IMG/VR virus record: IMGVR_UViG_3300024999_000246
Coordinates: 1 to 35,939 of that record
Length of the DNA: 35,939 nucleotides
Direction: 5' to 3' (one strand)
Origin: a virus
Shown piece after piece: positions 1 through 35,939 of this stretch. The notes beneath the pieces are model-generated. The model ran no database searches, was not told where the DNA came from, and was given only the letters and a program-made list of their open reading frames with translations. The translations under genes and the position numbers were made by a program. How positions within the stretch are numbered: position 1 is the first letter of the stretch; each line of letters begins with the position of its first letter.

Positions 1-2
1 TA

Positions 3-590
3 AATGCTGGAAAATTTAGATCTCAACTAAAGGCCGAACTGGATGGATGGGTAGGTAAGTTTGAACCGCTGAGGTTAAAAACTAAAGCGGCCTATGACGA
101 GGTAAATGCTGAAAAAAAGCGGGTTTGTGATCCCTACGAACAGGCAATAAAAGTCGTAGGGACGGCGATAAACGCTTATGCAACGCGCTTGGAAAACGAA
201 CGCCGGGCGGAACAGGCAAAAGCGGAGGCGAAAGCAAAGGCGGACGCGGAAGTCGAAAGACAGAAGCTCCTTGAACGCGCAGCGGCGGCAAAAACAGAAA
301 GCAAGCAAGATGAACTCCTTGAACGTGCCGAAAACGTTTACGTCGAACCGGTAATCGTTGAACGTCAAATTGAAAAAATGGTGAAGACCGAAGACGTAAA
401 AATGGTACAGCGCAAAGAAATTGAGGTAAGCGTTGCTAACATGGGCTTGCTTTGCATGGAAATTATCGCCGGTCGTGTTCCGCCCACCGTGCTTGATATC
501 AAGCTACAAATTCTAAAATCCTGGATCAAGGCAGCGGGAATAAAATCTTGCCCAGGACTTCATATCCGTGAAAAAATTATTGTCGTATAA
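3..590 (+). CDS. Partial coiled-coil phage protein (5' end missing)
   Basis: The reading frame is open from the left edge to TAA at 588-590, so the gene starts outside the window; a TTG at 189 is only an internal candidate. The visible 195 residues have a long charged Ala/Glu/Lys/Arg-rich helix in the middle (about residues 60-110), very likely a coiled coil, and a compact C-terminal part containing VANMGLLCMEIIAGRVPP. I do not recognise the family. Proteins of this build often lie next to phage recombination and single-strand-binding genes, which fits the SSB-like gene at 1510. The stop overlaps the next start by one base, so the two genes are probably translationally coupled. Confidence 0.7.
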   Translation, partial: NAGKFRSQLKAELDGWVGKFEPLRLKTKAAYDEVNAEKKRVCDPYEQAIKVVGTAINAYATRLENERRAEQAKAEAKAKADAEVERQKLLERAAAAKTESKQDELLERAENVYVEPVIVERQIEKMVKTEDVKMVQRKEIEVSVANMGLLCMEIIAGRVPPTVLDIKLQILKSWIKAAGIKSCPGLHIREKIIVV

Positions 591-1480
591 TGGGAAAACG
601 TATGCCTATAAGGGTTGGTTTGCACGATAGCGATAAAACTAGATATCCAAACTTAGCGTTGATGAAATTGAGCGCGTGGCACAAAGCACGGGGGGATTCG
701 GTAGAATGGTTTTTGGCGATGAATGCCACATACGACAAGGTATACTCAAGCAAAGTATTCACATTTACGCCGTCTGACCTGTATCTACCTGCCGGCACGA
801 TTAAAGGTGGGAATGGGTATGCATCTGGCATTGTGCTACAAAACGAAATAGAGCATATTTGCCCTGACTATACACTCTATGGGATAGATTACAGCATGGG
901 GTTTTTAACTCGCGGATGCGATCGTAATTGCGAGTGGTGTAATGTGCCACATCGCGAAGGGAAAATACGAATGAATGCAGATGTTGAGGAGTTCTTACGA
1001 CACGAAGAAGTGGTGTTAATGGACAACAATGTGCTACAACATCAACATGGTATTGCACAGATCGAAAAGATGTCGAAGCTCGGTGTCAAAATCGACTTCA
1101 ACCAGGGCTTGGATTGTCGATTAATCGATGATGGCATAGCACGTCTTTTGTCGTCGCTGAAGTGGCGCAGTCCCTTACGATTTGCCTGTGACCACTCCGG
1201 TATGATCCCTGCAATACATCGCGCAGTTGAGCTATTGCGGTGGCACAACTGTACGCCTACAAGATATTTTTGTTATGTGTTGGTAAAAGATATCCCCGAT
1301 GCGGTAGAGCGCATTCAGTTTTTGAAAGGGGTGCACGTCGACCCATTTGCGCAGCCATACATTCCGCCAGATGGGTTGCCACCGAACGCAGAACAAAAAG
1401 CATTTTGTCGATGGGTAAATCACAAGGCAGAATTTAAAAGCCGCACCTGGGATGAATACCGGGCGGCGCATAAAGTATAA
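590..1480 (+). CDS. Radical SAM domain protein
   Basis: The 296-residue product contains CDRNCEWC at residues 110-117, the CxxxCxxC motif that binds the [4Fe-4S] cluster in radical SAM enzymes. It is followed by a barrel-like region with LGVKIDFNQGLD, a pattern seen in this superfamily. The first 100 residues resemble the accessory domain often found ahead of phage radical SAM cores. The substrate cannot be read from the sequence; phage members are mostly uncharacterised. The ATG overlaps the previous stop by one base. The gene is full length and all three cluster cysteines are present. I am confident of the superfamily and not of the reaction. Confidence 0.85.
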   Translation: MGKRMPIRVGLHDSDKTRYPNLALMKLSAWHKARGDSVEWFLAMNATYDKVYSSKVFTFTPSDLYLPAGTIKGGNGYASGIVLQNEIEHICPDYTLYGIDYSMGFLTRGCDRNCEWCNVPHREGKIRMNADVEEFLRHEEVVLMDNNVLQHQHGIAQIEKMSKLGVKIDFNQGLDCRLIDDGIARLLSSLKWRSPLRFACDHSGMIPAIHRAVELLRWHNCTPTRYFCYVLVKDIPDAVERIQFLKGVHVDPFAQPYIPPDGLPPNAEQKAFCRWVNHKAEFKSRTWDEYRAAHKV

Positions 1481-1509
1481 AAAAAAGAAAAGAAAGGAAA
1501 GGAATAACG

Positions 1510-1917
1510 ATGAATTTTAAGCCAAAAAAAGAATCAGAGCTGAGTGAGAAATATGAGCAAATACTTCTGCCGGCAGGGGAGTACGATTTCACTGTGACAA
1601 AAGCTACGGATAAAACAAGTGGAAATGGGAACGAAATGATTGAGATGAAACTTGATATACACATACCCGAAGGGGGGAAAGCGAAAGTGTACGACTATTT
1701 GTTAGAGGCTATGCACTACAAGCTTAAGCACTTTTGCGAGGCAACCAACTTGGTGCCTCAGTATGAGACCGGAAGCCTTACTGCCGCCCTATGTACCGGC
1801 CGTACAGGTCGATGTATAATCGTTATCAAAGCCGATAAAAATGGCACTTACGCCGACCGTAACGAGGTTAAAGATTACTGCAAGCCCGATATCAATTCGA
1901 GCGAGCTAGCGTTTTAA
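1510..1917 (+). CDS. SSB-like / DUF669-type phage protein
   Basis: This 135-residue protein opens with a phrase typical of phage DUF669-like single-strand-binding proteins: LLPAGEYDFTVTKATDKTSG at residues 20-39, then EMIEMKLDI, which forms the first OB-fold strands. The middle (KLKHFCEATNLV) matches the helix these proteins carry, and the end turns acidic. The start is supported by a purine-rich site (gaaaggaaaggaa) before ATG at 1510. A role in coating ssDNA during phage recombination or replication is inferred from family and from the nearby RuvC-like gene. A second protein of similar build lies at 25960. Confidence 0.65.
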   Translation: MNFKPKKESELSEKYEQILLPAGEYDFTVTKATDKTSGNGNEMIEMKLDIHIPEGGKAKVYDYLLEAMHYKLKHFCEATNLVPQYETGSLTAALCTGRTGRCIIVIKADKNGTYADRNEVKDYCKPDINSSELAF

Positions 1918-1939
1918 GTCAAAGGAAAGTAGGGTATAA

Positions 1940-2206
1940 ATGGACTTACCAAGCGTGTTCACGAACATAATCAAACGCGCACGAAAGCCGCATGTGTGCT
2001 ATGAGTGCAAAGTTGTAATACATGCTGGCGATGATTATCATGCAATGTCTGGGTGCTGGGATGGAGAGTGGCATCATTATAAGACATGTATTGATTGTGA
2101 GTGTTTACGCGATGAGCTTAAGTATGATGATGAACTTGCGCCGTTAGGGGAACTGCGCTACTGGGCGCAAGAAGCGGGCATCGATTTTGATAAAGGAAAG
2201 GGATAA
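1940..2206 (+). CDS. Small zinc-binding phage protein
   Basis: An 88-residue protein with HVCYECKVVIHAGDDYHAMS and HHYKTCIDCECLRDEL. Two Cys pairs (C20/C23 and C50/C53, with C55 close by) can form one zinc site around a short beta hairpin. The DDYHAMSGCWDGEWHHYKTC stretch is familiar from phage proteins of unknown role. A Shine-Dalgarno-like aaaggaaagtagg precedes ATG. It is one of at least eight tiny Cys-rich proteins in this window. DNA or protein binding is a guess from the zinc ribbon alone. Confidence 0.65.
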   Translation: MDLPSVFTNIIKRARKPHVCYECKVVIHAGDDYHAMSGCWDGEWHHYKTCIDCECLRDELKYDDELAPLGELRYWAQEAGIDFDKGKG

Positions 2207-2278
2207 AATGAGTAGAAATTCTGAAAAAAATATACACTAAAGCACTTGGACTTAAAAATTCGGATAAGGAGAAGAAAA

Positions 2279-2362
2279 ATGGTTGAATGGGTTACGTTTG
2301 TAAGGGATATTCCGGTTACTGTGTTATGTTTGTGCATTGGTGTTATTTTTGTGAAAAGATAG
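2279..2362 (+). CDS. 27-residue hydrophobic peptide
   Basis: ATG at 2279 follows a strong site (aaggag at 2267-2272) and encodes 27 residues. After a short polar start the rest, VTVLCLCIGVIFVKR, is hydrophobic and ends in two basic residues, as expected of a single membrane-spanning peptide with its C-terminus in the cytoplasm. The next gene follows after 15 bases. The good ribosome site and the position in a packed operon support it, but at this length chance is possible. Confidence 0.4.
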   Translation: MVEWVTFVRDIPVTVLCLCIGVIFVKR

Positions 2363-2377
2363 GATGAAAGGAAAACC

Positions 2378-2548
2378 ATGAAACCACTTGAGAAATTGTA
2401 CGAAATGCGTAACAAATGGGAAGGACGCGAGGACTTCGACTTAAACAAAAATGAGTTCCGTTTGGTGGGAGAATTTTTAGACGAGATCAATCTCGTGATT
2501 GGACTTTTGGAAGAGAAGAAAAAGACCTGCTGTGGAGGGGTAAGATGA
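2378..2548 (+). CDS. Small hypothetical phage protein
   Basis: This 56-residue ORF starts at ATG 2378 after gatgaaaggaaa and reads MKPLEKLYEMRNKWEG, a mainly helical, charged protein ending KTCCGGVR. The stop (tga at 2546-2548) overlaps an ATG at 2545, giving the ATGA arrangement usual for coupled genes. I do not recognise a family. It may be a small DNA- or protein-binding accessory factor; nothing in the sequence fixes its function. Confidence 0.5.
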   Translation: MKPLEKLYEMRNKWEGREDFDLNKNEFRLVGEFLDEINLVIGLLEEKKKTCCGGVR

Positions 2549-2813
2549 GGTATGCGGGCATATCGGATGCGATATCTGCGGGCGAAGTACCTGTCATGGC
2601 ACAATCCTGTACCAAGTCGATGATTATCGCGTTTGTTGTCGTTGTCAAGCATCTGCAATATCTTTTGCAATACAAGCGGCTGAGCGCTTTTCCGTGATAA
2701 TCGACAGAGCAAAGCCATGTGGAGGTGGAGAAAGAACAAAATGGAAAAATACGTTGAATGGATCAAAACTCATGCCATTAATCCCACTGGGAAATGCGCC
2801 GAATATACATTAG
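2545..2813 (+). pseudogene. Zinc-ribbon protein with a frame break just after its start
   Basis: The frame starting at 2550 reads a clear zinc-finger protein (VCGHIGCDICGRSTCHGT, then DDYRVCCRCQASAI) and stays open to TAG at 2811. It has no usable start codon. The ATG at 2545, which has a good site (ggagggg) and overlaps the previous stop, lies in the neighbouring frame and would give a 50-residue product ending at 2697 with no zinc motif. One extra base near 2548-2550 would join that ATG to the zinc frame. The extended frame would overlap the next gene by about 70 bases. Either the gene is broken, it is recoded, or one base is missing from the assembly. The 50-residue alternative is less convincing. 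Confidence 0.45.
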
Positions 2814-3097
2814 CCATGCAAAAGGATTTTCCGGAATTGACGCGGGTGAGAGGGTATTACAATTGCCCTCTACACGGCAAAAGAGATCATTGGTGGTTGG
2901 TTGGTCCTGGCGGAAATATTATAGACCCAACCGTAAATCAATTTTCCACGAAAGGATATGCGGCAGAATATATTCTGTGGGACGAAACATCCGAAGAGCC
3001 TACAGGAAGATGTCTCCAGTGTGGAGATTTAACGTATCGGTTTAAGAGTTTTTGTAGCGAAGACTGCATTAGAAAAGGGAGAAAAATTTATGGATGA
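2741..3097 (+). CDS. Phage protein with Cys-His-Asp arrangement and C-terminal zinc knuckle
   Basis: I place the start at ATG 2741, ten bases after ggaggtggag, rather than at an upstream ATG at 2717 that lies in that same site. The 118-residue product has C19 (PTGKCAEYT), H50 (KRDHWWLV) and D62 (NIIDPT) in the order seen in papain-like and transglutaminase-like folds. The C-terminus has C91, C94, C105 and C109 as a zinc knuckle. A small cysteine hydrolase is therefore possible, but the triad is my reading and not a family assignment. The end overlaps the next gene by eight bases. Confidence 0.65.
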   Translation: MEKYVEWIKTHAINPTGKCAEYTLAMQKDFPELTRVRGYYNCPLHGKRDHWWLVGPGGNIIDPTVNQFSTKGYAAEYILWDETSEEPTGRCLQCGDLTYRFKSFCSEDCIRKGRKIYG

Positions 3098-3443
3098 AAT
3101 ATTTGCCAATAAATTAGCACAGGCAATAGGGGAACGCAATGAGCTGGCGGACGCGATCCGGCAAACACTTACTGAAAATGCCCACCTTACGGACGGCGAA
3201 ATCTGTACGCTTAAGCGGCTTAAAGATGTACTTTTAAAAGTCGATGAATCTATCCAAGAAAATAAAAAAGTAGAAACAAGGATAATCCGAGTCCGCTCTT
3301 GCAGGGACTGCCCATATCTGGTCAAGGAAAGACTTATTTCTGACCACTGTTCAGCAACTTTTGGGGCCCCACATATCGACAATTTAGATGCAATACACCC
3401 ATGTTGTAAATTAGATTTAATTCCAGAAAATTTAAAGGGTTAA
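3090..3443 (+). CDS. Helical protein with C-terminal Cys/His cluster
   Basis: This 117-residue protein begins inside the end of the previous gene. Residues 1-65 are charged and helical (KLAQAIGERNELADAIRQTL), probably a coiled coil. The C-terminal third has CRDCPY, then HCS, then HPCCKL, enough Cys and His residues for one zinc site. I do not recognise the family. Its place between a zinc-knuckle protein and a RuvC-like nuclease suggests an early DNA-metabolism accessory role. Confidence 0.6.
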   Translation: MDEIFANKLAQAIGERNELADAIRQTLTENAHLTDGEICTLKRLKDVLLKVDESIQENKKVETRIIRVRSCRDCPYLVKERLISDHCSATFGAPHIDNLDAIHPCCKLDLIPENLKG

Positions 3444-3456
3444 AAAAATCGAAATA

Positions 3457-3891
3457 ATTGAACAAAAAAAAACAATCCTTGTCGGCATAGACCCTGATTG
3501 CGACAAATCTGGCGTGGCAATCTGGCGGCCACACGATAAGCATTACCAACTTGCTACACGTAGTTTTTTTGATCTTTTCAGTTGCATGGTTGCCAGGAGA
3601 AGCGATATCCGCCTCGTAGTGATAGAGGCTGGCTGGCTTAATAAATCAAACTGGCACATCGCAAAACTTAATAAGTTCGCGGCATCAAAATCTGGCAAGG
3701 ATATCGGCGCAAACCACGAGGTTGGGCGCAAAATCGTGGAAATGTGCGAATATCTTAAGTTGCCGTTTGAGCTTGTGAGGCCAACGCAAACAAAAGTCAC
3801 CAAAGAATATTTTGGAAAAATTACGGGCATCAAGGATCGCACGAATCAGGATCAAAGAGATGCAATGATGTTGGTTTTCGGTAGATCGTAG
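3457..3891 (+). CDS. RuvC-like / RNase H-fold nuclease (start unclear)
   Basis: The protein has VGIDPDCDKSGVAIW at its N-terminus, LVVIEAGW in the middle and NQDQRDAMMLVFG at the end. This is the D-E-D-D order of RuvC-type RNase H-fold nucleases; phage members resolve branched DNA. The first Asp is encoded at 3490-3492, upstream of the first standard in-frame start (GTG 3514), so a GTG start would delete an active-site residue. The frame is open back to 3436 but contains only near-cognate codons there (ATC 3448, ATA 3454, ATT 3457). A TTG at 3458 is out of frame by one base across an A9 run (3464-3472). ATT 3457 is listed as a placeholder. Confidence 0.7.
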   Translation: MEQKKTILVGIDPDCDKSGVAIWRPHDKHYQLATRSFFDLFSCMVARRSDIRLVVIEAGWLNKSNWHIAKLNKFAASKSGKDIGANHEVGRKIVEMCEYLKLPFELVRPTQTKVTKEYFGKITGIKDRTNQDQRDAMMLVFGRS

Positions 3892-4060
3892 CATAGCTTT
3901 TGTCGTTGATGATTACCAGCACAAGCCTGTGAGCTTCCTACGACGTTTTGACTGCAAACCCGCCATTTTGTTGATGTTTTTATGTACGTTAATAAAAATA
4001 TTATCAGACGTAGATTTCCAGCGTTTTAAAAAATATATTTTAAAAATCTTGGAAATCTTA
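3892..4060. other. Intergenic region with AT-rich inverted repeat
   Basis: No gene is visible here. GATTTCCA at 4013-4020 is repeated inverted as TGGAAATC at 4050-4057, and between them lies an A/T-only near-palindrome. The right arm ends four bases before the -35 box of the promoter at 4061, so the repeat could be an operator for a repressor or simply a cruciform. The first 100 bases show no clear structure. Confidence 0.4.
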
Positions 4061-4088
4061 TTGACATAATATTAATATATGATATACT
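4061..4088 (+). promoter_or_regulatory. Sigma-70-type promoter
   Basis: A perfect TTGACA (4061-4066) is followed after 16 bases by TATACT (4083-4088), a five-of-six match to the -10 consensus, in very AT-rich DNA. It would produce a transcript starting near 4095 and leading into the gene at 4141. An inverted repeat directly upstream suggests control. Confidence 0.7.
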
Positions 4089-4140
4089 ATATGTATAAGT
4101 GATTTAGCTTCTTAATTAAGTTTTTGAAAGGGGTAGAAAA

Positions 4141-4824
4141 ATGGAAACGGAAAAAGAGATGGACAGAAGAGGCACATACGGGGAGATACTCAATGCTCCC
4201 ACTTTTGTGAAGCAGTTATTGAAAGAGTCGGAGATTGAAGGCTGCTGGGAGACTGGGATCGAATCAGATAAGCGCAATAGAGGTACGAGCATTAATACAA
4301 GCGTGTACGGCTATGATGAGGCACAAAGTCTGGCGGTTGTGCAGGTAAGGCAGTGCCATTTCCGCCCAGGCCGGTACAGCAAAGTACGAAAAGATTACTA
4401 CTTGGTCGGTCGGTTGGAAAATGGCAAGGTTTTTGCACATGGTATCGATTCTCCGATTCGCTCGAAATTGTGTTTGGCGGACGCAAAATTTTGTGTGGAT
4501 TATGTTTTGTCAAAAATTTGGGGATGCAAAATTGATGAACTTAGCGATATCACAAGGCAAGGAGATGTTGCTTTTATTCCCATCTCCCACCTCCCGGCGA
4601 CTGCGGTGGATATTAACGGTGAGTCGATAATTATACGCGAGACACATAAAATCGAGGGAAAAATCTGGAAAGATGTCGACGGTACATTGTATTGCACGAG
4701 AGGGACAAGGATGATACACACAAAAAAAGAGCATAAAACAATCAAGGCTAAGGCCGGATATTATCGTATAAAGGCTGGATATCGTGCGTCGATGTGGGGG
4801 TTTACGCACCCGACTGCGGATTAA
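4141..4824 (+). CDS. Hypothetical phage protein, 227 residues
   Basis: ATG at 4141 follows gaaaggggtag. I do not recognise the family. Visible features are a charged N-terminus, a middle section with KDYYLVGRLENGKVFAHGID and a C-terminal part reading RQGDVAFIPI and later KAGYYRIKAGYRASMWGF. The second half mixes short beta strands with several His residues and resembles a small beta-rich fold. It is the first gene after a strong promoter, so it may be expressed early. The next gene is spaced 20 bases away with the same kind of ribosome site. Confidence 0.7.
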   Translation: METEKEMDRRGTYGEILNAPTFVKQLLKESEIEGCWETGIESDKRNRGTSINTSVYGYDEAQSLAVVQVRQCHFRPGRYSKVRKDYYLVGRLENGKVFAHGIDSPIRSKLCLADAKFCVDYVLSKIWGCKIDELSDITRQGDVAFIPISHLPATAVDINGESIIIRETHKIEGKIWKDVDGTLYCTRGTRMIHTKKEHKTIKAKAGYYRIKAGYRASMWGFTHPTAD

Positions 4825-4844
4825 TTTTTTAAAGGGGTAGGAAA

Positions 4845-5045
4845 ATGGAAATGGAATTTAGTGCCGAAACAAAGCTGGCTATCCAGTTGATGAAACTGTC
4901 GCACAGCCCGGAATGGGTTGAGATACAAAGCAGGGTCAAAGGGATTGCGATGATACCAGGACACCAGATACGGGAAGAAAAGGAGTCGATGGATATTATT
5001 TGGAAAGAGCTGATATCAATGCGAAAAATCGCTATGCGGGCTTGA
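4845..5045 (+). CDS. Small hypothetical protein
   Basis: A 66-residue helical protein (start MEMEFSAETKLAIQLMKL) with aaaggggtagg ten bases before ATG. It has no cysteines or membrane segments and an even spread of charged residues. No family is recognised. It shares the ribosome-site style of the upstream gene and is probably in its transcript. Confidence 0.55.
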   Translation: MEMEFSAETKLAIQLMKLSHSPEWVEIQSRVKGIAMIPGHQIREEKESMDIIWKELISMRKIAMRA

Positions 5046-5133
5046 TCGTGCAGCTTATGTATTAAGTGAGGATAAAATCGGTTTTGCTGAGATTATTGAT
5101 TAGATTAAGAGATTTTTTGGAAAGGGGTGAGAG

Positions 5134-5292
5134 ATGGGGAAATTGCACCGTATTTTATGCTACTGCTACCGATGTAAAGGTGGCCATACCTGGCCGTCGT
5201 CCGGCAAGCCAAAAGTATGCCCGCGTTGCCATAGTCCGTACTGGGAAACAAAAAGAAAGGAAAAGAAAGATGATATTGGTAAAAAAACTTGA
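5134..5292 (+). CDS. 52-residue zinc-ribbon protein
   Basis: ATG at 5134 follows aaaggggtgagag. The product has CYCYRC near its start and VCPRCHSPYW 15 residues later, two CxxC knuckles separated by a short loop as in rubredoxin-like zinc ribbons, then a lysine-rich tail. It closely resembles the 40-residue protein at 6039 (CPRCKSYYW), so the two are probably paralogues. This frame is preferred over a longer overlapping one that begins at GTG 5066. The gene overlaps the start of the next one. Confidence 0.65.
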   Translation: MGKLHRILCYCYRCKGGHTWPSSGKPKVCPRCHSPYWETKRKEKKDDIGKKT

Positions 5293-5662
5293 TCCGGTAG
5301 GCGCAAAAGAGTACGCCCTGTGGCGGTGCGGGCGGTGCGACAAGGTTGTGAGGCTGGGGTTTAAGGTAGGGCGTAACAGGGGAGAATGTTACCAATGTGA
5401 GCAACGGACGCGTGAGCGAGAAAGTTATGTGGCTGTTTACGCGCACAAAAACTTGGATATCGCAATCCGAGAGTGTTTGTCGTGTGGATTGGGATTCGAG
5501 AGTCGGGGGAAGTGGAATCGGCGGTGCCCGGAATGCTTAGATAAATCGCTCTACATAGAGTCAGAAAATAATTTTAAGCGAGTCAAAAATGATGCAATGA
5601 TGAAATTAATTGGCGATTGTGTGGCTAGCGAGGAAGGACTTATACGGGGGATATTGTATTGA
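5270..5662 (+). CDS. Double zinc-ribbon protein
   Basis: I place the start at ATG 5270, after aaaggaaaagaaag, inside the end of the preceding gene; an in-frame GTG at 5066 would add 68 residues that merely overlie that gene. The 130-residue product has CGRC with CYQC (residues about 24-50) and a second pair CLSC with CPEC (about 78-102). Two independent treble-clef or ribbon sites in one small protein suggest nucleic-acid or protein binding. The family is not recognised. Confidence 0.6.
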   Translation: MILVKKLDPVGAKEYALWRCGRCDKVVRLGFKVGRNRGECYQCEQRTRERESYVAVYAHKNLDIAIRECLSCGLGFESRGKWNRRCPECLDKSLYIESENNFKRVKNDAMMKLIGDCVASEEGLIRGILY

Positions 5663-5675
5663 TAAGGAGGGATGT

Positions 5676-6005
5676 ATGGATTATTGGACTGAATGTGTGG
5701 CAACGGCGTTAGAGGATGCAGGCATTGTCGTGTCAGATGATCAACTAAAGCAGATCGCCGAGGCCATTGAAGCAGGCCATGGAAATTATGGCCTAGCTCA
5801 TGGCTATGATCTAGTAAATAACCGTGCAGAAACTGACGCGGAAAGAAAATTGCTGGAGCTTAAAGCAGAGATCGGAAAGCGTGAAGATTGGAGAGCTCGA
5901 ACAGTGCCATGCCGAAAATGTTACGCTGAAGGCAGGATTACGAATGGCTATGGACTTGATATACAATGCTCTAGATGTTTCGGCAGTGGGCGGGTTCCAA
6001 TATGA
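5676..6005 (+). CDS. Phage protein with DnaJ-type zinc motif
   Basis: The start is set at ATG 5676 by a perfect aaggagg at 5664-5670, although the frame is open further upstream. The 109-residue product is helical in its first 70 residues and ends with CRKCYAEGRI and, further on, CSRCFGSGRV. This CxxCxxxG...CxxCxGxG pattern is the zinc motif of DnaJ-like cysteine-rich domains. In phage proteins it usually marks a binding module. The job is unknown. Confidence 0.65.
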   Translation: MDYWTECVATALEDAGIVVSDDQLKQIAEAIEAGHGNYGLAHGYDLVNNRAETDAERKLLELKAEIGKREDWRARTVPCRKCYAEGRITNGYGLDIQCSRCFGSGRVPI

Positions 6006-6038
6006 TTTTAAGGAATAACTTTTAAAAGGAGGTATTGA

Positions 6039-6161
6039 ATGCAAAAATTAAAATGCAAGCGGTGCGAGGAAGAGTGGATACCACGCACGGAAAATGTGCG
6101 ACAGTGTCCCAGATGCAAATCGTATTATTGGGACAAAGAGCGGAAGAGGGTTAAAAGATGA
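6039..6161 (+). CDS. 40-residue zinc-ribbon protein
   Basis: An aaaaggaggt site precedes ATG at 6039. The product reads CKRCEEEWIPR, then QCPRCKSYYW and a basic tail. The two CxxC pairs with the IPR link are the hallmark of a very short zinc ribbon frequently seen in phage and archaeal genomes. It is similar to the protein at 5134. It lies immediately upstream of the promoter and iterons that precede the replication gene, so a regulatory role there is conceivable. Confidence 0.65.
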   Translation: MQKLKCKRCEEEWIPRTENVRQCPRCKSYYWDKERKRVKR

Positions 6162-6179
6162 TGGGTTGATTTTTTTGTC

Positions 6180-6209
6180 TTGACAAATATAGAAAAGGTA
6201 ATATATTAT
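6180..6209 (+). promoter_or_regulatory. Sigma-70-type promoter ahead of the replication gene
   Basis: TTGACA at 6180-6185 is followed after 18 bases by TATTAT at 6204-6209 (or after 16 bases by TATATT). The start point would fall just before or inside the iteron block at 6221-6260, so a protein bound to the iterons would cover the transcription start. This is the arrangement expected for an initiator that represses its own gene. Confidence 0.6.
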
Positions 6210-6220
6210 CATTACAGTAA

Positions 6221-6260
6221 GCAGGCGTAAGCAGGCGTAAGCAGGCGTAAGCAGGCGTAA
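6221..6260. repeat. Four perfect 10-bp iterons (gcaggcgtaa)
   Basis: The 10-base unit gcaggcgtaa occurs four times in direct tandem, preceded by a partial copy (gtaa). The period is close to one helical turn, so all copies face the same side of the DNA. It sits between a promoter and the gene for a replication-initiator-like protein, the normal place for initiator binding sites. Related, degenerate copies occur inside that gene at 6672-6720. Confidence 0.75.
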
Positions 6261-6295
6261 TGAACTAATTATTATCTTTTTTATGAGAGGGTAAA

Positions 6296-7690
6296 ATGTA
6301 CGGAAAGATATTCAAAAGTGTCTTCGAGGGCACGATGCGAGGCAAACGGGATGTTCTTTTGGTTTGGATGAACTTAATCGTCAATGCGGATAAAGACGGC
6401 TATATCGATAGGACGTTTAGGGTGATAGCAGACGAGACTGGGATGCCACTAGATGATGTTAAGAATGCGATCCTGGAGTTGGAATCGCCTGACACCGACT
6501 CACGGTCGCAAGAACTTGATGGACGCAGACTTGAGAGAATGGACGGGCATCGCAATTGGGGGTGGAGAATTGTCAATCATTCAAAATACAGCGCTATAAA
6601 AAATGAAGAAGATAGGCGTGAACAAAATCGAATAGCACAGGCAAAGTTAAGGGCAAAAATAGCAAGCAATAGTAAGCAGGCGTCAGCAAGCGTAAGCAAA
6701 ATAAGCCAAGCGTCAGCAGAATCAGCCTATGTAGCTGTAGCTGTAGCTGTAGACGAAAAAGAAGACAAAAAAGAAACACACTCGCGCCCGATGGTTGAAC
6801 TTGTACAAGGAGAAAAAAACCAGCAAAATCAAGGCTTTCAGGAAAATGAAAAAACGTCAGAAAGTCATAAGTCTCAATCCTTGTGTTCGACACTTAGCGA
6901 TATAAAGTTAAATGGTGGTTATGTACTTATTTATCATCCTTATCATCCAAATGCAAATTCAGAGGGGTTTGTACGAGAACATCGCCTGGTGGTAGAAAAG
7001 TCGTTGGGCAAACCAATTCCAGCAACATCAATTGTCCACCATATAGATGGGAATAAAGCCAACAATAAAACAAATAATTTGGTTTTATGCCAAGATATAG
7101 CATATCACAACCTATTGCACCAAAGACAACGCGCATTAGATGCGTGTGGTAATGCCAATTATCTGAAATGTACTTTATGTCATGAATACGATTTACCTGA
7201 AAACCTAAACAACAACGGGTATCATGATGAATGTAAAGCAATTCCAAACGAACGGGCGAAGGAAAAAAGAAAACAACTTAAAAATGCAGATAATTCGGAA
7301 ACCGAAGAAACAAAAAAGCGTCAAAAAGTAGCGGAATGGTTTTTGAAATATATCTCCATACACCCAAAGAAGACAAAAAGATTTATCGTAGAACAAATTT
7401 GGTTCGAAATGTTTTTAAATCCATCTCTGAGTGACCAAGATGCCCAAGACCTTTACACAAAGATAATAATCACCCTGAGAGTGCAAAAAGACAAACATCC
7501 GCGGGACGACACGAATTACACCTACTTCCCAGCCGCTGACGCCTGGCTACGAGATGGACGATGGATGGATGAGGTTGAAACTAAGCAGCCAGAAACCTTG
7601 CAGGAACAGGCAGACCGGATGAAAAAGAAGATGGAAGAGGATGAAGCGCAACGAAAGGAAATCTATGCGAAAGTAGGTATACAGCGATGA
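6296..7690 (+). CDS. Replication initiator-like protein with an inserted HNH endonuclease domain
   Basis: The 464-residue protein has three parts. Residues 1-110 (MYGKIFKSVFEGTMRGKRDV onward) resemble the winged-helix N-terminus of phage replisome-organiser proteins. Residues 110-200 are a low-complexity linker whose DNA contains iteron-like repeats. Residues about 205-278 are an HNH domain: REHRLVVEKSLGKP, then VHHIDGNKANNKTNNL, with H248, H249, D251 and N253 in the expected order, followed by C292, C295 and C313. Residues 340-464 return to a replication-protein-like tail (FPAADAWLRDGRWMDE). The HNH segment looks inserted in frame into the linker. The gene overlaps the next by four bases (ATGA). 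Confidence 0.75.
   Translation: MYGKIFKSVFEGTMRGKRDVLLVWMNLIVNADKDGYIDRTFRVIADETGMPLDDVKNAILELESPDTDSRSQELDGRRLERMDGHRNWGWRIVNHSKYSAIKNEEDRREQNRIAQAKLRAKIASNSKQASASVSKISQASAESAYVAVAVAVDEKEDKKETHSRPMVELVQGEKNQQNQGFQENEKTSESHKSQSLCSTLSDIKLNGGYVLIYHPYHPNANSEGFVREHRLVVEKSLGKPIPATSIVHHIDGNKANNKTNNLVLCQDIAYHNLLHQRQRALDACGNANYLKCTLCHEYDLPENLNNNGYHDECKAIPNERAKEKRKQLKNADNSETEETKKRQKVAEWFLKYISIHPKKTKRFIVEQIWFEMFLNPSLSDQDAQDLYTKIIITLRVQKDKHPRDDTNYTYFPAADAWLRDGRWMDEVETKQPETLQEQADRMKKKMEEDEAQRKEIYAKVGIQR
6672..6720. repeat. Degenerate iteron-like repeats inside the initiator gene
   Basis: Units gtaagcaggc, gtcagcaagc, gtaagcaaaa, taagccaagc and gtcagcagaa follow each other with a 10-base period and encode the Ser/Ala/Lys-rich linker. 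They match the iterons at 6221-6260 with one to four changes. Lambda-type phages place their origin inside the initiator gene, so this may be part of the origin. A separate GTAGCT hexanucleotide tandem (6731-6752) follows it. Confidence 0.55.
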
Positions 7691-8157
7691 TAAGTCAAAG
7701 CGTGGCATTAGATCAAGTATCGCGGATGTATGATAACTACTCCCCCAGCGCAACTCAGGCTGTAAGGGAAAGTAAAGCAAGGCTTTTAGTAGCAGAGCTT
7801 AAAAGCTTTACAGACGACACTTTCAGCAAGGTTTGTGACTTGATAATAACCGAGTCTAAATCTCATTCATTTCCAACAATTGAGGTTTTTAAATCGTTTT
7901 TGCCGCGTGTTAACGCAAAGCAAGAATACGTAAATCATCAGTTCTGTAATAGTTGTGGCGGAACCGGCTATTACAACGTCTGGGAGAAAAAACGGCAGCA
8001 ATGGTACAATTTCCCCTACCGCTGCACATGCAATAGCGTTACAATGCTTATGATGCCGGTTATAACTCCCGACAAAATGCCAATTAAACCCCACAACCCA
8101 TACAAGCCTTATACGCTTGAGCACGACCGTTACAACACCCGTATGGCCGCCGAGTAG
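7687..8157 (+). CDS. Replication-associated protein with zinc motif (possible helicase-loader-like)
   Basis: The 156-residue protein overlaps the initiator gene by four bases. Its first 80 residues are helical (ATQAVRESKARLLVAELKSF), typical of phage proteins that follow the initiator. The middle has CNSCGGTGYY followed by YRCTC, a half DnaJ-like zinc site. Position and architecture suggest a partner in primosome assembly, such as a helicase loader, but no Walker motif is present, so it is not a DnaC-type ATPase. The functional call is inferred from context. Confidence 0.6.
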   Translation: MISQSVALDQVSRMYDNYSPSATQAVRESKARLLVAELKSFTDDTFSKVCDLIITESKSHSFPTIEVFKSFLPRVNAKQEYVNHQFCNSCGGTGYYNVWEKKRQQWYNFPYRCTCNSVTMLMMPVITPDKMPIKPHNPYKPYTLEHDRYNTRMAAE

Positions 8158-8361
8158 CAAAAAAACAAGCCAGCGGGCTTCGTGGATAGAATTAGGGGTG
8201 GCCTGGTAGTGGTGAACGGTACCAGTCTTGGACAAGTTTCGTTGCCTTTTTTTGTTTTTGCTCCGCGGGGGCGGTGGCGCTTCTCTCTCTCCTTTTCTCT
8301 CAGAGGCGTTATCGTTCCCGCTATTCACTTTCTTTTAGAAATTTTGATTCATTGAGGTTTT
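8158..8361. other. Non-coding gap before the large terminase
   Basis: No gene is visible. AAGCC/GGCTT (8167-8180) forms a small hairpin next to an A-run; read leftward it looks like a terminator. CTGGTA/TACCAG (8203-8225) is a perfect 6-bp inverted repeat with an 11-base loop, followed by a T-rich tract (8247-8260) and a pyrimidine-rich stretch. A cos or pac site often lies here in phage genomes, but no sequence feature proves it. Confidence 0.4.
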
Positions 8362-9864
8362 ATGCTCCACGATTTACCTAACAACTTTTTTCAACTGGTT
8401 CAAAGCTTAATTCCATTTCAGCTTTACCCATATCAACTGGAAGACTTAAAGGTTGAACTCGAGGATATTCTTGAAGGGAAAGGAAATTTCTTAACTCGAG
8501 AACGCGCCAGGCAAACTGGCAAAACAATCTCTATCGCCTCAGTATCATTGGTGTGTATGATTTTAATCCATGAACTTTCTAAACTTGATTCTTTTTGTGC
8601 CAAATATCCTCATGCGAAAAATTTCAGACTTGGCTTCAACGTCGGTATCGTCGGTCCCAAAATTGATCAAGCAAGAATTACACTTAAACGACTCAAGAAA
8701 TTCGCCAGGCAAGAACCGTTCATCAAGACACTACAAAGTCTCAAGATTAAAATCACGGCTTCAAATTATGACTACTTTGAATTATCAAATGGATCATCCA
8801 TGCGAGCTTTGTCGGGTTCCCCATTATCTAACAACGAAGGTGAATCATTTCATCTTTTGGTTTTCGATGAAGCTCAAAAGTTGTCTCAATTTGCAGTTCA
8901 TAAAATGTTTGCTCCATCGGTTGCAAGTACAAATGGCACAATGTTAGCCTATGGCACCGCCTGGACATCTCAGGGACCATTTCTAAACCAAATAGAACGC
9001 AATAAAAGCAAGGCACCAGAATGTCACTCCAGTATTCCCTATAACATTGCCATGCAATATTCATCAGATTATAAATCCTGGGTACTTAAGGAGATTGAAA
9101 GAATCGGAGAATTTTCAACCGAAGTACGATTGAATCTCAAACTCGAATGGATTTTAGCATCGGGTAATGCAATGACAATAGATTTGTGGGAGGATACTGA
9201 TATGCTTGGCGACTATGATCCGGGTCAGACATCAGGGGGAACACTTCATGCCGGTGTAGATTGGGGTAAAAACGATTCATCAACAATTGTTACAATTATT
9301 GAAAAATTATCGAACCACTGTCGCTGGATTGATTTTCTTGATTTACAAGGCGATGATTATCCATCCCAGCACATCCAAATTCAAAAATTCCTTAATTCTT
9401 ACAGAACAAATTTGAAGTCGATCTGGTCGGAGTCAACCGGCATAGGTGATACAAATACTGATTTTCTCATGGGCGCATTTTCTCATTTGGTCACACCGGT
9501 TACAGCATATAATCTGTGGGTTTTGCATGACAAATTATTGTATGAATTAAAGAGCAAACGATTGATTCGTCCTCGAAGAAAAGAAAAGGGCGTTTGGTCT
9601 ATTTTATCATCTCAGATTCTCAATGTCCAAAAATCATACAAGGGGTCTTGTGTTGTGCTCAGGGCTGAAAAAGGTGAGCATGAGGATTATATTGACTCAA
9701 GTGCGCTATGTCTCGGTGGTGCCTTATCAACACCAATCGTTTCGTTTAACTTCGTATCATCAAAACTTGGAAATAGAGTCGCTCCGGTTGAAACGTCAAG
9801 AGTAATGGCATCAAATGAGAAATTTGCAAGAAAAACAACAAACAAAGTCATGTCAAGGTTTTAA
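8362..9864 (+). CDS. terL: Phage terminase large subunit
   Basis: This 500-residue protein is the ATP-driven DNA packaging motor and nuclease. LYPYQLEDL (residues 21-29) is an adenine-recognition motif, RERARQTGKT (46-55) an atypical Walker A with the usual GKT, and LLVFDEAQ (165-172) the Walker B with D169 and E170. The C-terminal RNase H-type nuclease has AGVDWGKND with D300, WSESTG with E357, and a final acidic patch EDYIDSSAL (441-449). All catalytic residues are visible and the length is normal. It has no small-terminase gene upstream; the likely one is at 14126. Confidence 0.92.
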   Translation: MLHDLPNNFFQLVQSLIPFQLYPYQLEDLKVELEDILEGKGNFLTRERARQTGKTISIASVSLVCMILIHELSKLDSFCAKYPHAKNFRLGFNVGIVGPKIDQARITLKRLKKFARQEPFIKTLQSLKIKITASNYDYFELSNGSSMRALSGSPLSNNEGESFHLLVFDEAQKLSQFAVHKMFAPSVASTNGTMLAYGTAWTSQGPFLNQIERNKSKAPECHSSIPYNIAMQYSSDYKSWVLKEIERIGEFSTEVRLNLKLEWILASGNAMTIDLWEDTDMLGDYDPGQTSGGTLHAGVDWGKNDSSTIVTIIEKLSNHCRWIDFLDLQGDDYPSQHIQIQKFLNSYRTNLKSIWSESTGIGDTNTDFLMGAFSHLVTPVTAYNLWVLHDKLLYELKSKRLIRPRRKEKGVWSILSSQILNVQKSYKGSCVVLRAEKGEHEDYIDSSALCLGGALSTPIVSFNFVSSKLGNRVAPVETSRVMASNEKFARKTTNKVMSRF

Positions 9865-9868
9865 AGAT

Positions 9869-9897
9869 TTGACTTATGTTTTAAATTAAGCTATTCT
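9869..9897 (+). promoter_or_regulatory. Putative promoter for the portal gene
   Basis: TTGACT (9869-9874) and TATTCT (9892-9897) are separated by exactly 17 bases, and the region to 9955 is AT-rich with long T runs. It would drive the portal-ligase part of the head operon. Evidence is consensus matching only. Confidence 0.5.
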
Positions 9898-9955
9898 AAA
9901 GTTAATGCTTTTTTTTTCAGTTAGAGCGATAAGTTTTTTTTAAGAAGAAAAATAA

Positions 9956-11086
9956 ATGAGTATGGAACCAGGCCAGGAATCTAGCCAAAATGATAGTCAG
10001 AATCAAGTTACTCCAACACCAAAAATACTTCTTACCAACGAACAAATTCTCACAAAATATGATCTTGAATTACGTTCGCCGGATGAGATACTTCGGTTTG
10101 AGGGTTTTGATTATTACGACAAAATAGTGGCAAAGGATACACATCTCTATTCAATTCTCAACACTCGGAAAATGGGAGCGGCATCGTTCCCGTGGTGGCT
10201 TGAAGCAGCAAATGGATCACTCGAAGCTCTAAAGCAAAGAGATTTTTGCTTATTTGCTCTAAAGCTTATCGAAGGTGATATGAAAAATCACTTCAAAATG
10301 TTTCTCGAAGCTATACCAAAAGGATTCGCAATTTCTGAAATGGTCTTTGGTGAGTGTCTAAAAGGAATTTGGAAAGGTAAAATTATAATCTCAAAGTTCA
10401 TTCACCACAATCAAAGGCTATTCACCTTCAAAGCAAAGCCAACTACCGGCTTTGACGTATTTGCAAAAGATATTCAAACTTATAAGGATATACTTATTCC
10501 TCAAGAACGTATTGTTCATACAGTTTTTGACGGAGAACCACCTTATGGTAGGCCATTACTCGAAAAGTGTTATTTTTATGCCTGGCTTAAAAAAGAAATT
10601 GGCTTTAAATTCTGGGGAGTTTTTCTTGAACGATTCGGTGGGCCAACAGCAATTATTTATTATCCTTCATCTGATCCTGATTCAACATTACAAACACAAG
10701 CGCTTAACGCACTCAAAGACTTACAAAATGAAACAGGAATGGTGTTGCCAGATTCTTTCAAGATAGATTTTCTTAGGGTCGCACAGGGCGATATTTCTTA
10801 TCGTGACTTGATTGATTCGTGTAATGCCGAAATGACAAAGGCTGTCTTAGGTGCCACTCAAACAGTCCAGGAAGGCACGAAGGGGTCGTATAGCCTTGCC
10901 AGGGTACATGATTTAGTCCGCCATGAATACAAACTCTCCGATACGTCAATGCTTCAGAATGTAATTCAATTTCAGGTTATTAAAAGATTATGCGACCTGA
11001 ATTTTAGCGAACCGTTATATCCGGCATTTATATTTGGAGAAACCATGTCCGGGGCAGCGCCAGAAAAAGAAATGGAGGTGGTTTAA
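9956..11086 (+). CDS. Portal protein, DUF935 (Mu gp29-like)
   Basis: The 376-residue protein has signatures of the DUF935 portal family: YDKIVAKDTHLYSILNTRK near residue 60, GFAISEMVFGE (about 122-132), YGRPLLEKCYFYAWLKKEI (about 197-215) and ERFGGPTAIIYYP (about 225-237). Portal rings sit at one head vertex and form the DNA channel with terminase. It is shorter than Mu gp29 (about 510 residues), lacking much of the C-terminal part. It is followed after two bases by the ligase fusion. Confidence 0.88.
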   Translation: MSMEPGQESSQNDSQNQVTPTPKILLTNEQILTKYDLELRSPDEILRFEGFDYYDKIVAKDTHLYSILNTRKMGAASFPWWLEAANGSLEALKQRDFCLFALKLIEGDMKNHFKMFLEAIPKGFAISEMVFGECLKGIWKGKIIISKFIHHNQRLFTFKAKPTTGFDVFAKDIQTYKDILIPQERIVHTVFDGEPPYGRPLLEKCYFYAWLKKEIGFKFWGVFLERFGGPTAIIYYPSSDPDSTLQTQALNALKDLQNETGMVLPDSFKIDFLRVAQGDISYRDLIDSCNAEMTKAVLGATQTVQEGTKGSYSLARVHDLVRHEYKLSDTSMLQNVIQFQVIKRLCDLNFSEPLYPAFIFGETMSGAAPEKEMEVV

Positions 11087-11088
11087 TC

Positions 11089-12822
11089 ATGAAAATAGAA
11101 GAGATAAACTCAAAAAGTCTATCGATAATCTCAGGGAATGAGTTAACAGCATTGCATCTCAGGCTTCATCAATTATACTCAAATTTCCAAAAAGAGAATC
11201 CGGGTCAGGAGAACGAACAACTGGTAAATGCTCATATCTTCGTTGTAGAAGAAATGAAGAAAAGAAAATTCAACCACAATGACAAAGCTCCTATTGACAT
11301 GGCAAGTTTAAAAATTGAAAAACTGGCTGAGTATGCACCTGTTATATCAGATAAATCCGGAGATTCTCAGGAAAAGAAGATCACTTGGGATTCTATCAAA
11401 GAGTACCTTAAATCATCCTTCATCATTTCCAAAAACGCCATATCATTGGTTGGAGGCATCGCTTGTAATGAAGCCGGTGGCAATGATATTGATATCTTGA
11501 TCAAACTTCCATCAGAAGAACAGCTCTTCAACATTATCTCATTTCGATTATACCGCATGCTCCCACCCGACTTACGCCATCGCATCCATATTTTCAAGTC
11601 AAAGGACGACGGACCATTTACAAACCATTACAATATTGGTGATCTCCAAATTGTCGTCAATCCTGAACCTGTAATTGTCAAGATGCAAGAGAGTCAGTCA
11701 GAAGAGAAGAAAAAGACAAGTCTTGAGGCTGAAGAATCTGCAAAAGAGAATCGTATTATTCCTGGGCGATTCTTTAAACCAATGAAGCCAACCAAAGCCC
11801 ACACCGAAGGTCAACGTCAAACAATGGAAGTTTTCTTAGATCAGTTCAAGGATGAAGATTTCCCAGTATATTCTTCGGCCAAAAGAGATGGAGTTCGCGG
11901 CGTCATCCATAAACTCAAGGATCGGGTATGGATTTTTACAGAAGATGGGTCTGACATCACAGATAAATTACCAACGTTGGTGGATGTTGCAAAAGGTCTG
12001 TCCTATGATTCCATAGTTTTGGATTGTGAACTTGAATTGTGGCCGGTGCAAGGCACAGAGCGTGTACACTGGCCGCGGGAGGAAATGTCGGCCAGACTCC
12101 TATTAAATACACCAGATGATAAAGACGTATTTGCACAATGTTTTGCAATCCTCTATTTTAATGGCAAGGATTATCACAATGAAAAATATGATGAAATCTA
12201 TAAACTCATGGAAAAGGTCAACAAAGACAACGAGGGTAATATCAGATTTGGCTCAGATGGATTCCCAACTCTAAGGATTTCTATGATTCCTCATACGCCA
12301 GATGCGAATAAAGAAGGGTTAAAAGCCACAACCGAAAGGCTGGGTAAAATCCCGTTCTCGGAGGGCAATGTAGCTAAAATGGCAGGTTCAGTATACAATT
12401 TAGAGGGGATTCGGTCAGGATGGGTTAAGTTCAGAATCAACTCTACATTAACTGCAAAAGTCCTGGAAGAGATCAAAACAAGCACGCCAGGTATCGCTAA
12501 TCTAGAACTTGGTATTTTATTAAATGAGGAACTTGTTCCAGTTGGAAAATCATTCAACGTAAAATCAGAGATGTATGCGAAAGGCCAACTCGTTAGGGTT
12601 GAGTATGAAACATTTATTCACCAAATTGATGAAACAGGAAAAAGCGAAAACAGTCTACCAAAGGAATCTTTTTCACTCTGGGCACCCAGAGTATTGTCCG
12701 AAGATGTTATAAATGGTACACAAATTTCAAATACCAAAGAATTGATTCAATCAGCCATAAAAGATCGTGTCTACCAACAGAAGGTCATTTCAAACGCAGG
12801 AAAATCATTTTATATTGCATAA
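11089..12822 (+). CDS. Nucleotidyltransferase-ATP-dependent DNA ligase fusion protein
   Basis: The 577-residue protein has three parts. Residues 15-65 form a helical domain (LHLRLHQLY, FVVEEMKKRK). Residues 97-195 are a minimal Pol-beta-type nucleotidyltransferase: SLVGGIACN, GNDIDILIK with D133 and D135, and NIGDLQIVV supplying the third Asp, D185. Residues 225-577 are an ATP-dependent ligase: motif I KRDGVR with adenylation lysine K265, motif III LDCELELW (E314), IIIa CFAILYFNGKD, motif IV SEGNVAK (E425, K430), motif V SGWVKFR (K447), then a C-terminal OB-like region. All key residues are present in both catalytic domains. Only a few bases separate it from the portal gene. Polymerase or end-processing activity of the first domain is inferred. 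Confidence 0.85.
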   Translation: MKIEEINSKSLSIISGNELTALHLRLHQLYSNFQKENPGQENEQLVNAHIFVVEEMKKRKFNHNDKAPIDMASLKIEKLAEYAPVISDKSGDSQEKKITWDSIKEYLKSSFIISKNAISLVGGIACNEAGGNDIDILIKLPSEEQLFNIISFRLYRMLPPDLRHRIHIFKSKDDGPFTNHYNIGDLQIVVNPEPVIVKMQESQSEEKKKTSLEAEESAKENRIIPGRFFKPMKPTKAHTEGQRQTMEVFLDQFKDEDFPVYSSAKRDGVRGVIHKLKDRVWIFTEDGSDITDKLPTLVDVAKGLSYDSIVLDCELELWPVQGTERVHWPREEMSARLLLNTPDDKDVFAQCFAILYFNGKDYHNEKYDEIYKLMEKVNKDNEGNIRFGSDGFPTLRISMIPHTPDANKEGLKATTERLGKIPFSEGNVAKMAGSVYNLEGIRSGWVKFRINSTLTAKVLEEIKTSTPGIANLELGILLNEELVPVGKSFNVKSEMYAKGQLVRVEYETFIHQIDETGKSENSLPKESFSLWAPRVLSEDVINGTQISNTKELIQSAIKDRVYQQKVISNAGKSFYIA

Positions 12823-12825
12823 TTC

Positions 12826-12914
12826 GGGAGTAGCAAACTCCCATGATGCGGCCAATGCGAAAGGCGGTGCCGGGCACTCAAAACTGCTCGGCACCGCTGA
12901 GTAACATTGGCCGC
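12826..12914 (+). ncRNA. Structured RNA element between ligase and phosphoesterase-like genes
   Basis: A small hairpin (GGGAG 12826-12830 / CTCCC 12838-12842) is followed by a two-stem structure. Stem 1 is a perfect 10-bp pair, GCGGCCAATG (12848-12857) with CATTGGCCGC (12905-12914). Stem 2 is GCGGTGCCG (12864-12872) with CGGCACCGC (12889-12897), extended by GGCA/TGCT around the loop ctcaaaac. The internal loop is CGAAAG opposite TGAGTAA, which contains the AGUA/GAA pairing of a bulged-G (loop E) motif. There is no T tract, so it is not a simple terminator. It is GC-rich in AT-rich surroundings and ends 21 bases before the next ATG. Confidence 0.6.
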
Positions 12915-12935
12915 TTGATTAAGGATAATTATATC

Positions 12936-14129
12936 ATGAGCGCGTTCGAAGAATATCCTCCAAAGAATCTCGACACTAAGTTTGTTGTTCACGCCCATTT
13001 CAGAAAAGAGACTTCTGTTCATTTAGATATACGCATTCAATACAATGAAGCCTCTCTTATTGGATATACGTTAACAAATCCTTTCAGCGTGGAAAGGCCA
13101 TTTGAATCTTTTTCGAATGCAAAGAAGATCATTGAGGAGAAACGTCCCTCTCTTGAAAAAAGGATAGCGAATCCAAACGACAAGTTTCTCGCAATTCCAA
13201 AAGAAGTTCAGCCAGCAGTATGGCTTAAGGTTGAGGGGGAAGTCAGGGAGGGGGAGATCGGAGCAACACATTTTGGAAAAGGCGCTTTTGTTATCGTTGA
13301 TTCGGGTTCAGTAGAATTCGGAAGATTGTCAACGTTTTTCCGGGAATATTGGTTTCATGGCAAACTTTTTAATGGCCGTTTCGTTGCTCGTCTTGTTCCA
13401 AATTCATCAATTGACAATCCAGATGTCGAGGGTGGATCGTCAAAGACCTCGCTTATGTGGTTGTTTTGGAAGACCAAGGATCAAGATCCATTCGTGTTGT
13501 CAAAGCGTGCTATCACTCAAGGCTATATTCCACCGTATGATGTGTCTGCAATGCCGAAGTCACTCACAGCAGAAATCCCATCCAAGCTCCGCTTCTGGCA
13601 TAGTAAGAATAAGTTCAAAAGAATTGCCATACGAAGCGCTCTGGTTGAATCAGGTATCATCAAACTTGAAGAACCATCATTGTCAGTCGCTGATATGACG
13701 ACAGAAACTCCAGATGAGAAAGGAGCGTTCTCAATAATCGTCCAATCATTCAAAGGTCAATTTGTAATACGGTTTGGACCGTCGCGTACAATTTTCCATT
13801 TATTCTTGTCCCCGGATGAAAAAGAAAGTTCAAGGCACTTCGTAACAATAACTGATCCAGTCAAAACATCTGATGTCATCGCATTTGTTCAATATAATAA
13901 TGTCAAAAAAATACTTTCTAAAGGTATTGTTCCACGTGGAACATATTTTAACACAACAAAGGACACCGACTCATTCGCAGAGCCACTGGCAAATGGTAAA
14001 TATGAAATGTGGAGGACTGAATTAGGGTATAGCTTTTTACAGTTCGCTTCTAACAAATTCTCGGGTGTTTTTAAGCTTAGACATGAAACAAAAGATTCCG
14101 ATATCATTCTCCTGGAACCAGTAATATGA
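12936..14129 (+). CDS. LigD-type 3'-phosphoesterase-like protein
   Basis: I choose ATG 12936 (aagga ten bases upstream); an in-frame ATG at 12843 lies inside the RNA structure and would add 31 unlikely residues. The N-terminal domain (16-155) follows the LigD phosphoesterase pattern: FVVHAHF, then VHLDIR (H29, D31, R33), then KVEGEVREGEIGA, a VDSG turn, and WFHGKLFNGRFVARLV, which matches the family's final strands. The His that LigD carries just before the EG...EG segment is not evident, so activity is uncertain. Residues 264-397 look like a second, degenerate copy (GKYEMWR, SGVFKLRHE). Family members remove 3' phosphate or ribonucleotide groups before ligation. Its neighbour is the ligase. 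Confidence 0.7.
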   Translation: MSAFEEYPPKNLDTKFVVHAHFRKETSVHLDIRIQYNEASLIGYTLTNPFSVERPFESFSNAKKIIEEKRPSLEKRIANPNDKFLAIPKEVQPAVWLKVEGEVREGEIGATHFGKGAFVIVDSGSVEFGRLSTFFREYWFHGKLFNGRFVARLVPNSSIDNPDVEGGSSKTSLMWLFWKTKDQDPFVLSKRAITQGYIPPYDVSAMPKSLTAEIPSKLRFWHSKNKFKRIAIRSALVESGIIKLEEPSLSVADMTTETPDEKGAFSIIVQSFKGQFVIRFGPSRTIFHLFLSPDEKESSRHFVTITDPVKTSDVIAFVQYNNVKKILSKGIVPRGTYFNTTKDTDSFAEPLANGKYEMWRTELGYSFLQFASNKFSGVFKLRHETKDSDIILLEPVI

Positions 14130-14500
14130 AAAAGATTAACTATCCACCAGAAGTTATTGAACAGGCCAAAAGCCAATATTTACAGGGAATTCCCATTCGC
14201 CAAATAGCTGAAAATTTGGGTATGTCCCGGTTCACAACAATTTGTCGCTGGGTAAAACAATTTTCATGGGTTAGGAAAAATTCTGATGAAACAGTGGCAA
14301 TTATTGATGAACAAAGTGAAATTGTAGGGGGAATCCTTAAACAGTTTAAACCATTGGTACAGGCTATTGACTTTAGCGCTCTTGAAGAAAGACAAATGAT
14401 AAATATCTATCTAAAATTGTTATCGCATCAGTTAAAATTAACAAAGGCTAAGTCACCAACCCAAACAACAGCCACCGAATCTATTTTTCAGTTTGAATGA
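14126..14500 (+). CDS. Probable terminase small subunit (HTH protein)
   Basis: The 124-residue protein overlaps the previous stop (ATGA). Residues 22-48 are a clear helix-turn-helix (PIRQIAENLGMSRFTTICRW), followed by W and a helical C-terminal half. This is the usual form of phage small terminase subunits, which bind the pac or cos site and hand DNA to the large subunit. An HTH regulator is the alternative. The gene lies 4.3 kb downstream of the large subunit, an unusual order. Confidence 0.55.
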   Translation: MKKINYPPEVIEQAKSQYLQGIPIRQIAENLGMSRFTTICRWVKQFSWVRKNSDETVAIIDEQSEIVGGILKQFKPLVQAIDFSALEERQMINIYLKLLSHQLKLTKAKSPTQTTATESIFQFE

Positions 14501-14550
14501 TTTTTTTCTTGACGGGTGCCCTTAAATAGGGTATTTACTGAGGATAACTC

Positions 14551-14583
14551 ATGTATCATTAATTAGATACATATCTTTTTTTT
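14551..14583 (+). terminator. AT-rich hairpin with T8 tract
   Basis: ATGTATC (14551-14557) and GATACAT (14566-14572) form a perfect 7-bp stem around the self-complementary attaatta, followed after three bases by eight T residues. This is terminator-like, though the stem is AT-rich and therefore weak. Partial termination between the ligase block and the capsid block is plausible. Confidence 0.5.
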
Positions 14584-14599
14584 ATGATGGAGTTTTTCT

Positions 14600-15892
14600 A
14601 TGAACAAGTCAAAAAAGTCCGATAAAATTACAAATGGCTATCAGTACCCCTATCCATACCCCAATAATAAGGTGAACGATTATCCAAATGTCTCTGTAGA
14701 TTATCCGCATAATGCCCCGGTTCGATTCAAAATGAATGAAACTGCCAAACCAGCTTATCCTTACCCGGACATGCCTGACGTGACTGATGCGGCTGTTAGC
14801 TCAGTTATATCGTTATGTTCTAAAGCCGACCTCTGTCCAATTATGGCACTTGATGATTTTCCAGATAATTTCCTCGAAATCGCTCAAGGGTGCAACACGG
14901 CCAAAAGTCAAGGCTGTCCATTATTCTTAAAATGCTTTTCTGATAAATCTTCATTTGTAGATATCGGATGGCAGGAAATTTTTGAGGTTGATGATGAAAA
15001 GGTACTCGATGTCGTGATAAACAATTTTAATGCAGTCAAGGGTCTAGTTCCACCAATCGTTCTTGGGCATGATGAGGGGCAAGCAATGCTCCAGGCTTCC
15101 GGGTATCCATCAGCCGGATGGGTAACTGACTTAAAGCGGAAAGAAGCCTCAAATGTTCTTTTGGCTAAGTTCTCACGAGTTCCCCCTGAAATTGTCAAAT
15201 TGATTGAGTCTAAGTCGTATTCAAAAGTTTCTGCTGAACTTTATGTCGATTATATTGATGCCGCTGGAAAACATTATGGGCCAACATTGCGCCGCGTCGC
15301 AATTTTAGGAGCCGATGTCCCACATATTAAGTCACTTGCTGATTTATGTGTTATTTACAACACTGAAGATTTACCTACAAAGACATTTTTAATGGAGGAT
15401 AACATGGAGTTAAAGAAAGCACTCGAAGAATTGAAGGCTAAAGAGGAAAGCATTATTAAGTTACAGGAGGATTCAAAGATTACCACTCAAAAGGTTCTTG
15501 AATTATCAGAATCACTGACAATGGCAAACCAAAAACTCGCTCTTGCAAGCGCTGCAATTTTGTCAACTCAAAAGGATCGCATATTGGGTGAACTAAATTC
15601 AAAATTTACGCCTGCCGTCGTAGAAGGGTTATCAAAATTGTTGACCTTTACCGAAGACGATACTGTATTGAAAGTCGTCAAACTTTTTGAAGTTCACTTG
15701 GCTGATGGTTCTCTTATCAAACCATTGCAGGGTTCACCGGTAGTTGCCGCACAACCAATATCCGCATCACCAACTTCAGGCGATCCTATTGCAGGTTTAC
15801 ATGGCAAGATTATAGCCTTTGCAGAGGAAAAGAAAATCACCTATGAAGATGCGTATAATACAATGTCCAAGCAGGGATTGATTCGTATCTAA
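14600..15892 (+). CDS. Head maturation protease, Mu gpI-like, with C-terminal scaffold
   Basis: The 430-residue protein matches the Mu I protease/scaffold family from about residue 120: VDIGWQEIF, then PPIVLGHDEG with H157, SGYPSAGWVTDL, and SYSKVSAELYVDY with S211, the expected catalytic His and Ser. Residues 270-330 are a coiled coil typical of the scaffold part. The first 115 residues are extra: a YPYP-rich start and five cysteines (73, 79, 98, 106, 112), not part of the protease core as I know it. It processes the prohead. The gene precedes decoration and capsid genes as in Mu. Confidence 0.85.
   Translation: MNKSKKSDKITNGYQYPYPYPNNKVNDYPNVSVDYPHNAPVRFKMNETAKPAYPYPDMPDVTDAAVSSVISLCSKADLCPIMALDDFPDNFLEIAQGCNTAKSQGCPLFLKCFSDKSSFVDIGWQEIFEVDDEKVLDVVINNFNAVKGLVPPIVLGHDEGQAMLQASGYPSAGWVTDLKRKEASNVLLAKFSRVPPEIVKLIESKSYSKVSAELYVDYIDAAGKHYGPTLRRVAILGADVPHIKSLADLCVIYNTEDLPTKTFLMEDNMELKKALEELKAKEESIIKLQEDSKITTQKVLELSESLTMANQKLALASAAILSTQKDRILGELNSKFTPAVVEGLSKLLTFTEDDTVLKVVKLFEVHLADGSLIKPLQGSPVVAAQPISASPTSGDPIAGLHGKIIAFAEEKKITYEDAYNTMSKQGLIRI
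15404..15892 (+). CDS. Nested scaffold protein from an internal start
   Basis: Inside the protease gene, a strong site (tggagg at 15393-15398) lies five bases before the in-frame ATG at 15404, codon 269. The product (MELKKALEELKAKEES onward, 162 residues) is exactly the coiled-coil scaffold half. Mu makes its scaffold Z in the same way from the 3' part of gene I. The evidence is the internal ribosome site and the precise domain boundary. Confidence 0.65.
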   Translation: MELKKALEELKAKEESIIKLQEDSKITTQKVLELSESLTMANQKLALASAAILSTQKDRILGELNSKFTPAVVEGLSKLLTFTEDDTVLKVVKLFEVHLADGSLIKPLQGSPVVAAQPISASPTSGDPIAGLHGKIIAFAEEKKITYEDAYNTMSKQGLIRI

Positions 15893-15931
15893 AAAACGTT
15901 TTTATCAATTTTAACAAAAGGAGAAATTATT

Positions 15932-16360
15932 ATGTCCAGAGTTTCAGTTCCACTTTCATGGAACGATTTCGGAAGTTTCATCGCTGAAGCAAATGCCCTT
16001 GTAAACGTAAGAAAAGGCTGTGTTGTGATCGCAGGTACAGCATTGAACCAGGTTAAACCATTAGCATATAATGCAAGTGCTGATTCAACGGCAGTTATTG
16101 GGATCGCCCAAGAGGATGCCGATGCTGGTCAGCCTGTCAGGGTAGCGCTTCCAGGCCAGATAGGAATTGCCCGCGTTACGTCAACACCATCACTTAACAA
16201 TTTCCTTGCTGCCGGCGCGGGTTCAGCTACCGATGCTGAAAATGGTATGCTCGATGTTGAGACAGTCAGTTCAGGCGATTTAATCGTTGCCAGGGCACTT
16301 GAGGATGGGACGGCAAAATCCTTCATCAAGGTTGCCGTTATGTGTGTATTGTTCCCGTAG
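15932..16360 (+). CDS. Head decoration / DUF2190-like protein
   Basis: This 142-residue protein is Ala/Val/Gly-rich and reads like the capsid-cement family: KGCVVIAGTALNQVKPLAYN, VIGIAQEDADAGQPVRVAL, then TSTPSLNNFLAAGAGSAT and a final strand ending in VAVMCVLFP. Such proteins trimerise on the outside of the head and stabilise it. An aaaaggagaaa site precedes ATG 15932. Position between protease and major capsid protein is as in other phages. Confidence 0.75.
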   Translation: MSRVSVPLSWNDFGSFIAEANALVNVRKGCVVIAGTALNQVKPLAYNASADSTAVIGIAQEDADAGQPVRVALPGQIGIARVTSTPSLNNFLAAGAGSATDAENGMLDVETVSSGDLIVARALEDGTAKSFIKVAVMCVLFP

Positions 16361-16393
16361 TTTTCTTCTTTCTTATTCCAGGAGGTTTCTAAA

Positions 16394-17350
16394 ATGGGGT
16401 TTATCGCAACGTCAGATATTCCAAAGACGAATGCCATTCTTAACGAATTGGCCATTCAGTTCCCAAATAGTGGTTTTGTGGCTGAACAAGTTTGTCCGAT
16501 CGTTAATGTCGGAGAAGAAAACGAGTCAGGCAATTATTATGAATTCGATAAGGCCAACTTGAATTCAAACATCGAAGACATCAGGGCTATGGGTGCCAGG
16601 GCAAACAGTCCTGAACCGTGGACTCAAACAATTCGGTCTTACTTCGCTAAAGAACATGCTCTTGAGCTACCAATAGACCGACGGGAATTCAAGCAGTATA
16701 AAAATAGGGAAATGGATTTAGGCAAGTCGGTGACAGAGTTCCTTCTCAGTTTGCAGTTAACGAATTTTGAAAAGAGAGTGGCAACGTTGCTAACAACAAC
16801 GGCAAATTACGCTTCGTCGTCGTATTACTCAACGTTATCAGGCACTTCACAGTGGTCAGATTTTGTTAATTCCGATCCAGAGGCGGCTATTGAAACAGCA
16901 AGAGAACAAGTCGCGCTCAATGGCGCAGAACCAAATGTCATTCTTATGTCTGCTTCCACTTGGAGAAAGGTACGGCAACACCCTCAAATTCGTGCGCTTA
17001 TCAAAACGACTGATTCGAAGCTTTTGACAGACGAATTAATGCCACCATCTCTGTTCGGTCTTTCGCTCGTTGTTGCAGGTGCAAGAAATGTTACAAGTCT
17101 TCCAGGTGCCTCGGAAACGATTGCCAGAATATGGAGTGATTATGTTTGGATTGGAGCGGTTAACAAAAGGCCAAACCCAACCAAGAGAGAACTTTCTTTC
17201 GCTTATACCATCCAGGCTAAGGGACGTACGGTTGAAACGTATGTTGATGAGGCTAGGAAAAGTGAGGTAGTTCGGGTCACTCATTCAATCTCAGACGAAA
17301 AAGTTGTTTGTAATACCGCTGGCTATCTGTATTCTGATGTTCTGGCTTAA
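16394..17350 (+). CDS. Major capsid protein
   Basis: The 318-residue product has the content and position of a phage major capsid protein: after decoration and protease, with a perfect aggagg site. It contains QFPNSGFVAEQVCPIVNVGE near residue 20, a long helix (YKNREMDLGKSVTEFLLSL, about 105-123), DPEAAIETAREQVALNGAEP, and PNVILMSASTWRKVRQHPQI (about 176-195), phrases seen in Mu-T-like and related capsid proteins. Its HK97-type fold is inferred from the family. Confidence 0.82.
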   Translation: MGFIATSDIPKTNAILNELAIQFPNSGFVAEQVCPIVNVGEENESGNYYEFDKANLNSNIEDIRAMGARANSPEPWTQTIRSYFAKEHALELPIDRREFKQYKNREMDLGKSVTEFLLSLQLTNFEKRVATLLTTTANYASSSYYSTLSGTSQWSDFVNSDPEAAIETAREQVALNGAEPNVILMSASTWRKVRQHPQIRALIKTTDSKLLTDELMPPSLFGLSLVVAGARNVTSLPGASETIARIWSDYVWIGAVNKRPNPTKRELSFAYTIQAKGRTVETYVDEARKSEVVRVTHSISDEKVVCNTAGYLYSDVLA

Positions 17351-17376
17351 TTCATCATTTTTATAAAGAGGAAATT

Positions 17377-17634
17377 ATGGCCACCATGGTTAAAGAAAGA
17401 AAAAGAAGTGGTCAATTGGATGCTGATTCAGAATCAATTCAATCAGTTGCCACACTTTTTAAATTAGGAATGAAAGACTGTACTCCTGGGTCGTTTAAAG
17501 CAAGAGCAATGGAATTTCAAGACCTTGAGTCATTGTATAGACTTAAGCACGTCGCCTATGATACGTTCATTTCTGACAGGTTTGTTTTAGCTGATGTGAT
17601 GCGCATTATCGACCAAAGAATCAATTCTTTGTAA
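17377..17634 (+). CDS. Small hypothetical protein after the capsid gene
   Basis: An 85-residue helical protein starting MATMVKERKRSGQLDADSES, with a gagg site seven bases before ATG. The position after the major capsid gene fits a head-completion or chaperone role, but I recognise no family. One cysteine, no membrane segment. Confidence 0.6.
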   Translation: MATMVKERKRSGQLDADSESIQSVATLFKLGMKDCTPGSFKARAMEFQDLESLYRLKHVAYDTFISDRFVLADVMRIIDQRINSL

Positions 17635-17667
17635 TAAGTCATTTTTTTTCACACGGGAGAGTGTTTC

Positions 17668-18126
17668 ATGAAAAGGTTTCTTATTGGCATTTTGGCAGGG
17701 ATGTTGATTTTGTCTGCATCAACGTATGTTTATGCAGTTTCTTATCAAAATTATGTCGATGGCAATGAACTTATCGATGGTCAATTGTATGTCAAGGATA
17801 AGGCAACTATAAAGAAGTCTCAAAAAGTTATAGGCTCAGAGATTAAGGGGATTGTGTCCGTTACAACGGCAGAAACGGCAGCCGAAGCAACACATAACGT
17901 CATTCTTGCCAACGGTGCGTTGACAGTGTCTCTTCCGGCTGTATCGGGAAATTCTGGCCTGTGTTTCACGGTTGTGAACACAGGCACACAGACTATAACC
18001 ATTGATCCTAGTGGAAGTGAGTCCTTGAATGGCACGTCAACATCAGCTACAATGACCACCCAATTTGATTGGCGAACGGTTATCACAGATGGCGTCGCAT
18101 GGTTTTTCATAGGAAAGAATCCATGA
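17668..18126 (+). CDS. Predicted secreted protein in the head operon
   Basis: The first 24 residues are a textbook signal peptide: KR, then a hydrophobic core (FLIGILAGMLILSASTYV) and YAV. The rest (about 128 residues) is Thr/Ser/Val-rich and beta-type, with LANGALTVSLPAV, CFTVVNTGTQTITIDPSG and VAWFFIGKNP, resembling short beta-stranded domains of phage fibre or decoration proteins. A signal peptide is unexpected in a protein that assembles inside the cell. The end overlaps the next start (ATGA). It could be a surface or moron protein. Confidence 0.6.
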   Translation: MKRFLIGILAGMLILSASTYVYAVSYQNYVDGNELIDGQLYVKDKATIKKSQKVIGSEIKGIVSVTTAETAAEATHNVILANGALTVSLPAVSGNSGLCFTVVNTGTQTITIDPSGSESLNGTSTSATMTTQFDWRTVITDGVAWFFIGKNP

Positions 18127-18602
18127 GAATTTTTTTCGTCATTTTTTTGCTTCTATTCTCAGTATCAAGTATAGTAGCCGCACGGACTGAAAACGGCATT
18201 ACGCTCACAGATGAGGCAACGTCAAAGTCGAATATCATCCAGGCAACGTTCTTCGATGCGTATAATCCACCAGGAACAGGAACGTTTTATTATAATCCGG
18301 CAAGTGAGACCGCTTCGACTTCGGGGGCAGTGACATGCAAGGGCATTTACACTTCCAAAACATTGCTCCTGTCAGTTCCAACACTGGGATCAACTTCAAT
18401 CTCCGTCAGGATTGAAGGCAAGACAAAGAATGCTACAACATGGGCGGAAGTTTACACAAAGACGTTTACGGCTGCCTCAACAATTGACAGTATTATTAAT
18501 GTCGTTGAATATCTTGATCAAATTCGTATCGGCGTTAAAGCGAACACATCAAAAGGCACAGATTCAGTTAATATTACTGGTTCATTCATTTCATCGTATT
18601 AA
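18123..18602 (+). CDS. Second predicted secreted protein in the head operon
   Basis: ATG 18123 overlaps the previous stop; an upstream in-frame start at 18069 is rejected as lying in the previous gene. The 159-residue product begins MRIFFVIFLLLFSVSSIVAA, a typical signal peptide, then has a Thr/Ser-rich beta-rich body (SISVRIEGKTKNATTWAEVY) that looks like a jelly-roll or fibre domain. Paired with the preceding secreted protein and probably co-translated. No family is assigned. Confidence 0.6.
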   Translation: MRIFFVIFLLLFSVSSIVAARTENGITLTDEATSKSNIIQATFFDAYNPPGTGTFYYNPASETASTSGAVTCKGIYTSKTLLLSVPTLGSTSISVRIEGKTKNATTWAEVYTKTFTAASTIDSIINVVEYLDQIRIGVKANTSKGTDSVNITGSFISSY

Positions 18603-18626
18603 TTATCATCGAAAGGAGGCATAGAT

Positions 18627-19082
18627 TTGTCTTATTCTTCCGATGATGACCTCGATCTTTTGTTCCACGGTATAGCTACAACTCCAGGCTACGCATCCGG
18701 TGAAAGTGATTTTGCCAAAGAACGCGCCCTGGCGTATGCTTGGGTAAATGATCAACTCGCGGATCGCTACACGGTTCCATTTGCAAGTGCTTCAAAGACA
18801 GTCGTCTTAGCCGAAGCTCTTTATACTGTCGGCCTTATTCTCCGTTCTAAGGCCACTACATCGGGTTATGAATTTTCGGTTTATAATCCGTTCTTCCAAG
18901 AGGCTAAGTCGAACATATCAAAGCTTCGGGGCTTTCGTACTGGCCCTGATTCATCGCTTGACAAAAACCAAATTCTCTCAACAACTACCGGTGTCGAACC
19001 GGCAGCAAGAAAAAGCCAGGTAGATTCTTGGGGACAAAGAATTGATATTTCTGTCCCACGCAAACGAATGGACTTTTTTTAA
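18627..19082 (+). CDS. DUF1320 / Mu gp36-like protein (copy 1)
   Basis: The start is TTG 18627, seven bases after aggagg. The 151-residue protein has the DUF1320 hallmarks: ERALAYAWVNDQLADRYTVP (residues 31-50), LAEALYTVGLILRSK and YEFSVYNPFFQEA. In Mu-like phages this protein acts in head-tail joining. A second copy with a different N-terminus lies at 20073, with clear similarity over the whole domain. Confidence 0.8.
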   Translation: MSYSSDDDLDLLFHGIATTPGYASGESDFAKERALAYAWVNDQLADRYTVPFASASKTVVLAEALYTVGLILRSKATTSGYEFSVYNPFFQEAKSNISKLRGFRTGPDSSLDKNQILSTTTGVEPAARKSQVDSWGQRIDISVPRKRMDFF

Positions 19083-19094
19083 GGAAGAAAAACT

Positions 19095-20060
19095 ATGTTT
19101 GCAAAATATGAATATGCCGCTGGAAGTAGTCTGGCAAATATTATGTCAGATATTGTTGCAATACTCACGGGCGAAACAGTAGTTGCAAATTTATCAGTCG
19201 CTTGTGTGGATGCGAATTCTTATATCAATTCCACCGACGCGGCTGGTTGGACGGTATACGATGCAGCCGCCGGAACCAACGCGCAGTGCTTGAGGGCGTT
19301 AGATGCTGATGCAAGCACCTATAAATATATTGTGGTTGATTTGAATACTGCAAACAAACAGTATTGTAAGGTTTACGAATCTTGGAACCCTGGCGCACAC
19401 ACAGGGACAAATCTGTCGTATCGCTCTAACGATTCAGTATATGCTGGACAAAAAATAGATTCAACAACGGGCGGTGTGCTTTACATCGGGGCGACAGCAA
19501 GAGGTGTAATTTTTAATTCGTTCGTAGGCGGGATTTGGGGTATCGATGTAGCAGCCGTGTATTCTCCAGAGGGGTGTTTTGAACGTTCACGTGCGGCTGG
19601 CTGGGATACGGCGGAAGCAGGATATCCGCCCTATATTTGGTTTAATGGTTATAGTATTGATGTGGGATATTCAAGTAATGGAACACAAGGATTAAATTCC
19701 GCTCCAAGAATCAAAGGATTATCTGGCGATTTAACGGGTTCTAATGCTTGCTTTGATCTGGCTACTGAATTTGGAAGCGGAGCGGGTTCTTCAAGTTATC
19801 CAATAAAATCAATACTCCCGTCCGTCAGGGGTTTTGATGCCAGTCTCAACCTAAGACACTTTATGCATGAAATTGGACTCGTAAGAAAGGATCAAGGATT
19901 GAATGCAGGAAAACTTTTAGGGAATATTTACCTTACAACTCCTGGCTATGGTAGCGCAGGTGATGAGCTTTCTTACAATGGAAATATCTACTTTATAATG
20001 ACATGTGGTCAATCAACAGGTACGGGCGCGGGTGGGCGCATAGCTGTGCCAAAATTCTAA
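19095..20060 (+). CDS. Virion-type protein, 321 residues
   Basis: A Gly/Ser/Ala/Tyr-rich, beta-type protein between two DUF1320 genes. It contains ANKQYCKVYESWNPGAH, GVLYIGATARGVIFNSF and the C-terminal GYGSAGDELSYNGNIYFIM, language common in phage tail or fibre proteins. There is no signal peptide. A short aaggaag site precedes ATG 19095. The precise role is unknown. Confidence 0.6.
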   Translation: MFAKYEYAAGSSLANIMSDIVAILTGETVVANLSVACVDANSYINSTDAAGWTVYDAAAGTNAQCLRALDADASTYKYIVVDLNTANKQYCKVYESWNPGAHTGTNLSYRSNDSVYAGQKIDSTTGGVLYIGATARGVIFNSFVGGIWGIDVAAVYSPEGCFERSRAAGWDTAEAGYPPYIWFNGYSIDVGYSSNGTQGLNSAPRIKGLSGDLTGSNACFDLATEFGSGAGSSSYPIKSILPSVRGFDASLNLRHFMHEIGLVRKDQGLNAGKLLGNIYLTTPGYGSAGDELSYNGNIYFIMTCGQSTGTGAGGRIAVPKF

Positions 20061-20072
20061 GGACATATTATT

Positions 20073-20783
20073 ATGGCTACTTGGGCTGACGAGGGATTTA
20101 TAGTCGCTTCCGGCAAGACTGCGCTACCAGTTGCAAGCTTGCTCTTACAGGGTATGGTCGTCAACTCCGGTAGAGCCTCCGTAAACACAGCAACGCTTAC
20201 CCTCAATGGCATGGTCGTCAACTCCGGTAGAGCCTCATTGCTCCCAGATGTAATTATTGGCCTGGCAATGGTAATTGGCTCTGGTAGGGTGTCTATACCC
20301 GGGGCTTCATTCGTCGGCGTATTTCGGCCATCGTATTCAAATGACGATATTCTTGATCTGTTATTTCCAGGAATTAGTTCCACCCCCGGCTTTGCGGGTA
20401 GTAATGAAGATTTTTCCAGAGAACGTGAAATGGCTTACGACTGGGTAAATGATCAACTTAGAGATCGTTACTTTGTTCCATTTACAAATGCTTCACAACT
20501 CGTCGTCATGGCCGAAGCTCTTTATACCGTTGGCCTTATTCTTCGTTCTAAAACCACCATGCCAGGTTTCGAGTTCTCAGTTTACAATCCATTCTTTCAA
20601 GAGGCTGAGTCGAACATATCAAAGCTTCGCTCAATGCGTATTGGGCCTGATGGTTCACCAAATAAAAACCAATTTTTGTCAACTACAACTGCCGTTAAAC
20701 CAACTCTATCAAAGTCACAGGTAAATTCATGGGGACAAAGACATTCTACATCCTCAGTCAGTAAACGATTGGACTTTTTCTAA
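20073..20783 (+). CDS. DUF1320-like protein with four 19-residue N-terminal repeats (copy 2)
   Basis: Residues about 90-236 repeat the DUF1320 domain of the gene at 18627 (AYDWVNDQLRDRYFVPF, MAEALYTVGLILRSK, EFSVYNPFFQEAESNISKL). The N-terminus is different: four consecutive 19-residue units, the central two both beginning GMVVNSGRAS, encoded at 20094-20321. The copy arose by duplication and gained or kept a repeat-rich head. Its end overlaps the next start by one base. Confidence 0.75.
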   Translation: MATWADEGFIVASGKTALPVASLLLQGMVVNSGRASVNTATLTLNGMVVNSGRASLLPDVIIGLAMVIGSGRVSIPGASFVGVFRPSYSNDDILDLLFPGISSTPGFAGSNEDFSREREMAYDWVNDQLRDRYFVPFTNASQLVVMAEALYTVGLILRSKTTMPGFEFSVYNPFFQEAESNISKLRSMRIGPDGSPNKNQFLSTTTAVKPTLSKSQVNSWGQRHSTSSVSKRLDFF

Positions 20784-21118
20784 TGGCATATCGACTCCCA
20801 AGCGGCAAACAAATCAAAACATCGGTTCGTATACGAGAGCAAACACCTAAATCAGTTCATATTCTACCTACATCACTACTTCTCAGGCTTCATTCAAGGG
20901 TAGAACAGGCTCATTATGTCAGTCAAAAAGATGAAATGCTTATCAGGGTTCATACCATTGTTAAAAACGAAATGGAGTTGCGAGATATTGACCATGTAGA
21001 TTCGGAAGATTTTGAATGGGAACCAAGCTCAATCTCGTTACCACAAGAAGCACTTGAATTTGATACGATTATAGATAAGTTCACCTCTTATTCAAAGAAG
21101 CAGACACAACATGGCTAG
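20783..21118 (+). CDS. Hypothetical structural-region protein
   Basis: An 111-residue protein starting MAYRLPSGKQIKTSVRIREQ, polar and mostly helical in the middle. The start overlaps the previous stop (taATGG) and the end overlaps the next gene by eight bases. I see no known motif. Location suggests a neck or head-completion role, which is unproven. Confidence 0.55.
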   Translation: MAYRLPSGKQIKTSVRIREQTPKSVHILPTSLLLRLHSRVEQAHYVSQKDEMLIRVHTIVKNEMELRDIDHVDSEDFEWEPSSISLPQEALEFDTIIDKFTSYSKKQTQHG

Positions 21119-21431
21119 CTGGGATGAAATCAAACAGAAATTCAAATTGAAAGCTGTAAGAGCATGGCACATGCAACCTTATAGTGGAAACATTCCTATT
21201 ATAGGCCCGCGTCCAAAAAAAGAGTGGTGGGGACCAATGTCAGTATCAAATGGCATGGGCATTTATCAACTTTTCATGTCTATGACGCTTTCAAGGTTCT
21301 ATAGAAACTCAACGCCTGATTGGGCTAAAAGGGCTTGGGACGTCCAGTTGACTGCTACGAACGCCATAGGAAGCTCAGAACCATTTGAAATTAAACGCGC
21401 CGTGATTGCTAAAATTAATCCTAGTCTTTAG
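21111..21431 (+). CDS. Hypothetical structural-region protein
   Basis: The 106-residue product starts MASWDEIKQKFKLKAVRAWH and includes GMGIYQLFMSMTLSRFYRNS and DVQLTATNAIGSS. The last part looks like a short beta domain. It is coupled to the previous gene by overlap. No family is recognised. Confidence 0.55.
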   Translation: MASWDEIKQKFKLKAVRAWHMQPYSGNIPIIGPRPKKEWWGPMSVSNGMGIYQLFMSMTLSRFYRNSTPDWAKRAWDVQLTATNAIGSSEPFEIKRAVIAKINPSL

Positions 21432-21454
21432 TTCCCTTTTCCATCTTTTTTTTT

Positions 21455-21985
21455 ATGCCTTACGAACCATGGCCTTCGGGTCCTCCATCAGTCCTGTTCC
21501 CAACTGAAGGCGCAAGTATTATACGCTATTCCAGTATGCATGTTACAAATGGCTATCGATATTTCTCTCGTACATCATTTGGAACGGTCTGGGATACATG
21601 TACTTGGGGTGTTCTATATGGACATCCTTCTTGGCCAACAGGCTACCCTTTCCAATTTTTAGGAGCATCGGGTTTTTGTCCCCTTGACGTTGGCACGGGG
21701 TCTTTTTCAATAGCATTGGCCGCTTCTCCTGAGCCTGTTGGCTATTATGCTGTCCGTACAGATTGGTCTACGTTAGTTAATTTCAGTTATATTCCACCAT
21801 CCACACCAACAGCGTCATTCACAAACTCACCGCGCGAATTCTACGAATCCAAAACCGTCCAGTTCAACGACACGTCATCCGGGAATCCAACCTCATGGTC
21901 ATGGAAGTTTCGTGTCAGCGATTCAGGTGATGCTTGGGTTGAGTTCTCAACCGCCCAAAATCCTACAAAAATATTCTCCGTATAA
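21455..21985 (+). CDS. PKD-domain protein, apparently truncated
   Basis: The 176-residue protein has an aromatic-rich N-terminal part and from about residue 117 a PKD domain: PTASFTNSPREF, TVQFNDTSSGNPTSWSWKF, then AQNPTKIFSV and stop. PKD domains normally continue with a YxVxLxV strand; here the protein ends just before it. The gene is the last of the structural block, and the next 1.8 kb is non-coding and repeat-filled, so truncation by recombination is likely. Confidence 0.6.
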   Translation: MPYEPWPSGPPSVLFPTEGASIIRYSSMHVTNGYRYFSRTSFGTVWDTCTWGVLYGHPSWPTGYPFQFLGASGFCPLDVGTGSFSIALAASPEPVGYYAVRTDWSTLVNFSYIPPSTPTASFTNSPREFYESKTVQFNDTSSGNPTSWSWKFRVSDSGDAWVEFSTAQNPTKIFSV

Positions 21986-22285
21986 ACCGAAAAAAGATCG
22001 CTTTTCCGCCCATAGTTTTACGTAGAGTAGAAGTCGTAGCATGGCTGCCTATTTAAACTTCCATCATGTTACCATCCTCGTTACCATTTGTACTTTTGTG
22101 ATCAGATAGAGATTTTAGAGTTTTCAGGAATTTTAAATCGAGCGGTAGGGTGAAAGGGTGGGAGCGGTAAGGTAGAGTGGTAAGGTTTGAGTGGGATGAT
22201 TGAGATGGTTAAGTTAAGCCATAAGACAAATTTAAGCCGCCGTACGTTCAGTATTTTACACGAGCGTTTGTTTTATAATGTTGCC
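21986..22285. other. Non-coding start of the repeat island
   Basis: I see no gene here. A small frame begins near 22187 but overlies the repeat array and has no family features. The segment has a purine-rich stretch around 22140-22200 and marks the change from the structural block to the repeat island. Confidence 0.4.
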
Positions 22286-22925
22286 GAAGTGAACAGCTTT
22301 TCAAGTTCAATTCAGATCATATGTTTTCAAGTCGAAGTGAACCGCTTGCCACGCGCGCTTTTCATCGTGCCAGGTGACGTGAACAGATTACGCGCTTGCG
22401 CGCTTCATCATGCCCGGATGTGTACAGGCCGTCCGCGACGTGTACAGATAGCGACTCGCATTCAAGCGTTATTCACGTGGGGGGAGGGGGGCGGTTCAAA
22501 AGCGCGCTGCTAATTGTTCCAATGCCATTTAGTTTCCAAGCCCTATTCTGATGCCACTCCCCCCTCCCCCCTACGGCTATAGTTTTTATAGGGTGCAAAC
22601 GTTATAGTAACCCCCCAGCAGTTGCTAACGCGCCTTCCCCCCCGCCTGTAGCGCAGCGCGCTGTTTTCTTCCGTGACGTGAACAGCATCACGCGCTTACG
22701 CGCTTTCACATCACGCGCTTACGCGCTTTCACCGCGCCCTGAACGTGAACAGCCTCTTCGCGCTTACGCGCCTCATAGTCACGTGACGTGAACAACTCTC
22801 ACGCGCTTGCGCGCTTCACCGCGCCGTGATGTGTACTGCTTCGCGCGCTTGACGCGCTACGATGTGAATTCAAGCGTCTGCCAAAATGCCAGCACCTTCC
22901 CTGCTTCGCGCGCTTGACGCGCTAC
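22286..22925. repeat. Dispersed array: GTGAACAGC boxes with CGCG hairpins
   Basis: About ten boxes near the consensus gaYGTGWACAGC occur at 22286, 22334, 22376, 22417, 22437, 22675, 22742, 22785, 22828 and 22861. Most are followed after a few bases by a CGCG-CTTA-CGCG-type small hairpin and often ttcac. Two exact internal duplications are visible: a 23-base unit twice at 22687-22732, and a 25-base unit at 22836-22860 and 22901-22925. Spacing is irregular (20 to 67 bases with one gap of 238). It could be a protein-binding array (centromere, operator, origin) or REP-like repeats. Confidence 0.65.
22479..22571. repeat. 13-bp G-tract / C-tract inverted repeat
   Basis: GGGGGGAGGGGGG at 22479-22491 is the exact reverse complement of CCCCCCTCCCCCC at 22559-22571, with a 67-base loop. 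The G tracts could also form quadruplex or triplex structures. Further C runs lie at 22613-22618 and around 22637-22643. Confidence 0.7.
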
Positions 22926-23031
22926 CCGTTCCGAGCACAAGCCCAGTCGCACGTTTTAAGTTAAGTGGGAGTCCAGCCGGATCGACCGCTTGACACGCGC
23001 GCGAGGGGGCGCGCTATGACGTATGTGCTTC
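22926..23031. other. Non-coding link between repeat arrays
   Basis: No gene is visible. There is a short GC hairpin (CGCGC repeats around 22997-23014) just after a TTGACA, but the spacing to the next TATGAC is 19 bases, so I do not call a promoter. Confidence 0.3.
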
Positions 23032-23064
23032 AAGGAAGTCATAAAGACTTAAAGGAATCTTTTA
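23032..23064 (+). repeat. R element 1
   Basis: Sequence aaggaagtcataaag then acttaaaggaatctttta. It belongs to a family of about 36-base elements with consensus AAGGAA-N(2-3)-ATAA-(n)-ACTTAAAGGAA-(A/T)n, repeated at 23192, 23323, 23456, 23625 and 26995. This copy is not followed by ATG. Confidence 0.6.
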
Positions 23065-23170
23065 TCGTATAATTATATTTGGTTCAAACATTTCATCAAG
23101 TCTTCAATCATCATTCCCAATCTTAGCCGTGCTTGAAGCAGGGCGGGTAGTCTTCACGGGACTCCACTCA

Positions 23171-23239
23171 CAGCCTAAAGCCACTATATTTAGGAAGTCA
23201 ATAAAGACTTAAAGGAATCTTTTTTATGGCTTTAGGCTG
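23171..23239 (+). repeat. R element 2 in the loop of a perfect 13-bp inverted repeat
   Basis: The element (23192-23226) contains AGGAAGTCA, ATAAAGACTTAAAGGAA and a T run. It lies in the loop between CAGCCTAAAGCCA (23171-23183) and TGGCTTTAGGCTG (23227-23239), which are exact complements. An ATG (23226-23228) straddles the loop and the right arm, and a 32-codon frame runs from it to a stop at the next element. The geometry resembles a hairpin with its ribosome site in the loop. Confidence 0.65.
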
Positions 23240-23307
23240 TTTCGTTCCCCTGTCTTGGCCCGTTAACCGCCCTGCTTCAACGGGGAGAATCCCCCGCGCC
23301 CCCTCGC

Positions 23308-23364
23308 AGGCCACCTTACATTAAGGAAATAGATAAAAACTTAAAGGAATATTATTTATGGCCT
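23308..23364 (+). repeat. R element 3 with short flanking inverted repeat
   Basis: AAGGAAATAGATAAAAAC then TTAAAGGAATATTATTTATG (23323-23360), flanked by AGGCCA (23308-23313) and TGGCCT (23359-23364), with imperfect pairing beyond. ATG at 23358 opens a 38-codon frame that stops inside R element 4. Confidence 0.55.
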
Positions 23365-23455
23365 CTGGGGAGATTCCCCAGACCCCTTTTCATTTCCCGT
23401 TCAGCGCTACTCGCGCCAGGTTAACGCAAGTGCAAAGTTTATTGAACGCTATTTA

Positions 23456-23490
23456 TCAGATCATAACAACTTAAAGGTATTTTATTTATG
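23456..23490 (+). repeat. R element 4
   Basis: TCAGATCATAACAAC then TTAAAGGTATTTTATTTATG. The ATG opens only ten codons. Clear flanking arms are not visible here. Confidence 0.5.
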
Positions 23491-23594
23491 GTCAGTTGCT
23501 ATAGTTTTTTGGCAATTTAAGCCCCACAATGATTCCACTTAAGGTGCGCTCAGGCCGCGCAGGCCACACACTATCTGAATTATACAAGCTAATC

Positions 23595-23691
23595 GCATCT
23601 AACTTATTCTAAGAAAGGCTGTTTAAGGAATTGATAACAACTTAAAGGAAAATATATTTATCTACAGCCTTCCTAAGAATAAGTAAGATGC
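23595..23691 (+). repeat. R element 5 in the loop of a 28-bp inverted repeat
   Basis: The arms at 23595-23622 and 23664-23691 are 28 bases each and pair with three mismatches (left arm begins GCATCTAACTTATTCT). The loop holds AAGGAATTGATAACAAC and TTAAAGGAAAATATATTTAT. No ATG follows. The right arm ends three bases before the next hairpin begins. Confidence 0.65.
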
Positions 23692-23693
23692 TA

Positions 23694-23804
23694 TTTTTAG
23701 AAGCAATAAAAAAATAAAAAATATTTTTAAAGGAAGTTGTTTTTTTTGAGAAGCGAAAAATATTCTTTTATTTCAAGCCCTTCGGGTTTTATTGCTTCTA
23801 AAAA
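23694..23804 (+). repeat. 18-bp inverted repeat with degenerate R element
   Basis: TTTTTAGAAGCAATAAAA (23694-23711) and its exact complement (23787-23804) enclose TTTTTAAAGGAAGTTG and a T8 run. Just before the right arm lies GCCC-TTC-GGG followed by TTTT, a small terminator-like hairpin. It is contiguous with R element 5. Confidence 0.6.
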
Positions 23805-23818
23805 TTTAGCTTGTTTAC

Positions 23819-24089
23819 TTTTTTTAGTGTGTTTTATTTTTTTTTATTTATAGGAAAAAAGGAGTTATTTATGAAAGTGGTAAATTTAAAGAATGAAAAG
23901 TTTGATGTTTTTATTGGAAGAGGGAGTATTTGGGGTAATAAGTTTAAGATTGGTGTTGATGGGAATAGAAAAGTTGTTATTAGAAAATATTTTGATTTAA
24001 TGATTGAAAGATTTAAAGGAAGTGAAAGAAATTTTTGGATTAGTGAGTTGAAGAAATTGGAAGGAAAGAGTTTAGGATGTTTTTGTAAA
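23819..24089 (+). other. 271-base tract without a single C on the + strand
   Basis: From the base after C23818 to the base before C24090 there is no cytosine on the + strand. The tract covers the leader and most of the gene at 23871. The flanking genes are C-poor but not C-free. The protein keeps its family motifs because synonymous T- or A-ending codons are used. Confidence 0.8.
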
Positions 24090-24155
24090 CCGGAAAGTTG
24101 TCATGGGGATGTATTGGAATGGTTATTTGATTTTTTAAAGAGAAAGGGATTATAA
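23871..24155 (+). CDS. DUF4326 domain protein
   Basis: The start ATG 23871 follows aaaaaaggag. The 94-residue product reads VVNLKNEKFDVFIGRGSIWG at its N-terminus and GCFCKPESCHGDVL at residues 69-82, with C70, C72, C77 and H78. These are the marks of DUF4326, a small family common in phages and plasmids with no established reaction. Codon use is extreme: the first 219 bases have no C. Confidence 0.85.
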   Translation: MKVVNLKNEKFDVFIGRGSIWGNKFKIGVDGNRKVVIRKYFDLMIERFKGSERNFWISELKKLEGKSLGCFCKPESCHGDVLEWLFDFLKRKGL

Positions 24156-24156
24156 A

Positions 24157-24333
24157 ATGAAGAGTATGAATATGATTTTGAGCGTTTTAGATAAGATGGA
24201 AGCAGTTGAGGTTTTTTGTCCAGTATGTGGGAATAGAAGCACAATTTTGGGAGTTGAAGAATCGGTTTCGGTAGATGTTTGTCCTATATGTGATTTCGAA
24301 GTGATTTTTGAAGCATCAAGGAGGTCAATATGA
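24157..24333 (+). CDS. 58-residue zinc-ribbon protein
   Basis: ATG 24157 follows the previous stop by one base. The product has CPVCGNRSTIL and VCPICDFEVIF, two CxxC pairs 20 residues apart, forming one zinc ribbon. Its stop overlaps the next ATG (ATGA), so the three genes from 23871 to 24671 form one operon. Confidence 0.6.
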   Translation: MKSMNMILSVLDKMEAVEVFCPVCGNRSTILGVEESVSVDVCPICDFEVIFEASRRSI

Positions 24334-24671
24334 GAGTTTTAATTTGTGGTTCAAGGTATCCGTCGCAGGCAATGAAAGATAAGGTTTTAGAGGTTGTTGA
24401 GTGGGTAGCCCGAAAGGGCTATTCACTCATTTTAGGTGGTGCAATAGGGATTGATAGTTTAGTAGAAGTTTCAGCATCAAAGTTATCAGTTCCGTTTGAG
24501 GTTATCAGAGGTTTTCCCGGTGGTTATTTATCAAGGGATAGAGTCATGGTTTCAAAAGCCGATTTAGTTATAGCAATTTGGGATGGTCAATCAAGGGGTA
24601 CAAAATATACATTTGAATATGCAAGAAAAGTAGGCAAGCCGGTAGTGCTTCGCCAGTTCAAGCAAGAGTAA
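24330..24671 (+). CDS. SLOG-family (DprA/YspA-like) nucleotide-binding protein
   Basis: The 113-residue protein is a compact Rossmann-type SLOG domain: ICGSR (5-9), ILGGAIGID (34-42), SRD (68-70), KADLVIAIWDGQSRGT (76-91) and GKPVV (102-106). These match the phosphate- and base-contacting loops of the DUF2493 branch of the SLOG superfamily. Members bind nucleotides or nucleotide signals and occur in phages and defence-related systems. The ligand is unknown here. An aggagg site is present eight bases before the start. Confidence 0.8.
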   Translation: MRVLICGSRYPSQAMKDKVLEVVEWVARKGYSLILGGAIGIDSLVEVSASKLSVPFEVIRGFPGGYLSRDRVMVSKADLVIAIWDGQSRGTKYTFEYARKVGKPVVLRQFKQE

Positions 24672-24723
24672 TATATTTTTTTTAGTTATTTTTAACTCAT
24701 TATTTTCAAAAGGGGAGAGAGAT

Positions 24724-25395
24724 ATGAAGATGATTAGAGATTGCTTCGAACAAGAAGTTGGAGAATGCGGGTCGATAGAAATGGTTGAATTACGTGAACT
24801 ACAAGATATGGTTGATGAGGGATATCCTTCAGATGACCAGCTTGAAAGGTATGAAGAGTTGGCAAGGAAGTATGACCCGGATAGGTTAAATATACGATTA
24901 GAAATTCCAAAAGATGGTCCAACATCGGATGAAGTCACAAGGTATGAACACAATGACCGCCCTTTAGATGATCGTCTAAATAAGCTTGAATACGATGGCA
25001 ACGAAGACGAAAGGGGTTATCTAAACATGGGCAAAGCTGTTTCGTATGCCACATTGAATCATCGGTGGATAAAGTCGCCATCGCCATTCGTAAAGGGAGA
25101 TAAAGTTTACAACAGAAAAGTATATCTATTTCTAACAGAAAAGCTTGAAAGAAGAGAGTGGGAGAAGGTATCGGGGATCCGAAAGAAGACGTTGGTTAAT
25201 TATCTCCAAATTTGGATTCCGATTCCTGATTGGATGAAGGTTAGGGCGCCGTCTCTCGCAGCGTATCTTTCGGTATTTGTCTTCGGGGATATCGTAACAG
25301 AATATCGAGAGATGGTGATTTCAAGGTATCCGAAACAGTTCAAAAGGGAATTACCAAAAAGGTCAACATATTCACCCTGGGTATATCCGGTTTGA
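24724..25395 (+). CDS. Hypothetical 223-residue protein
   Basis: Start ATG 24724 follows aggggagag. The first 100 residues are acidic and helical (MVELRELQDMVDEGYPSDDQ); residues 135-223 are more basic and hydrophobic (IPIPDWMKVRAPSLAAYLSV). A family is not recognised. A strong hairpin follows ten bases after the stop, so this gene closes a transcription unit. Confidence 0.6.
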   Translation: MKMIRDCFEQEVGECGSIEMVELRELQDMVDEGYPSDDQLERYEELARKYDPDRLNIRLEIPKDGPTSDEVTRYEHNDRPLDDRLNKLEYDGNEDERGYLNMGKAVSYATLNHRWIKSPSPFVKGDKVYNRKVYLFLTEKLERREWEKVSGIRKKTLVNYLQIWIPIPDWMKVRAPSLAAYLSVFVFGDIVTEYREMVISRYPKQFKRELPKRSTYSPWVYPV

Positions 25396-25405
25396 ATTAA
25401 AAAGG

Positions 25406-25452
25406 TCAATCCTGTCTGAGGTTAGTTAAGACTCAGACAGGTTGATTCTTAT
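25406..25452 (+). terminator. Rho-independent terminator-like hairpin
   Basis: CCTGTCTGAG (25411-25420) pairs perfectly with CTCAGACAGG (25432-25441), extended by TCAA/TTGA; a T-rich tail (ttcttatttt) follows. It ends the operon of the preceding genes. Confidence 0.7.
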
Positions 25453-25471
25453 TTTGTGTACATTCCATTTA

Positions 25472-25498
25472 TTTCGGTTTTTTAGAAAAAAACCGAAA
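25472..25498. repeat. TTTCGG... inverted repeat
   Basis: TTTCGGTTTTTT (25472-25483) and AAAAAACCGAAA (within 25486-25498) pair almost completely with a two- to three-base loop, followed by a G run and a pyrimidine run. It may be a second terminator, mainly for leftward transcription. The rest of 25396-25610 shows no gene. Confidence 0.5.
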
Positions 25499-25610
25499 CA
25501 TGGGGGGGAAAAGGAAGACTTCCCCTCCCCAAATTATAGAGACTAAAACTAACCAACAAACAAAAACAAGTAATTGAGAGAAAAAGCAAAAGCAACAATA
25601 AGGAGTTAAA

Positions 25611-25889
25611 ATGATAAAATGCAACTTCACAGAGAGCAAAAGCAACAACCAACATCTTGGGTTAAAAACAGAAACAAAAGCAACAACCAGAAAGGAAATC
25701 AGGAAAGAAAAGATATGTAAGAGATGCGGCCTTGAGGCAAAGAAATTGTATAACACCAAGACAATTTCACCATTCATGAGAGGAATGGTAAAAATCGATT
25801 GGGTAACAGTTTCTGTAAATATGGTAGTAGCATCATTTGTATGTTTGTTAATCGTATTAATCACATTCGAGATGATAAAAAAGAAATAA
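25611..25889 (+). CDS. Small C-tail-anchored membrane protein
   Basis: The start at 25611 follows aaggagttaaa. The 92-residue product is basic and polar, with one CxxC (ICKRCG, about 35-40), and ends in one transmembrane helix (VSVNMVVASFVCLLIVLITF) plus a Lys tail. It would be tail-anchored with the soluble part in the cytoplasm. No family is recognised. Confidence 0.55.
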   Translation: MIKCNFTESKSNNQHLGLKTETKATTRKEIRKEKICKRCGLEAKKLYNTKTISPFMRGMVKIDWVTVSVNMVVASFVCLLIVLITFEMIKKK

Positions 25890-25959
25890 TTGCAAGTTCA
25901 AACAAGAGTGATTTATTTTTCTGATTTATTTTATAAACCAAATTTTAAGGAGAGAGAAA

Positions 25960-26418
25960 ATGATAAGCGTGAATTTGAAGGAAGATGTCGGGAATAGTGA
26001 AGACCCAGCAACAAAACTACCACCGGAAGGCAAATATGCAGATGCAAAGGTCATTTTCGCCCAAGAGCGAAAAACAAAAGGCGGTGAGGACATGATTTTG
26101 ATTGGCTTTGAGACTGGCTTCGGGAGGTGCTTGCATAGCGCAGTCATTCCTCGCGTAGGATGTCGTTCTCAGGAAGTAACTGACTTCATGTTTTCCAAAA
26201 TAGCCAATATGCTCAAACATTTGAGTATGCCATACACAGGCCAAGTCAGTATTTCTGAAGCAGATTTTTTAGGAAAAACAAGTGGCATTTACGTATTCCA
26301 TGAACTGTTTGGTGGAGTTATGCGGGCGAAGGTGAAATATTTCTTCAACAAGGCTGCCGAAGAGGTTAGAGTGGAACAGGAAACAATGATTGAAGAATTG
26401 ACCGATTTGCCGTTTTAA
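25960..26418 (+). CDS. SSB-like protein with acidic C-terminal tip
   Basis: The 152-residue protein has the DUF669-like beginning LPPEGKYADAKVIFAQERKT and a middle OB-fold-type region (GQVSISEADFLGKTSGIYVF). It ends EELTDLPF, close to the DDxPF tip by which SSB proteins recruit partners. It is distinct from the SSB-like protein at 1510. Start ATG 25960 follows aaggagagag. The single-strand-binding role is inferred from family and tip. Confidence 0.65.
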   Translation: MISVNLKEDVGNSEDPATKLPPEGKYADAKVIFAQERKTKGGEDMILIGFETGFGRCLHSAVIPRVGCRSQEVTDFMFSKIANMLKHLSMPYTGQVSISEADFLGKTSGIYVFHELFGGVMRAKVKYFFNKAAEEVRVEQETMIEELTDLPF

Positions 26419-26443
26419 TGTTTCGCATAAAGCCTTTATTGAT

Positions 26444-26480
26444 CGCCATTCCAAGTGCGCACGTGTGCACTGGAATGGCG
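26444..26480. repeat. Long inverted repeat with palindromic centre
   Basis: CGCCATTCCA ... TGGAATGGCG form perfect 10-bp arms around agtgcgcacgtgtgcac, which itself pairs with one bulge and one mismatch. The hairpin lies between the stop at 26418 and the ribosome site for 26512. Terminator without T run, operator or attenuator are all possible. Confidence 0.55.
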
Positions 26481-26511
26481 AAAAGTTCAAATTCCTAAAA
26501 GGAGCAACAAG

Positions 26512-26859
26512 ATGAAAAACTTTAGCAAATTTTGTGGAATAATTGTGTTAGTTTTAACAATATGTGCAAGCAATGTTTTTGCCAAAGGGACTGAAGGAAA
26601 GGTAAATATCAACACGGGTATCGAGTCGCAACTTGCCCTGCTACCGGGTGTAGGACCCAAGTTGGCCGCGGAAATCATAGGATATAGGATGAGCAACGGC
26701 AATTTCAAGACCTTAGACGACATCAAAAAGGTAAGCGGGATTGGCGATAAGAAATTCGAAAAAATGAGGGATTTTATTACGATGGATGAAGATTCTACCA
26801 TAAAGGCCATAAAGATCGCAACTGAAAGGAAAAAGATAAAGCCAGAAACATTAAAGTAG
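26512..26859 (+). CDS. Secreted ComEA-like helix-hairpin-helix protein
   Basis: ATG 26512 follows aaaaggagcaaca and is preferred over an upstream in-frame start at 26455 within the inverted repeat. Residues 1-24 are a signal peptide ending VFA. The mature part is a single ComEA-type HhH module: VNINT (31-35), LPGVGP (44-49), YRMSNGNF (58-65), VSGIG (74-78). Such proteins bind double-stranded DNA non-specifically at the cell surface or in the periplasm. The 36-residue C-terminal tail is basic. On a phage this is unusual. Confidence 0.8.
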   Translation: MKNFSKFCGIIVLVLTICASNVFAKGTEGKVNINTGIESQLALLPGVGPKLAAEIIGYRMSNGNFKTLDDIKKVSGIGDKKFEKMRDFITMDEDSTIKAIKIATERKKIKPETLK

Positions 26860-26896
26860 TATTTTTTCTACAAACAAAGTCTATTTCCTAATGGAG

Positions 26897-26924
26897 GATA
26901 GGTGTACCCGGCCTATCTTCTTTT
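26897..26924 (+). terminator. Terminator-like hairpin
   Basis: GATAGG (26897-26902) pairs with CCTATC (26912-26917), followed by ttctttt. It ends transcription after the ComEA-like gene. The remaining bases to 26994 contain no gene. Confidence 0.5.
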
Positions 26925-26994
26925 AGGATTTGAAGTTCAATTCAATTATGCTACCGTTTTTCTTCCACAGGCTCGCTTCTAAGATGGCAGACAA

Positions 26995-27034
26995 AAGGAA
27001 ATTATAACAACTTAAAGGAGATAGTTTTTTTATG
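26995..27034 (+). repeat. R element 7, isolated copy
   Basis: AAGGAAATTATAACAAC then TTAAAGGAGATAGTTTTTTT and ATGTAA. It matches the elements of 23032-23661 closely but is 3.3 kb away. The ATG is followed directly by TAA. A TGGGCT/AGCCCA hairpin (27052-27070) lies just downstream. Confidence 0.6.
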
Positions 27035-27178
27035 TAAGGGTCTCTCGGCGATGGGCTTGCATGCAGCCCACCTTTTCGTATGATGATATGGAAGTGATTT
27101 TTTTATTCGATTTTCCGGTTTAAGATTTGGTTATGCAATTTTAATGTGTTGATTCTTTGGGTTTACGGAGGATATGCA

Positions 27179-27736
27179 ATGGGCGAATATGCAAAACGGA
27201 TAACTGATGGAGTCGTTGTGAAAATTGGCACTTGTGAAAGCATGTACTATTTACGATATGAGGATAGGGACATGGTAAGTAAAGAGAACCACAGTCTTAA
27301 TCCAGCAAATACGTTGGATCTTTTTTGGCGCCTGCCATTCCCAGACGAAGACAAGATAAAAGTTGGAGAATATGAGAATCACAGCAGGGGAGAGTTACTT
27401 TATAATCAGGAAAAAGGAAGTTATCAATGGCCTAAATCGGTTGAATTTCCTGGGATAATCCAATTGAAACATCCATCAGGTTTGTTAGTCAATGTGGCTT
27501 GCTACCATGGTGAACAATTGCCAGAAAGAGCTAAGGATTTTAAACCGTTTTGGAATGGCAAAGGCAATTTTTGGGAATTGACGTCGGTAAAGAATACAAA
27601 AACTGGTATTGTTCCTGTAATTTCGTGTCACCATTGTAAGAAAATGTGGAGTTGTGAATGGGACGAAGTTTTGCCATATATTCAGGATGAACAATTATCT
27701 AAAAGGTTAAAACTATATCAGCAGGTAGGTTGTTGA
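27179..27736 (+). CDS. Phage protein of unknown function (MGEYAKR type)
   Basis: I start at ATG 27179, seven bases after ggagg, and not at the upstream start near 27146. The 185-residue product opens MGEYAKRITDGVVVKIGTCE and MYYLRYEDRDMV, a beginning I recall from phage and plasmid hypothetical proteins. A zinc-binding CHHCKK (with C near residue 154) lies in the C-terminal third. Function is unknown. Confidence 0.65.
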   Translation: MGEYAKRITDGVVVKIGTCESMYYLRYEDRDMVSKENHSLNPANTLDLFWRLPFPDEDKIKVGEYENHSRGELLYNQEKGSYQWPKSVEFPGIIQLKHPSGLLVNVACYHGEQLPERAKDFKPFWNGKGNFWELTSVKNTKTGIVPVISCHHCKKMWSCEWDEVLPYIQDEQLSKRLKLYQQVGC

Positions 27737-27818
27737 TAGATTTATGTGCACTGGTTGTCGGCGCTTTCTGGTTCTGAGAAAAATAAAAATTTTACGTTTT
27801 GAAGGGGTGGTGAATTTT

Positions 27819-28133
27819 ATGAAGAAAGTAATTGATGGAAAAATCTACAACACAGAGACGGCAGAATTATTGCATGAGTGGAACAATGGAATATATGAAA
27901 ATGATTTTAGGAGTTGCAAGGAGTCATTGTACAGAACGCCAAAGAGAGCCTATTTCATTGCCGGGGAAGGTGGAGCGATGAGCAAGTATGCCAGATCGTG
28001 TGGCAGCAATAGTATGTGTGGCGACGACGGGTTAAAGGTAGTTTCAGAAGCGCAAGCAATGCAATGGCTGGAAGAGCATGATGGCAGTGATATACGTACT
28101 GAGAAATTTGCAGATAAGATTGAAGAGGCATAG
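27819..28133 (+). CDS. Conserved phage/mobile-element protein (MKKVIDGK type)
   Basis: The start ATG 27819 follows gaaggggtgg, although the frame is open from 27744. The 104-residue product MKKVIDGKIYNTETAELLHE, RTPKRAYFIAGEGGAMSKYA and the final SEAQAMQWLEEH is a pattern I recall from conserved proteins on phages and integrative elements. Two cysteines lie in the middle. No reaction is known. Confidence 0.65.
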   Translation: MKKVIDGKIYNTETAELLHEWNNGIYENDFRSCKESLYRTPKRAYFIAGEGGAMSKYARSCGSNSMCGDDGLKVVSEAQAMQWLEEHDGSDIRTEKFADKIEEA

Positions 28134-28206
28134 GATCACGTCTGTATGTTCCGGGCGCCTTGTGGCGTCCGGATTCTGGATTGGGAATTTGTGGAGGGGT
28201 AGTGCT

Positions 28207-28557
28207 ATGTTCTGGATATTATCAATCTGTTTATCATTCGCATTGTGTTGTGGGTCGGTGGCGGCAGTAGAAGCAAAGACAATACAGGTAATTGCAACGG
28301 CGTATTGTAGTTGTCAAAAATGCTGTGGCAAAAATGCTGTTGGTATCACCAAGAGTGGCAAGCCAGTGCAGGAGGGGATGATCGCCGTTGATCCTCAATA
28401 TATCAAATTGGGTACACGGGTAAAAATCAACGGTAAAGTGTACGTAGCGGAAGACACAGGCAGCGCAATCAAGGGGGGGCGGCGGATTGATATTTATATG
28501 CTGACACACCAGTCTGCCTTGCTGTGGGGTAGGCAAAAGGTTGAAATTGAATTTTGA
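28207..28557 (+). CDS. Secreted 3D-domain protein (cell-wall active)
   Basis: I set the start at ATG 28207 after ggaggggtag; the frame continues upstream to 28078 but overlaps the previous gene. Residues 1-22 are a signal peptide. The mature part is a 3D domain: ATAYCSCQKCC, AVDPQYIKLGTRVKI with D62, YVAEDTGSAIKG with D83, and RIDIYM with D95, the three aspartates that name the domain. 3D proteins are related to lytic transglycosylases and act on peptidoglycan. CSCQKCC adds four cysteines. It may help entry or release. Confidence 0.8.
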   Translation: MFWILSICLSFALCCGSVAAVEAKTIQVIATAYCSCQKCCGKNAVGITKSGKPVQEGMIAVDPQYIKLGTRVKINGKVYVAEDTGSAIKGGRRIDIYMLTHQSALLWGRQKVEIEF

Positions 28558-28608
28558 GACTTGGAATTTAATGGAAGTTTTTCTAATAATTTCTGAAAGG
28601 ACATTTTT

Positions 28609-29468
28609 ATGGTTTATTCATATTATAGTAAGAACGATATACAACTTGATTTTAACCATTTCTCAACTATTACACAATCAAGTCCTCGTGAAGATTTGTC
28701 GAATAAGTACAGCTTTATTTCTACATCAAGAGTTTTGGAAACGCTTGAAAAAGAAGGATGGAAACCTTCAAATATCCAAGAGGCATCAACTATCAATGGT
28801 AATAATAAAGGATTCCAGAAACACTTGATTCGATTGAGAAACCCAAATTTTACTCTCAAAAACAAAGAGATCTTCATCCTGAAATCATTCTCACTAATTC
28901 TCATAATGGATTATCGTCGTTCCAAATTATGTCTGGTATTTTTCGGCAAGTTTGTTTAAATGGACTTTGCGTTGCCGACAGCATATTCGAAACTGCAAGA
29001 ATCAGGCATCAAGGTTATACCGACGAGAAAATCGTAGAGACAATATTCAACATCATCGATTCACTACCAATTATTGCAAGCAAGATTGAGACATTTCAGT
29101 CAATCAAGGTCAACCCAGAAGAGAAACAGATTTTCGCTGAATCTGTTCTTGATCTTGTGTTTGAAGACTCTGTTTGGGTGAGGCAAGAGTGTCCGTGGTC
29201 ACGTCCGGCCGCGAGTAAGGTTAACACAGCAAAAATTCTAACATCTCCGAGGCGTAGTTCTGATTCCGAAGACAATCTTTGGAATATTTATAATCGTATG
29301 CAAGAAAGGCTGATGAAAGGTGGATTGTGTTTAGTTAGTGAATGCGGAAAATATCGCATTGGAAATTCTTCAAGAGCAATTAAGTCAATTGACAAAAATG
29401 TTAAACTCAATAAAGCATTATGGCTTTTAACAGAACAAATGGCAAAACTGAAGGCAGGTGTAAATTGA
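28609..29468 (+). CDS. DUF932 protein split by a -1 frameshift
   Basis: The first frame (ATG 28609) encodes the DUF932 N-terminus: VYSYYSKNDIQLDFNHF, then GFQKHLIRLRNPNF. The -1 frame continues it without a gap: YSQKQRDLHPEIILTNSHNG, then MSGIFRQVCLNGLCVADSIF, HQGYTDEKIV, WNIYNRMQERLMKGGL and LNKALWLLTEQMAKLK. The switch falls exactly at A-AAT-TTT (28845-28851), a canonical -1 slippery heptamer. Full product about 287 residues, a normal family length; without the shift the first frame ends at 28959. No strong stem is visible just downstream. Recoding, a natural pseudogene and an assembly indel are all possible. DUF932 proteins are common on plasmids and phages; function unknown. Confidence 0.75.
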
Positions 29469-29878
29469 TTTTATCTGAGAAAAAGAAGGTAGTAAAAAGC
29501 TCTAATGATATTGTTATTATCGTGCGTTCTATTCTTAGCGCAGAGCACGTGACAGACCAAAGCAAAGAGCACTTTTGGGTTATTGGTCTTTCAAATAAGG
29601 CCGTCATTCAATTTATAGAGCTTGTTTCTCTGGGTACTTTGAACACAACATTGGTACATCCACGCGAGGTCTTTCGATTCTCAATCATGAAAGCGTGCGC
29701 AAGTATTATCCTGGCGCACAATCATCCTGGAGATTGTCCACGCCCAAGCACTGACGATCTCATTGTGACAGAACGTTTAGTAAAAGCAGGAGAAATAGTT
29801 GGTATTCAGGTACTAGACCACGTAATCGTTTGTGAATTTTCATATTACAGCTTTAAAAATGAGGGAAAAATATCTTGA
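29465..29878 (+). CDS. radC: RadC-like JAB-domain protein
   Basis: The start is taken as TTG 29465, overlapping the previous stop. The 137-residue protein is the JAB/MPN core of the RadC family: HFWVIGLSNKAVIQFIELVS, SLGTLNTTLVHPREVF, and ILAHNHPGDCPRPSTDD with H85, H87, S95 and D98 of the metal site. It lacks the N-terminal HhH part of chromosomal RadC. Despite the name, its biochemical role is not settled; such short forms are typical of mobile elements. Confidence 0.85.
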   Translation: MILSEKKKVVKSSNDIVIIVRSILSAEHVTDQSKEHFWVIGLSNKAVIQFIELVSLGTLNTTLVHPREVFRFSIMKACASIILAHNHPGDCPRPSTDDLIVTERLVKAGEIVGIQVLDHVIVCEFSYYSFKNEGKIS

Positions 29879-30087
29879 AAAAAATTGATTTCAATGAACT
29901 TAATTTTGTAGAATTTTCGTTAAGTTGCCCATCCTTCATAAATCCTGACGTTGATTATAAAATTTATATTCACAATGAAAAGATCAGATGTACGTGTTAT
30001 GGTTACAGATTTCGTCAAGCTCGCAGCGGAGGATATTGTAGACATATTAAACTGTTGGCACGCACAATCTTGTCAATGGAAAAGTGA
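29875..30087 (+). CDS. Small SWIM zinc-finger protein
   Basis: TTG 29875 overlaps the previous stop. The 70-residue product has CTCYGYRF and GGYCRHIKLL, giving C39-x-C41-x13-C55-x-H57, the CxCxnCxH pattern of SWIM fingers. SWIM domains bind DNA or proteins and accompany helicases and transposases. The DUF932-radC-SWIM trio is translationally coupled. Confidence 0.75.
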   Translation: MKKIDFNELNFVEFSLSCPSFINPDVDYKIYIHNEKIRCTCYGYRFRQARSGGYCRHIKLLARTILSMEK

Positions 30088-30120
30088 CTATCATTTTTTT
30101 TCCTTTTTTTCTTAAGTCTT

Positions 30121-30177
30121 CTTTGATAGCATAGACCATAATCAGTCATCTAATTATGGTTTTTAATGCTATCAAAG
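30121..30177 (+). promoter_or_regulatory. Long nested hairpin in front of the propeller gene
   Basis: CTTTGATAGCAT (30121-30132) pairs perfectly with ATGCTATCAAAG (30166-30177), and inside it ACCATAAT (30135-30142) pairs with ATTATGGT (30153-30160). The outer arm ends where the ribosome site (aaagggg) of the gene at 30186 begins, so folding would partly hide it. A terminator followed by reinitiation, or translational control, is plausible. Confidence 0.6.
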
Positions 30178-30185
30178 GGGATTTT

Positions 30186-32558
30186 ATGAAGAAATGGCTT
30201 TTGTATTGTGCTACTCTGTATGCCCTCGTAGTGATTCCTTCTCTCGTTTTCGGCCAAACGCCGATTGCTTCTACGCGAGTAAATGAGGCATTAAAGGCAC
30301 AGTTGGACTCAGATGGGAAATGGCTTTCGATTTTATTTTCAGACGGTTCCTCCCAGTCTACCGCTGGCGGCTCCGTAACTTCCGTGTCTGTCACGACCGC
30401 AAATGGCGTTTCCGGTAGCGTGTCGAATCCTACGACTACGCCAGCGATAAGCCTGGTCTTGGGCGCGATAACACCAAGCTCGGTCAATGCCGTGGTGTTG
30501 TCCGGATCGTCATTACCAAATTTAACTGTTACTGGTACTGCTTCGGTGTCCGGTGCAAATACAGGCGATCAAACAAACATTACAGGTAATGCGGCGACAG
30601 TTACGACAAACGCAAACCTGACCGGACATGTAACCTCAACGGGTAATGCTGCTGTTTTGGGTTCTTTTTCTTCGGCAAATTTAGCAGGTGCTTTATCTGA
30701 TGAAACCGGTAGCGGCGCGGCGGTATTTGGCACTGCCCCGACTATCCAGAATGTCTCGCTTACTGGAACTTTTAAGGGTGTTACGGGATATCCGCTTATC
30801 CAGCCAATCACAAGTGATAGACGAAGATTTATCGAAAATTCTGACGGGATAGGTTCCTCTGCATGGGCGTATAACACCCCCCAGCAATCATCAGCTATAA
30901 CGGGAACGAGGACAAGCGATACAATATTTACAAGAAGTTCTGGAACATGGACTATTAATGCTCTTGTAGGACAATATGTCTTCAGTTTTGCTACGGGTGT
31001 CCCTGCAACGGGTGTATGGCTACCGATTACGGCCAATACCACGACGACTCTTACGGTTTCTGGCACTTTAAATGCGACAGGAACATCAGTTTATACGTCC
31101 CCATGGAGTCCTATTGCCGCAACCTATGCACATGGTCAAGGCGCAACTGCATTTGTTGGTGGCGTCTTTGACGGGGAATCAATTTGGTTGATTCCTCTCG
31201 CCTCTGCAAACTTGGTTAAAGTCAATCCTGCTACGGGAGTAATGACAACCTATGCACATGGTCAAGGCGCAACTGCATTTATTGGTGGCGTCTTTGACGG
31301 GGAATCAGTTTGGTTGATTCCTCTCGCCTCTGCAAACCTGGTTAAAGTCAATCCGGCTACGGGAGCAATGACAACCTACGCACATGGTCAAGGCTCAACT
31401 GCATTTGCAGGTGGCGTCTTTGACGGGGGATCAGTTTGGCTAGTTCCCAATAATTCTGCAAACCTGGTTAAAGTCAATCCGGCTACGGGAGCAATGACAA
31501 CCTATGCACATGGGCAAAGCGCGGAGGCATTTGCAGGTGGCGTCTTTGACGGGGAATCAATTTGGTTGATTCCTCGGGGCTCTGCGAACCTGGTTAAAGT
31601 CAATCCGGCTACGGGAGCAATGACAACCTACGCACATGGTCAAGGCTCACTTGTATTTTCAGGTGGCGTCTTTGACGGGGAATCAGTTTGGTTGATTCCG
31701 TATAATTCTGCAAACTTGGTTAAAGTCAATCCTGCTACGGGAGTAATGACAACCTATGCACATGGTCAAGGCGCAACTGCATTTTACGGTGGCATCTTTG
31801 ACGGGGAATCAGTTTGGCTAGTTCCCAATAATTCTGCAAACCTGGTTAAAGTCAATCCTGCTACGGGAGTAATGACAACCTATGCACATGGTCAAGGCGC
31901 AACTGCATTTGCAGGTGGCGTCTTTGACGGGGGATCAGTTTGGCTAGTTCCCAATAATTCTGCAAACTTGGTTAAAGTCAATCCGCCGCGTTCTGGCCGC
32001 GGAGTGACTACCGGAAATCGCAATTTTGCTGGTAATCTTTTGGTTGCTGGCACAATAACAGCATCAATGGGATATAAATTCTCGGATGGGTCAAGCATCA
32101 CGTCCGGCAAAGAGCCCTTTATCCAGCTTTCTGATTCCACAAACCAAGAGCCTGGCGTGACAACCCCCGTTTTAGTCACATTTGACACTCAAGACGCAAT
32201 TGAGGGGATGTCGCATAGCGGCGGGACGATAACGGCGCATAGGGCTGGAGTATACTGTATTATTGCGGCAGGGCAAGTGGGGAAGACACAGGGTGCGACC
32301 GATATAAAATATGATATGTGGCTAAAAAAGAATACTACTTATATCGCGAACAGTGGTGTTAGGAATACTATCTTAACTGCAAGCGATACTAAAGTCGTTG
32401 TACAAAATACAGGCATTCGGCTATCCGCGGGTGACACGATAAATGTATATCATAGCATTGACACGACTGGAGATGGTGCAGGATTGAAAGTTTACAACCC
32501 AGCAGGAGAGCCGCGTATTCCATCAATTATTTTGACTATGTACAGGATTGGCGATTAA
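30186..32558 (+). CDS. Secreted fibre-like protein: seven 42-residue propeller repeats plus C1q/TNF-like domain
   Basis: Start ATG 30186 after aaagggg. Residues 1-23 are a signal peptide. Residues about 60-310 are Thr/Ser/Val-rich and fibre-like (NITGNAATVTTNANLTGHVT). Residues about 313-600 are seven near-identical 42-residue units (TYAHGQ, GGVFDGESIWLIP, SANLVKVNPATG), the right number for a seven-bladed propeller. Residues about 645-790 read as a C1q/TNF-like jelly roll (LVTFDTQDAIEG, RAGVYCIIAAGQ, IRLSAGDTINVYHSID, ending SIILTMYRIGD). The architecture suits carbohydrate or receptor binding. A signal peptide argues for export through the host membrane rather than simple virion assembly. 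Confidence 0.75.
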   Translation: MKKWLLYCATLYALVVIPSLVFGQTPIASTRVNEALKAQLDSDGKWLSILFSDGSSQSTAGGSVTSVSVTTANGVSGSVSNPTTTPAISLVLGAITPSSVNAVVLSGSSLPNLTVTGTASVSGANTGDQTNITGNAATVTTNANLTGHVTSTGNAAVLGSFSSANLAGALSDETGSGAAVFGTAPTIQNVSLTGTFKGVTGYPLIQPITSDRRRFIENSDGIGSSAWAYNTPQQSSAITGTRTSDTIFTRSSGTWTINALVGQYVFSFATGVPATGVWLPITANTTTTLTVSGTLNATGTSVYTSPWSPIAATYAHGQGATAFVGGVFDGESIWLIPLASANLVKVNPATGVMTTYAHGQGATAFIGGVFDGESVWLIPLASANLVKVNPATGAMTTYAHGQGSTAFAGGVFDGGSVWLVPNNSANLVKVNPATGAMTTYAHGQSAEAFAGGVFDGESIWLIPRGSANLVKVNPATGAMTTYAHGQGSLVFSGGVFDGESVWLIPYNSANLVKVNPATGVMTTYAHGQGATAFYGGIFDGESVWLVPNNSANLVKVNPATGVMTTYAHGQGATAFAGGVFDGGSVWLVPNNSANLVKVNPPRSGRGVTTGNRNFAGNLLVAGTITASMGYKFSDGSSITSGKEPFIQLSDSTNQEPGVTTPVLVTFDTQDAIEGMSHSGGTITAHRAGVYCIIAAGQVGKTQGATDIKYDMWLKKNTTYIANSGVRNTILTASDTKVVVQNTGIRLSAGDTINVYHSIDTTGDGAGLKVYNPAGEPRIPSIILTMYRIGD
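31122..31985 (+). repeat. Seven tandem 126-bp coding repeats
   Basis: Units begin at 31122, 31248, 31374, 31500, 31626, 31752 and 31878, exactly 126 bases apart, with acctaYgcacatggtcaa at each start. The last unit is cut short at its end. Differences cluster at few positions (VGG/IGG/AGG, LAS/NNS), so copies are young or kept uniform by recombination. Confidence 0.85.
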
Positions 32559-32577
32559 CTTTTTATAGGAGATTTGC

Positions 32578-32928
32578 ATGTTTAGAAATTTATTGTTTGT
32601 ATTATTAGTTAGCTTATTTTGTTGTGATTTGTCGTTTGCTTATACGGCAAAATCAGCTATTCTGAGCTGGAAATTTCCTACATCCAGGGGAATCGTTTGC
32701 GAAGGCGACAAAATAATTAAGTGGGACGTGTCTGAACATCCGGAAATGCCTACGGATGCGGAGATGCAGATCTGGGAAACTGAGCGTATAGCGGCTTTGG
32801 CAAACGCAAAAACAAAGGAAGATAAATTGAAAGAGCTGGGAGACATATTCCAATCTTTGTCCGAAGCCGATCAAGCAGAACTTGAAGGCATTTTGAAAAC
32901 TAAGTCTCCGGCTAAACTAATTAAATAG
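32578..32928 (+). CDS. Predicted secreted protein with helical C-terminus
   Basis: The 116-residue product begins MFRNLLFVLLVSLFCCDLSFA, a signal peptide, with a cysteine pair in the core. It continues WDVSEHPEMPTDAEMQIWET and a helical end. The middle resembles small phage proteins located after fibre genes, but the signal peptide does not fit a cytoplasmic chaperone. Starts after ataggaga. Confidence 0.55.
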   Translation: MFRNLLFVLLVSLFCCDLSFAYTAKSAILSWKFPTSRGIVCEGDKIIKWDVSEHPEMPTDAEMQIWETERIAALANAKTKEDKLKELGDIFQSLSEADQAELEGILKTKSPAKLIK

Positions 32929-32944
32929 CAGAAAGGATTGTGCT

Positions 32945-33190
32945 ATGACCCTGAGCAGAAACGATTGGTCGCGGTGGGCTAAAGGGTTGATAGGTGCGGC
33001 GATAAGTGGCACGAGCGCGGCGATATCAAGCGGCGTATCGGTGTCCCTGATTGCGCCTGACAAATTCAATCTTGGCGCGGAATTGGGGAACACAATTAAG
33101 ATGGTATTGGTTACGGCTGGGGTGGCTTTTGTTGTAAGCGTGTCAAAGTATCTTAAAGATCATCCCATGCCGGAAGATTTGGAGGGGTAA
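32945..33190 (+). CDS. Holin-like membrane protein
   Basis: The 81-residue protein has two hydrophobic segments (residues 13-33, GLIGAAISGTSAAISSGVSV, and 50-66, IKMVLVTAGVAFVVSVS) and a charged C-terminus (KYLKDHPMPEDLEG), the size and form of class II holins. Such proteins form holes in the inner membrane to start lysis. Its neighbours are fibre genes; the 3D-domain protein at 28207 could supply wall activity. Confidence 0.6.
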   Translation: MTLSRNDWSRWAKGLIGAAISGTSAAISSGVSVSLIAPDKFNLGAELGNTIKMVLVTAGVAFVVSVSKYLKDHPMPEDLEG

Positions 33191-33192
33191 TC

Positions 33193-33351
33193 ATGCCTGA
33201 TGAAGTTATACAAGTTGAGGAAGATACGACTTGTAAAGGGTGCGACTACACGGTAAGCGCAAACAGCGTTATGCATTTTTACGATGAGGCTTATTATTGC
33301 GCCTCGTGCGCGGAAGGAATGAAAAGGGGTTTGTGGTTTAAGTCGGAATAA
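33193..33351 (+). CDS. 52-residue zinc-ribbon protein
   Basis: ATG 33193 follows ggaggggta. The product has CKGCDYTVSA and CASCAEG, one zinc site with 23 residues between the pairs. Its presence between a holin-like and a tail-type gene is notable, as most zinc ribbons here are early genes. Confidence 0.55.
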   Translation: MPDEVIQVEEDTTCKGCDYTVSANSVMHFYDEAYYCASCAEGMKRGLWFKSE

Positions 33352-33366
33352 GAAAGGTGGTTAATA

Positions 33367-34728
33367 ATGGACAAAAGAATTCCTCTATTAAGTGGCAAAG
33401 CTGGAAACGACGGTGCAGGCGGAATTGAAGGTGGATTTAAACAGACATTATTCAGTGGTGTCTTCAGCACCACTATGATGGCATCAACCTTTAAGGCTTG
33501 GTTATTTGATGCTGGCGCTAATTCCCGTACCGATATCACAAGTCAAGCAACAAGCGAAGTTATCAATTCATTCGCGCCATTTGGCCAAACAGCTACAATG
33601 GGCGCAAACGACAAGTTGTATGTTTCGGATACCAATATTCCAAAAGAGATATTTTTCGACATAGATACGCCTGGTGTACACAACGGAACTGCTTTTGAGG
33701 TCAAATATTCGACAAATGGGATAAGCGCAAATGCTTCTGTCGCAGGTCTTGTAGATTCAACCAATGTTTTGAAGAATGCCGATGGAGTATACTCGCTTAA
33801 ATGGACTCCCCCTACCGATGCGGTGGCTTGGACACCTACACCAGATGAAACAGAAACTCAAGGCGGGATGCCTTCACAGAAGTGGTTTGTTATTACCATT
33901 GCTGGCATAACATCTACTACAACTGCACCCCTATGTCGGCGTATGTGGCTAAGTACGGATACGGCAACATTAACCAACTACACAACGGCCTTTCAAGGTT
34001 CGTTGACAGTTGGCGTAGATGCTTCGTCTGTGTTCTTTTTCCCAACCATTGATGATTATACTCCTTTCGTGTCCGAGAACAAAAGCATCGGTATTGACCT
34101 TGCAGTGTTTAGAGGCTATGATACAGCATCTCAAGTAATCACCGGAAGGACAAGGCAATACCAATACCTTGCTACAGATGGCAGTTGGAAGCCTTATACG
34201 AATGTCGTGGACACGTCTGATGACTTTACGAACGGCCCCGCTGACTTTACATCCAACAACCCTTCTTTGTTTACAGTCCGTTGGGATGTTCCGGCAGATA
34301 TCGCAAATACTACCGTCACATACAAACTCGCTTCGGGTGACATAATCCTGACCGGATATCATTCCAGGCTCAAGTATACCGCCGTAACGACTCACGGTCC
34401 CGCCAGGCAGCTTTCCATTGCTGCCCGTGTGCGGCAGTTTGGCGATAACAACACAACGGGAACTAAGGTTGAGAGCGCGACCACTTTTAAGCGTGTCAGC
34501 ATATTGGGTATTGATAGCGGTATGGGTGTTGGGACTGGAACAAATACCTTACAAATTAGCAATGCGGTAAACGGAGATACCAGAAACATCTTAGTTCCTG
34601 AGAATCCGACAGAATTCCCTTTGGATTTTGACATAGACAATTTAACGATTCCTGCAAGCGGTAAATATCTTATGACGGCTACCGGAGAACGGTCATTGGT
34701 GGGCGTGGAAATGAGGGTTGAACTATGA
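33367..34728 (+). CDS. Large beta-rich tail or appendage protein
   Basis: The 453-residue protein is Thr/Ser/Asp-rich and beta-type throughout, for example GVFSTTMMASTFKAWLFDAG, VYSLKWTPPTDAVAWTPTPD and a final SGKYLMTATGERSLVGVEMR. It lacks a signal peptide. Such proteins are common in phage tail and appendage modules; I cannot assign a family. The stop overlaps the next ATG (ATGA). Confidence 0.6.
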   Translation: MDKRIPLLSGKAGNDGAGGIEGGFKQTLFSGVFSTTMMASTFKAWLFDAGANSRTDITSQATSEVINSFAPFGQTATMGANDKLYVSDTNIPKEIFFDIDTPGVHNGTAFEVKYSTNGISANASVAGLVDSTNVLKNADGVYSLKWTPPTDAVAWTPTPDETETQGGMPSQKWFVITIAGITSTTTAPLCRRMWLSTDTATLTNYTTAFQGSLTVGVDASSVFFFPTIDDYTPFVSENKSIGIDLAVFRGYDTASQVITGRTRQYQYLATDGSWKPYTNVVDTSDDFTNGPADFTSNNPSLFTVRWDVPADIANTTVTYKLASGDIILTGYHSRLKYTAVTTHGPARQLSIAARVRQFGDNNTTGTKVESATTFKRVSILGIDSGMGVGTGTNTLQISNAVNGDTRNILVPENPTEFPLDFDIDNLTIPASGKYLMTATGERSLVGVEMRVEL

Positions 34729-35939
34729 ATCTGAAAGTACAATATTACACTGATGAGTTTACAGAAGCGCAGATACTCGCAGGCAATGCAAACACTTTGC
34801 CGGTAGGCGTACAATTACGTGCAAGTGATACCGGAACGAAGTTCGATACTCAAGCAGGGGATATCATCCCTATCGCGTCTGGTGAGGCTGGAGGCGGGAG
34901 TTATGAGAAGGTACAGTTTTTTACCGGTGCGAACAACCTGACTCCATCATCAACCGGCAAGACAAAGATTTTCCACCTCGAAGGCGGAACATTGAATGCC
35001 TTGTCAACAGCTAACTGGCCGATACCAACAAGTCCCCAGAAGTTTGAAATTCAGAATCATACCGGCGCCAATGCAACATTCAGCATAACCACTGGACAAG
35101 GGCAATTCTCTGGACTTGTGGATTTTGATGGGGATGTTGTAGAGGATTCCAGCTTTAGCATTCCAAAAAACTCCATGATTTCCGTGACAGTTGACGAGGA
35201 TGGGTGGGTTCAAGTTTCCCCTGTAATGGCGAGTTATAGCAAGGGTGAGGTGGATACGGCTTTGGCGGGTAAGGTAAACACGGCGGATATTATCAACAAC
35301 CTGACCACCACAGACATAAATAAGCCATTGTCGGCGGCGCAGGGGAAAAGTTTACAGGACAATAAGTCTGCTTCGACACACACCCATTCTGACGCCACTT
35401 CATCCGTATCTGGTTTAATGAGCGGTCCGGACAAGACAAAGTTGAACGGAGTTGCGACATCAGCAACAGCAAACGACACTGACGCAAACCTTAAAAACCG
35501 AGCCAATCATACAGGTTCGCAGGCACAGTCAACGATTACTAATTTAACGACGGACTTGGCGGCAAAAGCATCGTCAACTCATTCACATTCTCAGTCTGAT
35601 GTTACAAATCTGACTACAGACTTGGCGGCAAAACAGGCAACATTAGTGAGCGGAACTTCCATAAAAACTTTGAATTCTAACAACCTTCTCGGCTCCGGAA
35701 ACATCACCCTTGCCGCAGACCTGCCGGGCGGAACGGCGCAGATAGCTACGAACGAAGGAATAGACAAGGGCAACGCGGTAGAAAGTGCGGACGGTTTATT
35801 CACGGTGTTGCAATACAAAACGGTGGGATCAAGCACATTCAAAGTACCTCTAAATGTCGCGCAGGTTCATGTCCTGGTTGTCGGCGGTGGTGGCGCTGGC
35901 GGCACGAACCACGGCGGCGGTGGTGGTGGCGGTGGCGCA
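34725..35939 (+). CDS. Tail fibre / receptor-binding protein (3' end missing)
   Basis: ATG 34725 opens a frame that runs to the right edge without a stop (405 codons). The N-terminal 150 residues are beta-rich. From about 165 come repeat phrases of long fibres: KGEVDTALAGKVNTADIINN, then THTHSDATSSVSGLMSGPDK, then two copies of TNLTTDLAAK, and finally a region ending LVVGGGGAGG followed by Gly runs. Gly-rich tips are typical of phage adhesins that decide host range. Incomplete here. Confidence 0.8.
   Translation, partial: MNLKVQYYTDEFTEAQILAGNANTLPVGVQLRASDTGTKFDTQAGDIIPIASGEAGGGSYEKVQFFTGANNLTPSSTGKTKIFHLEGGTLNALSTANWPIPTSPQKFEIQNHTGANATFSITTGQGQFSGLVDFDGDVVEDSSFSIPKNSMISVTVDEDGWVQVSPVMASYSKGEVDTALAGKVNTADIINNLTTTDINKPLSAAQGKSLQDNKSASTHTHSDATSSVSGLMSGPDKTKLNGVATSATANDTDANLKNRANHTGSQAQSTITNLTTDLAAKASSTHSHSQSDVTNLTTDLAAKQATLVSGTSIKTLNSNNLLGSGNITLAADLPGGTAQIATNEGIDKGNAVESADGLFTVLQYKTVGSSTFKVPLNVAQVHVLVVGGGGAGGTNHGGGGGGGGA

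Follow-up and report, generated by a model that had tools for sequence, protein, structure and literature searches.

The systems closest to the locus described here are bacterial LigD and the archaeal NHEJ sets of phosphoesterase and ligase, in which an ATP-dependent ligase, a 3'-phosphoesterase of the LigD fold and a nucleotide-adding domain occur either fused or split. LigD has a primase-type (AEP) polymerase (PMC8656161). Viral end joining that circularises the incoming genome has been described for mycobacteriophages Omega and Corndog, which encode Ku and use it with LigD (PMC3706429); in Omega-type mycobacteriophages circularisation is NHEJ-dependent, and packaging of Ku was suggested and went undetected. 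The polyvalent phage proteins (Iyer et al. 2017, PMC5512222) are multi-enzyme polypeptides encoded in head operons; they are processed by zincin proteases, and packaging followed by injection is predicted for them. In the text of that paper ligases appear only as RNA ligases, and Pol-beta nucleotidyltransferases (NTases) are placed in conjugative elements only. Jumbo phages are known to combine a Pol-beta NTase with a nucleic-acid ligase, namely RlaP with RNA ligases (PMC7824862).

The window, i.e. the whole stretch analysed (35,939 nucleotides, IMG/VR virus record IMGVR_UViG_3300024999_000246), encodes an NTase-DNA ligase fusion followed by a predicted LigD-type phosphoesterase. The NTase of this module is of the Pol-beta type, whereas the polymerase of LigD belongs to the AEP primases; also unlike LigD, the module is without His84 and Tyr88, no Ku was seen, and its place is in head operons of viruses, where it is often accompanied by protease-like, metallo-beta-lactamase-fold (MBL-fold) or methyltransferase domains. 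Omega and Corndog contribute Ku, whereas in the present case it is the enzymes for end processing and ligation that the virus encodes. The arrangement of several enzymes in one polypeptide of a head operon is shared with the polyvalent proteins, but these are processed by zincins and not by S78-like domains. The module differs from the RlaP pairs in that its ligase is a DNA ligase and its healing enzyme a predicted LigD-type phosphoesterase. A direct homologue is AJP62006 of ANMV-1, a virus of anaerobic methanotrophic archaea, but this is one polypeptide of 866 aa in place of the two genes of the window; the term 'DNA ligase' is absent from the full text of the original ANMV-1 paper (PMC4372165). 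No earlier description of an NTase-ligase-phosphoesterase module was found in the literature searched; the RNA-repair survey of Burroughs and Aravind (2016) was outside that literature and could mention related pairs. A summary of the features is shown in Table 1.

Table 1. Features of the module and of the surrounding head operon, in window coordinates
Feature	Position	Strand	Basis and remarks
Terminase large subunit	8362..9864	+	phrog_2 1.2e-18
Portal protein	9956..11086	+	Portal_Mu 2.3e-59; phrog_113 1e-58
NTase-DNA ligase fusion gene	11089..12822	+	577 aa, ATG; ORF list, RBS, Pfam/NCBIfam ligase matches, ANMV-1 homologue 6e-34
N-terminal helical region, residues 1-62	11089..11274	+	AF2 helices 16-36 and 43-58; no family assigned
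Pol-beta-superfamily NTase domain, residues 110-192 (by profile)	11416..11664	+	HMM domain map, 18-member alignment, profile comparisons, PDB profile search
NTase acids D133, D135 (NDIDI)	11485..11493	+	invariant 18/18
Third NTase acid D185 (GDLQI)	11641..11643	+	same-column D in 8/18
ATP-dependent DNA ligase, adenylation and OB domain, residues 226-555	11764..12753	+	Pfam, HMM domain map, fold, motifs
Ligase motif I K265 (KRDG), predicted AMP acceptor	11881..11883	+	invariant 16/16
Ligase E314	12028..12030	+	invariant 16/16
Ligase motif IV E425...K430 (EGNVAK)	12361..12378	+	invariant 16/16
Ligase motif V K447	12427..12429	+	invariant 16/16
Two predicted intergenic hairpins, ligase stop to phosphoesterase start	12826-12842, 12848-12914	+	folding energy
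Predicted LigD-type phosphoesterase gene	12936..14129	+	ORF open from 12843; 12936 likelier start; start region
Predicted 3'-phosphoesterase domain 1, ORF residues 44-213	12972..13481	+	fold match 3p43; conserved residues
Second, degenerate phosphoesterase-like domain	13710..14126	+	family profile positions 340-445 vs 3p43, E=9e-4
HTH protein, possible small terminase	14126..14500	+	Terminase_5 7e-6; phrog_4151 DNA binding protein 7e-7
Head maturation protease	14600..15892	+	phrog_976 5e-19
Probable major capsid protein	16394..17350	+	phmmer 2e-107 to L007 ORF 11472-12410; synteny only

The ligase and nucleotidyltransferase fusion

The fusion gene begins two bases past the portal stop and is preceded by a strong RBS (GGAGGTGG). 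By family and fold, the C-terminal two thirds of the 577-aa product are an ATP-dependent DNA ligase. Pfam DNA_ligase_A_M matched with E=3.4e-13 (50.2 bits, cut-off 26.2) and NCBIfam dnl1 with 2.3e-12, while residues 202-565 of the AlphaFold2 model matched the adenylation and OB domains of human LIG1 (VIA Z 25.6, 3.6 A, 316 residues). K265, E314, E425, K430 and K447, listed as ligase motifs in the initial annotation, are unchanged in all 16 related ligase sequences aligned (median pairwise identity 29%). The gene product is confirmed by these sequence and model comparisons as a complete ATP-dependent DNA ligase, for which nick sealing is predicted, and the ligase homology of its C-terminal half, on which the initial annotation had relied, is present. 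Matches of the window protein in Pfam, NCBIfam and the fold search were solely to DNA ligase families and structures, with no RNA-ligase-type domain. At the other end of the protein, several relatives resemble residues 1-62 in stretches of the kind 'LHxxLHxxx...H..V..EM.RR'.

Residues 110-192, which contain VGGIACNEAGGNDIDILIK, are by profile comparison a Pol-beta-superfamily NTase, with membership above chance. As a single sequence the domain matched NTP_transf_2 at merely 0.0088. The profile built from 18 members scored 29.9 against the family X palm and 27.7 against the minimal NTases of PF01909, to be compared with maxima of 17.4 and 17.6, respectively, for 60 column-shuffled decoys and with 12-14 for unrelated families. 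Searched against the PDB, the same profile found family X polymerases in 60 of 60 of the matches listed (terminal transferase, Pol beta, Pol lambda and ASFV Pol X among them), with a best E of 0.075. In view of this weak E and of the roughly equal scores of minimal NTases, the narrower assignment to family X was dropped and the domain is left at superfamily level. None of the profile searches assigned residues 97-195 to a non-catalytic structural fold. The AF2 model of the region shows alternating strands and helices; the fold-search list was filled by the ligase domain.

In the 18-member alignment the DxD of D133 and D135 is preceded by a GG or GS pair throughout. The third acid occupies the column of D185 in 8 members, lies two residues later in 4 more and is absent from 6; the window protein possesses all three acids, as had been claimed for a full NTase site. 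End extension, as put forward in the initial annotation, would depend on a domain that in 6 of the 18 relatives is without this acid, so that nucleotide addition by the window protein is rated as no more than plausible. It is distinctly unlikely that the NTase is not a polymerase at all and nucleotidylates a protein or regulates the ligase, with repair left to the phosphoesterase and the ligase. The presence of just the NTase core of about 100 residues, the loss of the third acid and the ability of minimal NTases to target proteins (PMC5512222) would suit such a role, but the NTase invariably stands on the N-terminal side of the ligase or in the gene immediately preceding it, and the PDB profile matches listed are family X polymerases only.

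The ORF, the Pfam matches, the LIG1 fold and the NTase profile scores together bear out the reading of the gene as a head-operon fusion of a Pol-beta-type NTase with an ATP-dependent DNA ligase. Its difference from LigD, also stated at the outset, stands as well: the LigD polymerase is an AEP (PMC8656161), and no Pfam match to an AEP-type polymerase domain was obtained in the proteins of the window, of ANMV-1 or among the further relatives' proteins scanned.

The adjacent phosphoesterase gene

The initial annotation described the fusion as a one-piece enzyme. This description was abandoned: the adjacent gene supplies a predicted LigD-type 3'-phosphoesterase, and in ANMV-1 all three activities would lie in a single polypeptide. 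The product of 12936-14129 is homologous to the C-terminal half of AJP62006 (2e-40), and low pLDDT before M32 in the predicted structure of the ORF favours the start at 12936. The predicted structure of domain 1 matched the archaeal LigD phosphoesterase PDB 3p43 with Z 15.3 (1.9 A, 122/124 residues) and the P. aeruginosa LigD phosphoesterase with Z 12.6-12.8, the next unrelated rows having Z <=4.8. Sequence-level matches of the window protein to LigD phosphoesterases are weak (Pfam 0.018, NCBIfam TIGR02777 0.0014), and a single-sequence PDB search with the phosphoesterase gave no match, so that profile and fold were needed for its recognition.

According to the HMM alignment, H52, H60, D62 and R64 correspond to the metal residues His42, His48 and Asp50 and to Arg52 of LigD, and they are kept in 14 of the 14 relatives aligned. 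The columns of His84 and Tyr88 contain E/Q and W instead in the same 14 relatives; both of these phosphate-pocket residues are required in P. aeruginosa LigD, from which the residue roles are taken (PMC8656161). Because of this replacement the specificity of the phosphoesterase may differ from that of LigD. The second domain is without catalytic histidines and is read as a degenerate phosphoesterase because the sequence profile supports this. Its structural neighbours Mediator Med18 and TTM1 (Z <5) were treated as a common barrel arrangement. On profile and model evidence, then, 12936-14129 encodes a LigD-type 3'-phosphoesterase of predicted activity and a degenerate second copy of it.

The identity of the two genes bears on whether they could serve RNA or tRNA repair that counters host RNases, like the RlaP NTase and RNA ligase pairs of jumbo phages. 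RlaP, a Pol-beta NTase, acts beside RNA ligases (PMC7824862), the likeness of the present NTase to minimal NTases about equals that to family X, and the phosphoesterase could heal RNA 3' ends. The ligase, however, is DNA-ligase-like in family and fold, and the RNA_ligase model gave a weak match only to the extra ligase domain of one relative (L005, 2e-4), which makes an RNA substrate very unlikely. As the main reading, RlaP-type repair was ruled out by the DNA-repair type of ligase and phosphoesterase.

The two hairpins predicted between the genes (12826-12914) have an MFE of -59.6 kcal/mol (z=-6.87), and 0 of 200 shuffles were as stable. They sit exactly where other viruses have a continuous ligase-phosphoesterase fusion.

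Conservation and head-operon setting of the module

Together with the window and ANMV-1, the sources added by scans of IMG/VR and of genome contigs bring the module to 18 distinct viral sources (the window, ANMV-1, L005, L006, L007, L009, L011, L012, L015-L022, L025 and L033), with the NTase and the phosphoesterase in 18 and the ligase in 17. The order NTase-ligase-phosphoesterase is unchanging, in one, two or three reading frames and sometimes with other domains interposed. L019 has kept the NTase and the phosphoesterase, and no ligase was found anywhere in its 89-kb record. Each record otherwise has one ligase locus, which is that of the module. AJP62006 of ANMV-1 lies directly 3' of the portal and comprises NTase, ligase and both phosphoesterase-like domains; it is annotated merely as 'ATP-dependent DNA ligase'. 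Its neighbour AJP62005 (L002:1913-3193), annotated as 'MutT-like phage hydrolase', is actually a portal (Phage_portal_3, 3e-22). In the ligase tree the window pairs with L007 (100/99), and ANMV-1 groups with L009, L025 and L033, a contig of a Euryarchaeota MAG. Phage and plasmid collections contained no full homologue besides ANMV-1. The genome-contig scan yielded two contigs, one of 3.7 kb from a Euryarchaeota MAG and one from a spirochaete MAG, the latter 99.9% identical to viral contig L018; an earlier scan had yielded none. Ku was not found in the 14 records searched, which may be fragments and whose hosts could provide Ku; Ku-dependent NHEJ was rejected on this result.

A portal or MuF gene stands directly 5' of the module in 14 of the 18 sources (the window, ANMV-1, L005, L006, L007, L011, L015, L016, L017, L018, L020, L021, L022 and L025; in L022 about 1 kb before it). 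These portals span several families: Portal_Mu, Phage_portal_3, phrog_12/2662, phrog_10963, phrog_2739 and the L006 type. The portal of L009 is on the opposite strand, 2.4 kb off, the preceding ORF of L012 and L019 has no match, and the module of L033 begins right at the edge of its contig. A protease gene follows 3' of the module in the window, L006, L007, L009, L015-L018 and L020. The HTH gene of the window overlaps the phosphoesterase stop by 4 nt, and the L007 ORF matched by the probable capsid gene comes after the protease of L007. The fusion gene had been placed between portal and small terminase. This is correct for the portal upstream and for the Terminase_5 match downstream, but the intervening phosphoesterase gene had been missed, and a position described as unusual for a DNA repair gene is no isolated case, being conserved in many viruses with unrelated portals.

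Were the enzyme an ordinary viral replication or repair ligase that had come to lie in the head operon by genome mosaicism, it would fit that the module is the sole ligase locus per record and that stand-alone phage ligases occur elsewhere in genomes (phi3LM21). Such an origin is improbable in view of the portal or MuF adjacency in 14 sources with unrelated portals, the head-protein domain fusions and the constant linkage of phosphoesterase and NTase.

Further domains are added in several relatives: an MBL-fold domain in L007, L012, L017 and L020-L022, D12 methyltransferases in L017, L020 and L021, and a DpdA-like domain in L011 (6e-4) and L019 (0.024). Several different enzymatic domains share one polypeptide within the head operon in L005, L011, L012, L017 and L020-L022. 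The polypeptides of L005, L011 and L019 end in a domain with conserved H and S that matches a separate ORF of L012 (1.7e-6) and, weakly, the S78 prohead proteases of L016/L018 (0.006); PHROG and Pfam did not recognise it, and the matches, being weak, suggest a protease fusion. The L006/L015 members of the S78-like protease family are PF04586 at 2e-15. The phosphoesterase ORF of L007 holds a weak MuF-like insert (E=0.0098).

Some individual loci have additional features. L005:4542-10286 encodes 1914 aa with two ligase domains, the NTase, a phosphoesterase split by a degenerate MBL-like stretch and the protease-like C-terminus. In L011:4920-9950 and L019:4791-6722 the DpdA-like (7-deazaguanine transglycosylase) domain is fused to or adjoins the module, and the ORF after L019:4791-6722 starts with a weak C5-methylase match. 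The large terminase ORF L006:1695-4220 (841 aa) has an apparent intein, an insert ending in VIGHN by eye.

Elsewhere in the window, a 1.3-kb non-coding stretch includes five copies of a conserved core (ACTTAAAGGAATNTTTT...) at 23030-23700, against which no Rfam family matched. The core has 6 matches in the window versus 0.38 expected. Several copies lie between unrelated inverted repeats, e.g. 23170-23183/23227-23240 (100%) and 23591-23622/23664-23695 (88%), as if hairpins had a common loop and differing stems. A 126-bp tandem repeat (31120-31985, 6.9 copies) lies within an ORF of 800 aa that matches DUF6923 and, weakly, an M23 peptidase. A 10-bp repeat, GTAAGCAGGC (6217-6260, 4.4 copies), is located just 5' of the HNH gene 6296-7690, the C-terminal part of which resembles replication initiation proteins.

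Proposed function

We propose that the module is a DNA healing-and-sealing enzyme, made with the head and acting on the virus's own genome, most likely carried in the particle for repair or circularisation of the incoming genome; we give this proposal, built on sequence and structural models, an even chance of being right. The phosphoesterase half would strip blocking 3'-phosphates or 3'-terminal nucleotides and leave 3'-OH ends, the Pol-beta-type NTase would add one or a few nucleotides, and the ligase would then close the nick or the joined ends. The overall logic would follow bacterial LigD, except that a Pol-beta NTase replaces the polymerase of primase type and that, as far as could be seen, Ku is absent. 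The enzymes would be produced alongside the head proteins, with the viral genome itself as target; they would most likely ride in the particle and leave it together with the genome, which would allow immediate repair or circularisation of incoming ends that are damaged, nicked or cohesive.

Viral DNA at packaging or entry is argued to be the target because the head-operon position is constant across unrelated portals, although by itself such a location is no proof of packaging. The use on packaged or injected genome ends suggested in the initial annotation would fit this setting. We favour transport within the particle and an effect on the genome as it enters, since in relatives the same polypeptide also includes DNA-modifying enzymes and domains that resemble head proteins. 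Presence in the virion, viral DNA ends as the substrate, the predicted activities and their timing are inferred. Counted in favour were the completeness of the ligase, the LigD metal residues, the triple fusion of ANMV-1, the co-occurrence in 18 sources and the portal adjacency. The protease-like C-terminus of L005, L011 and L019 and the MuF-like insert of L007 were counted likewise, as were methyltransferases, DpdA-like and MBL-fold domains, which would be expected of genome-protection cargo, and the precedents of mycobacteriophage NHEJ circularisation and head-carried polyvalent proteins. Counted against it were the replacement of His84 and Tyr88, the loss of the third NTase acid in 6 of 18, L019 without a ligase and the 14 records without Ku.

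The main rival places the action during packaging and not after injection: near the portal, repair of nicks and gaps in replicated DNA would prevent stalling of the motor. The module adjoins portal and terminase genes, and nicks and gaps block translocation of short DNA by T4 gp17 (PMC3012670). Packaging-time action would, however, leave unexplained the methyltransferase and DpdA-like domains of the same polypeptides, which suit protection of the incoming genome, and it is considered unlikely.

An extended form of the proposal, for which the prospects are rather doubtful, is that head-tailed viruses of archaea and bacteria carry in their virions an end-joining machine that works independently of Ku. 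It would be made in the prohead, set free by the protease there and expelled along with the genome, which it would heal, join and shield at entry, some lineages having added an MBL-fold domain and DNA-modifying enzymes. If true, an NHEJ-like toolkit would have been assembled independently around a Pol-beta NTase, comparable to the family X polymerases that serve eukaryotes.

To our knowledge, the protection and joining of linear viral genomes right after entry are poorly known beyond a handful of model phages, and for viruses whose archaeal hosts are uncultured next to nothing is known. Conserved genes for a ligase and for 3'-end healing in head operons would make the question of repair at entry testable. 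The present analysis gives a meaning to the ANMV-1 protein annotated only as a ligase and corrects the supposed hydrolase of that virus to a portal. With the module, DNA repair would be added to the functions predicted for head-carried enzymes, and a LigD-like tool with a polymerase from another family would become available.
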